Under the pieces are notes generated by a model. That model made no database searches, was not told where the DNA came from, and saw only the letters and a list, made by a program, of their open reading frames with translations. Positions 1-36,976 of a DNA stretch of 36,976 nucleotides are shown one piece after another. Position numbers and translations under genes: made by a program. The stretch is from a virus. The stretch's first letter is position 1; every line of letters starts with the position of its first letter. The stretch spans positions 1-36,976 of the IMG/VR virus record IMGVR_UViG_3300037493_007452; one strand, written 5' to 3'.

Positions 1-756
1 TTATCTTAAAGATCTAAATAGGGCGATGCAAACGCCGAAGATCCGGAGAGCGACGCGGGGGATCGCTATGGTGTTGAAGCGGGAGTTCAGGGGTTCGAGG
101 AGAATAGTATCGCCCTGGGGATTGAACCGCTTGAAGGTCCACTCGCCGCGATCATCTCCGAATATCCCATATATATTACGAGTGATTTGAGAGTGTGGGA
201 CGTTCCGCTCTATCAGGAGGAGGTCGTGATCGTGGAACTCGGGCTCCATGGAATCGCCGGAGACCTCAACAAAACAGACGGGATTGGAGTAGTTGTATTT
301 GAGGCGATAATAGAAAGACTCGTCTATGATATCGGAGACATCGACCGGATCGGACTGATCGCAATCGGCGTAGATGATGACGGGTTCCCCGGCTGCGACG
401 CGTCCGACGAGGGGAATGGATGATTTCCGGGAGCTGGGAATTATAGGAGATATGGGAGTAATGGGAGATATGCGATAGGGTGTAGTCTCCTCGGCGATGG
501 TGTCGGGCTGGGGGAGTTTATCGGCGGTGTTATTGCGGATATGCTCGGGGAGGGTGTAGGGATCCCCCTTGCCGGTGATGAGCCAATTGATGTTGACCTT
601 TTCCTTTTTAGACAAATCCTCTAAAAATTCAGGGGACAGCATTTTCCCCGTTTTCTCGAACTTAGCATAAGTCCCCGGTTTAAATCCGAAGATTTTTCCA
701 AATTCTTCCTGTGTTCTATTCCCCCGGATTTTCCTTATCCGGTCTTTTAGAGACAT
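1..756 (-). CDS. S24-family (LexA/CI-like) phage repressor
   Basis: This is a lysogeny repressor of 251 aa with an N-terminal helix-turn-helix (about aa 14-60, TQEEFGKIFGFKPGTYAKFE) and a C-terminal self-cleaving S24 peptidase domain. The probable cleavage bond is Ala122-Gly123 (RVAAGEP), the nucleophile is Ser169 (SGDSMEP) and the general base is Lys209 (TFKRF). By family rules, RecA-stimulated autocleavage would remove it from the operators and induce the phage. It is the only clearly leftward gene and faces the Ner-like gene across 145 bp. An AAGGGG run lies just upstream of its ATG on the minus strand. The linker between the domains (about aa 95-107, Ile/Ser/Pro-rich) is encoded by the complement of a family B 9-base repeat. 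Its stop codon occupies the first bases of the window. Confidence 0.93.
   Translation of the reverse strand: MSLKDRIRKIRGNRTQEEFGKIFGFKPGTYAKFEKTGKMLSPEFLEDLSKKEKVNINWLITGKGDPYTLPEHIRNNTADKLPQPDTIAEETTPYRISPITPISPIIPSSRKSSIPLVGRVAAGEPVIIYADCDQSDPVDVSDIIDESFYYRLKYNYSNPVCFVEVSGDSMEPEFHDHDLLLIERNVPHSQITRNIYGIFGDDRGEWTFKRFNPQGDTILLEPLNSRFNTIAIPRVALRIFGVCIALFRSLR
435..479 (+). repeat. Family B 9-base repeat array inside the repressor gene
   Basis: Five tandem 9-base units of the TGGGANNNA type start at 435, 444, 453, 462 and 471. They are read on the + strand although the gene here is leftward, and they encode the interdomain linker of the repressor in antisense. Confidence 0.75.
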
Positions 757-787
757 TTTCCAACCCCTTTTAACCCAGAGAAAAAAT

Positions 788-804
788 ATCTAAATAATTT
801 CTAC
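788..804. promoter_or_regulatory. Candidate second repressor/Ner operator
   Basis: Read on the minus strand, this 17-base site starts GTAGAAAT and shares TAGAAAT with the dyad at 841-857. It lies on the repressor side of the intergenic region, where an autoregulatory operator would be expected. The match is imperfect, so this is inference. Confidence 0.3.
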
Positions 805-822
805 TTTTTTTCCATTTTGTAC

Positions 823-857
823 TTGACATATCCCCCCGAAATAGAAATATTCTCTAT
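823..857 (+). promoter_or_regulatory. Rightward early promoter with overlapping 17-bp dyad operator
   Basis: A perfect -35 box TTGACA (823-828) is followed by a 17-base spacer and a -10 box AATATT (846-851). The dyad ATAGA-N7-TCTAT (841-857) covers the -10 box exactly, so a bound dimer would block RNA polymerase. The 17-bp length is typical of CI/Cro-type operators. It would drive the Ner-like gene and the early operon. Confidence 0.6.
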
Positions 858-901
858 CCAACGATTAACTAATTAAACGAGATAAGGAGCCTTTATAGAA
901 A

Positions 902-1099
902 ATGTCTCCAGCAGAAGTCAAGGCAAAAATCATACTCCTGGGAAAATCGCAGGCTGCGATTGCGGTTATGGCGGGCGTGAGCCGGGCTGCGATCACGATG
1001 ATTATTCAGCGGAAGGGGAAGTCAAGGAGATTGCAGGAATTGATTGCGCGGGAGATAGGGATGAGATTTGATGAGGTTTGGGGGGAGATCGTAGCATGA
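902..1099 (+). CDS. Ner/Cro-like small DNA-binding regulator
   Basis: This 65-aa protein is almost entirely a helix-turn-helix domain. It has AAIAVMAGVSRAAITMIIQ as the recognition unit and ends in EIGMRFDEVWGEIVA, which resembles the conserved end of Ner/Nlp regulators ('kPEvIWP'). In Mu, Ner turns down the early and repressor promoters after infection. Position (first rightward gene, divergent from the repressor) and size fit that role. The start is ATG 902, with AAGGAG at 884-889; the spacing is somewhat long (12 bases). Confidence 0.75.
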   Translation: MSPAEVKAKIILLGKSQAAIAVMAGVSRAAITMIIQRKGKSRRLQELIAREIGMRFDEVWGEIVA

Positions 1100-1135
1100 C
1101 TGGGGGAATGGGAATGATGGGAAGTATGGGAATTA
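1100..1135 (+). repeat. Family B 9-base repeat array, intergenic
   Basis: Units of the ATGGGANNN type follow the TGA of the Ner-like gene directly. No convincing gene lies between here and 1302. Confidence 0.7.
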
Positions 1136-1218
1136 TAGATAAAATCAGCGCACGAAAATCAGGGAGTGCGATGAACCCTCAGAGTATAGCCAGACCCTGG
1201 TTGGCTTTTCTGAGGATC

Positions 1219-1242
1219 AGCCCCGCGGATGTCCGCGGGGCT
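1219..1242 (+). terminator. GC-rich hairpin downstream of the Ner-like gene
   Basis: A perfect 10-bp stem, AGCCCCGCGG / CCGCGGGGCT, has an ATGT loop. It is followed by ATATTTATCG rather than a clean T run, so it could be a weak or Rho-assisted terminator, or an mRNA-stabilising hairpin separating the switch from the early operon. Confidence 0.5.
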
Positions 1243-1301
1243 ATATTTATCGTATGGGAAAGGGACTAAAATGACCAAAAGGACAAAAGGGGGGAACTGG
1301 G

Positions 1302-1568
1302 ATGAGTAAATTTTATGGACAGACATACATGTATCCGACAGCGAATGACGGTTTGAGGGAGATCGGGGTGACGCAGGGGCTGGGCGGCGGGATATGGATC
1401 GTGGCATGGATAAAAAATAATGGATCCAAAAAGCGAGTAAAAACGGACAACCTAAAACCAACCCAGAATCCACAGGAACTCCAAGAGAATCTGGATTCCT
1501 GGGTGAAAAAAAGACCCTCGATTACCCTCTTTTCAGGGGAAGGGACAAAAGTGACGCAAGGGACATAA
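1302..1568 (+). CDS. Hypothetical early protein, 88 aa
   Basis: I do not recognise a family. The protein has a Gly-rich hydrophobic segment (GLGGGIWIVAWI, about aa 27-38), a basic middle and a C-terminus EGTKVTQGT that is a translated family A repeat. The stop TAA (1566-1568) lies inside a GGGACATAA repeat unit that also precedes the next gene. A G run at about 1289-1294 precedes the ATG. Confidence 0.6.
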   Translation: MSKFYGQTYMYPTANDGLREIGVTQGLGGGIWIVAWIKNNGSKKRVKTDNLKPTQNPQELQENLDSWVKKRPSITLFSGEGTKVTQGT

Positions 1569-1581
1569 ATGGGGGAAGATC

Positions 1582-2307
1582 ATGCAATCATCTGAGTGGA
1601 TACGATATAGTGGGATGGCGGAGGCGGTGGGGTGCGATGCCTGGGCGGTGTTCCGCGAGATCGTGGATCGGGATTGCCAGGAGCATCCGCTGATGCCTGG
1701 GGAAATCCGGTGCGGTTTGGCGGAGCTGGGAAAGGCGACGGGGCTGGCGCCGGAGAAGGTGGGGAAGGCGATTAAAAAATTAGTGAGAGGCAAGTATATC
1801 CGGGCTTTCGTCCCGGATAATTTTTTTGAGGAGTGCATCATCCAGGTATCTTCACCACTGGACACACCGGTACCAGCGGAGAAAATCCAGGCAGCGCAGC
1901 AGATCGGGCTGGCTACTGAGTGGAGATATACGCGCGCGCTGGGTGATCATTTGGGAAGGGACCAAAAGGACCAAAGGGACCCAAAGGACGCAAAGGGGGA
2001 GGCTGATCCGATCTCTCAAAAGGCCTCCCCCGAAATTTCCGAGCAGTGGCTGCTGGATCGGATTATGGGGGTGAGCGCGGGTGCGGTGAATGCGTTTACG
2101 CTGGATCGGATCAGGTGGATGGCGGCGAAGTGGGGGATAGAGGATATCAAGGTGGCGTGGGAGAATGTCAGGAAGTGGAGGAAGCCGAGCCTGTATGCGA
2201 TGGAGAGGGAGCTGACGAGGGGGAAAGGGACGGAAGGGACGAAAGGGACGAAAAGGGACATAAAAAAAAGCCCGCGCCGCGAGTGGCGCCGGAGAAATTA
2301 CAGATAG
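1582..2307 (+). CDS. Winged-helix-type DNA-binding protein (early gene)
   Basis: The 241-aa protein starts with a probable helical/winged-helix domain (aa 1-75), including an ELGKATGLAPEKVGKAIKKL recognition-like segment followed by KYIRAF. This is reminiscent of replication-initiator or primosome-type N-terminal domains found in phage early regions, although no specific family can be named. Two family A repeats sit in frame: about aa 125-140 (RDQKDQRDPKDAKG) and near the C-terminus (KGTEGTKGTKRDI), so the two conserved blocks appear to be joined by repeat-derived linkers. A perfect terminator-like hairpin lies inside the gene at 1797-1827. GGGGGAAG precedes ATG 1582. Confidence 0.65.
   Translation: MQSSEWIRYSGMAEAVGCDAWAVFREIVDRDCQEHPLMPGEIRCGLAELGKATGLAPEKVGKAIKKLVRGKYIRAFVPDNFFEECIIQVSSPLDTPVPAEKIQAAQQIGLATEWRYTRALGDHLGRDQKDQRDPKDAKGEADPISQKASPEISEQWLLDRIMGVSAGAVNAFTLDRIRWMAAKWGIEDIKVAWENVRKWRKPSLYAMERELTRGKGTEGTKGTKRDIKKSPRREWRRRNYR
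1797..1827 (+). terminator. Intragenic intrinsic-terminator-like hairpin
   Basis: A perfect 8-bp stem TATCCGGG / CCCGGATA (1797-1804 and 1812-1819) with a 7-base loop is followed by A and seven T residues (1821-1827). It lies wholly inside the coding sequence that starts at 1582, where translation would normally hinder its folding. It may limit read-through when translation is poor. Confidence 0.5.
1955..1999 (+). repeat. Family A 9-base repeat array, coding
   Basis: Five units of the GGACCAAAR type run in frame and give RDQKDQRDPKDAKG within the protein that starts at 1582. Confidence 0.75.
2221..2262 (+). repeat. Family A 9-base repeat array, coding
   Basis: Units of GGGACGAAA type are read as KGT/EGT/KGT near the C-terminus of the same protein. 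The array is in a different reading phase from the array at 1955. Confidence 0.75.
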
Positions 2308-2319
2308 AAGGGAGAACTT

Positions 2320-3126
2320 ATGACGAACAAAGTGGAAACGCCGCAGGCGATTGAAGCGCCTGCCAGGGTGAAGAAGATCCAGGACCTGACGCCGTACCTG
2401 GGTGGGCGGGAGTATGACCGCAAGGTCCTGATAACGGAGGCGAAACATTACTGCCAGGGATTGGTGGAATGCATGTTAGAGGCGGGGAAGTGCCTGATAT
2501 GCCTGAAGCAAATGGAAGGGCATGGGAGTTTTATGGAGGCGCTGGAGGAGATCGGAGTGCCATATCAGCGCGCTAACGAACTGATGTCAATCGCCTTCTT
2601 TGTCACTAACCATTTACTGTCAAAATTACCGGATTCCGGTAATTTGAAAAGGTTGGAGACGATGGGAAAGACGCGGCTTTTGCTCCTGTCACGCATCCCG
2701 GATGATGTTCTGGCGCAGTTCGGGGAGGAGGGGGAGGTACTGGGGAAGACGATTGACGAGGTGGCTGCGATGCCGCTGGATCAGTTGCGGGATGCGGTGC
2801 GGGAATTGCGGGAACAGTTGAAGAATGGGAAGATGCAGGTCAGGCGGCTCCAGGAGAAGAACGATAAGATGCAGGGGCAACTGGAGGCGAAGCATGGGGA
2901 GACGGATCTTTTCAAGGATTTCAAAAACCGCACGGATCAGATATTCTCGGCGCTGACGCAGGCGCTGGGGATGATGATGGATAAGGGGATGCCCGGGGCG
3001 GAGCTATTTGACGGGGAATCGGCTGCGCCTGCGCATGGGCATGTGCATAAAATCGACTCGATCCTGGAGAGGATGATGGATCAATGGGAGCGGGTGTTGA
3101 AGGGGGAAACGTGGGTGGTGGAGTAA
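2320..3126 (+). CDS. DUF3102-like early phage protein
   Basis: This 268-aa protein resembles DUF3102 proteins. Residues about 40-90 match the pattern 'gxxLlexKxxlxHGxfxxWLexxgxxxRxAqxxMxxA' (here LEAGKCLICLKQMEGHGSF followed by EIGVPYQRANELMSIA). It is followed by PDSGNLKRLETMGKTRLLLLSRIP and a coiled coil at about aa 160-200 (ELREQLKNGKMQVRRLQEKN). DUF3102 proteins are common in Mu-like early regions, where they are often related to ParB/KorB-type DNA-binding folds; the exact job is unknown. A 10-bp palindrome (AAATTACCGG / CCGGTAATTT, 2623-2645) is embedded in the PDSGNL codons. The start ATG 2320 follows AGAAGGGAGAACTT. Confidence 0.65.
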   Translation: MTNKVETPQAIEAPARVKKIQDLTPYLGGREYDRKVLITEAKHYCQGLVECMLEAGKCLICLKQMEGHGSFMEALEEIGVPYQRANELMSIAFFVTNHLLSKLPDSGNLKRLETMGKTRLLLLSRIPDDVLAQFGEEGEVLGKTIDEVAAMPLDQLRDAVRELREQLKNGKMQVRRLQEKNDKMQGQLEAKHGETDLFKDFKNRTDQIFSALTQALGMMMDKGMPGAELFDGESAAPAHGHVHKIDSILERMMDQWERVLKGETWVVE

Positions 3127-3172
3127 AGGATGGGAGTAATGGGAAGAATGGGAGTAATGGGAAATAGGGGAA
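3127..3172 (+). repeat. Family B 9-base repeat array, intergenic
   Basis: Units such as ATGGGAGTA and ATGGGAAGA follow the DUF3102-like stop codon directly. The rest of the gap to 3305 has a family A stretch (about 3264-3292) before the next start. Confidence 0.7.
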
Positions 3173-3304
3173 TGAGCGCCCGACCGTACAAATATAAAGC
3201 AAATAGTCCGGGGCTAAATAGCCTCAAATTAATGGACCGGGCGGGCGCTTGAATTTAAAAAAAAGGACGAAAGGGATATAAAGGACGAAAGGTGGTGAAG
3301 GGTT

Positions 3305-3706
3305 ATGGGAAAACGAATTATCGATGTGTCGAGTGTTGTGGGGTTGGTGTTTCCGACTAAAAAGATAATACTGAGATTGTTGATTGAGGATTCCGATTCC
3401 GGGGGATATTATTGCCAGTATTGCGAGGTGGGGACGGAGATACCAGTGGATGGGTATCTTGCGAATGCGTTCTGCGATATTTGCAAGGGGAAAGCGGAGA
3501 GAAAGACACAGGAATGGATAGAGGCATTTGAGCAATGCTTAGGGCATCCTAATTGTACACAGATAAGCAGCTGCGAACTCAACCTGCTTGCGCTTCATCA
3601 CGCGCGGTGTAGTGGGAGATTGAAGGATCCGCCGGTGATAACCAAAGATCAAATGAATAGGGATGAGATGTTTTTATTTGATAATTTCGGGATTCGGATT
3701 CGATGA
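3305..3706 (+). CDS. Hypothetical protein with zinc-ribbon-like Cys pairs
   Basis: The 133-aa protein has a CQYC pair followed about 20 residues later by CDIC (aa 38-60), which is a plausible four-Cys zinc ribbon. Two later cysteines (CLGHPNC) and a helical C-terminus follow. I recognise no family; a small DNA- or RNA-binding early protein is possible. AAAGGTGGTGAAGGG precedes the ATG. The last codons overlap an alternative upstream start of the next gene. Confidence 0.6.
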   Translation: MGKRIIDVSSVVGLVFPTKKIILRLLIEDSDSGGYYCQYCEVGTEIPVDGYLANAFCDICKGKAERKTQEWIEAFEQCLGHPNCTQISSCELNLLALHHARCSGRLKDPPVITKDQMNRDEMFLFDNFGIRIR

Positions 3707-3720
3707 AAGGGGTGAAAGAG

Positions 3721-4062
3721 ATGGGAAACGTGAAACAGATGTTTTTGAGCGCACATGCGGCGGCGGGGATGATCAGGTGCACGAAGGCGGATATCCGGGA
3801 GATGGTGAAACTGCATGTGCTGGGTCCGCTGAGTCCGATAGGGGCGCTGCGGATAAACCGGTGCGAGATAGAAACGTACCTGATGCAGATATTCTGGATG
3901 GGTAAGGCGAAAGAGGCGTTTAAGAAGGAGGCTCTGCGGATGTGGCGGATGGGGGGTTTGATGGAGGAGATCATCTGCCGGACGCATTTGCCGAGGAGCC
4001 TGGTGCGGAAGTTGGTAAGAGCGGAGTTTGGAAGTATGGAGAGGATGCGCGCCGCCGTGTAG
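3721..4062 (+). CDS. Hypothetical helix-turn-helix-like early protein
   Basis: The 113-aa protein starts with MGNVKQMFLSAHAAAGMIRC followed by TKADIREMVKLHVLGPLSPI and RINRCEIETYLM. This looks like an excisionase/MerR-type reading-head domain, with a second helical block (EEIICRTHLPRSLVRKLVRAEF) that is also HTH-like. No specific family is recognised. I prefer ATG 3721 over 3703 because AAAGGGGTG (3706-3714) gives correct spacing to 3721. Confidence 0.55.
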   Translation: MGNVKQMFLSAHAAAGMIRCTKADIREMVKLHVLGPLSPIGALRINRCEIETYLMQIFWMGKAKEAFKKEALRMWRMGGLMEEIICRTHLPRSLVRKLVRAEFGSMERMRAAV

Positions 4063-4141
4063 CGCCTTTTCTGACGGGGACGCCGGGGGGTAGCGACCGG
4101 CGTTCACGTGAGGGAAGGGCAAGACATAGAAAGGGAAGGGT

Positions 4142-4576
4142 ATGAAAAAGAGGTTGGGGTTTAGGGCGAGATGGCATAGGCATCAGGTGATGAGGCTGCC
4201 GATACTTGGGGATGGGAGATATGGGAAGCATGGGAGATATGGGAGGGGATGGAATCCGAGATGCGTGATCAGGGCGCCACGGCGGTGGGAGGAGGAGAGG
4301 TTTTTGAGCCAGGGGAACTGGTGGAATTACTATATGGATCCACAACTTAAGGACTGGCAGTTAAGATTTATCAAATGGCTAAAAGAGGAGAATTTTGAAA
4401 ATCTCCCATTGGTGAAATTACTGAAAAAGCGTGAGAGAAAGACATATCTGTCACAGCACAGGATAGAATTTATGGGGGTAGATTTAGGCGTGGCTGCGGT
4501 TAGAAAAGGGACAATCCTGTATCCAAATATAGCTGAAATGACTAGTTGGGAAACTGGGATCGGATTTGAGGAATAA
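4142..4576 (+). CDS. Hypothetical basic protein, 144 aa
   Basis: No family is recognised. The N-terminal 50 residues are Arg-rich and contain GDGRYGKHGRYGRGW, which is a translated family B repeat (4204-4245). The C-terminal part (aa 60-144) is Trp/Lys-rich and has normal composition and lower GC than its neighbours. GAAAGGGAAGGG precedes ATG 4142. Confidence 0.55.
   Translation: MKKRLGFRARWHRHQVMRLPILGDGRYGKHGRYGRGWNPRCVIRAPRRWEEERFLSQGNWWNYYMDPQLKDWQLRFIKWLKEENFENLPLVKLLKKRERKTYLSQHRIEFMGVDLGVAAVRKGTILYPNIAEMTSWETGIGFEE
4204..4245 (+). repeat. Family B 9-base repeat array, coding
   Basis: Four or five units (GATATGGGA-like) are read in frame as Gly-Arg-Tyr-Gly-type peptide near the N-terminus of the protein at 4142. 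Confidence 0.65.
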
Positions 4577-4577
4577 G

Positions 4578-4931
4578 ATGTATGATTTGAAGAAACATCC
4601 GCAGAGACCGGAGATTGGGACGGCGGAGTGGGGAGTGTACCTGATCCGCAGGGAGATCGAGGGGACGGAGCGGTATATGCTGTGGAGGGGACGGATCAGA
4701 ACGAACGCCCAAGAGATCAGGAATACGATGGCGGATGTGGTGGAGGAATTGATCGATGCTCAAACGATTATAATGATAGCGATGGGATGCAAGCCTCTCC
4801 CCTGGTATGATCGGTGGATCGCCAGGGGATTTATTTTTTTGATGAGACAGATGGTCGGGGCGATCTACCTGGTGAGGAGATTGTTCCCGAAAAACTGGCG
4901 GGAGGACGCTGATGCAGATAAAGGACTTTGA
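4578..4931 (+). CDS. Hypothetical early protein, 117 aa
   Basis: No family is recognised. The protein begins MYDLKKHPQRPEIGTAEWGV, has a helical middle (AQEIRNTMADVVEELIDAQT) and a hydrophobic/aromatic stretch (RWIARGFIFLMRQMVGAIYLV, about aa 75-97) that could be a membrane-associated helix. GAGG lies 9 bases before ATG 4578; a TTG start at 4566 is also open. Its 3' end overlaps the next gene by 20 bases. A terminator-like hairpin is embedded at 4798-4840. Confidence 0.55.
   Translation: MYDLKKHPQRPEIGTAEWGVYLIRREIEGTERYMLWRGRIRTNAQEIRNTMADVVEELIDAQTIIMIAMGCKPLPWYDRWIARGFIFLMRQMVGAIYLVRRLFPKNWREDADADKGL
4798..4840 (+). terminator. Intragenic intrinsic-terminator-like hairpin upstream of the transposase
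   Basis: Perfect 8-bp arms TCCCCTGG / CCAGGGGA (4798-4805 and 4822-4829) enclose a further GATC-GGTG-GATC mini-stem and are followed by TTTATTTTTTT (4830-4840). It sits inside the coding sequence 400 bases before the transposase gene, so it could attenuate transposase transcription when upstream translation stalls. Confidence 0.5.
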
Positions 4932-5109
4932 TTTATGGGTGTCGAAGCTGGACCGGATGGAGCATGAGGTGACGGATGGAGAGGCGGAGTTCCTGGAGAA
5001 GGTGATGACGCAGAGGAAACACGGGCTCCCGCTGATCCAGAGGCAGAAGGATCAGATCGATATGATGGTGCGGCGGTATTGGAGGTATGTGCACGATGTG
5101 GTGGCGTAA
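4912..5109 (+). CDS. Hypothetical small helical protein, 65 aa
   Basis: No family is recognised. The protein is charged and helical (FLEKVMTQRKHGLPLIQRQKDQIDMMVRRYW). GGGAGGACG precedes ATG 4912. It overlaps the preceding gene by 20 bases and the following small membrane peptide by 14 bases, which suggests translational coupling. Confidence 0.5.
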   Translation: MQIKDFDLWVSKLDRMEHEVTDGEAEFLEKVMTQRKHGLPLIQRQKDQIDMMVRRYWRYVHDVVA

Positions 5110-5206
5110 GGCGCTGGAGATTATTTTGATAGGGATATTCCTCATCGTGGCGCTGGCTGCGCTGGGGGTTTTGTTTTTGATGGCGATTCCCGGGGGGCGA
5201 TTTTGA
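5096..5206 (+). CDS. Small single-pass membrane peptide, 36 aa
   Basis: This short ORF encodes two Trp and a basic patch (MWWRKALE), then one hydrophobic helix of about 22 residues (IILIGIFLIVALAALGVLFLMA) and the tail IPGGRF. The composition is typical of a real transmembrane segment and unlike the purine-rich noise in this genome. It overlaps the gene at 4912. GGAGG lies 10 bases before the start. The function is unknown. Confidence 0.45.
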   Translation: MWWRKALEIILIGIFLIVALAALGVLFLMAIPGGRF

Positions 5207-5211
5207 GGATT

Positions 5212-5241
5212 GAAGGACCAAAGGGACATAAAGGACATAAA
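5212..5241 (+). repeat. Family A start cassette before the transposase
   Basis: Three units (GGACCAAAG, GGACATAAA, GGACATAAA) end directly at ATG 5242. AAAGGA at five to six bases from the ATG is the likely ribosome-binding site. Confidence 0.75.
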
Positions 5242-6924
5242 ATGATCAGTGAGAGCGTATTACAGGAAGTGGCGCAGCGGGTGGACGGGTACGCAGGGGC
5301 GGAGAGACGGGAGATCATCCAGGGTCAGGCGGCGCTCCTGGGCGTGTCGGAGAAGATGCTATACAGGAAGCTCCGGGAGAATGGTATGGGAAGCGGGCGT
5401 AAGTCCAGGAGCGACAGCGGGGGTCTGCGCGTGGGCGTGAGCGAGGCGCAATTGGAGAGCGTGGCGTCTCTCATCCTGGAGTCCTGGACGGAGAAATACA
5501 GGACGCCATCCATGCCCGCCTGGACGGCGATCCAGATGGCGGAACGGATGGGGATCATCCCGGAGGGGATATTAATACCTGGGACGCTGACGCGATGGAT
5601 GCGGAGGAATAATCTGGGGAAGCAGGAACTGGCATCGCCGACGCCGCATGTGAGCATGATGAGCGCACACCCGAATGAGATGCATCAGTATGATGTGTCG
5701 GTGTGCCTGCAGTGGTATATCGATGAGGCTGGGGGGATCGGGCATCAGAGAAGGAATATGGACGTGTACAAAAATAAGGCGGGACATGGGAGACAAATTA
5801 AAAGGCATTTGATCGTGGATCATTTTTCGGGGGCTTTTTACGTGGCTTATGCGGAGAGTGAGGATACTGCCACGAGTCTGGAGTTTTTGTTTGAGAGCTG
5901 GGGAGGGAAAGGGACCAAAGGGACGGAAGGGACGAAAGGGACATATATATTTAGGGGAGTACCGAAAAGACTTTATACTGATAATGGGAGTGTGATCCGG
6001 AGCGCGATCGGACAGCAGGTGTGCGGGAGGCTGGGGATTGACCTGGGGGCGCATCTGCCGGGTTCGCCGAGGGCGAAGGGATCCGTGGAGAGCATGATGT
6101 GGAAGTGGGAATGCGCATTTGAGAGCCAGCTGCGACGCTTCCCGGCGCGGAGTTTGGAGGAACTGAATCAGAGGGCGTTTGAATATGCGATGTGGTACAA
6201 TTCAGAGAGGATACATACGCGTCATGGGATGTCGCGATTTGCGGCGTGGTCGCGGATCACGCCTGAGCAATTGAGAGAGCTGCCGGAGGACCGGGCGCTG
6301 TTGAGGAGCCTGGCGATGAGGGCGGATGAGGAGCGCGTGATCGATTACGCGGGGCGGATCCGGTACGATGGGAGGCTGTACGCTGTTCCGGATCAGGGGC
6401 TGTGGGGGAAGAAGTGCTGTGTGGGGCCTGACATTTGGTGTAATGGGGGTCAGACCCGCTTCGCAGTGTCTGACCCCAGCCTGTCGATCGTGGTGGAGTG
6501 TGAGGGGAAGAAATTTACGCTGGGGGCGCTGAAGGTGGATGATATGGGATTTACAGAGGGGGCAGTGGCGTGGGGAGAGTACCGAAGTCCCAGGGAGACG
6601 GGGACGGAACGGGCTGTGAAAGAGATCGCGTCGGTGACGCCCGGGGAGATGGAGATGAAGCCGCTGAAAATAAAGGACGAAAATGACGTAAGGGACATAA
6701 GTGGGAGAGAGATAGAGATAAGAGAAAATATTGTGGAGAGAACATATACCAGGATCCAGGCGAAGCAGGAGGTGGCGCGGCGGCTGGGGTATTCTCCGGA
6801 GGCGTGGATGCTGGCGCTGATGGATCAGAGATGGGTCGATAAAAAGGAGGTGAGCGCAGGGGATATAGACGATCTGATGCTGGGGTGCATGGGGGATCGT
6901 CGGCATGATGTCGCGATAATCTAA
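5242..6924 (+). CDS. Mu-like DDE transposase (MuA-type)
   Basis: This is the 560-aa transposase for integration and replicative transposition. An N-terminal helix-turn-helix (about aa 15-50, ALLGVSEKMLYRKLREN) precedes an rve/RNase H-fold core with Asp151 (QYDVSV), Asp247 (YTDNGS) and Glu283 (KGSVES). The last two are separated by 35 residues, the classic DD35E spacing. A Mu-type C-terminal beta-barrel (about aa 365-440) and an end region (KQEVARRLGY) that may contact the ATPase follow. It lies just upstream of the MuB-like gene, as in Mu. Three repeat elements sit in frame: family A at 5906-5945 and at about 6671-6705, and a REP-like palindrome at 6446-6477. I chose ATG 5242 because the family A cassette ends there; the upstream extension is only translated repeat. 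Confidence 0.92.
   Translation: MISESVLQEVAQRVDGYAGAERREIIQGQAALLGVSEKMLYRKLRENGMGSGRKSRSDSGGLRVGVSEAQLESVASLILESWTEKYRTPSMPAWTAIQMAERMGIIPEGILIPGTLTRWMRRNNLGKQELASPTPHVSMMSAHPNEMHQYDVSVCLQWYIDEAGGIGHQRRNMDVYKNKAGHGRQIKRHLIVDHFSGAFYVAYAESEDTATSLEFLFESWGGKGTKGTEGTKGTYIFRGVPKRLYTDNGSVIRSAIGQQVCGRLGIDLGAHLPGSPRAKGSVESMMWKWECAFESQLRRFPARSLEELNQRAFEYAMWYNSERIHTRHGMSRFAAWSRITPEQLRELPEDRALLRSLAMRADEERVIDYAGRIRYDGRLYAVPDQGLWGKKCCVGPDIWCNGGQTRFAVSDPSLSIVVECEGKKFTLGALKVDDMGFTEGAVAWGEYRSPRETGTERAVKEIASVTPGEMEMKPLKIKDENDVRDISGREIEIRENIVERTYTRIQAKQEVARRLGYSPEAWMLALMDQRWVDKKEVSAGDIDDLMLGCMGDRRHDVAII
5906..5945 (+). repeat. Family A repeat inserted in the transposase catalytic domain
   Basis: Four units give GKGTKGTEGTKGT at about aa 222-235, between Asp151 and Asp247, in a loop of the RNase H fold. 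Confidence 0.75.
6446..6477 (+). repeat. REP-like palindrome, copy 1 (inside transposase)
   Basis: Perfect 10-bp arms GGGGTCAGAC (6446-6455) and GTCTGACCCC (6468-6477) flank CCGCTTCGCAGT. They are read as GGQTRFAVSDPS in the C-terminal barrel. A near-identical copy lies at 27163-27195. The form resembles REP elements mobilised by Y1 (RAYT) transposases; none is encoded here. Confidence 0.8.
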
Positions 6925-6940
6925 AAGGGGTTGGGGTAAA

Positions 6941-8152
6941 ATGAAAACTAATACGAGGGTTATAGAGTTCGACCGGTATGGTCGAGATGTGAAATTGGTG
7001 GAAGGGGGGACGCGTAAATTGGCGCCGAATTGCAGTAAGGTAGAACGAGAATTGACGGAGGAACTGGTATCCTGGATGCAGAGGCGGGCGGTGAGTTATA
7101 ACGCGGTTGGCAGGCTGTTGGGAATCGGGCGGAGCACGGCGCACGCCATGCTGCATTATGGGTACTGGCCTACGCGGGTACCGCGGGAGCAATTGACTAA
7201 AAAAATCAAGTCCGCGATTGCGGAGTTGAAAAAATCCATTTTAATAACCACCAGGGATGAGGTGGTAAGGGAGGTAGATATCATGGAAAACGTGGGTATA
7301 GGGGCGCAGAGGCGTTTTGGGTTGAGGTGGGATCCATTTTTAAATGAGATCCACGGAGTGAGCGATATTTATCCGATGAAAGAGGCGGAGGACGCGCTGG
7401 AGTATATGAAGCGGATCGCGTTATTCCAGGGCTTTGGCGCGCTGGTTGGCGAGGTCGGTACGGGGAAGACGCTGCTGTTGCGGAAGCTGGAAGAACAACT
7501 GGCGAGTGATCATGTGCGATTTGTCCAGGTGAGAAATACGGATAAGGTGAATTTGAAGCCACGGCATATCCTGGAGACGATAGTTTTCGATCTGACGGGT
7601 ACGCCGCACGGGGGGGGGAAAAGCATGGAACAGATGTCGCGGATCGTGCGGGGGCTGCTGGCGGATGCGGAGAAGGAGGATCAGCGGGTGTGCCTGGTGA
7701 TCGATGATGCGCAGCAGATTCCGCGCGTGACGCTGCGGAGTCTGAAGCAGCTTTACGATTTGGACAAGGGATTTCGGCGGAGCCTGGGCATTCTCCTCCT
7801 GGGTCAGTTGGAGCTGTTAGAGGCGATGCGGGATCCGCGCTTGAGGGAGACGACAAACCGTTGCGGATATATGCTGATGCAGGGACTGGCGCAGCCAAAG
7901 ACGTTCGAGGGATATCTGAAATTTAAACTGGAGCGGGCTGGCGGGGATTTTGAAAAGATCGTGGATCCGGGATGCATGAAAGAGATCAGGATGCATGCGA
8001 CCGTCTCCTGGGACTGGTGCGGGGAACGCTATCAGATGGCGCCGGAACTGAGGGTACAGAACCTCATGGCCCGGCTGCTGAATACGGCGGACCGGTTGGG
8101 GGAAGCTCGGATTACGCGGGAGATCGTGGATGTGGCGCTGGGGCAGAAGTAA
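6941..8152 (+). CDS. MuB-like AAA+ ATPase, transposition target selector
   Basis: In Mu, MuB binds DNA with ATP, delivers target DNA to the transposase and gives target immunity. This 403-aa protein has the MuB layout. An N-terminal helix-turn-helix lies at about aa 48-74 (VSYNAVGRLLGIGRSTAHAM). An AAA domain follows with Walker A G170-EVGTGKT-177 and Walker B CLVIDDAQQ (Asp255, Asp256), then an ExeA/AAA_22-like sensor region (LGILLLGQLELLEAMRD). A small C-terminal helical domain ends the protein. It is longer than Mu's MuB (312 aa). GGGGTTGGGG precedes ATG 6941, 16 bases after the transposase stop. Confidence 0.88.
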   Translation: MKTNTRVIEFDRYGRDVKLVEGGTRKLAPNCSKVERELTEELVSWMQRRAVSYNAVGRLLGIGRSTAHAMLHYGYWPTRVPREQLTKKIKSAIAELKKSILITTRDEVVREVDIMENVGIGAQRRFGLRWDPFLNEIHGVSDIYPMKEAEDALEYMKRIALFQGFGALVGEVGTGKTLLLRKLEEQLASDHVRFVQVRNTDKVNLKPRHILETIVFDLTGTPHGGGKSMEQMSRIVRGLLADAEKEDQRVCLVIDDAQQIPRVTLRSLKQLYDLDKGFRRSLGILLLGQLELLEAMRDPRLRETTNRCGYMLMQGLAQPKTFEGYLKFKLERAGGDFEKIVDPGCMKEIRMHATVSWDWCGERYQMAPELRVQNLMARLLNTADRLGEARITREIVDVALGQK

Positions 8153-8203
8153 AGAATGGGAAGGATGGGAGTTATGGGAATTAGAGGAAGAATATGGAGA
8201 AAG

Positions 8204-8314
8204 ATGCTGTTCTGGGTGTTGTGGCATGTGCCGCTGGGGAGGCTGGCGCCGTGGGTGATGGGGCTGGCGCTGGGGAGGATGCCCAGGAGGGTAAGGGACC
8301 AAAAGGACGTATAG
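8204..8314 (+). CDS. Small hydrophobic peptide, 36 aa
   Basis: The ORF encodes MLFWVLWHVPLGRLAPWVMG and ends in a family A-derived tail (RVRDQKDV). GGAGA precedes ATG 8204. An in-frame extension to ATG 8156 is only translated family B repeat. The hydrophobic N-terminal half could insert in a membrane. The function is unknown. Confidence 0.35.
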   Translation: MLFWVLWHVPLGRLAPWVMGLALGRMPRRVRDQKDV

Positions 8315-8332
8315 GACAAAAGGGGTAAGATT

Positions 8333-8401
8333 ATGTGGTATGTAGTAATTTACCTGGTGTTTTTGTTTTGCGGACTGAGGCTGTTTCGGTGCAGGGGATG
8401 A
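8333..8401 (+). CDS. Very small membrane peptide, 22 aa
   Basis: The ORF encodes MWYVVIYLVFLFCGLRLFRC plus two residues: one hydrophobic helix with a basic C-terminus. AGGGGTAAG lies 5-10 bases before ATG 8333, and the stop is 4 bases before the next start. The good ribosome-binding site and membrane-like composition support it despite its size. Confidence 0.4.
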   Translation: MWYVVIYLVFLFCGLRLFRCRG

Positions 8402-8405
8402 TAAA

Positions 8406-8666
8406 ATGAGAGATATGTTTGGCATGGAGATAGAAGAGGCGCCGGTGAAGGGCGGTTATGCGGCGCATCCTGGGAGCGGGCCGCAGGATCGAACCTGCGG
8501 GGATTGCAAGTATTTTGAGGAGGTGTTTTACCATAATAAAAAGTATTTCAAGTGCGCACTGGTGAAATGGACGCATGGGCCGGGGACGGATATCAGAAAG
8601 AATTGGCAGGCGTGCAGGAAGTTTTATGGGAAAGCGTCGGACGTGGCAGACGGGTCGGACGGGTAG
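8406..8666 (+). CDS. Cys-rich phage protein, 86 aa (probable zinc binding)
   Basis: The core is CGDCKYFEEVFYHNKKYFKC followed by a WTHGPGTDIRKNW segment and a fourth Cys (QACRKF). This 'tCGxCkhf...yfKC...WT.GpgTDir...ACk.f' pattern is familiar from small phage proteins of unknown role and suggests one zinc site. The C-terminal ASDVADGSDG is encoded by a GTCGGACGN-type repeat that continues into the intergenic region. Confidence 0.6.
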   Translation: MRDMFGMEIEEAPVKGGYAAHPGSGPQDRTCGDCKYFEEVFYHNKKYFKCALVKWTHGPGTDIRKNWQACRKFYGKASDVADGSDG

Positions 8667-8676
8667 GACGGGGAAG

Positions 8677-8922
8677 ATGGGACGAATACATTACGCGAAG
8701 TTTGAGAGTAGTCCGAGGTTGCAGCGGGTGGCGCGGCTGCTGTGCCAGGGGGGATGGTGGAGCACGTGGGATATAACGATCCGGGCGCGGGTGGCTGCCG
8801 CATCTGAGGCGATCTGCGAACTACGCCGGAATGGTTTTGAAATCGCGATCCGGCAGGCTGGGCGGGGAAGGTTTGAGTATTGTTTGCGGGGGCGCAATTT
8901 TAAACAAGGGAATTTATTTTAA
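8677..8922 (+). CDS. Small winged-helix protein, 81 aa
   Basis: The sequence SPRLQRVARLLCQGGWWSTW, ITIRARVAAASEAICELRRN and then GFEIAIRQ...RFEYCLRG fits a winged helix: recognition helix followed by a beta hairpin wing. This type is common in Mu-like early regions. It may regulate the early or middle operon. I chose ATG 8677 because longer in-frame starts read into the preceding gene and the GGACGGG repeat. Confidence 0.6.
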   Translation: MGRIHYAKFESSPRLQRVARLLCQGGWWSTWDITIRARVAAASEAICELRRNGFEIAIRQAGRGRFEYCLRGRNFKQGNLF

Positions 8923-8937
8923 TAGCCCGGCTTCGGG

Positions 8938-8985
8938 GCGCCTTTGGCGCCGCTACGCCGCGGCGATTTTTCAGTACAAAAATCG
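8938..8985 (+). terminator. Nested hairpins with terminator-like T run
   Basis: Three overlapping inverted repeats are present. GCGCC-TTT-GGCGC is at 8938-8950. CGCCGC-TACGCC-GCGGCG, followed by ATTTTT, is at 8948-8971. CGATTTTT-CAGTAC-AAAAATCG is at 8964-8985. The second is a plausible intrinsic terminator; the third could form an alternative structure that also places GGAGG (8985-8990) of the next gene just outside its stem. Confidence 0.5.
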
Positions 8986-8997
8986 GAGGATAGGATT

Positions 8998-9594
8998 ATG
9001 GAGTTCAAAATCAATGGGAGTGCGGTGGATGGGAAGTATTTTTCGAAGGAGCAAAAGGCGGATCACAGATTTGTAGAAAGGGCGGGGAAAGCGTATGCGG
9101 CGTATGCGGAGGCGCGCGCGCGCTGGCTGGAGTTCGTGAAGGATAAAGCTGTGCCGGTGTTCGTGGGGAAGCTGGGTAGTAAGGCGGACGCAGGGGATGA
9201 GACGGCTTCCCAGGGCAAGGGCAGGACGATCTACAACATCCCGAAGGACCGGCGCGTGGTGATAAAGCAAAATGCGTACATTAAAATGAACGAACTGGCA
9301 GTCCAGGCAAAGGCGATCATCGATGGACTGCTGGAGGAGTGCAAAGATAAACTTCCGGTAGAGGTGGAAGATCTTTTCGGGCTTCTGAAATCGATGTTCC
9401 AGGAGAAGAAGAAGATGATCTATACTCCGGGGATCGCGGCTTTTGTCGGGATGAAAAACATCCGCAACAAGCGATTGCAGGAGGCGCAGGAACTGTTGAA
9501 GCGGAGCATGGATGCGGATATCGGGAAGGTGTATATGTATGCGCAGAAGCGGAATGCGGATGGGAGCTGGGAGATGGGGGGGGAAGAGAAATAA
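8998..9594 (+). CDS. DUF3164 family protein
   Basis: The 198-aa protein matches DUF3164, a family typical of Mu-like early regions. It is helical, with a central GRTIYNIPKDRRVVIKQN segment ('ytFdgryKVqRa' position), then ELAVQAKAIIDGLLEECKDK, the LFGLLKSMFQEKKKMIYTPG block and the C-terminal MDADIGKVYMYAQKRNADG ('vvgSKsYirvyer' position). The biochemical role is not established. GGAGGATAGGATT precedes ATG 8998; the apparent upstream extension crosses the hairpin cluster. Confidence 0.75.
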   Translation: MEFKINGSAVDGKYFSKEQKADHRFVERAGKAYAAYAEARARWLEFVKDKAVPVFVGKLGSKADAGDETASQGKGRTIYNIPKDRRVVIKQNAYIKMNELAVQAKAIIDGLLEECKDKLPVEVEDLFGLLKSMFQEKKKMIYTPGIAAFVGMKNIRNKRLQEAQELLKRSMDADIGKVYMYAQKRNADGSWEMGGEEK

Positions 9595-9650
9595 ATGGGA
9601 GATAGGGGAAGAATGGGAATGATGGGCATAGGGATACTACATCGCTAAAG

Positions 9651-10046
9651 ATGGATGCTAAACAGACATACAGGAGCGCGAGGCAGGAGGCGATCAGGAA
9701 GGCGCTGATCGCCAAGCTGCATGTGCTGGCGTCCCAGGCGGGGCTGGATGATGCGGGGATGTATGAGGCGTTGAACGCGGCGGCGAAGGCGAAGCAGATC
9801 CTCATGTATCCCTATAACTGGAAGGGGCGCGGGGAGAAGAGCCGCGTGGGGATCAGTACGCTGAAGATTTGGCAACTGAGGCAGGCGCTGAGGATTTTTG
9901 AAAGGGACCAAAGGGACCAAAGAGACCAAAAGGACGAAAAGGACATAAAAACATCAGACGCTCACTCTGCGCAGGATGGGGCGAAGGTGGTGGAGTTTGA
10001 GGAGTGGAAATCGAATAAGGGGGGAAAAAATGCAGATGCCAGTTGA
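9651..10046 (+). CDS. GemA/gp16-like regulatory protein (DUF1018-like)
   Basis: The first 85 residues (QEAIRKALIAKLHVLASQAG, DDAGMYEALNAAAKAKQILM, STLKIWQLRQALRIF) have the pattern of DUF1018/GemA proteins, which sit after DUF3164 in Mu-like genomes and in Mu alter host gene expression. The next 20 residues (DQRDQRDQKDEKDIK) are a translated family A repeat, and a short tail follows. The start has no strong ribosome-binding site. The 3' end overlaps the next gene by 17 bases. Confidence 0.5.
   Translation: MDAKQTYRSARQEAIRKALIAKLHVLASQAGLDDAGMYEALNAAAKAKQILMYPYNWKGRGEKSRVGISTLKIWQLRQALRIFERDQRDQRDQKDEKDIKTSDAHSAQDGAKVVEFEEWKSNKGGKNADAS
9900..9948 (+). repeat. Family A 9-base repeat array, coding
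   Basis: Five units (GGGACCAAA-like) are read as RDQ RDQ RDQ KDE KDI in the GemA-like protein. Confidence 0.75.
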
Positions 10047-10239
10047 ATTATTGACAGTGGATGATGTTGCAAAGGGCTTGAAAGTCCATCCCCAGACTGT
10101 GCGGAAATTAATCGATAAAGGGGATCTGGAGGCTGTGCTGGTAAGTCCGTCGGGATCCCTGAGGAGGAGATACAGGGTGCATCCTGACGAGTATAATAGA
10201 TATGTCCGGGAGGTTGGGGTTTGGGATCCGAATCAGTGA
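10030..10239 (+). CDS. Excisionase/MerR-like helix-turn-helix protein, 69 aa
   Basis: The protein is a single HTH_17-type domain: LLTVDDVAKGLKVHPQTVRK, LIDKGDLEAVLVSPSGSLRR and RYRVHPDEYNRYV. This is the standard pattern of excisionase-like DNA readers. AAGGGGGGAAAAA precedes ATG 10030. A transposable phage needs no classical excisionase, so a regulatory role (for example middle or late transcription) is more likely. Confidence 0.75.
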   Translation: MQMPVELLTVDDVAKGLKVHPQTVRKLIDKGDLEAVLVSPSGSLRRRYRVHPDEYNRYVREVGVWDPNQ

Positions 10240-10251
10240 AAGGAGAATGCT

Positions 10252-10623
10252 ATGACATTTGAAGAAATTATCGGGAAGATGAGAAAGTCGGAGGAAGAGA
10301 TAAATCTCATCGTAATATCGCAAGGGACCCAGGTAGCAATGATTTTGCAGCAGATTTGCGGAGTATGGAATAAGATCAAGATCAAACGGATCAAATCCGG
10401 GGAATGCAGAGTCAAGGACGATAAAATGCGCTGGGAGTGGATTTGGAAACAGATAGAATTTGACAAGAAGGCAGTGGCGCGGATGAGCGGATATCGAGGG
10501 GATAAGATACAGGATTATATTGATATCCTGATCAATATGAGATTGATATATCCGGATGGGACGATCGCGGAGATGGTGAAGCAGGCTCTGTTGGAGCAGG
10601 TGAAGAATAGTTTGGGATTGTGA
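10252..10623 (+). CDS. Hypothetical helical early/middle protein, 123 aa
   Basis: No family is named with confidence. The C-terminal half (KKAVARMSGYRGDKIQDYID, ILINMRLIYPDGTIAEMVKQ) looks like a small winged-helix DNA-binding domain. It is the best positional candidate for a Mor/C-type activator, but it lacks a sequence match I can defend. GAAAGGAGAATGCT precedes the ATG, one of the best ribosome-binding sites in the window. Confidence 0.55.
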   Translation: MTFEEIIGKMRKSEEEINLIVISQGTQVAMILQQICGVWNKIKIKRIKSGECRVKDDKMRWEWIWKQIEFDKKAVARMSGYRGDKIQDYIDILINMRLIYPDGTIAEMVKQALLEQVKNSLGL

Positions 10624-10634
10624 GGTGATGACTG

Positions 10635-10730
10635 ATGGCGAAGAAAAAGATGGCGAAGAAGACCCCGAAAAGGACATCTTCTAAAAGGGCCGCAGCGAAA
10701 AAAGGCGCCGGAAGATCGAGCGGGTCCTGA
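10635..10730 (+). CDS. Lys/Arg-rich histone-like peptide, 31 aa
   Basis: The ORF encodes MAKKKMAKKTPKRTSSKRAA and then AKKGAGRSSGS. It resembles the Lys-Ala-rich tails of bacterial histone H1-like proteins and is very basic. GAGGTGATGACTG precedes ATG 10635. It may bind nucleic acid, but it could also be a relic of a longer protein. Confidence 0.45.
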   Translation: MAKKKMAKKTPKRTSSKRAAAKKGAGRSSGS

Positions 10731-10749
10731 TTAAAAAAAGGAGAGTATC

Positions 10750-11469
10750 ATGCGGAGAATATTCGAGAATTCAGAGGAATTATGTAGATATCTCGCTGAG
10801 CGAGATGACCGCGTGATACTCTCCTTTTCCCTCGGAAAGGATAGTATAGTAGCGTGGTTGCAACTGAGGAAATATTTTAAAAGGATATATCCGGTATATT
10901 TATATACTATACCGGATTTAGAATTTATAAATGAGGGGATCAAATATTTCGAGAAATATTTTAGGGCTGATATTATTCAGATTCCGCACCCATCGTTGTA
11001 CAGGATGCTTAATAATCTATTATTTCAGACGCCTGAGCGGTGTCATATCATCGAGGGATCGAAACTTAAGGGATATAATTATGATCAGGCATTTGATGAA
11101 GTTAAACGGCATTTAGAAATACCGGCAGATGTATTTGTAGCATTGGGGACGCGGCGTTGTGATTCGCTCGTACGCATGATATCGATAAAAAAATGGGGTG
11201 CGCTGAATCCGAAGCGAAAAACATTCATGCCGATTTTTGATTGGAACTCGGAAGATATATTTAAGAGCATCGAGTCGGCGGGGATTGAATTACCGATTGA
11301 TTATAAATTATTCGGAAGGTCTTTTGATGGGATAGATTACAGATATTTAAAGCCGATCATGCGTGAGTTGCCCAGGGATTATGAGCGGATTCTGAAATGG
11401 TTTCCGCTGGTTGAATTAGAGATCAAGCGGCAGGAATGGAGGATCGAGCATTATGGGAAGCATATTTGA
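10750..11469 (+). CDS. Phosphoadenosine phosphosulfate (PAPS) reductase family protein
   Basis: The 239-aa protein has the PP-loop ATP-pyrophosphatase motif near the N-terminus (VILSFSLGKDS, aa 22-32), with one Gly of the usual SGGKDS replaced by Leu. It is followed by a CysH-like fold (GTRRCDSLVRM, PIFDWNSEDIFKSIESAGI). Phage members of this family are widespread. Some act in nucleotide or tRNA modification, or in DNA phosphorothioation like DndC, rather than sulfate assimilation; the substrate cannot be told here. Lower GC and fewer G runs than its neighbours suggest separate acquisition. AAAAGGAGAGTATC precedes the ATG. It overlaps the next gene by 17 bases. Confidence 0.8.
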   Translation: MRRIFENSEELCRYLAERDDRVILSFSLGKDSIVAWLQLRKYFKRIYPVYLYTIPDLEFINEGIKYFEKYFRADIIQIPHPSLYRMLNNLLFQTPERCHIIEGSKLKGYNYDQAFDEVKRHLEIPADVFVALGTRRCDSLVRMISIKKWGALNPKRKTFMPIFDWNSEDIFKSIESAGIELPIDYKLFGRSFDGIDYRYLKPIMRELPRDYERILKWFPLVELEIKRQEWRIEHYGKHI

Positions 11470-11779
11470 TAAAGCGGAGAAGACACCGCAAAAACGAGCG
11501 GATGAATTAACAGAGGTGGAGAAGAAATTTAAGGAGAGGAAAAATCACGAGAAGAAAATATTTAGCGATATTACGGACTCGGAGTACTGGTTTTGCGTTT
11601 GCTTTCAGAACCGGGAACAGAAGGAGGAGTTTTTGAAAAAAATCGGATGGTGGAAGATAGGGGATAAATACCTGGATGGTATGGCGGCAGCCAGGGCGTC
11701 GGGGATTACATTGGGGAATGAACCAAAGCGATACAAATTACGTGTGGTAAAAAAGTGGGGGAAACTATGCAAGAAATAA
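11453..11779 (+). CDS. Partner protein of the PAPS-reductase-like gene, 108 aa
   Basis: The protein is charged, with a helical N-terminus (EKTPQKRADELTEVEKKFKE) and an alpha/beta C-terminal half (DSEYWFCVCFQNREQKEEFL, KKIGWW, GDKYLDGMAAARASGITLG). The second half has the look of a ferredoxin-like or ParB-like fold, but no family is assigned. The start overlaps the preceding gene and its TAA is 3 bases before the start of the mini NrdD-like ORF, so the three genes look co-translated. Confidence 0.65.
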   Translation: MGSIFDKAEKTPQKRADELTEVEKKFKERKNHEKKIFSDITDSEYWFCVCFQNREQKEEFLKKIGWWKIGDKYLDGMAAARASGITLGNEPKRYKLRVVKKWGKLCKK

Positions 11780-11782
11780 ATA

Positions 11783-11932
11783 TTGGAGGATGGGGAGCGC
11801 ACCAGGTGCGAGGTGTGGACGCGGGTGATGGGGTATTTTAGGCCGGTTTCAGAGTTTAATTTCGGTAAAAAAAGCGAGCATAATGAGAGAGTTCCATATA
11901 ATATCAATAAAATCAATGGTTTGGAAGCATAA
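11783..11932 (+). CDS. Mini anaerobic-ribonucleotide-reductase-like (NrdD C-terminal-like) protein, 49 aa
   Basis: The reading frame ERTRCEVWTRVMGYFRPVSE followed by FNFGKKSEHNERV matches the 'RvcGYlRPVsqwN.GKq.Ef.dR' tail of anaerobic NrdD, a small stand-alone family seen in phages and plasmids. It has only one Cys, so it lacks the four-Cys zinc site and the glycyl-radical loop and cannot be a reductase alone. The best start is TTG 11783, since no ATG lies before the conserved block. It lies in the same frame as the preceding gene, directly after that gene's TAA, so stop-codon read-through would fuse the two. Confidence 0.6.
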   Translation: MEDGERTRCEVWTRVMGYFRPVSEFNFGKKSEHNERVPYNINKINGLEA

Positions 11933-11957
11933 AAAAAGCGACATTGATGTCGTTTTT
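11933..11957 (+). terminator. Bidirectional intrinsic terminator
   Basis: A-rich run, CGACA-TTGA-TGTCG stem-loop (11939-11952) and five T residues (11953-11957). The A and T runs extend the stem, so it could work in both directions. It closes the PAPS-reductase operon right after its last stop codon. Confidence 0.75.
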
Positions 11958-11960
11958 CCC

Positions 11961-11990
11961 TTGACCTGGGATCGGATTATATGAGATAAA
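11961..11990 (+). promoter_or_regulatory. Candidate promoter for the 12055 operon
   Basis: TTGACC (11961-11966) is followed 18 bases later by GATAAA (11985-11990), right behind a terminator and 65 bases before a gene with a strong ribosome-binding site. The -10 box is weak, so this is tentative. Confidence 0.4.
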
Positions 11991-12054
11991 TAGATCATAA
12001 AATCAATCATATAGATTGATAAGAGACATGAGACAAGATAAAGGAGACAAGACT

Positions 12055-12669
12055 ATGACACATGGACTTACCAAAGAGGATATCCAGGAAATCCTGGAAT
12101 CTGCAGGTCTGACCCCCGAAACATTTCTGGAAAATATAACAAAAATCGAGGAAGAATTGGAATCCGCGCTGATAGATTTTTATATTGAGCGCGGAAAGGG
12201 TGGTAGCGGATACATCGCCCTGCGGCGCAATCCACGTACAGGAGAAATTTGGAATACCGGATGGCTCCCTTCCTGGGAATGCTCCGAGGAGGAGTATTAC
12301 GGAAAGTACGGATTTTGCAGTACCACAACCCTACAATCATATTCCGGATGTTGGGGATCCGCTGGACCGGAGGATGGATTTTGCTGGATTGCTGATGAGG
12401 AGGGGGATTATATTGGATGCGCAGAATCAGCGAGTTGGAAAAATATCGAGGAACTCGATGAAGAGGAAATTGAGGAATTGGAAACGGATGGATGGTACCG
12501 TTTTTCGGTGGATGCGTCTGATCCTGTGGATGGGTGGGATTGCGCGGTGGATCTCAAAGAAATGCAGAAAGAGATTGATGATCTCGTGGATTATGAATTG
12601 ATCCGCGAAATGCGGGAATCAAGAGGGGCGATCCCGCCCCTCCTTGAGCCGCTGGATTCCGGCGGCTGA
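12055..12669 (+). CDS. Hypothetical acidic protein, 204 aa
   Basis: No family is recognised. The protein is strongly acidic (EELDEEEIEELETDGW, about aa 130-145) and aromatic, with scattered cysteines, and looks cytoplasmic. It could be a protein- or DNA-mimic type accessory factor, but nothing proves this. AAGGAG lies 8 bases before ATG 12055, which is better than the in-frame start at 12016. Its last 15 codons (SRGAIPPLLEPLDSGG) lie in a hairpin element repeated at 13179. Confidence 0.65.
   Translation: MTHGLTKEDIQEILESAGLTPETFLENITKIEEELESALIDFYIERGKGGSGYIALRRNPRTGEIWNTGWLPSWECSEEEYYGKYGFCSTTTLQSYSGCWGSAGPEDGFCWIADEEGDYIGCAESASWKNIEELDEEEIEELETDGWYRFSVDASDPVDGWDCAVDLKEMQKEIDDLVDYELIREMRESRGAIPPLLEPLDSGG
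12623..12668 (+). repeat. GGGGCG hairpin element, copy 1
   Basis: A perfect stem GAGGGGCG-ATCC-CGCCCCTC (12623-12642) is followed by a CTGGATTCCGGCGG motif. The hairpin recurs at 13179, and the second motif recurs at 12722-12744 and 13205-13219. This copy forms the 3' end of the acidic-protein gene. Confidence 0.65.
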
Positions 12670-12771
12670 AGGTAAGGCGGGAAAAGGAGATCGAGATGAC
12701 CAAGTCAGCAAAAAAACGGAATTAGCCGCCTGGCTTCCGGGCGGGAATGATGAAAGGGAAAAGGAGAAGAA

Positions 12772-13173
12772 ATGAAACTCGAAGAACAATCTAAAAAATA
12801 CAGAAAAGTTTGTTGGAATATGGATGGGTTAGAGCCCTATACCATCCAGCGCAAAATGGAAATTGCGCTGGAATGGCTCAAAACCCAAAAAGAAATTTAC
12901 ATCCACAGATCCATGGGGAGCTGCCAATGTGGCGACGCAAGTGGCGTTATCCACATCAAAGGGGATGGGCATCTATGGTATAAAATAAATCATGGTTTCG
13001 GCACGAAATACCCAAATGAAGGATTGTGTTCGGAATGCACAATCCCTTATTGTATAAGTCATACCCTCAAGGCGCTTTCAATGGTATTTGAGGGAGAAAG
13101 GGGGGTCGACGAGAAACTTGGAGCGTATTTGTGCGTTTTTGTGTTGGATGGCGTTGCGCTAAGAAATTACTGA
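12772..13173 (+). CDS. Hypothetical Cys-rich protein, 133 aa
   Basis: No family is recognised. Possible metal ligands are CQCG (about aa 44-47) and CSECTIPYCISH (about aa 82-93). A hydrophobic, helical C-terminus follows. AAAGGAGAAGAA precedes ATG 12772. Base composition is like the neighbouring acidic-protein gene and unlike the G-rich phage core, which supports a cargo origin for both. Confidence 0.6.
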   Translation: MKLEEQSKKYRKVCWNMDGLEPYTIQRKMEIALEWLKTQKEIYIHRSMGSCQCGDASGVIHIKGDGHLWYKINHGFGTKYPNEGLCSECTIPYCISHTLKALSMVFEGERGVDEKLGAYLCVFVLDGVALRNY

Positions 13174-13178
13174 ATAGC

Positions 13179-13219
13179 GGGGCGATCCCGCCCCTCTCTG
13201 AATCCCTGGCTTCCGGTGG
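13179..13219 (+). repeat. GGGGCG hairpin element, copy 2
   Basis: GGGGCG-ATCC-CGCCCC (13179-13194) is followed by CCCTGGCTTCCGGTGG. It lies just after the stop codon of the Cys-rich gene and runs into a family B array. Confidence 0.65.
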
Positions 13220-13251
13220 GAAGTATGGGAAGAATAGGAGGTATGGGAATT

Positions 13252-13638
13252 ATGAGAGCATTTAGCGTGAGGCAGCCGTGGGCGTGGTTGATCGTCCGAG
13301 GGATTAAGGATATCGAGAACCGGACGTGGCGGACGAATTATCGGGGGGAGGTACTGATACACGCGGGGAAGCGGATGGATCGGGAGGGTCTGGCGTGGGC
13401 GCGGGCGATGGCGTATTTTCCTGGGATCGAGTTTCCGCGGGTGTTTCCCCTGGGCGGGATCGTGGGGGCGGCTGAGATCGTGGATTGCGTGAGCGCGTCT
13501 AAGTCTTCCTGGTTCGAGGGTCCGTGGGGTTTTGTGATGCGCGGGGCGCGGGAGGTGGAGTTTCGGGAGTGTCCGGGGAGGCTGGGGATTTGGGAAATGG
13601 GAGATATGGGAAGTATGAGAATTATGAAAGGCAGGTGA
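13252..13638 (+). CDS. ASCH domain protein
   Basis: The 128-aa protein begins with the ASCH signature MRAFSVRQPWAWLIVRGIKD followed by IENRTWRTNYRGEVLIHAGK, and has the later GGIVGAAEIVDC strand. ASCH proteins have a PUA-like beta barrel thought to bind RNA or modified nucleobases; phage copies are common. The C-terminal WEMGDMGSMRIMKGR is a translated family B repeat replacing a normal tail. AGGAGG (13236-13241) lies 10 bases before ATG 13252. Confidence 0.8.
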   Translation: MRAFSVRQPWAWLIVRGIKDIENRTWRTNYRGEVLIHAGKRMDREGLAWARAMAYFPGIEFPRVFPLGGIVGAAEIVDCVSASKSSWFEGPWGFVMRGAREVEFRECPGRLGIWEMGDMGSMRIMKGR

Positions 13639-13643
13639 TTTAG

Positions 13644-14048
13644 ATGGCGAAGTTTTTGATTCAACGGACGGGGGATGCCCCGTTGAAATTTGAAGGGGAA
13701 CTCATCGCGGAGAGCGATGGGAAATATGCCGCGGGGAATGATCAGAACCGCTGGCATAATCTGAGACTGTACCGCACCAGCAAGGGGAATATCGTAGCAG
13801 AGTGCGAGTATTTGACTTGCTGGCAAGGGGAACTGGGACATCAGGAAGCGGCTGCACTGGGATCAGTGGCGGAGGCGATAGAGTGGTTTAAGGGGATTAT
13901 CCCTGCGACTTACGTGCAGGGCTTCCCGGATAAGCCGGAGTACCAGGAGAGGCAGGCGAATCTGCTGAACTGGATAGATAAGCGGCTGGCGGATCAGATT
14001 ACGGAGATCGCGGAGGAGGTTGGGGACGAGGCGGCGGAAGAGGTATAG
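13644..14048 (+). CDS. Hypothetical phage protein, 134 aa
   Basis: The N-terminal half is beta-rich (KWHNLRLYRTSKGN-like, IVAECEYLTCWQGELGHQEA), followed by a SVAEAIEWFKG helix and an acidic C-terminal helix (QITEIAEEVGDEAAEEV). Similar small proteins occur in phage accessory regions, without a known function. CAGGTGATTTAG precedes the ATG. It is the last gene before the strong terminator. Confidence 0.6.
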   Translation: MAKFLIQRTGDAPLKFEGELIAESDGKYAAGNDQNRWHNLRLYRTSKGNIVAECEYLTCWQGELGHQEAAALGSVAEAIEWFKGIIPATYVQGFPDKPEYQERQANLLNWIDKRLADQITEIAEEVGDEAAEEV

Positions 14049-14081
14049 GGAAAAGACCAAAAGGACCTAAGGGACTTAAGG

Positions 14082-14110
14082 GCGGGGCGTGAAAGCGCTC
14101 CGCTTTTTTT
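14082..14110 (+). terminator. Strong intrinsic terminator at the end of the early/cargo region
   Basis: An 8-bp stem GCGGGGCG / CGCTCCGC (one G-T pair) with a TGAAAG loop is followed by seven T residues (14104-14110) and then ATTTT. It separates the early and cargo genes from the late region. Confidence 0.85.
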
Positions 14111-14131
14111 ATTTTAGGGTGTTTTAGATAG

Positions 14132-14154
14132 TTGCAGGATTTGCAATGTATAAA
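14132..14154 (+). promoter_or_regulatory. Candidate activator-dependent late promoter
   Basis: A dyad TTGCA-GGATT-TGCAA (14132-14146) abuts a -10-like TATAAA (14149-14154), with no proper -35 box. In Mu, Mor and C activate middle and late promoters through dyads in this position. The location just after the terminator and before the lysis and packaging genes fits; the activator itself is not identified. Confidence 0.4.
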
Positions 14155-14190
14155 AGGTACAGGGGATAAGGGATGTAATAATTAATCGTT

Positions 14191-14299
14191 GAGGTGAGTG
14201 ATGAAGCGTTTTTTGTTGATATGAAACCCCAGAACGCCGACAAGGCGTTTCCCCTAACCCTCAGTTGCCCGGCGAGGCATTTAATGCTTTGCCGGGCGA
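14191..14299 (+). other. Non-coding leader: mini-ORF and two hairpins
   Basis: The gap 14049-14350 holds no normal gene. After the promoter candidate come GAGGTGAG (14191-14198) and a seven-codon ORF MKRFLLI (14201-14224). A hairpin AACGCC-GACAA-GGCGTT (14233-14249) follows, then a 16-bp, nearly perfect long hairpin (arms 14265-14280 and 14284-14299, G-T pairs only as imperfections). The layout is that of a leader-peptide attenuator or a structured small RNA. Confidence 0.45.
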
Positions 14300-14322
14300 T
14301 TGTATTTCAGAGAGGGGGGGAA

Positions 14323-14350
14323 GGGACGTAAAGGACGAAAGGGACATAAA
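14323..14350 (+). repeat. Family A start cassette before the lipoprotein gene
   Basis: Three units (GGGACGTAA, GGACGAAAG, GGACATAAA) end at ATG 14351. Confidence 0.7.
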
Positions 14351-14650
14351 ATGAGAAAAATTGTAATCATGATGATGATGGTGATGGTGATCCTGGGGGC
14401 GGGATGCTCCAGGCTGAGCGTTGAGCGGACGTTCGATAAGGAGGGGATAAAGACCGAGTCGGTGCTGACGTATGGATTTTTCATCAACCGGGCGAACCAG
14501 TTAAAGCTTGATAAATCGAGCGATGCAATGAGCGGGGAAAAGGACATACTGGAAAGCATGATCGATGAAGACTCCTCTCCAGGGAATGAGGCGTTGAAGA
14601 ATTTCATCGATATTTACAAACTGGGGAGTCTTGCAGCGGGGGTGAAATAG
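14351..14650 (+). CDS. Small lipoprotein, 99 aa
   Basis: The N-terminus is a lipoprotein signal: MRKIVIMMMMVMVILGAGCS, with Cys19 in the lipobox LGAGC. The mature part is about 80 residues, with a helical acidic C-terminal half. In a lysis-gene position it could be an outer-membrane spanin (Rz1-like), but it lacks the usual Pro-rich sequence. A cargo lipoprotein is the alternative. The Met-rich signal resembles the repeat-derived N-termini of the two beta-helix proteins. Confidence 0.6.
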   Translation: MRKIVIMMMMVMVILGAGCSRLSVERTFDKEGIKTESVLTYGFFINRANQLKLDKSSDAMSGEKDILESMIDEDSSPGNEALKNFIDIYKLGSLAAGVK

Positions 14651-14677
14651 ATTGGGAAAAGGACGTAAGGGACGAAA

Positions 14678-14770
14678 ATGACAAAAGTGAGAAAGCCGAA
14701 GAGACCCAAAAAGCCGAGGAAGCCGAGGAAGCCGGGCAGGCCGGATAAAACTCATGCAAAAGGAGAATGA
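14678..14770 (+). CDS. Lys-Pro-Arg-rich peptide, 30 aa
   Basis: The ORF encodes MTKVRKPKRPKKPRKPRKPG and then RPDKTHAKGE, a KPR-type repeat peptide. It starts inside a family A repeat and ends 1 base before the next gene's ATG. It may be a small nucleic-acid-binding peptide or merely a translated repeat; the unbroken KP periodicity favours real coding. Confidence 0.4.
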   Translation: MTKVRKPKRPKKPRKPRKPGRPDKTHAKGE

Positions 14771-14771
14771 G

Positions 14772-14999
14772 ATGAATGAGATTAAATTTCCTGTTGAGAG
14801 CAAGAAATTTGCCCTGAACAAAAATGACGTCATCAAGATTTTGAAGGGTGCGGGGATCGCTGCGCTTGGCGCGGGCGCGACATACCTCTTTGCGAACGTT
14901 GCCCAAATGGATTTCGGGCAATACACGCCGTTCGTGGCGGCGATGGCGGCTATCATCCTGAATCTTTTGAGGAAGTGGATCAGCGGACCGAGCCAGTAG
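14772..14999 (+). CDS. Holin-like small membrane protein, 75 aa
   Basis: The protein has a charged N-terminus (MNEIKFPVESKKFALNKNDV) and two hydrophobic helices (KGAGIAALGAGATYLFANV and YTPFVAAMAAIILNLL), then RKWISGPSQ. Two-helix proteins of this size next to packaging genes are usually holins that open the inner membrane to time lysis. AAAGGAG gives a good ribosome-binding site for ATG 14772; the upstream in-frame ATG 14754 has none. Confidence 0.55.
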   Translation: MNEIKFPVESKKFALNKNDVIKILKGAGIAALGAGATYLFANVAQMDFGQYTPFVAAMAAIILNLLRKWISGPSQ

Positions 15000-15040
15000 G
15001 GGAAGGGACATAAAGGACGGAAATGACGAAAGGGACATAA
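15000..15040 (+). repeat. Family A start cassette
   Basis: Four units between the holin-like stop codon and ATG 15041, ending GGGACATAAATG. Confidence 0.75.
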
Positions 15041-15274
15041 ATGGATGACAAGGAATATCTGAACAGGGTGATCGGGATGCAGCAGAAAATTTCCGAAACG
15101 CACACGGATGTGAAGTGGTTGATCGATGACGCGCAGAAAAAGAACGGGGTATTGAAGGAACATGATCAGCGAATAGGTTGCCTGGAGAGAGAGGCGCTGG
15201 TGATCAGGGAGCGGAGATCGTGGGTTGTGGGGGCGCTGAGGTTTGCGCTAGGGCTGGTGGGGATAAAGATATGA
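15041..15274 (+). CDS. Small coiled-coil protein with C-terminal membrane helix (XhlA-like), 77 aa
   Basis: A helical, charged N-terminal part (NRVIGMQQKISETHTDVKWL, KEHDQRIGCLERE) precedes one C-terminal hydrophobic segment (SWVVGALRFALGLVGIKI). This layout matches XhlA/haemolysin-type phage lysis accessories and DUF-type tail-anchored proteins. It probably works with the holin-like protein; no catalytic motif is present. Confidence 0.5.
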   Translation: MDDKEYLNRVIGMQQKISETHTDVKWLIDDAQKKNGVLKEHDQRIGCLEREALVIRERRSWVVGALRFALGLVGIKI

Positions 15275-15287
15275 GAGGGAAGATCGA

Positions 15288-15818
15288 ATGAAGGCGGGGG
15301 CACATGGATATGAGTATAATCCGGACTTTATGCGAGAGGCGTTTGCGCTATATTGCAATGGAGTATCCGGTACGCAGATCGTCGTGCGCATGCAGAAGGA
15401 GTGGCCAAACGTATGCAGGCAGACGGTTTGCCGGATCATAAACAAGCACGGTTGGGAAAAAGCCCGGGCGAAATTTATAGAGTTACAGAGAGATGGTGTA
15501 GGGGAACGTGAAAAGGCGATTGAGGTTTTGTTAAAAACTCAGGAGCGGTTGGAGGAATTAGTCCCGAACAGTGAGAATCATCAGCATTTTGCGCAGCTGA
15601 TGAGGTGTATAGAATTAAGGGCGAAGCTGATGGGTTGGATGGATGTAGGTGAAGACGGGATCGTGATGAGCAACGATCTGGAGATGAATGCGTACCTGGA
15701 CGCACTGGAGGAGGTTCTGGGGGATGCGCTGACGAAGGCGAAGAGGCAGATAAAGAGGGTGTATGAAGAGAAAATGAAAGGGACCAAAGGGACGAAAGAG
15801 ACCAAAGGGACAGAATGA
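15288..15818 (+). CDS. terS: Terminase small subunit-like protein
   Basis: The 176-aa protein has an N-terminal helix-turn-helix (FMREAFALYCNGVSGTQIVV, RMQKEWPNVCRQTVCRIINK) and a helical oligomerisation region (EKAIEVLLKTQERLEELVP, HFAQLMRCIELRAKLMGWMD). It sits immediately before the large terminase, so it should select phage DNA for headful packaging. The C-terminal KGTKGTKETKGTE is a translated family A repeat that also forms the start signal of the next gene. Stop and start overlap (ATGA). Confidence 0.75.
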   Translation: MKAGAHGYEYNPDFMREAFALYCNGVSGTQIVVRMQKEWPNVCRQTVCRIINKHGWEKARAKFIELQRDGVGEREKAIEVLLKTQERLEELVPNSENHQHFAQLMRCIELRAKLMGWMDVGEDGIVMSNDLEMNAYLDALEEVLGDALTKAKRQIKRVYEEKMKGTKGTKETKGTE

Positions 15819-17401
15819 AGATAAGAGATAAAATCAGGAAGAGCCTGGAGCTGGAGAGTGAGGGATTCCGGCGGCGGTGGCAGAACGATCCTATCGGGAT
15901 GCTGGAAAAGCATTGCGGGAGGCGTTATCCGAGGAAATTGAGGGAGTGTTTTGAGGATATATATTTTGGGAGGGTGTCTGCGCCTGCGATCATAGCGAAC
16001 CGCGGGGGCGGGAAGACGGTGCTGTTTGCGGACCTGGGAACGTGCGAATATTTATTTAATCTTTATGATGTATTTTTTGTAGGAGGCAGCGAGGCTCAGG
16101 CGAAGCTTGGGTTCTCCTATTCGGCAGAGAACCTGGGGATCGAGGAGGGGATTGAGGATTTCAACGCTGAAATCACAAAAACGCTTGCCAAGAGCCAGTA
16201 TGGGAACTGGATGAAATTTGCGGCGGCGAGTACGAAGCGCGTGAGAGGACCGCATTGCGGGGATCCGCATCCAGAGAACGGGATGAAACAGCATGGGGGG
16301 ATGTTGATAATAGATGAGGAATGCGAGACTGAGGACGAGATCGTTATCTCTGCGAAAAAGACGGTAAACACTGCTGAGCCGGGATTGATCGTGAGGGGAA
16401 GCACCCTGCATAAACTGACAGGGAGTTTTGCGGAGTTGTGTGAGGATCCGGGAGCGCAGGGCGTGACGCTGTATAAGTGGGATGCGTTTGATACTACTGT
16501 GGGGTGCGACAAGAAATGCAGCGAGTGTCCGGTAATAGAATTCGCGGGGCGAAAGCGAAAAGACTGGCAGGAATGGAGAAAACAACATCCGGAGTGGGAT
16601 CATGAGGGGGGGTATTGCGAGGGGAAGGCGAAGATCGGCGGGGGTTGGCGCCGCATATGGGGAAGCGATCTGGGAACGATAGAGGCCTCCTGGATCGGGA
16701 AGACTTGCCGGGAGGAGTTCGAAGTCGAGGAGATGGGATGGCGTCCGGCTGCCGGGGGGCAGGTGCTCGATCCTGCGCTCCTGGACAAGTGTTTGAGGGG
16801 GGCGGCGGTGTTTATGCCGGGGATGCCGGTGATGATCACCATTGACTGGGGGATGAAGGGTTGGACGGCGATCCATGTATTACAGGAGCAAGCGAACCGG
16901 GTGATCGTGGTGACGCAGAGCGAATATTATCATGATGAGCGGGATGAGATCATTTACATGAGATGCAAGGCGCTCCGGGAGATGTGGAATGTGAATACTG
17001 CCTGCGCTGATGCGAGCCATCCGTACCAGAATGCGAACCTGAAATATATGGGGTTTGACGTGGAAGAAGTGAGCTTCAACGAGTGGAAGGAGTTTGGGGC
17101 TGGGTGGATCAGGGGACTAACGGAACAGGGCAGGTTGTGGTTGCAGGGGGAGATGGGGAATGGGAATGATGAGAGTAATGGGAAGAATGGGAGGAGGTTC
17201 GAGGATGCGCAGACGGCGCGGCTGTTCAGGGAGTTGAAGGGTTGGAAGCGTGGGAAGGATGGGAAGATCGTGAAGAAAAATGATCATGGACCGGACTCCC
17301 TGCTGTGCGCGGCGGCGCGGTGGGGATCGACTGGGGCTTGGAAGGCGGAGCATCAGAGCGCGGGGATACGGGAGAGCGTGGCGGGGATGGGGAAGTGGTA
17401 A
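15815..17401 (+). CDS. terL: Terminase large subunit (Mu gp28-type)
   Basis: The 528-aa DNA-packaging motor has an N-terminal ATPase and a C-terminal RNase H-like nuclease. Walker A is RGGGKT (aa 63-68) after APAIIAN. Walker B is MLIIDEE (Asp167, Glu168). Nuclease acidic residues include Asp344 (MITIDWG), the Asp in NTACADASHPY and the Asp in DHGPDSLLCAA. A four-Cys zinc-like insertion (CDKKCSEC plus YCEG) lies at about aa 228-270. The segment MGNGNDESNGKNGRR near aa 448 is a translated family B repeat. Confidence 0.88.
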   Translation: MKIRDKIRKSLELESEGFRRRWQNDPIGMLEKHCGRRYPRKLRECFEDIYFGRVSAPAIIANRGGGKTVLFADLGTCEYLFNLYDVFFVGGSEAQAKLGFSYSAENLGIEEGIEDFNAEITKTLAKSQYGNWMKFAAASTKRVRGPHCGDPHPENGMKQHGGMLIIDEECETEDEIVISAKKTVNTAEPGLIVRGSTLHKLTGSFAELCEDPGAQGVTLYKWDAFDTTVGCDKKCSECPVIEFAGRKRKDWQEWRKQHPEWDHEGGYCEGKAKIGGGWRRIWGSDLGTIEASWIGKTCREEFEVEEMGWRPAAGGQVLDPALLDKCLRGAAVFMPGMPVMITIDWGMKGWTAIHVLQEQANRVIVVTQSEYYHDERDEIIYMRCKALREMWNVNTACADASHPYQNANLKYMGFDVEEVSFNEWKEFGAGWIRGLTEQGRLWLQGEMGNGNDESNGKNGRRFEDAQTARLFRELKGWKRGKDGKIVKKNDHGPDSLLCAAARWGSTGAWKAEHQSAGIRESVAGMGKW

Positions 17402-17460
17402 GGGGGGAATGGGAGATATGGGAAGAATGAGAGATATGGGAAATATAGGACGAATAAGGG
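17402..17460 (+). repeat. Family B 9-base repeat array at the terminase-portal junction
   Basis: Units of the ATGGGANNN type follow the terminase stop codon and run into the first codons of the portal protein (MGRMRDMGNIGRIRE). Confidence 0.7.
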
Positions 17461-19685
17461 AGAAGGGAATAATACCGATAGTGCGGGGGTGGCTGTTTGG
17501 GGAACCCACGGCGGATGCGGCGGAGAAGCGCAAGCCGGATCTGGCGGAGGTAGCGGGGGATAAACGCGAGGCGCTGATGGGCTGGATCTCCAGCGATCAG
17601 GAGTATTATCTGATTGACGATCCGACTCTGGAGGCGGCGGGGACATCGGCATTTTCCACGACATACGAGTTGTATAAGGATATGATGATCAAGTGGCCGC
17701 ACCTCAGGCACACGATCAAGAAGCGGAAGAACGCGGTGATCGGGCGGGAGATCCTACTCAATGCCAGGAGCGAGGATGCTAAGGATGTGGAGGTTGCGGA
17801 GTTTTGCAGGGAGATGATCCAGGGGATATCGAAGTTTAAAGACGATTTGAAGGAGATGCTGGACTCGTTGTATTATGGGTTTGCGGTGAGTGAGCTAATG
17901 TGGGGGAATGGGAAGAATGGGAGTAATGGGAATTATGGGGGATGGGGAGTAGAGGAGTTGAGGCAGAGGGATCAGGCGAGGTTCAGATTCAGGCTGGAGG
18001 ATCGGGCGCTGTGCCTGGATATGGATGGGGCGCGGTCAACCTTTGCGCCGGTGGAGCCGAATAAGTTTGTCGTGATGCAGTACGACATGGTGAACGAGAA
18101 TCCCTACGGTCAGGGGGAAGGGAGATATAATTACTGGTTTTATTATTTTTTCAAGAACTCGGTGAAGTTCTGGAGCATATTCACGGAGAAGTTTTCAATG
18201 CCGACGGCCGTGGGGAAGTATCCGCCAGGATCGCAGCAGACGGAAAAGGACAAATTGCTGACGGCGATCAAGGCATTGCAATCCGATCAGGGGATTACGA
18301 TGCCGGACAACATGACGGTGGAACTGTTGGAGGCGCAGAGGGCGGGGACGCTGGATTGCTATGAGAGTTTTATTCGGTACCTGGAATTATCGGTGAGCAA
18401 GAACATCCTGGGGGCGACGCTTACGAGCGATGAGGGGATACATGGGACGCGGTCGCAGGCGGAGGTGCATGAGGATTCGAAGTTCGAGGTGACGGAGAGC
18501 GATTGCGCGAGCCTGGCGGGGATCATCCAGGATCAGATATTAAAGCCGGTGGTACTGTATAATTACGGGGAGGGCGTGCGTGAGCCGCAGGTGGAGTTCG
18601 ATCTGGAGGAGGACGAGGATCTTTTGCAGCGGGCGCAGACGGATGAGATCCTGGTGCGGATCGGGGTTCCGCTGGGGAAGGAGTATTTTTATGAGACTTA
18701 CGGGAGACCTGTACCCAAAGAGGAAAGTGTGAAGAGTGAAGGGGGAAGTTTGAAAGAAGAGGAGGGGAAGGAGAAGGAAAAGGACCAAAGGGACAAAAAG
18801 GACGAAAGGGAGGAGGATGGGAAGTTTAAAGAGGGAAGTTTGGAGGGCGGGGATGAGCGGAAGATTGCGGCGAGATGGGAATTGGATGAGGGGAGGTTTG
18901 TGGCGAATGCGGTGAACCGGGGGAAGAAGTTTTATTTTGGTTTGATGAAATGGATTCGGGAGGCGGTGGAGACTGCGGAGGATGAGGGGCAGGTGTATGG
19001 ATTGAATGGGGAATTGGCGGAGCGTGAGACGCAGGCTCTGGCAAATTACCTGACGAGCGTGCTGTTTACGGCATGGGGGAATGGGGCGGGAGAGATAGAG
19101 AGAATGCGGGGAAGGGACGTAAAGGACGAAAGGGACATAAGGGGGTTTGCGGAAAATATCGAGTATGTGTTTGAGGGGCTGACGCCACAGGAGGCGATTG
19201 ATTATCTGGAGGCTTTACTGCCAATGACCCGGGAGGAACTGGAGTGGAAACTGCTGGAGATGAGAAGCCACGCTTTTACGGTGGCGGATATCCAGCGGAA
19301 GGATGTGATCGAGAAAATCCAGGATCGTTTGACGAAGGCGCTGGCGGAGGGGCGGACGTTTGGGGACTGGAAGGCTGGGATCGGGGAGATGTTCCAGGCG
19401 GAGGGGGTGGCGCCGCTGAACGATTTCAGATTGCAGACGATCTTCCAGACGAATATCCACCGGGCGCTGGTGGCGGGGCGGGATCGGATGTGCGAGGATC
19501 TGCAGAGGGAAGGGATATTGCAGTATGGGAAATGGCAGAGTGTGGGGGATTCGCGGGTGCGGGATAGCCATGAGGCTATGGAGGGGGCAGTGATGAGATG
19601 GGATGATCCGCGATGGGAGAAGATGAAGGATTATAATTGCCGGTGCCAGAAGGTGCCCGTCTTCGGGATTGGGAAAAGGACGTAA
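17418..19685 (+). CDS. Portal protein (DUF935, Mu gp29-like) fused to MuF-type head morphogenesis protein (gp30-like)
   Basis: This 755-aa protein joins two proteins that are separate in Mu. Residues about 40-430 are the DUF935 portal (LYKDMMIKWPHLRHTIKKRK, FVVMQYDMVNENPYGQG, NILGATLTSDEGIHGTRSQA, QRAQTDEILVRIGVPLGKEY). Residues about 480-755 hold the MuF minor-head region, ending in the standard QTIFQTNIHRALVAGRDRM, VRDSHEAMEGAV and YNCRCQKVPVF signature. Between them is a Lys/Glu/Asp-rich linker (about aa 434-476) that contains a family A repeat (KDQRDKKDERE). A family B repeat (GNGKNGSNGNYGG) lies at about aa 160-174. I chose ATG 17418 because AAGGGGGG at 17400 is well spaced from it; ATG 17409 is possible. 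Confidence 0.85.
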   Translation: MGRMRDMGNIGRIREKGIIPIVRGWLFGEPTADAAEKRKPDLAEVAGDKREALMGWISSDQEYYLIDDPTLEAAGTSAFSTTYELYKDMMIKWPHLRHTIKKRKNAVIGREILLNARSEDAKDVEVAEFCREMIQGISKFKDDLKEMLDSLYYGFAVSELMWGNGKNGSNGNYGGWGVEELRQRDQARFRFRLEDRALCLDMDGARSTFAPVEPNKFVVMQYDMVNENPYGQGEGRYNYWFYYFFKNSVKFWSIFTEKFSMPTAVGKYPPGSQQTEKDKLLTAIKALQSDQGITMPDNMTVELLEAQRAGTLDCYESFIRYLELSVSKNILGATLTSDEGIHGTRSQAEVHEDSKFEVTESDCASLAGIIQDQILKPVVLYNYGEGVREPQVEFDLEEDEDLLQRAQTDEILVRIGVPLGKEYFYETYGRPVPKEESVKSEGGSLKEEEGKEKEKDQRDKKDEREEDGKFKEGSLEGGDERKIAARWELDEGRFVANAVNRGKKFYFGLMKWIREAVETAEDEGQVYGLNGELAERETQALANYLTSVLFTAWGNGAGEIERMRGRDVKDERDIRGFAENIEYVFEGLTPQEAIDYLEALLPMTREELEWKLLEMRSHAFTVADIQRKDVIEKIQDRLTKALAEGRTFGDWKAGIGEMFQAEGVAPLNDFRLQTIFQTNIHRALVAGRDRMCEDLQREGILQYGKWQSVGDSRVRDSHEAMEGAVMRWDDPRWEKMKDYNCRCQKVPVFGIGKRT
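17893..17942 (+). repeat. Family B 9-base repeat array in the portal gene
   Basis: Five units read in frame as NGK NGS NGN Y between two conserved portal segments. Confidence 0.7.
18778..18812 (+). repeat. Family A repeat in the portal-MuF linker
   Basis: Three units read as RDQ/RDK/KDE exactly at the junction between portal and MuF domains. A second in-frame family A stretch lies at about 19110-19140 (GRDVKDERDI). Confidence 0.75.
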
Positions 19686-19750
19686 GGGACGAAAATGACA
19701 AAAGTGACGAATGCGGAAATGCCCGACGATGGCAGAGGGGGAAAAGGGGT

Positions 19751-19858
19751 ATGCTGATACGGATGGGGGGATTTTGGACGATTCTGGACGATTTTGGACG
19801 GGAAATAATGGCAAATGAGATGGTAGATGCAGGGACGAAAAAGACGAAAGGGACGTAA
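19751..19858 (+). CDS. Doubtful small ORF, 35 aa
   Basis: The ORF encodes MLIRMGGFWTILDDFGREIM and then ANEMVDAGTKKTKGT. Its first half comes from a GGACGATTN-type repeat and its end from a family A repeat, so it may be translated spacer. AAAAGGGGT lies directly before the ATG. Nothing else codes between the portal-MuF stop codon and the protease. Confidence 0.25.
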   Translation: MLIRMGGFWTILDDFGREIMANEMVDAGTKKTKGT

Positions 19859-19859
19859 G

Positions 19860-20882
19860 ATGGGAAATATGATCGAGATCGAGATTTTTAAAGTGGGGGA
19901 TTATGGGGAGAAGGGGAATTATTCGGAGAGCGATCTGGATGGGATCGTGAAGGATTACGATCCGAAATTGCACGAGGCGCCTGTGACGGTGGATCATAAG
20001 CGGGAGGGACCGGCTTATGGCTGGGTGAAGGGGCTGAAACGGGTTGGGGAAAAACTGGTGGCGGTGATCGCGAATATGGCGGAGGAGTTGGCGGAGGCTG
20101 TGCGGGGGAAGAAATATGTAAAAGTGAGCGTGGAGATATACCTGAAGATGAAGGAGACGGGGAGGCCGTATCTGAGAGCGGTGAGCTTCCTGGGGGCGCA
20201 GATCCCGGAGGTTAAGGGGTTGGCGGCGGTGGAACTGGGGGAAAATTGTGGGGAGTGGGTGGAGCTGGAGGAGAGTGAAAATGGGAATTCTGGGAAGAAT
20301 GGGAATGATGGGAATTATGAAAAGGGAGGTGAGGAAGAGATGGCGGAACAGGATGCAAAGATCGTGGAGATGAACGAGAAGCTGAAGGATGAAGCAGCCA
20401 AGCGCGTGGAAGCGGAGACGAAGCTGAAGGCGGCTGAAGTGAAATTCGCGGAAGAGGAACTGAAGCGCAGGAAAGAGAGTGCCCGGATCGGCGCGAAGGC
20501 GTGGGTGGATGAGAAGGTGCGCGAGGGATTCGTGACGCCTGCTGCGCGGGATGCGGGACTGGTGGAGCTGCTGACCTTTGCTGCATTGCTGCCGGAGGAT
20601 GATGTGATCACGTTCGGGGAAGGAACAAAGAAACGAGCCGACGAAATTATCAAAGGGATTCTTTCCCAGGTGAAGGTGATCAACTTCAGCGAGGTGGCGA
20701 AGCCGGAGGCGGAGAAGGTCACGGATGTGGCGCTGTTCGCCGAGAAGGCGAAGGCGTGCGGCGTGACGGTACAGCAGTACAGGGCGGCGCAGGAAGCGGT
20801 GGCGCCTTTCAGCGAGGACCCGGACATGACGCCGGAGAATTACATCAAGGCGAATGCGGAGGCGTTCGGGAAAGGGAAATAG
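19860..20882 (+). CDS. Prohead protease (Mu I/gp32-like) with C-terminal scaffold
   Basis: The 340-aa maturation protease has an N-terminal domain of the Mu-I family: ITVDHK-like VTVDHKREGPAYGWVKGL (His46) and KYVKVSVEIYLK (Ser90, probable nucleophile), then the conserved RAVSFLGAQIPEVKGLAAV. It would cleave the scaffold and itself during head maturation. After a family B linker (ENGNSGKNGNDGNYEKG, aa 140-157) comes a coiled-coil scaffold half (KIVEMNEKLKDEAAKRVEAE). The start ATG 19860 follows GGGACGTAAG. Confidence 0.82.
   Translation: MGNMIEIEIFKVGDYGEKGNYSESDLDGIVKDYDPKLHEAPVTVDHKREGPAYGWVKGLKRVGEKLVAVIANMAEELAEAVRGKKYVKVSVEIYLKMKETGRPYLRAVSFLGAQIPEVKGLAAVELGENCGEWVELEESENGNSGKNGNDGNYEKGGEEEMAEQDAKIVEMNEKLKDEAAKRVEAETKLKAAEVKFAEEELKRRKESARIGAKAWVDEKVREGFVTPAARDAGLVELLTFAALLPEDDVITFGEGTKKRADEIIKGILSQVKVINFSEVAKPEAEKVTDVALFAEKAKACGVTVQQYRAAQEAVAPFSEDPDMTPENYIKANAEAFGKGK
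20276..20322 (+). repeat. Family B repeat between protease and scaffold domains
   Basis: Five units read in frame as NGN SGK NGN DGN Y, directly upstream of the internal scaffold start. Confidence 0.7.
20340..20882 (+). CDS. Internal in-frame scaffold protein
   Basis: Within the protease gene, GGGAGGTGAG (20324-20333) lies at ideal spacing before an in-frame ATG at 20340. Starting there gives a 180-aa protein beginning MAEQDAKIVEMNEKLKDEAA: a coiled coil followed by a compact C-terminal domain. Mu and lambda (C/Nu3) use the same nested arrangement to make free scaffold alongside the protease. The ribosome-binding site is stronger than that of the full-length protein, consistent with the need for more scaffold than protease. 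Confidence 0.75.
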   Translation: MAEQDAKIVEMNEKLKDEAAKRVEAETKLKAAEVKFAEEELKRRKESARIGAKAWVDEKVREGFVTPAARDAGLVELLTFAALLPEDDVITFGEGTKKRADEIIKGILSQVKVINFSEVAKPEAEKVTDVALFAEKAKACGVTVQQYRAAQEAVAPFSEDPDMTPENYIKANAEAFGKGK

Positions 20883-20932
20883 GACGCATGGGACGTATGG
20901 GGCATATATGAGGAGAGTGAGGTGAAGTAGGA

Positions 20933-21346
20933 ATGGCGAGCGTAACGAGTGAATTGACTACCAAGAGACGGGAACCAGATATCGAAAGTTATCCTGTGTA
21001 TCAAGCGGCAAAATTGTATGCCGGGACGATCATCATGCTGAATGCCACAGGGTATGCAATCGATGGAGCGGATACAGCGAGCTGCGTGTTTGCTGGAATT
21101 GCTCTCGAAACGATAGACAATACAGCAGGCGCAAGCGGCGCGAAATACATCCAGGTATATCGGATCGGACTATTCCGGTTGAAGCTGGGAACAGCAGCGA
21201 TCACGGATGTGGGAACAGTGGTTTACATCCTGTACAACAATGAGGTTGCCAGGGCAGCAGGCGCGACCAACGATATACCCTGCGGCGTTGTGGCATCGTA
21301 TGACAGCGCCGGGTATGCCTGGATCGATATCGGACGTAGGGCATAA
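20933..21346 (+). CDS. Head decoration-type capsid protein, 137 aa
   Basis: The beta-rich protein contains YPVYQAAKLYAGTIIMLNAT, CVFAGIALETIDNTAG and DVGTVVYILYNNEVARAA. This is the pattern of DUF2190/decoration ('cement') proteins that sit between protease and major capsid genes. It would bind the capsid surface. Unlike its neighbours, it has balanced base composition, as does the next gene, as expected for highly expressed structural genes. Confidence 0.65.
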   Translation: MASVTSELTTKRREPDIESYPVYQAAKLYAGTIIMLNATGYAIDGADTASCVFAGIALETIDNTAGASGAKYIQVYRIGLFRLKLGTAAITDVGTVVYILYNNEVARAAGATNDIPCGVVASYDSAGYAWIDIGRRA

Positions 21347-21382
21347 AAACCCATCCCTGAACCCATGAAAGGAAGGAATTAA

Positions 21383-22270
21383 ATGAGTTTACGAGGAATG
21401 ACAGGACCGGTAACAGCGGGCGCCCTTAACACGAAATTCCTCACCACTTATGAGAGAGTGGCGAACGACACGCCGCTGACCAAAATCTGCGGGAAGCAGG
21501 CAATGGATGAATTCAGCAAGGTTTTGAGCGGTGTGGGAGCTGTGCCGGGATTATCCCTTTTTAAAGGGACATGCAAATTTATCGGGCTGGAGGAAGAGGA
21601 GATCACCCTGACGGTGGATCGGTACCAGGGGGGATTTACCTACGACAGAGCGACACCGAGCCATCGGATATGGGGGATCGTCCAGCCCAAAATCAATGGA
21701 CTTGCGAAGCGGACGAAGAATCATGGCATCAGCCTCCTGACGACCACCATCGCGGCTAACCCGACATGCTATGATGGCAAGGCGCTATTTGCCAACGATC
21801 ATCCGGTTTCAGGCGGAGAGAGCACGAACGACAATCTACTTGCCGGGTCTGGCACAACGCTGGCGAACATCACGACAGATTACTGGGCGTGCCTGGCAGC
21901 GTTATCTGCAATGAAGGACAGCGAGGGCGAGATTATCGACAGATACAATTTCGCCGTTCTGATCCAGTGTCCTCCGGCATTGCGGGAGCAATTCGAGAAC
22001 CTTCAGAAGGCGGTGGTAATCTCATCCACCTCCAATATCGTGATCAACCGCTTCGACCTGTGGGTCGATCCGAGGCTTTCCGATGCGAATGACTGGTATA
22101 TGTACATCACGGACGAGGATTCCAAACCGTTCGTGTACGGGATGTACCAGGAGGGATTGCTTGAGACCTGGGAAGACAAGGACAACAAGCTAATCAAGGT
22201 CAGCGCGGATATCATCCATGGAATCGGGCCCGGCGATCCGACGACAACGGTGAAGGTTGTGAATTCGTAG
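21383..22270 (+). CDS. Major head protein (Mu gpT-like)
   Basis: The 295-aa protein matches the Mu gpT major head family: TKFLTTYERVANDTPLTKIC near the start, FIGLEEEEITLTVDRYQGGF, the DGKALFANDHPVSGGESTND ('gkaLFstaHp') block and the C-terminal DPRLSDANDWYMYITDEDSK. It forms the capsid shell. AAAGGAAGGAATTAA precedes the ATG. Its codon use is less G-rich than the rest of the window. Confidence 0.88.
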   Translation: MSLRGMTGPVTAGALNTKFLTTYERVANDTPLTKICGKQAMDEFSKVLSGVGAVPGLSLFKGTCKFIGLEEEEITLTVDRYQGGFTYDRATPSHRIWGIVQPKINGLAKRTKNHGISLLTTTIAANPTCYDGKALFANDHPVSGGESTNDNLLAGSGTTLANITTDYWACLAALSAMKDSEGEIIDRYNFAVLIQCPPALREQFENLQKAVVISSTSNIVINRFDLWVDPRLSDANDWYMYITDEDSKPFVYGMYQEGLLETWEDKDNKLIKVSADIIHGIGPGDPTTTVKVVNS

Positions 22271-22308
22271 TCGGACGAGTCGGACGAAATAATTAAAGGA
22301 GTGGAGTA

Positions 22309-22740
22309 ATGGCATACTGTACGGGGACGGATATAGCGAAATACCTGGATAGCGCGGCTGTGATCGCGCTATCCGATGATGACGCTGATGGCGTGGCTGA
22401 TACGACTGTGATAAATGAGGCAATAGCTGCGGCTGACGCTGAGATCGATGGATATTTGGGAAGCCATTACTCCACCCCTATTTCTTCTGTGCCTGCAATA
22501 GTGAGGAGGATAAGTGCAAAATTAGCGATATACAATATATACTTGAGAAGGCCTGAGGCGGAGATGCCAGTGAAATGGGAGGCGGAGATCAAGGATGTGC
22601 GGCGGATGCTGGACCTTATCGCCCGGGGAACGATGCAACTGGGGACGCCTGCGAGCGCGGGGGAAACGGGGGATGTGGTGGAGACGGCGAGAACGGTGGA
22701 TGAGGCGACTATGACGATGGAGAATTTGAGTGGGTTTTAA
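22309..22740 (+). CDS. DUF1320 protein (Mu gp36-like), head-tail connector type
   Basis: The 143-aa protein has the DUF1320 pattern: MAYCTGTDIAKYLD, INEAIAAADAEIDGYLGSHY, VPAIVRRISAKLAIYNIYLR and EIKDVRRMLDLIARGTMQLG. The family belongs to the gp6-like head-tail adaptor proteins. It is preceded by a TCGGACGAG repeat and AAAGGAGTGGAG, a good ribosome-binding site. Confidence 0.82.
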   Translation: MAYCTGTDIAKYLDSAAVIALSDDDADGVADTTVINEAIAAADAEIDGYLGSHYSTPISSVPAIVRRISAKLAIYNIYLRRPEAEMPVKWEAEIKDVRRMLDLIARGTMQLGTPASAGETGDVVETARTVDEATMTMENLSGF

Positions 22741-22741
22741 A

Positions 22742-22771
22742 TAAGGGACTAAAAAGACGAAAAGGACATAA
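22742..22771 (+). repeat. Family A start cassette before the beta-helix gene
   Basis: Three units (GGGACTAAA, AGACGAAAA, GGACATAA) end at ATG 22772, where a family B array begins and codes for the N-terminus. Confidence 0.75.
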
Positions 22772-24646
22772 ATGATGGGAGGCATGGGAATGATGAGAAT
22801 AATGGGAATTATGATGGTGATAATGATAATCGCCGTGTATGCGGGGGCGACGACTAATACGCTGACGATTATCAATGTGGAGGGGTATGATACTCCTGTG
22901 CCTGCTGCGGGGGATCATGAGTACACGTCGGGAACGATTGTGAATGCGTATATGACGGATGTTGTGGTGGAGGATCAGGGATCGACTTGCACGTGCACGG
23001 GATACCTCGGAGAGGGCGCGCTGGGAAATGACAGCGCGACAAGCGTGACATTTGCCCTGGATGAGGATACAACTATAACATGGCAATGGAGCTGCGAGAC
23101 GCCGACACCTACGCCGACTCCAACACCTACACCTACGGAGACGCCTACACCGACACCCACAGACACGCCGACACCGACACCCACGGAGACACCAACACCA
23201 ACGCCGACACCGACACCCACGCCCACCCCGACACCGACACCGACAGCGACGCCGAGTACTGGATACTGGATAAGCGGGGCTGGAACTGAGGGTATGAATG
23301 GATTATATTGCTGGAGCGGGGATGATTATAATGGATGCGCGTATTATTCCCAGAGCGGAGGGAATGGGCAAATAAGATATGAGGGAGTTGATGTATGGGT
23401 AATCTGCGACCTGGGGGTTTCGCAATATGAGTTGACGGCGCTGGAGGTGGCGTGCGAGACGTATCTCACGACCGATACCTGGGTAACGAGCGGAGGCGCT
23501 GAACCTGCGCCGCTGGTGGAGGATTGGGATTGTAATGATCCGACTCCCACACCAACACCGACTCCCACAGACACGCCGACACCGACTCCCACGGAGACAC
23601 CAACACCAACACCGACGCCGACACCGACGGAGACGCCTACGCCGACACCTACACCGACTCCCACGCCCACGCCCACGGACACTCCGACGCCGACACCAAC
23701 GCCCACGCCGACGCCGACAGCGACTCCGATTACGGTAAGCGGGACTATCCAGAGCGCGATTGATAGCGTAGTCGGAGCCGGGACTGGAGTGATTATAACT
23801 GCGCCAGCCGGGACGTATGCGGAGAATATCAATTTCAGGGGGAAGAATATAACTTTACAGAGCGCGGATCCGACAAGCGCTGGAGCTGTTGCGGCGACTA
23901 TTATTGACGGAAATGACCTGGGCGCATGCGTGACGTTTGCGGGGACTGAGACGGGAGCGGTTTTGGACGGCTTTACCATCACGGATGGTCGCGGGACGAG
24001 TAACAAGGGCGGAGGCATACACGGGGCGGGAGCGACAGGGACTGTGAGGAGATGTGTGATCCATGCGTGCGAGGCTGTGGGATCGGGGGCTGGCGGCGGG
24101 ATGCGGGATTTTGACGGCACGATCCAGGATAATACGATCTATGATAATACAGCGGGCATGAGCGGAGGGGGGCTGGCGCTATGCGATGGGACGATCACGA
24201 GTAATACGATCGAGAGCAATACTGCGCTGATGGGGGGCGGGCTGGCATATTGCGGAGGGACTATACAATATAATCTGATAGCGGAGAACAGCGCGGATAC
24301 TGATGAGCCGTGGCGCGGACACGGCGGGGGGCTGTTCGAATGCGACGGGACGATCAACCATAATACCATCGTGATGAACAAGGCGCAGTATGGCGGAGGT
24401 CTGAGCCGGTGCAACGGGACGATCAAAAACTCTATCATCTGGTGGAATAGCGCGGATAACTGGTTTGATTACCAGGTGGGAGATTGCGCGACCATCACGT
24501 ATAGCATAGTGATGAACCGGACGGAGGGAACGGGGAGCATACAGGATGCGCCGGAGTTTACGTCCTGGGAGACCGGGGACTGGAGCCTGGCGAGCGGGAG
24601 TCCGGGAGAAGCGGCGGGAGATGATGGGGAGAGTATGGGAAAATGA
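22772..24646 (+). CDS. Secreted modular beta-helix surface protein with Pro-Thr linkers (cargo)
   Basis: The 624-aa protein has a signal-peptide-like start ([16 protein letters not shown], cleavage near aa 24-26). An InlB-like 'bacterial repeat' domain follows (about aa 30-108; [28 protein letters not shown]-like, [12 protein letters not shown]). Next come a Pro-Thr linker (aa 109-160), a small Cys-containing domain (aa 165-255), a second linker (aa 256-319) and a right-handed parallel beta-helix (aa 325-600). The beta-helix opens [20 protein letters not shown] and has [20 protein letters not shown]-type repeats. Such proteins are bacterial surface or adhesin types, not virion proteins. It interrupts the normal head-to-tail gene order. 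Lysogenic conversion is a reasonable guess; a tail-associated role is possible. Confidence 0.8.
23100..23253 (+). repeat. Pro-Thr linker tandem repeat 1
   Basis: Imperfect six-base units (CCGACA/CCTACG) encode alternating Pro-Thr with Glu/Asp-Thr interruptions. The antisense frames give spurious Val-Gly ORFs. Confidence 0.9.
23540..23728 (+). repeat. Pro-Thr linker tandem repeat 2
   Basis: Same unit type and pattern as the linker at 23100. It precedes the beta-helix domain. Slippage or unequal exchange between the two tracts could delete the Cys-containing domain between them. Confidence 0.9.
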
Positions 24647-24716
24647 CCAAAGGGACGAAAAGGACATAAATGGGAATGATAGGGAAATGACCAAAGGGAC
24701 GAAAAGGACATAAATG
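24641..24716 (+). repeat. Perfect 32-bp direct repeat of a family A start cassette
   Basis: Positions 24641-24672 and 24685-24716 are identical over 32 bases, each ending GGACATAAATG. The first supplies the stop codon of the beta-helix gene and an ATG that leads nowhere; the second supplies the start of the next gene. This is what insertion of the beta-helix gene by recombination between cassettes would leave. Confidence 0.85.
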
Positions 24717-25196
24717 TTTAAGGTTTTGATAAAGTGGGAAGCGTTTGAGGGGGAGATGAAGCGGCTGCGGATACTGGATCCGAGGCTGGTGTTGCAGGCG
24801 TTTGGGGCGTGGATGATCGGATCTGTGGCGGAGAATTTTAAAGCCCAGGGGCGACCGGATAAATGGCAGAAGCTGAAGGATAAAACCCTCGTGGCGAGAT
24901 GGATGAGAGGGAATAAAAAAAAGAAGGGCGTAGGTCGGAAGCAATGGGGGCGGGCATTCAGGGAGTTTTTCGGAGGGGCGAAGATCCTGATGGATAAGGG
25001 GAGGCTGGCGAATTCGATAGGATTCGCGGTGAGGGGTACGGAGGTGCATATCGGGACGAACCTGATATACGCGGCGACTCATCAGTTTGGAGATAAGCGG
25101 CGCGGGATCCCGGAGCGGGCGTACCTGGTGTTCCAGGATGATGACTGCGAGAGGTTTGGGGAGATGGTGGAGGAGTGGCTGGCGGGGGAAAAATAG
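24714..25196 (+). CDS. Virion morphogenesis protein (Mu gpG-like / tail completion)
   Basis: The 160-aa protein matches the phage virion morphogenesis family: FKAQGRPDKWQKLKD ('f.sqg.pdW.plk'), GAKILMDKGRLANSIGFAVR ('iL..tG.L..si') and VHIGTNLIYAATHQFGDKRR ('v.vGtn..YA..hqfG') followed by IPERAYLVF. It acts at head-tail joining. It overlaps nothing and starts at the second copy of the 32-bp repeat. Confidence 0.88.
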   Translation: MFKVLIKWEAFEGEMKRLRILDPRLVLQAFGAWMIGSVAENFKAQGRPDKWQKLKDKTLVARWMRGNKKKKGVGRKQWGRAFREFFGGAKILMDKGRLANSIGFAVRGTEVHIGTNLIYAATHQFGDKRRGIPERAYLVFQDDDCERFGEMVEEWLAGEK

Positions 25197-25228
25197 TAAG
25201 AATGGGAATGATGGGACGTATGTGAATT

Positions 25229-25678
25229 ATGGGTTGGAGAAAGACATTAGTGGAGGCGGTGAAGACGAAGCTGCTGACGCTCAGCGGGATCCGGACTGTG
25301 CAGATTTGGAATAAGGAATTGGAGGCTGGCTTTGCGGCGGGGAAAATCCCGATAGCGCCGTGCGCGATTGTGCAATACCGGGGATTCGAGGCATTGCCTG
25401 AAACGGACTGGAGGAAGCGGAGACTGCATTTCGGGATATTGTTTGGGCTAAGAGGGCAACGGGGGGAGATGGCGGCGCTCAAGGGTGATAGCGCTCCGGC
25501 TGCGGACTACACATTCGATGAGGTGCTGGAGGCGTTCGAGAATGCGTTCTGGCATGTGGTTCTGGTGGCGAATATGAGTCCCTGCATTGTCGGGGATGAG
25601 GAGTATATCGGGAGCATGGGGGGATGCGAGTGGTGGGGGTGCGAGATTATAATGCATGTGACGCTGAAGTTTTCGTAA
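25229..25678 (+). CDS. Probable tail terminator / completion protein, 149 aa
   Basis: Assigned mainly by position, between the gpG-like protein and the tail tube. The protein starts MGWRKTLVEAVKTKLLTLSG, has a central IAPCAIVQYRGFEALPET strand and ends in beta strands (CEWWGCEIIMHVTLKFS), the alpha/beta layout of tail terminators (gpU/gp37-like). ATG 25229 is preceded only by a family B array, with no strong ribosome-binding site. Confidence 0.55.
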   Translation: MGWRKTLVEAVKTKLLTLSGIRTVQIWNKELEAGFAAGKIPIAPCAIVQYRGFEALPETDWRKRRLHFGILFGLRGQRGEMAALKGDSAPAADYTFDEVLEAFENAFWHVVLVANMSPCIVGDEEYIGSMGGCEWWGCEIIMHVTLKFS

Positions 25679-25724
25679 GGGGAATGGGAGGGATGGGAAG
25701 AATGAGAATTATGGGAGAAATGAC
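25679..25724 (+). repeat. Family B 9-base repeat array before the first tail-tube gene
   Basis: Units GGGAATGGGA, GGGATGGGA, AGAATGAGA and ATTATGGGA lead to ATG 25725. Confidence 0.65.
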
Positions 25725-26522
25725 ATGGGTGGAGTAACAACTTTTACGGCGAATATAGTTTGCGGGGCGCATGATATCCTATGGACGCCGACGGGCGGGA
25801 CGCAGATGAATTTGGGATCGACCAAGGAAGGCAGCGTGCTGCATATCGAGAAGACAGTGTTTGATCGGACGGTACATCGGTATGGGAAAACGTCGTATGA
25901 GGTGCGGAGCACGGAGTGGCGAACCTGGCTGGAGGCGATCCTGCTGCAACGGACGTATGAAAATATGGAGATGCTCCTGGACGGGATTATGACGAACGAC
26001 ACGACTGCCGGGGCGACGGATACGCTGAACGGGGGGATCGATGCTGATGATACGATCATCACGCTGACGGATATTACGGGATTCACGGAGCCGGGGAATC
26101 ATGGATTTGTGGTGAAGATTGGGACTGAGGAGATACTGGTTCGCGGAGTGGATGAAACAACAGACAAACTGGGGACAACGGCTCTGCCATGCGTGAGGGG
26201 ATATAACGGGACGACTGCTGCGAGCCATCTGACTGGCGTGACTGTGACGATGTGCGGGACGGTGATCGATACCGATCCGAGACCGAAGGCGCGGACGAAA
26301 GGGAGTCTGACGCTGCGACCTGTCGGGGAATCGGATGATACAAACGCGTGGACGATGTGGCAGGCGGAGATCCTGTCGAAATTCTCGCCCGCGCTGAAGG
26401 TGGATGAGGATCAGGGTTATGAGTGCGAGATCAAGGGCGTGTTAGAGGAGAGCGCTACTGGGAAAATCAGACTGCTGCGGCTTGGGAAGACAGATATATT
26501 GACGGATGAGTCGTGGTTTTAA
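25725..26522 (+). CDS. Tail tube protein paralogue 1 with inserted domain
   Basis: The 265-aa protein opens MGGVTTFTANIVCGAHDILW, then NLGSTKEGSVLHIEKTVFDR, and ends GKIRLLRLGKTDILT. These are features of tail-tube proteins ('LGategGv.f......v..d..G.tp.d....G' and a C-terminal 'r.lrfG.p'). It is aligned throughout with the next gene except for about 80 extra residues (aa 99-178), which form a separate module also found in the tail hub. It could be the minor tube protein with an exposed domain, as on some siphophage tails. Confidence 0.7.
   Translation: MGGVTTFTANIVCGAHDILWTPTGGTQMNLGSTKEGSVLHIEKTVFDRTVHRYGKTSYEVRSTEWRTWLEAILLQRTYENMEMLLDGIMTNDTTAGATDTLNGGIDADDTIITLTDITGFTEPGNHGFVVKIGTEEILVRGVDETTDKLGTTALPCVRGYNGTTAASHLTGVTVTMCGTVIDTDPRPKARTKGSLTLRPVGESDDTNAWTMWQAEILSKFSPALKVDEDQGYECEIKGVLEESATGKIRLLRLGKTDILTDESWF
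26019..26258 (+). other. Inserted tail module, copy 1
   Basis: The segment LNGGIDADDTIITLTDITGF ... IGTEEILVRGVDETTDKLGT, then CVRGYNGTTAASH, is absent from the paralogue at 26593. It is closely matched by hub residues 199-274 (IGSERILVRAIDAVNKTLGT ... CERGYGGTTAGAY). Confidence 0.75.
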
Positions 26523-26592
26523 AAGGGACGAAAAGGACATAAGGGACATAAAAAAGATATGGGAATAATTCAGAGAAAGGCAGGATAAAGAG

Positions 26593-27156
26593 ATGGGTGG
26601 AGTAACAACTTTTACGAGTGAGATTGAGGTCGGGGCGCATAACATCATCCTGGATGCGGATGGTACCGCGTTCAACCTGGGCGCGACCAAAGAGGGCGGG
26701 GTTCTGAAAGCCGAGCCGGGAACGTTTGAACGGACGATCCACAGGTTCGGGAAAACCCCGTATGATATCCGCGTGACGGGCTGGCAGGTGGAGATCGAAG
26801 CGATTCTGCTTGCGCGCGGAGACCTGGACGTGTTGACGAAGGTCCTGGACGGGAGCGTGAAAAGCACGAGCGGACTGGATAATGTGGTGGATCTGGATCC
26901 GCGTCCGAGGGCGCTGAACAAATACGATTTTGTTTTGCGACCGATCGCTAACGCTGCGGAGAGCGTGGATGACATCGTGATCTGGCAGGGTTCGATCATC
27001 CCGAAGCTCGCGATACCGTTCAAGATCGATCAGGATCAGGAGATGGCTATCCTGATCAAGGGATTGCTGCAGGAGACGACTGGCACGATCAGGCTTTTGC
27101 GGTTCGGGAAACCGAGCATCCTGGCGAGCACGAAGAGCTACTTCCCGCAGACGTAA
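26593..27156 (+). CDS. Tail tube protein paralogue 2 (probable major tube)
   Basis: The 187-aa protein shares its start (MGGVTTFTSEIEVGAHNIIL, NLGATKEGGVLKAEPGTFER) and end (GTIRLLRFGKPSIL) with the preceding gene, but lacks the inserted module. Its size is that of ordinary major tail-tube proteins, which stack as hexamer rings along the tape measure. Codon use is more balanced than in the neighbours, as in the major head gene, which fits high expression. Confidence 0.78.
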   Translation: MGGVTTFTSEIEVGAHNIILDADGTAFNLGATKEGGVLKAEPGTFERTIHRFGKTPYDIRVTGWQVEIEAILLARGDLDVLTKVLDGSVKSTSGLDNVVDLDPRPRALNKYDFVLRPIANAAESVDDIVIWQGSIIPKLAIPFKIDQDQEMAILIKGLLQETTGTIRLLRFGKPSILASTKSYFPQT

Positions 27157-27162
27157 GCGTTG

Positions 27163-27195
27163 GGGGTCAGACCCGCTTCGCAGACGTCTGACCCC
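27163..27195 (+). repeat. REP-like palindrome, copy 2 (intergenic)
   Basis: Arms GGGGTCAGAC (27163-27172) and GTCTGACCCC (27186-27195) flank CCGCTTCGCAGAC. It differs from the copy inside the transposase only in the centre. It starts 6 bases after the tail-tube stop codon. Confidence 0.85.
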
Positions 27196-27213
27196 GGCGG
27201 GTTGGTTTAATGG

Positions 27214-27256
27214 GCGCCCTGGGTGGAGTGACCCTCGCCCAGGGCGCAAAGTTTTT
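27214..27256 (+). terminator. Hairpin after the tail-tube gene (terminator-like)
   Basis: Perfect 10-bp arms GCGCCCTGGG (27214-27223) and CCCAGGGCGC (27238-27247) are followed by AAAG and TTTTT. With the REP-like palindrome just upstream, it could end or stabilise the tube mRNA and lower expression of the chaperone and tape-measure genes. Confidence 0.6.
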
Positions 27257-27287
27257 AAAAGACCGAAATGACGAAAGGGACATAAAA

Positions 27288-27563
27288 ATGAATATTTTAA
27301 AGATCGATAAAGGGGATGTGATGTGCGGGATCGATTATAAGGGGCAGATTATCGAGATCGATCCCTTGGTGGATGTGCTGGAGTCCGCGAATGAGATGTT
27401 CAAAAATACCAAGGATGTCGATATGATCAAAAAGGGAATATTAATGATAGCTCCGGATTTTCCGGTGGCTGAGTTACGGGTATCTGAGGTGGTTCCGGTA
27501 CTGAAAGGGATCACGAAGGCGATCAAGGAATCCCTAAAAAACGAACAAAGCCCGGCGGTATAG
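27288..27563 (+). CDS. Tail assembly chaperone, short form (lambda gpG-like)
   Basis: The 91-aa protein (MNILKIDKGDVMCGIDYKGQ, then LVDVLESANEMFKNTKDVDM and a helical C-terminus) lies between tail tube and tape measure, where siphophages encode the short chaperone. Near its end is a -1 frameshift site (A AAA AAC at 27536-27542) that extends it into the following ORF. GGGACATAAAA precedes ATG 27288. Identification rests on position plus the frameshift signal. Confidence 0.75.
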   Translation: MNILKIDKGDVMCGIDYKGQIIEIDPLVDVLESANEMFKNTKDVDMIKKGILMIAPDFPVAELRVSEVVPVLKGITKAIKESLKNEQSPAV

Positions 27564-27576
27564 ATACTGTCGGGCT
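27536..27576 (+). promoter_or_regulatory. Programmed -1 ribosomal frameshift signal
   Basis: The slippery heptamer A AAA AAC (27536-27542) is in the correct phase (CTA AAA AAC). A 6-base spacer GAACAA follows, then a 12-bp hairpin with arms 27549-27560 and 27565-27576 (AGCCCGGCGGTA / TACTGTCGGGCT, two G-U pairs) and a TAGA loop. The zero-frame stop TAG lies in the loop. The -1 frame is open from the slip site through 27880. Confidence 0.88.
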
Positions 27577-27880
27577 GATGCGTTTCAGGGTGGCGGCGGC
27601 GCTGGGGGGGGGACTCTCGACATGGAGAAAGTTGGGAGAGATACCGTGGAGCGAGTTTGTGGAGTTGTGGGGGTATGCGCGGTACCAGGATAAATGCGAA
27701 GAGGCGAAGCTGGTGAATGCGGTACTCCTCCCCTGGGCGGAGAAGAACGAAAGAGGCAAGACGCTGAGAAAATTGCAGCAGGATCTGAAGGCGGTGGAGA
27801 GCGAGCGGGAGTTGGAGGAGAGGGAGAAGGCGCAAGGGAAAACAGAGAGGCTGAATGACAGAATAAATAAAGGGACGTAA
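27542..27880 (+). CDS. Tail assembly chaperone extension (gpGT-like, made by -1 frameshift)
   Basis: After slippage, reading continues in the -1 frame as RTKPGGIDTVGL, then MRFRVAAALGGGLSTWRKLG and EIPWSEFVELWGYARY, ending in an acidic/basic coiled helix. The fusion would be 197 aa, of which 85 come from the upstream ORF. 'RfRva.aLg.t...l...i...Ef.eW..y' is typical of the second chaperone ORF. An independent start at ATG 27578 is possible but has no clear ribosome-binding site. The chaperone pair is thought to hold the tape measure during tail assembly. Confidence 0.8.
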   Translation, partial: RTKPGGIDTVGLMRFRVAAALGGGLSTWRKLGEIPWSEFVELWGYARYQDKCEEAKLVNAVLLPWAEKNERGKTLRKLQQDLKAVESERELEEREKAQGKTERLNDRINKGT

Positions 27881-27903
27881 GGGACGAAAAGGACATAAGT
27901 GAT

Positions 27904-29820
27904 ATGGCGGAGAAGAAGGTAAAAATAGTAGCGGTGATCGATGGGGAGACTGGGGGATTTACGGAAGCGATCGCCACTGTCGAGAAAGAGACGCAGCGAT
28001 CGGCGGGCGTGATGGAGGGGATTTGGCAGGGGGTAGGTCAGCAGATCACCAGGGCGTTTGTGGATGTGGGGAAGTGGGCCGCGCGGCAATTGGTGGAGGG
28101 TGTGGGGTGGGTGAAGGATGAGATTGTGGGGGCGGTGGCGAATGCGGCGGAGTTCGAATCTGCGCTGGCGCAGGCGAGCACGAAGGGCGTTCAGGACATC
28201 GAGGCTTTACGCCAGGGGATTGTAGAGGTGGCGAATGAGATCGGGACTGATCTGGTGGCGCAAACAAATGCGTTCCAGGAGGCGCTGCGCCGAGGTGTTG
28301 GTGAGGATAATATTGTCGAGTTCATGACGACGGCGAACAAGCTGGCGGAAACATCGTCGATTGACCTGGGACTGGCGACCGAGGGTCTGATGGATACCAT
28401 AAATGCTTATGGGTATTCGACAGACCGAGCGGTCGAGATCGCGGATAAATTAATTACCAGTCAGCGGATCGGGAAATTAGAGGTAGGGGAACTGACCATG
28501 GCGCTGGGGCAACTCGCGCCCATGGCGAGCCAGGTCAACATGAGTTTTGACGAGTTGATGGCGACGATGGTCAAGGGGGCTGAGGCGGGGCTGAAACAAC
28601 GGGAGGTTGTCGGGGGACTGCGGGGAATATTGGAGGGGCTTTTAAAACCGACTGAACAACAGATACAATTATACAATCAGATGGGTTTGTCTATCGATGA
28701 CGTCGCGAATAAAATCCAGAGCGGAGGACTGATACAATTATTAGGGGAGCTGGGACCTGACGCAATGGAGAAGATGGCAGGGAGCGCGAGCGAGCTATCA
28801 TTGATGCTGGCGATCCTGGGTCAGGATGCGGGGGCATCGTTCCAGGAGGCGATGGGAGCGATTCAGAATAGCGCGGGGGCGATGGAGGCGGAGTTTGCGA
28901 AGGTCGAGAATACGACCATGGATCAGTGGGGTGATTTGATTGCGCGGATAAAAATATTAGGTACGGAGGCATTATCTCCGCTTAATGATTTATTGCGGCA
29001 GGTATTGGAGCGGGTGAATGCGAACCTGTCTGAGAAGTTCCCGGAGATCGGGGCTAATTTTAAGGAGGGATTGAATCGATGGCTGTGGGGCGGGGTGTCT
29101 GACGCCCAGGCAGCTGAGATCAATCAGATGGTTGCAGACGGGCGGATGAGCATGGAAGAGGCGATTGCAAAGACCTATAGCGGCGGCGTGGGGGATGCTA
29201 TTTTGAAAGTCGTAGATGAGTGGACAACGGGAGCGGGGAAAAGGATTCTCGCGGATCTGGAGGCGGTTTTTGCAGGAGATATGAGTTTCGGGGATATGCT
29301 GATTGGATGGATGTCGGATGGATGGGCGGTAATCAGGCCATACGTGATCAAGATCGGCGGAGAAATGGGAAAGTTTATGGCTAAGGCATTTGCTGAGGCG
29401 TTTCTGCCAGCGGTGCAGGATGTTGTAGGAGAGTTTTTGTATCAGCAATGGGAGGAATTTACGGCTCCAGGGGCGGGATTGACATATGCGAAGGAATGGA
29501 AGGGCCCGAGATGGACGGAATATTCCGAAGAGGATAGGAAGGCGTTGGGATTTCAGGGTGGCGGGATTGTGCCGGGGATCGGGAGCGGGGATATAGTGCC
29601 TGCGATGCTGGAGCCGGGGGAAATGGTGATACCGAGGGGGATGATGGGGAATGGGAATTATGGGAAGGATGGGAGTTATGGGGGGAATAAAACGTATAAT
29701 GTGACGATACGGGTGGATGGGGCGCGGGATCCGCGTGAGGTGGCGAAGGAGATAAAGAAGATTTTGAGAGATGAGGAGCGGATGGGGCGGGGGTATGGGA
29801 ATTGGGCGGTGGAGTATTAG
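27904..29820 (+). CDS. Tail tape measure protein
   Basis: The 638-aa protein is rich in Ala/Gly and helices, with a TP901-type core: FESALAQASTKGVQDIEALR, AETSSIDLGLATEGLMDTIN, LGQLAPMASQVNMSFDELMA, MVKGAEAGLKQREVVGGLRG. Amphipathic membrane-active segments follow. Its length sets tail length (roughly 0.15 nm per residue, so around 95 nm, by the general rule). A translated family B repeat (GNGNYGKDGSYGGN) lies at about aa 582-598, before a typical C-terminal NVTIRVDGARDPREVAKEIK. Confidence 0.87.
   Translation: MAEKKVKIVAVIDGETGGFTEAIATVEKETQRSAGVMEGIWQGVGQQITRAFVDVGKWAARQLVEGVGWVKDEIVGAVANAAEFESALAQASTKGVQDIEALRQGIVEVANEIGTDLVAQTNAFQEALRRGVGEDNIVEFMTTANKLAETSSIDLGLATEGLMDTINAYGYSTDRAVEIADKLITSQRIGKLEVGELTMALGQLAPMASQVNMSFDELMATMVKGAEAGLKQREVVGGLRGILEGLLKPTEQQIQLYNQMGLSIDDVANKIQSGGLIQLLGELGPDAMEKMAGSASELSLMLAILGQDAGASFQEAMGAIQNSAGAMEAEFAKVENTTMDQWGDLIARIKILGTEALSPLNDLLRQVLERVNANLSEKFPEIGANFKEGLNRWLWGGVSDAQAAEINQMVADGRMSMEEAIAKTYSGGVGDAILKVVDEWTTGAGKRILADLEAVFAGDMSFGDMLIGWMSDGWAVIRPYVIKIGGEMGKFMAKAFAEAFLPAVQDVVGEFLYQQWEEFTAPGAGLTYAKEWKGPRWTEYSEEDRKALGFQGGGIVPGIGSGDIVPAMLEPGEMVIPRGMMGNGNYGKDGSYGGNKTYNVTIRVDGARDPREVAKEIKKILRDEERMGRGYGNWAVEY
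29641..29690 (+). repeat. Family B repeat in the tape measure gene
   Basis: Five units in frame code for Gly-Asn/Lys-Asp/Tyr peptide shortly before the C-terminal domain. Confidence 0.7.
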
Positions 29821-29894
29821 GATTGAGAGAAAGTGACCAAAGGGACGCAAGGGACATAAAGAGGGAAGAATGGGAATTATAAGGATGGGATGAG

Positions 29895-30530
29895 ATGACG
29901 TGGGAATATTATTTTAAGCCGATAATTGCCCAGGGGGAAGGGGTGAAGAGGATTGGAAGCGGGGGAAGCCTGGGGATCGGGAGCGTGGATATCCCGGTGG
30001 CGACCGCGAGTAGTTATTTTACGCAAGGGGATCCGATATTCGTGACGGATGGGAGTCTGGGGAATGTGAGCTATTGCGGGCAGGCGTCGAGTGTGGATGC
30101 TGATAGCGTGACGGTGCCGCTTCCGACACGGGTGGCTTATGGGGCGCATTATGTGATCAAGCCTGCGGCGTGGGTTATCCTGGAGTGCGATTACAGCGCG
30201 ATGGAGATCGAGCGGGGTCTGGGTGTGGAGAATCTCAGGGCGTCGAGCGGGAAGATTTATCGGACACAGACGGGTGATCCTCAGAAAATTTGGAGGATTG
30301 TTTGGGAGGATCTGGGGATGACGTCGTGGGCGGCGGTGCGGACTTTTATCGAGAGCACGCTGAATTACGGGCTGGAGGATTTCACAGCGGCTTTCTGGGA
30401 TGATGTGGAGGCTGCGCAGGTTGTGGCTTGCGTGAGGCTGGTGCAGGAGGGGCTGCCGTTTCGCACCAGGGAGGATCAGGGGGGGGCGCTGGAGCTGGAG
30501 ATGGCGTATGTGAGCGGAAGTTATGAGTAA
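29895..30530 (+). CDS. Probable distal tail-type protein, 211 aa
   Basis: Placed directly after the tape measure gene, where siphophages encode the distal tail protein. The N-terminal half is beta-rich (GSVDIPVATASSYFTQGDPI, VDADSVTVPLPTRVAYGAHY); the second half has WVILECDYSAMEIERGLGVE and an EDFTAAFWDDVEAAQVVACV segment. I cannot name a domain with certainty. A family A stretch (29832-29860) and a family B unit precede ATG 29895. Confidence 0.55.
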   Translation: MTWEYYFKPIIAQGEGVKRIGSGGSLGIGSVDIPVATASSYFTQGDPIFVTDGSLGNVSYCGQASSVDADSVTVPLPTRVAYGAHYVIKPAAWVILECDYSAMEIERGLGVENLRASSGKIYRTQTGDPQKIWRIVWEDLGMTSWAAVRTFIESTLNYGLEDFTAAFWDDVEAAQVVACVRLVQEGLPFRTREDQGGALELEMAYVSGSYE

Positions 30531-30557
30531 GGGACCAAAGGGACATAAGGGACATAA
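30530..30557 (+). repeat. Family A start cassette before the hub gene
   Basis: Three units (GGGACCAAA, GGGACATAA, GGGACATAA) lie between TAA and ATG 30558. Confidence 0.75.
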
Positions 30558-33500
30558 ATGAGAAGCTTGACAGCGGGACAAGAGTTGGAGAGGGTGAAGG
30601 CGGGCAAGAGCGTTGTCTGGCTGTTGGAGATAGATTATGCAGGTGGGACGTGGAGGTTTGGGACGCGGGGGATAACAATATCGGGGAATGCGTTTAGTGA
30701 TAAACTGGTGAGCTTCCGGGATGGGGGGAAATACATCAAAGCGGGGGCGGGGCTGGAGACTGAGGTGAGTTCGGAGGGGTTTGATTTTTCGATCCGGAAT
30801 CTGCCGGAGGATTCTGACCGGTTTTCTGATCTGGTTCTGGCGAACGGGTTGGATGGGTTTGTGGTGAGGTTTGGTTTTGTGTTTGTACCTGCCGGGGTAT
30901 CGCCGGTTACGGGCGATATAATCTGGTATCATACATACGTAGTAGATGATTATACGATCAGTACCGATGTGGTAGAGGTGCGATGCGTTGACCTGGGACT
31001 TTATAAACTCGACAGGCAGATCGTGGAGATGATCACGGAGGATAAGTTCCCCCTGGCTCCAAGCGGGAGTTATGGTCAGGCGATACCGCTGATATTTGGG
31101 GCGGTGACTGATTGCCCGGCGCGGGCGGTGGATAGCGGGGCGCGGGGCGTTTTGGATGGGAGTTTGATCGAGAGCGAGACGGTGATTCCGCTGGTGGATG
31201 TGAGCGATTTTCCGACGCCCGGAGCTGGGGGATACCAGGCGCAGATCGGAAGCGAGCGAATCCTGGTGCGGGCGATCGATGCAGTAAACAAGACGCTGGG
31301 GACGACATCGAGTCCGTGCGAGAGGGGATATGGGGGAACGACGGCGGGGGCGTATATGGATGGGACGGCGATCTATGAGATAAAGTCGGCGTATCTGTAT
31401 TTGATGGCGGGGCATAAGCTGCATGGGATTACCAATGTGCGGGTTGGCGAGCGCGCGCTGGCAACGGGTTGGGAATCGTATTATGATGAGGATGCGGGAA
31501 GGCATTATATAAGGTTTACGGAGAGACCTGTAGGATATGCGGCGGGACCTGGATCGGATCTGTTGTTGGTGGACGGGAGTCTTGGAGAGGACGGGGTATC
31601 GAAGCTGTTTGACTGGGAGACGAACGGGGACAATACGGCGGAGAATGGTGGCTATGCGTTCGACACGGACGGGATATTCAGCTTTGCGAAGCTGACGAAG
31701 GGGCAATTGCTAAGCATCAGGATGGCGAGCGATTTGAGCCTGGGGGATAGTTTGTATGGGAGGTATAAGAAGGCGCGGCTGAAGATCGAGTATTTCTGCA
31801 GTAAGAGGTGGGGGGATCAGACCTGGCCATATTTCTGGGCGTTTCGGAATGGGAGCGGAGTTAAAGAGGCTCAGATGCTGAAACGTCCGGCGGTGGAGGA
31901 TACGGCTGTCGGGATGGATGAGCATGATCATAAGGAGAACAGCGACTGGGCGATAGGGGATTCGCGGGGGCTGTTTGGTGTGGAGATGGAGACTGACAGC
32001 GATTTAGAGGATGACACGCTGCATACAGGTTGGATGCAGGGGGGGCAGTTCTGGACCCAGCATCGATTTACCGGTCTTACCAGGACGGATGGGAGTTATA
32101 AGATCCAGGCGATCCGGTGGTATGCGCTGTTTGACGGATCGCCAACCAGCGCGACTATGAAAATAACTCTGGCGAACGGGAGATTATATCAAAAGGTCTT
32201 TTCGAGTTTTTCCATACCCGAAGAGAAAATGATTGAGATAACGCGGGCGAATGTCGGGGAGGTGTTATTCGAGGATATTCTGGATGGGACTGTGGTTTTC
32301 AGGATCGAGGGGACATACAATGCTGCATCTTATGTCCAGATTGACGGGCGGATCGAGGTGGATTCGAAATTGTGGATGCAGGGTCAGGAGACGGCGCTGT
32401 CCCAGACGCAGATCAAGGCGGATACGAGTCTGGAGGGCGTCAATGGGGAGGCGGCGACGAGCCGCGTTGTGCAGCGGGTGGATTACAGCGTGGAGGTGAG
32501 GGATGCGGGGGGTTGGGATTTTTTCAACGGGACAATAGATTTTAAATTATGGTTCGGGAATCCGAGTTTGAATGACGATACCGAGATATATATTATCAAT
32601 GTCTGGTGGGAGATCGAGTATCAGCCATGGGTGGAGTCGATTGACGGGGGGGATATCCTGGCGGATGTGGAGGGATGGGAGAGCGGGACTGGGGATTATT
32701 ATACGCATCCAGTGGATATTTTGAGATACATCCTGCTTGACTATTATGGGGGGCTGGGGGCTTATATCGATTCCACTACGTTCGGTACAGCGAGGACGGC
32801 CGTGGGGGCTATTGTGGCGAGCGCGGGGCGGTGGATTGGAGAGAAGCGGACGCTGCGGGAGCTGGTGGAGAGCCTGCTGTCGGATATGGATTGCAGATTG
32901 ATATTCGAGGGAGAGGCGTTTTATTTGAGGCAGATTCCGGCGGCTCTGACGCCGTCGGCGTCTGTTATGACGCTGACGGATGACGAGTGGCGGGAAAAGC
33001 ATCTCCCGAAGAAGCGGAGCAGCCTGGTGGAAATCGTCAATCAGCTGGCGGTGTATTATCACCGGAATCCAGTGAAGGGGTGGTTCAGGCGGTGCCTGGA
33101 GCGGAATGACGAGGAGAGCCAGGGGGAGGCGTGGGGGGTGAGGCGTGATACATACGACGCCTGGTGGCTGGGGGATCAGGCGGGGGCGGCAGGGTGGCTG
33201 GGCGACCGGAAGCTGGGACGGGGGGCGTGGAAATACAATCTGATCGAGATAACGGGACCGCTGAACCTGGGGCATTTGGAGCGGGGTGATGTGGTGATCC
33301 TGGATGACGATCGTGCGGGCTTGCAGTATCAGACGGCGGAGGTGGTGCGGACGCGGATCGATGGGAAGGACAAGATTTTCCTGGGACTGGCGTTCTTCGA
33401 TGCGTCGGAGATTTTCAATACTACGTATTGCAGGGTGGAGATTGACCGGGCCGGGGGGGGCTGGATGAAGTTTTACAGTCATGGGGAGTTGCTGGCGATA

Positions 33501-33914
33501 TTGTATGCAAGCGGGGATTTCCATTTTAAGTATAAGTTTAACATGGCGGGGACGAGCATGTTGAAGGGGAACGATCCGAGCGGGAGCGACCTGTTTGTGT
33601 GCCAGCTGCTGGCGGGGAGTATCTATGCGCTGAGGGTCCCTCTTCCGCAGACTGTGGGGCAGTGCTGGCATCCGATGGCTGTGATCGGGAGCATCGGGGT
33701 GATCAGGCTTTTCGGATCGAGGGTAAGGTCGGACGTGGCGAATCTGACGGGGACTATAGGGAATTATGTGGAATGGAGCACGGATAACTGGGTGAAGCTG
33801 GCGCCAAATGGGGTGGATGTGGTGGCGCAGTTCGAGCAGAAGGGGGTTGGGGACCCGGATTATCCGGGGGTGTGGACGTTTAAGGGGGCGCTGAAGGAGA
33901 GGGCGCTGGTATAA
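30558..33914 (+). CDS. Large tail hub / tip protein, 1118 aa
   Basis: The N-terminal 190 residues (VVWLLEIDYAGGTWRFGTRG, GLETEVSSEGFDFSIRNLPE, VVEVRCVDLGLYKLDRQI) look like a gp27-type hub start. Residues 199-274 are the module shared with tail-tube paralogue 1. The middle (about aa 330-720) is a beta-rich block with a carbohydrate-binding look. About aa 740-1000 contain the hub-like DILRYILLDYYGGLGAYIDS, RTLRELVESLLSDMDCRLIF and HLPKKRSSLVEIVNQLAVYY. The C-terminus is a small beta domain. It is the likely baseplate hub, opening the envelope or carrying the fibre. Confidence 0.7.
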   Translation: MRSLTAGQELERVKAGKSVVWLLEIDYAGGTWRFGTRGITISGNAFSDKLVSFRDGGKYIKAGAGLETEVSSEGFDFSIRNLPEDSDRFSDLVLANGLDGFVVRFGFVFVPAGVSPVTGDIIWYHTYVVDDYTISTDVVEVRCVDLGLYKLDRQIVEMITEDKFPLAPSGSYGQAIPLIFGAVTDCPARAVDSGARGVLDGSLIESETVIPLVDVSDFPTPGAGGYQAQIGSERILVRAIDAVNKTLGTTSSPCERGYGGTTAGAYMDGTAIYEIKSAYLYLMAGHKLHGITNVRVGERALATGWESYYDEDAGRHYIRFTERPVGYAAGPGSDLLLVDGSLGEDGVSKLFDWETNGDNTAENGGYAFDTDGIFSFAKLTKGQLLSIRMASDLSLGDSLYGRYKKARLKIEYFCSKRWGDQTWPYFWAFRNGSGVKEAQMLKRPAVEDTAVGMDEHDHKENSDWAIGDSRGLFGVEMETDSDLEDDTLHTGWMQGGQFWTQHRFTGLTRTDGSYKIQAIRWYALFDGSPTSATMKITLANGRLYQKVFSSFSIPEEKMIEITRANVGEVLFEDILDGTVVFRIEGTYNAASYVQIDGRIEVDSKLWMQGQETALSQTQIKADTSLEGVNGEAATSRVVQRVDYSVEVRDAGGWDFFNGTIDFKLWFGNPSLNDDTEIYIINVWWEIEYQPWVESIDGGDILADVEGWESGTGDYYTHPVDILRYILLDYYGGLGAYIDSTTFGTARTAVGAIVASAGRWIGEKRTLRELVESLLSDMDCRLIFEGEAFYLRQIPAALTPSASVMTLTDDEWREKHLPKKRSSLVEIVNQLAVYYHRNPVKGWFRRCLERNDEESQGEAWGVRRDTYDAWWLGDQAGAAGWLGDRKLGRGAWKYNLIEITGPLNLGHLERGDVVILDDDRAGLQYQTAEVVRTRIDGKDKIFLGLAFFDASEIFNTTYCRVEIDRAGGGWMKFYSHGELLAILYASGDFHFKYKFNMAGTSMLKGNDPSGSDLFVCQLLAGSIYALRVPLPQTVGQCWHPMAVIGSIGVIRLFGSRVRSDVANLTGTIGNYVEWSTDNWVKLAPNGVDVVAQFEQKGVGDPDYPGVWTFKGALKERALV
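31150..31379 (+). other. Inserted tail module, copy 2 (in hub protein)
   Basis: Hub residues about 199-274 match the module in tail-tube paralogue 1, with the same order of motifs: D(G)S..., IGSERILVRAID, KTLGTTSSPCERGYGGTTAG. The nucleotide sequences have diverged, so the duplication is old or the copies come from different sources. Confidence 0.75.
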
Positions 33915-33946
33915 GAGAAGAGACCAAAAGGACGAAAGGGACTAAA

Positions 33947-36900
33947 ATGAGAATTATGCGAAGAATGGGAATTATGATGGTGGTGGTGGGGGTTTTGATG
34001 GGGTGCGTGTGGGGGGCGGTGGAGAGCCCGAGGGTGAATTTCAGCGACCCGAGCACGTATGTGAATGATGATAAGGTGTATATTCGGAGGGACACTGGGG
34101 ATGAGATGCTGTTGAAGGACGACAGTATTACGAGCGAGGTGAGGTTGTGGACGCTGGTGAATGCGGGTGGCGTGAGCGATCATGGAGGTCTGACGGGCCT
34201 GGGGGATGACGATCATGCAAATTATTACAATGCAGCCAGGCTATATGTCAAATTCGGAAGCGCGAATGCCGGGAGCGGGGCGACGTATAATAATACGCTG
34301 CCGATCAGCGGGGATGTGGCGGCGAATGCGACGCTGGGGGCGCATGTGGCTGATGATACGATTCATTATGTGCGCCCTGGCGGGATGGCGAGCGTGGCGA
34401 CTACAGGAGGGCAGTTTGCGAGCATCCAGGATGCTGTCGATTGGCTGGACACTAATTATGGGGGCGGGATCGTGGACGTGGCTGGCGGGACATATACGGA
34501 GAAAATAACGCTGTCGGACAATATTGCGATCCGAGGGACGCTGGGGGCGACTGTGATGCAATATGGGACTGGTGGGAATTCGATTATAACCGTGGGCGGC
34601 GGGGTGACGGGATATATTGAGGGGATTATGTTTCGGGATACCAACGTGAAGGATAATGTCCGGGCGATATCGAACAGCGGGACTTTATATGTGAATAACT
34701 GCGACTTTTACTTTGATTGTGTGGATGCCACGGAGACGATATTATCGGATGGACTCATTTATTTATATGGGTGCAAGATAAAAGGGAAGGAGACAATTAT
34801 AAAAACGAGCGCGACTAATTCGGAGATAGTGAATTGCAGTGTGGAGTTTATCGTGGGAGGGGCGAGCCCGTCAAAATTGATCTGGCTGGACGGGTTTGCT
34901 GACATCATGCGGGACACGATCATATTCACCTATGGGGCGACATACGGGGTGTATTCAGATGGAGACCGGCTGGACATGATCAATGTGAGATTGTACGAGT
35001 CTGGCGGGACGCCCGCTGTTTATGCGGCTACGGGATCGGATATATATACACATGGATGCGCGTTTGACGTGACGGCTGGCGGCGGGGATTTTTATGAGAT
35101 AAACGAGGGATGGGTGACGAACAAGCGGGTGAATGTGGACAAAGTGGCGGGCGAGGTGGATGACGCGTACCGGTACCGGATGGATAGCGTGGCGCGTTTC
35201 TGGGTGGATTATGAGGGGAACGGGTATTTTGCGGGGAATATCCAGGCGGCGAACTTCACGGGGGGAGGCGGCGGAGTTGTGACGGTGGCGCTGGAGGGAG
35301 GCGGGGATTATCTGACGATCCAGGATGCGGTGGATGGGATCACGTCGGGGGTGATATTGATATACCCGGGGGTGTATGAGGAGCAAGTAACAATATCAGG
35401 GGATGACATTACTCTATTAGGGGTAGATCGGGAAAAGGTAATTATCAGATCCGCAAATTTAACTAATGAGGGCGTTGTTCATTTAGCGGGATTGACCACG
35501 GGAATTAATCTGCAAAATCTAACAATTGAGAATACCACTGCTTTTTCTGGAAAAGGTGTGGCTTTGGCGGTTGTTAATGGGACTCAAGTGACTGTTTATG
35601 ATTGTGATTTAATAAGCAGCGGGAGAGATACCATATATATCTATCAAGGTGCGTATGAGACCTGGGGAAAATTTTATAGTTGCTACATTGAAGGGGGTAG
35701 CGATGTTACATCCTGTGAGAATTCAGGTCAATTTTATAATTGTCGATTTTATATTAATCAGTCCGGTGAGGAGGCTTTTTTCATAAATCAGATTAATGGG
35801 GATGGCGTTGTTATTTCTAACTGCTATTTTGATGGTGCGGGATCAAATAGTATTGGGAATTTTAATAGTAATGATGATGTTTTATATTTTTATAACAATA
35901 CTGTTTCGGAGAATGTGTCCGACTTCGCCAGCACATATTATTGGGATTATCGAGCACACACGCCCACGGTTTATCATACAAATGGGTCAGGTAATATGGA
36001 TTTAAATGGGTATTTAAATACGACTGGCGTCATAAAAACAGGTGGTACGGAGCGGATCAGCGCGGCTGGAGTTGGGACTCTGACCCAGGCAAATGTGGAT
36101 AATATCCGAGTCGATGGCAATGTGATATCTTCGACCAATACCAATGGCGACATAGCATTGACGCCGGACGGTACGGGTGATACAAATCTGACGGCTGGAG
36201 ATTTAGAGATAGGGGGAACGGCTGTCATAGATGCCAGCCGGAATGGGACATTTGCGTATTTAAAATCAACAAATAATGCCGAATGGGCGGGGACATATTA
36301 TGGCACAACGGCAGCGTCCAAAATAGCATTTTATGATGGATCGGGCTATACTGTGGAAATTACAAATGGAGGCGCCAACGAGTTGCAATTGGGGGCGAAT
36401 GATGTTTTTGACTGCTATGCCTTAAAGATCGGAGATACAACCACGATTGATTCGTCCCGTAATGGCGCGTTTGCTGGGCTATCTGGGACATCTACGTTTG
36501 GGCATTATTATGCAGCGGTGGCAGATGCGGGAGGTAATGTTGCTGGATGTGGAGTGGCAAATGAGATGGGGGATCCGTATTCCACAACCGGATGGATGGT
36601 GAATGCTATTAATATTCCCACATATATAACAACGAGCGCGGACGGAGCATGTTGTTATTTCAGTGTGCCAGAGCATGCTGGGGCGATAATATCAAAAATT
36701 AATGTGCAATGGCAGGCACAGGGTAATGCAGATGGAGTACTGCTGAGGCTGGTTAAATGTGCGCGGGGTGGGGGAACTGTGGCATGGACGGTTATTGGGG
36801 CACAGCAGACATATACGGATGCCGGGGCGCCCTATGATATCACCACCTCTGAGTATGATGTGGCAGATGAGACGATGGCGGCGAGCACGACATATGCGAT

Positions 36901-36976
36901 AGAGGTGGAGGCGCAGGCAGTGACGGGGGTTAATTTATTTAGCGTGGGAGTGGAAACGAGTAAGAGGATTTATTGA
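33947..36976 (+). CDS. Tail fibre / receptor-binding beta-helix protein, 1009 aa
   Basis: After a signal-like N-terminus (MRIMRRMGIMMVVVGVLMGC, possible lipobox Cys20) comes a standard fibre motif VSDHGGLTGLGDDDHANYY (aa 76-94). Two beta-helical regions follow, opening GGQFASIQDAVDWLDTNYGG and EGGGDYLTIQDAVDGITSGV. The C-terminal part has repeated GGTAVIDASRNGTFAYL / GDTTTIDSSRNGAFAGL modules and a distal domain ending at the last base of the window (TGA 36974-36976). It should bind the host surface. The signal peptide is odd for a virion fibre and is coded by a family B-like stretch. Base composition turns AT-richer from about 35390 to 36060. Confidence 0.8.
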   Translation: MRIMRRMGIMMVVVGVLMGCVWGAVESPRVNFSDPSTYVNDDKVYIRRDTGDEMLLKDDSITSEVRLWTLVNAGGVSDHGGLTGLGDDDHANYYNAARLYVKFGSANAGSGATYNNTLPISGDVAANATLGAHVADDTIHYVRPGGMASVATTGGQFASIQDAVDWLDTNYGGGIVDVAGGTYTEKITLSDNIAIRGTLGATVMQYGTGGNSIITVGGGVTGYIEGIMFRDTNVKDNVRAISNSGTLYVNNCDFYFDCVDATETILSDGLIYLYGCKIKGKETIIKTSATNSEIVNCSVEFIVGGASPSKLIWLDGFADIMRDTIIFTYGATYGVYSDGDRLDMINVRLYESGGTPAVYAATGSDIYTHGCAFDVTAGGGDFYEINEGWVTNKRVNVDKVAGEVDDAYRYRMDSVARFWVDYEGNGYFAGNIQAANFTGGGGGVVTVALEGGGDYLTIQDAVDGITSGVILIYPGVYEEQVTISGDDITLLGVDREKVIIRSANLTNEGVVHLAGLTTGINLQNLTIENTTAFSGKGVALAVVNGTQVTVYDCDLISSGRDTIYIYQGAYETWGKFYSCYIEGGSDVTSCENSGQFYNCRFYINQSGEEAFFINQINGDGVVISNCYFDGAGSNSIGNFNSNDDVLYFYNNTVSENVSDFASTYYWDYRAHTPTVYHTNGSGNMDLNGYLNTTGVIKTGGTERISAAGVGTLTQANVDNIRVDGNVISSTNTNGDIALTPDGTGDTNLTAGDLEIGGTAVIDASRNGTFAYLKSTNNAEWAGTYYGTTAASKIAFYDGSGYTVEITNGGANELQLGANDVFDCYALKIGDTTTIDSSRNGAFAGLSGTSTFGHYYAAVADAGGNVAGCGVANEMGDPYSTTGWMVNAINIPTYITTSADGACCYFSVPEHAGAIISKINVQWQAQGNADGVLLRLVKCARGGGTVAWTVIGAQQTYTDAGAPYDITTSEYDVADETMAASTTYAIEVEAQAVTGVNLFSVGVETSKRIY

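Follow-up and report, generated by a model that had tools for sequence, protein, structure and literature searches.

The window, an IMG/VR virus record of 36,976 bases, carries a MuA-like gene (5203-6924), a MuB-like gene (6941-8152) and further genes for portal/MuF-like, protease, capsid, adaptor, and neck or tail completion proteins, a set which together with the tail module indicates a Mu-like transposable phage. As no sheath gene was found among the genes searched, the tail is predicted to be long and non-contractile. The tape measure protein gene (27904-29820, plus strand) is recognised by PhageMin_Tail (PF10145, E 6e-23) and PHROG 991 (E 7e-39), and upstream of it a plus-strand gene at 26593-27156 matches PHROG 2175 (E 2e-10) and is called tail-tube-like from the gene order. 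Between the tail-tube-like genes and the tape measure gene, i.e. in the position of lambda G and T, lie two overlapping ORFs, the putative tail assembly chaperones with which we are concerned here. The tail-tube-like gene has a tandem paralogue at 25725-26522 (47% identical), in which an insert of about 75 residues gives weak matches to parts of tail and structural PHROGs; the two could supply long and short tube subunits. Elsewhere in the window, ORF 22772-24646, which belongs to PHROG 15511, a family without assigned function, contains long GACACC/CCGACA hexamer repeats (23098-23255 and 23539-23729) that encode a repetitive stretch, and the left half of the phage holds a phosphoadenosine phosphosulfate reductase-like gene (10750-11469, PHROG 2302).

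The upstream chaperone ORF, in the lambda G-like position, runs on the plus strand from ATG 27288 to TAG 27563 (91 aa), and its 3' end reads GAA TCC CTA AAA AAC GAA CAA AGC CCG GCG GTA TAG. This includes the slippery heptamer A AAA AAC (27536-27542), in which AAA (27537-27539) and AAC (27540-27542) are the zero-frame codons, the phase that tandem -1 slippage calls for. There follow the spacer GAACAA (27543-27548) and a putative stimulatory stem, whose 5' arm AGCCCGGCGGTA (27549-27560) and 3' arm TACTGTCGGGCT (27565-27576) form 12 pairs, two of them G-U, around a TAGA loop (27561-27564, UAGA in the RNA) that contains the zero-frame stop codon TAG (27561-27563). The spacer length of 6 nt is typical, as the general distance between a slip site and its downstream structure is 5-8 nt (PMC4066793). 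The RNA from 27536 to 27600 folds at -24.9 kcal/mol (z = -3.2), which one of 200 shuffles equalled. The -1 frame is free of stops from 27488 to the stop codon at 27878-27880 and translates as RTKPGGIDTVGLMRFRV..., so that a lambda T-like extension of 112 aa (27542-27880, plus strand) is available. The predicted fusion would comprise 85 + 112 = 197 aa and the predicted short product 91 aa. A previous sequence-only reading of this DNA had described the locus in the same terms, with an in-phase A AAA AAC, a 6-base spacer, a 12-bp hairpin holding the zero-frame stop in its loop, a -1 frame open into the next ORF and products of 91 and 197 aa; the heptamer (27536-27542), the spacer and hairpin (27543-27576), the open -1 frame (27488 to 27880) and both lengths, as predicted from the ORFs, were all found as described.

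In-phase heptamers (Y = A or T) occur in the large genes at 0.0027 per codon, a rate from which 0.065 slippery heptamers would be expected in the 76-nt overlap of the two frames (24 codons), or 0.077 if the zero-frame protein is held fixed and its codons are drawn by phage usage. When the -1 frame was recoded synonymously 5000 times, no recoding reached the -20.2 kcal/mol of the stem (median -8.1). Among 213 X_XXY_YYZ sites on both strands that are in phase and have at least 40 open codons upstream, the site at 27536 ranks second in the stability of its adjoining hairpin, and it is the only plus-strand site among them whose zero-frame stop is near, whose -1 extension is long and whose stem lies below -11 kcal/mol. 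A Shine-Dalgarno-like AAGGA at 27525-27529 was considered as an additional stimulator and dropped; it lies just 6 nt 5' of the heptamer, a shorter distance than in the dnaX case.

Codon-usage log-likelihood favours the zero frame until about 27540 and, between about 27585 and 27899, the -1 frame; no minus-strand frame scores well. The two ORFs might nevertheless be separate genes, the second starting by termination-reinitiation at the only ATG close to the beginning of the -1 ORF (27578-27580, plus strand) and the hairpin being either incidental or a coupling element. This ATG follows closely on the zero-frame stop (15 nt) and would open an ORF of 100 aa, but its Shine-Dalgarno pairing (-2.2 kcal/mol) is the weakest among 34 starts scored by anti-Shine-Dalgarno pairing. 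The genes to either side of it, the 91-aa ORF and the tape measure gene, have the AAGGGAC-type repeated leader of the phage in front of them, and a recognisable leader is present before most of its genes.

Further evidence on this point comes from a diverged relative, IMG/VR 3300028638_000037 (L040), the one true relative that the searches yielded, by a terminase scan of IMG/VR, and it is to this one record that conservation refers throughout. Gene order in L040 is the same as in the window, and identity is 55% for the terminase, 45% for the tape measure, 38% for the T part (counted from its first -1 codon; L040 18310-18645) and, in a global alignment, 32% for the G part. The L040 ORF homologous to the 91-aa ORF (18053-18340) again has A AAA AAC in phase (18304-18310), followed by a 6-nt spacer, GCATAC, which shares three of its six bases with GAACAA, and by a stem, AGCCCGGCGGC AGC GCCGTCGGGCT (18317-18341), of 11 bp with a 3-nt loop; the -1 extension is 112 codons. 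The 5' arms are identical at 10 of 11 positions (over the first eleven bases) and the 3' arms at 9 of 11. Pair 9 is G-U in the window and G-C in L040 and pair 11 is U-A and C-G, respectively, i.e. one consistent and one compensatory change by which pairing is kept or improved. The window's twelfth pair is unmatched in L040 because the loop there has lost a codon. The L040 stem, too, is far more stable than synonymous recodings, of which 0.04% match it, and the L040 fold has z = -4.0. The comparison with relatives that had been proposed from the sequence thus shows heptamer, spacer length and pairing retained in this one diverged relative. The position of the stop codon within the loop, which had been singled out as notable, is not conserved, as the zero-frame stop of L040 (TGA, 18341-18343) sits at the 3' foot of the stem.

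The T part is conserved from the first -1 codon onward as the peptide R..PGG...VGL..FRVA.ALGGG. In L040 the codon corresponding to ATG 27578 is ATA, and the earliest ATG, GTG or TTG of the -1 frame, at 18379, comes directly after the conserved RxxPGG...VGLxxFRVAxALGGG. Given that the conserved peptide precedes this first start, the L040 -1 frame has to be entered from upstream, and independent initiation cannot account for the conservation unless ATA, CTG or another rare start codon is used. With residues encoded upstream of any usual start codon conserved, and with heptamer, spacer and stem all kept in phase in L040, we regard two independently initiated genes as very unlikely.

The run of six A residues at the slip site (27536-27541) bears on two other explanations. 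The fusion could arise by transcriptional slippage on this run and not by the ribosome; RNA polymerase slippage, however, has no need of a codon phase, a 6-nt spacer or a paired stem, all of which L040 keeps, and six A residues are short for such a process, which makes this origin scarcely credible. Alternatively, as the run lies within a metagenome record, a sequencing or assembly error might have divided one gene into two frames, but the same frame change is found at the same heptamer in an independent, diverged record, and an error of this kind is extremely improbable. Programmed -1 ribosomal frameshifting, yielding a tail assembly chaperone pair of the lambda G/GT type, is very probably what the locus encodes, which supports the frameshift in a tail-chaperone gene pair put forward by the sequence-only reading.

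By this mechanism the majority of ribosomes would read 27288-27563 and produce the 91-aa G-like chaperone, while a minority, delayed by the 12-bp hairpin that begins after the 6-nt spacer, would move one base back on A AAA AAC and continue in the -1 frame to 27880, producing a GT-like fusion of 197 aa. If the parallel with lambda holds, coating of the tape measure protein would fall to the G part and recruitment of tail-tube subunits to the T part, and with such roles a low ratio of GT to G would be important for tail assembly. The slippage itself, its efficiency and the chaperone roles are what we infer from sequence and analogy. Heptamer, spacer and stem had all been called optimal; the spacer is indeed typical, but the heptamer is not optimal, A_AAA_AAC being of low efficiency in E. 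coli (PMC5009743, PMC4066793), yet used by IS elements (PMC4066793). In the phage's own host, slip efficiency would depend on the tRNA set. A weak heptamer combined with a strong stem may be a sensible route to the few per cent of slippage that tail chaperones need. The junction peptide that had been suggested for mass spectrometry, SLKN followed by RTKPGG, would be split by trypsin into SLK, NR and TKPGG..., and the useful tryptic peptide is instead TKPGGIDTVGLMR, which, apart from its final two residues (trypsin leaves the K-P bond intact), is encoded 5' of ATG 27578.

In the minimum-energy folds a further, outer helix is present, in which AAACG of the slip site (27539-27543) pairs with CGTTT (27581-27585) 3' of the main stem, and a comparable helix, AAACGC/GCGTTT, forms in L040 between 18307-18312 and 18346-18351, its 3' strand displaced by one base in the codon register. 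As this helix was noticed after the fact and in two sequences, it is a lead only, and we think it unlikely that the frameshift element of this little-known transposable phage group is larger than the hairpin and includes it. Were this so, the outer helix could mask the slip site, or make the ribosome pause before reaching it, and so tune the GT to G ratio on a weak heptamer. Further downstream in L040, a terminator-like element (18648-18676, GCGGCGG...CCGCCG followed by a T run) separates the T ORF from the tape measure gene; no counterpart of it was seen in the window.

Dispersed repeats of 9-nt period, of two kinds (AAGGGACNA and ATGGGAATN), are found in the window nearly always on the plus strand (GGGACNNAA occurs 48 times on the plus and once on the minus strand), for example at 1956-1997, 2223-2259, 5907-5942, 9901-9944, 15777-15811, 27256-27286, 27870-27899 and 30528-30557. 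They are frequently leaders placed right before start codons, and may carry ribosome-binding sites; they are also found within ORFs, such as that of MuA. L040 contains similar repeat arrays in different letters (ATGGACGGC, TGGACGAAA). A search with the intergenic repeat as an exact pattern gave no match.

The chaperone assignment of the two ORFs is made from their position, the predicted frameshift and the overall pattern. Neither ORF matched a named chaperone family in PHROGs, Pfam, NCBIfam or PDB sequences, and Rfam gave no match. The missing family match does not count as a failure, because low sequence similarity among chaperone ORFs is the rule (PMC5009743). Single-sequence structure models of the ORFs are of low confidence (mean pLDDT 57 and 64). 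No relative emerged from IMG/VR when the queries were the two ORFs, the tape measure, both tail-tube-like paralogues or the capsid, nor from GTDB genomes with the tape measure; a portal alignment retrieved just two distant portal matches in GTDB. Tblastn of both ORFs and the tail-tube-like protein in phages, and a terminase search in phages and plasmids, gave no match, and the portal alignment search returned distant Mu-like loci alone, which are without this tail module.

The mechanism, by which many tailed phages obtain a short and a long chaperone from a single message, has been known for decades, and the window adds another lambda G/GT-type case, with a strong, conserved stem behind a heptamer of low efficiency in E. 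coli. It leaves knowledge of phage tail assembly and recoding unchanged. The predicted frameshift joins two ORFs that annotation programs would list as two unknown genes, and makes them likely tail chaperones in a phage that has hardly any relatives in the databases.

An in-phase heptamer lies in the corresponding interval before the tape measure gene in nine of 11 further phages whose tape measure matches that of the window, namely GGGAAAC in R26L and Me-ZS1, CCCAAAC in a gut phage, AAAAAAG in Vibrio HC and Efs, GGGAAAG in TP901-1, AAAAAAC in CD1801 and phiFN37, and AAAAAAA in EauS-123; by the filter used, Cr-LKS3 and KarBoss have none. Among the Mu-like phages inspected, Mushu, which has a contractile tail, yielded none of these sites, and in D3112 none was convincing. 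In Dinoroseobacter phage R26L the chaperone gene before the tape measure ends with the GGGAAAC in phase (L012:5451-5457), and the -1 frame continues into the next gene; the two are annotated as separate genes, and this is probably an unannotated frameshift.

The sequence-only reading had also taken the site to be special among siphophages, a view the literature contradicts, as chaperone slippage on AAAAAAC is reported for phiCbK (PMC3556154), Loki (PMC5313236) and HCTV-2 (PMC5009743), and possibly for Dragolir (PMC6003738). In Caulobacter phage phiCbK (gp93/gp94, PMC3556154) an in-phase AAAAAAC is annotated as a programmed frameshift before the tape measure gene, as proposed for the window, but this is a large prolate siphophage and the downstream structure is weaker (-12.5 kcal/mol at 5 nt). 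The chaperone gene of Acinetobacter phage Loki (gp12/gp13, PMC5313236), annotated as joined, has AAAAAAC and, 8 nt behind it, a strong hairpin of -18.4 kcal/mol, so that even the combination seen in the window is not special; in Loki, unlike the window, the zero-frame stop comes right after the heptamer, and searches revealed no sequence similarity between the two. The lambda gpG/gpGT system (PMC5009743), included as a control, was recovered with its site GGGAAAG. It differs from the window in this heptamer, in its stem (-10.0 kcal/mol at 11 nt, against a strong hairpin at 6 nt) and in showing no detectable sequence similarity, but the organisation is alike, with overlapping ORFs between the tail tube and tape measure genes, an in-phase -1 heptamer shortly before the first ORF ends, and a short and a long product, which for the window are predicted.
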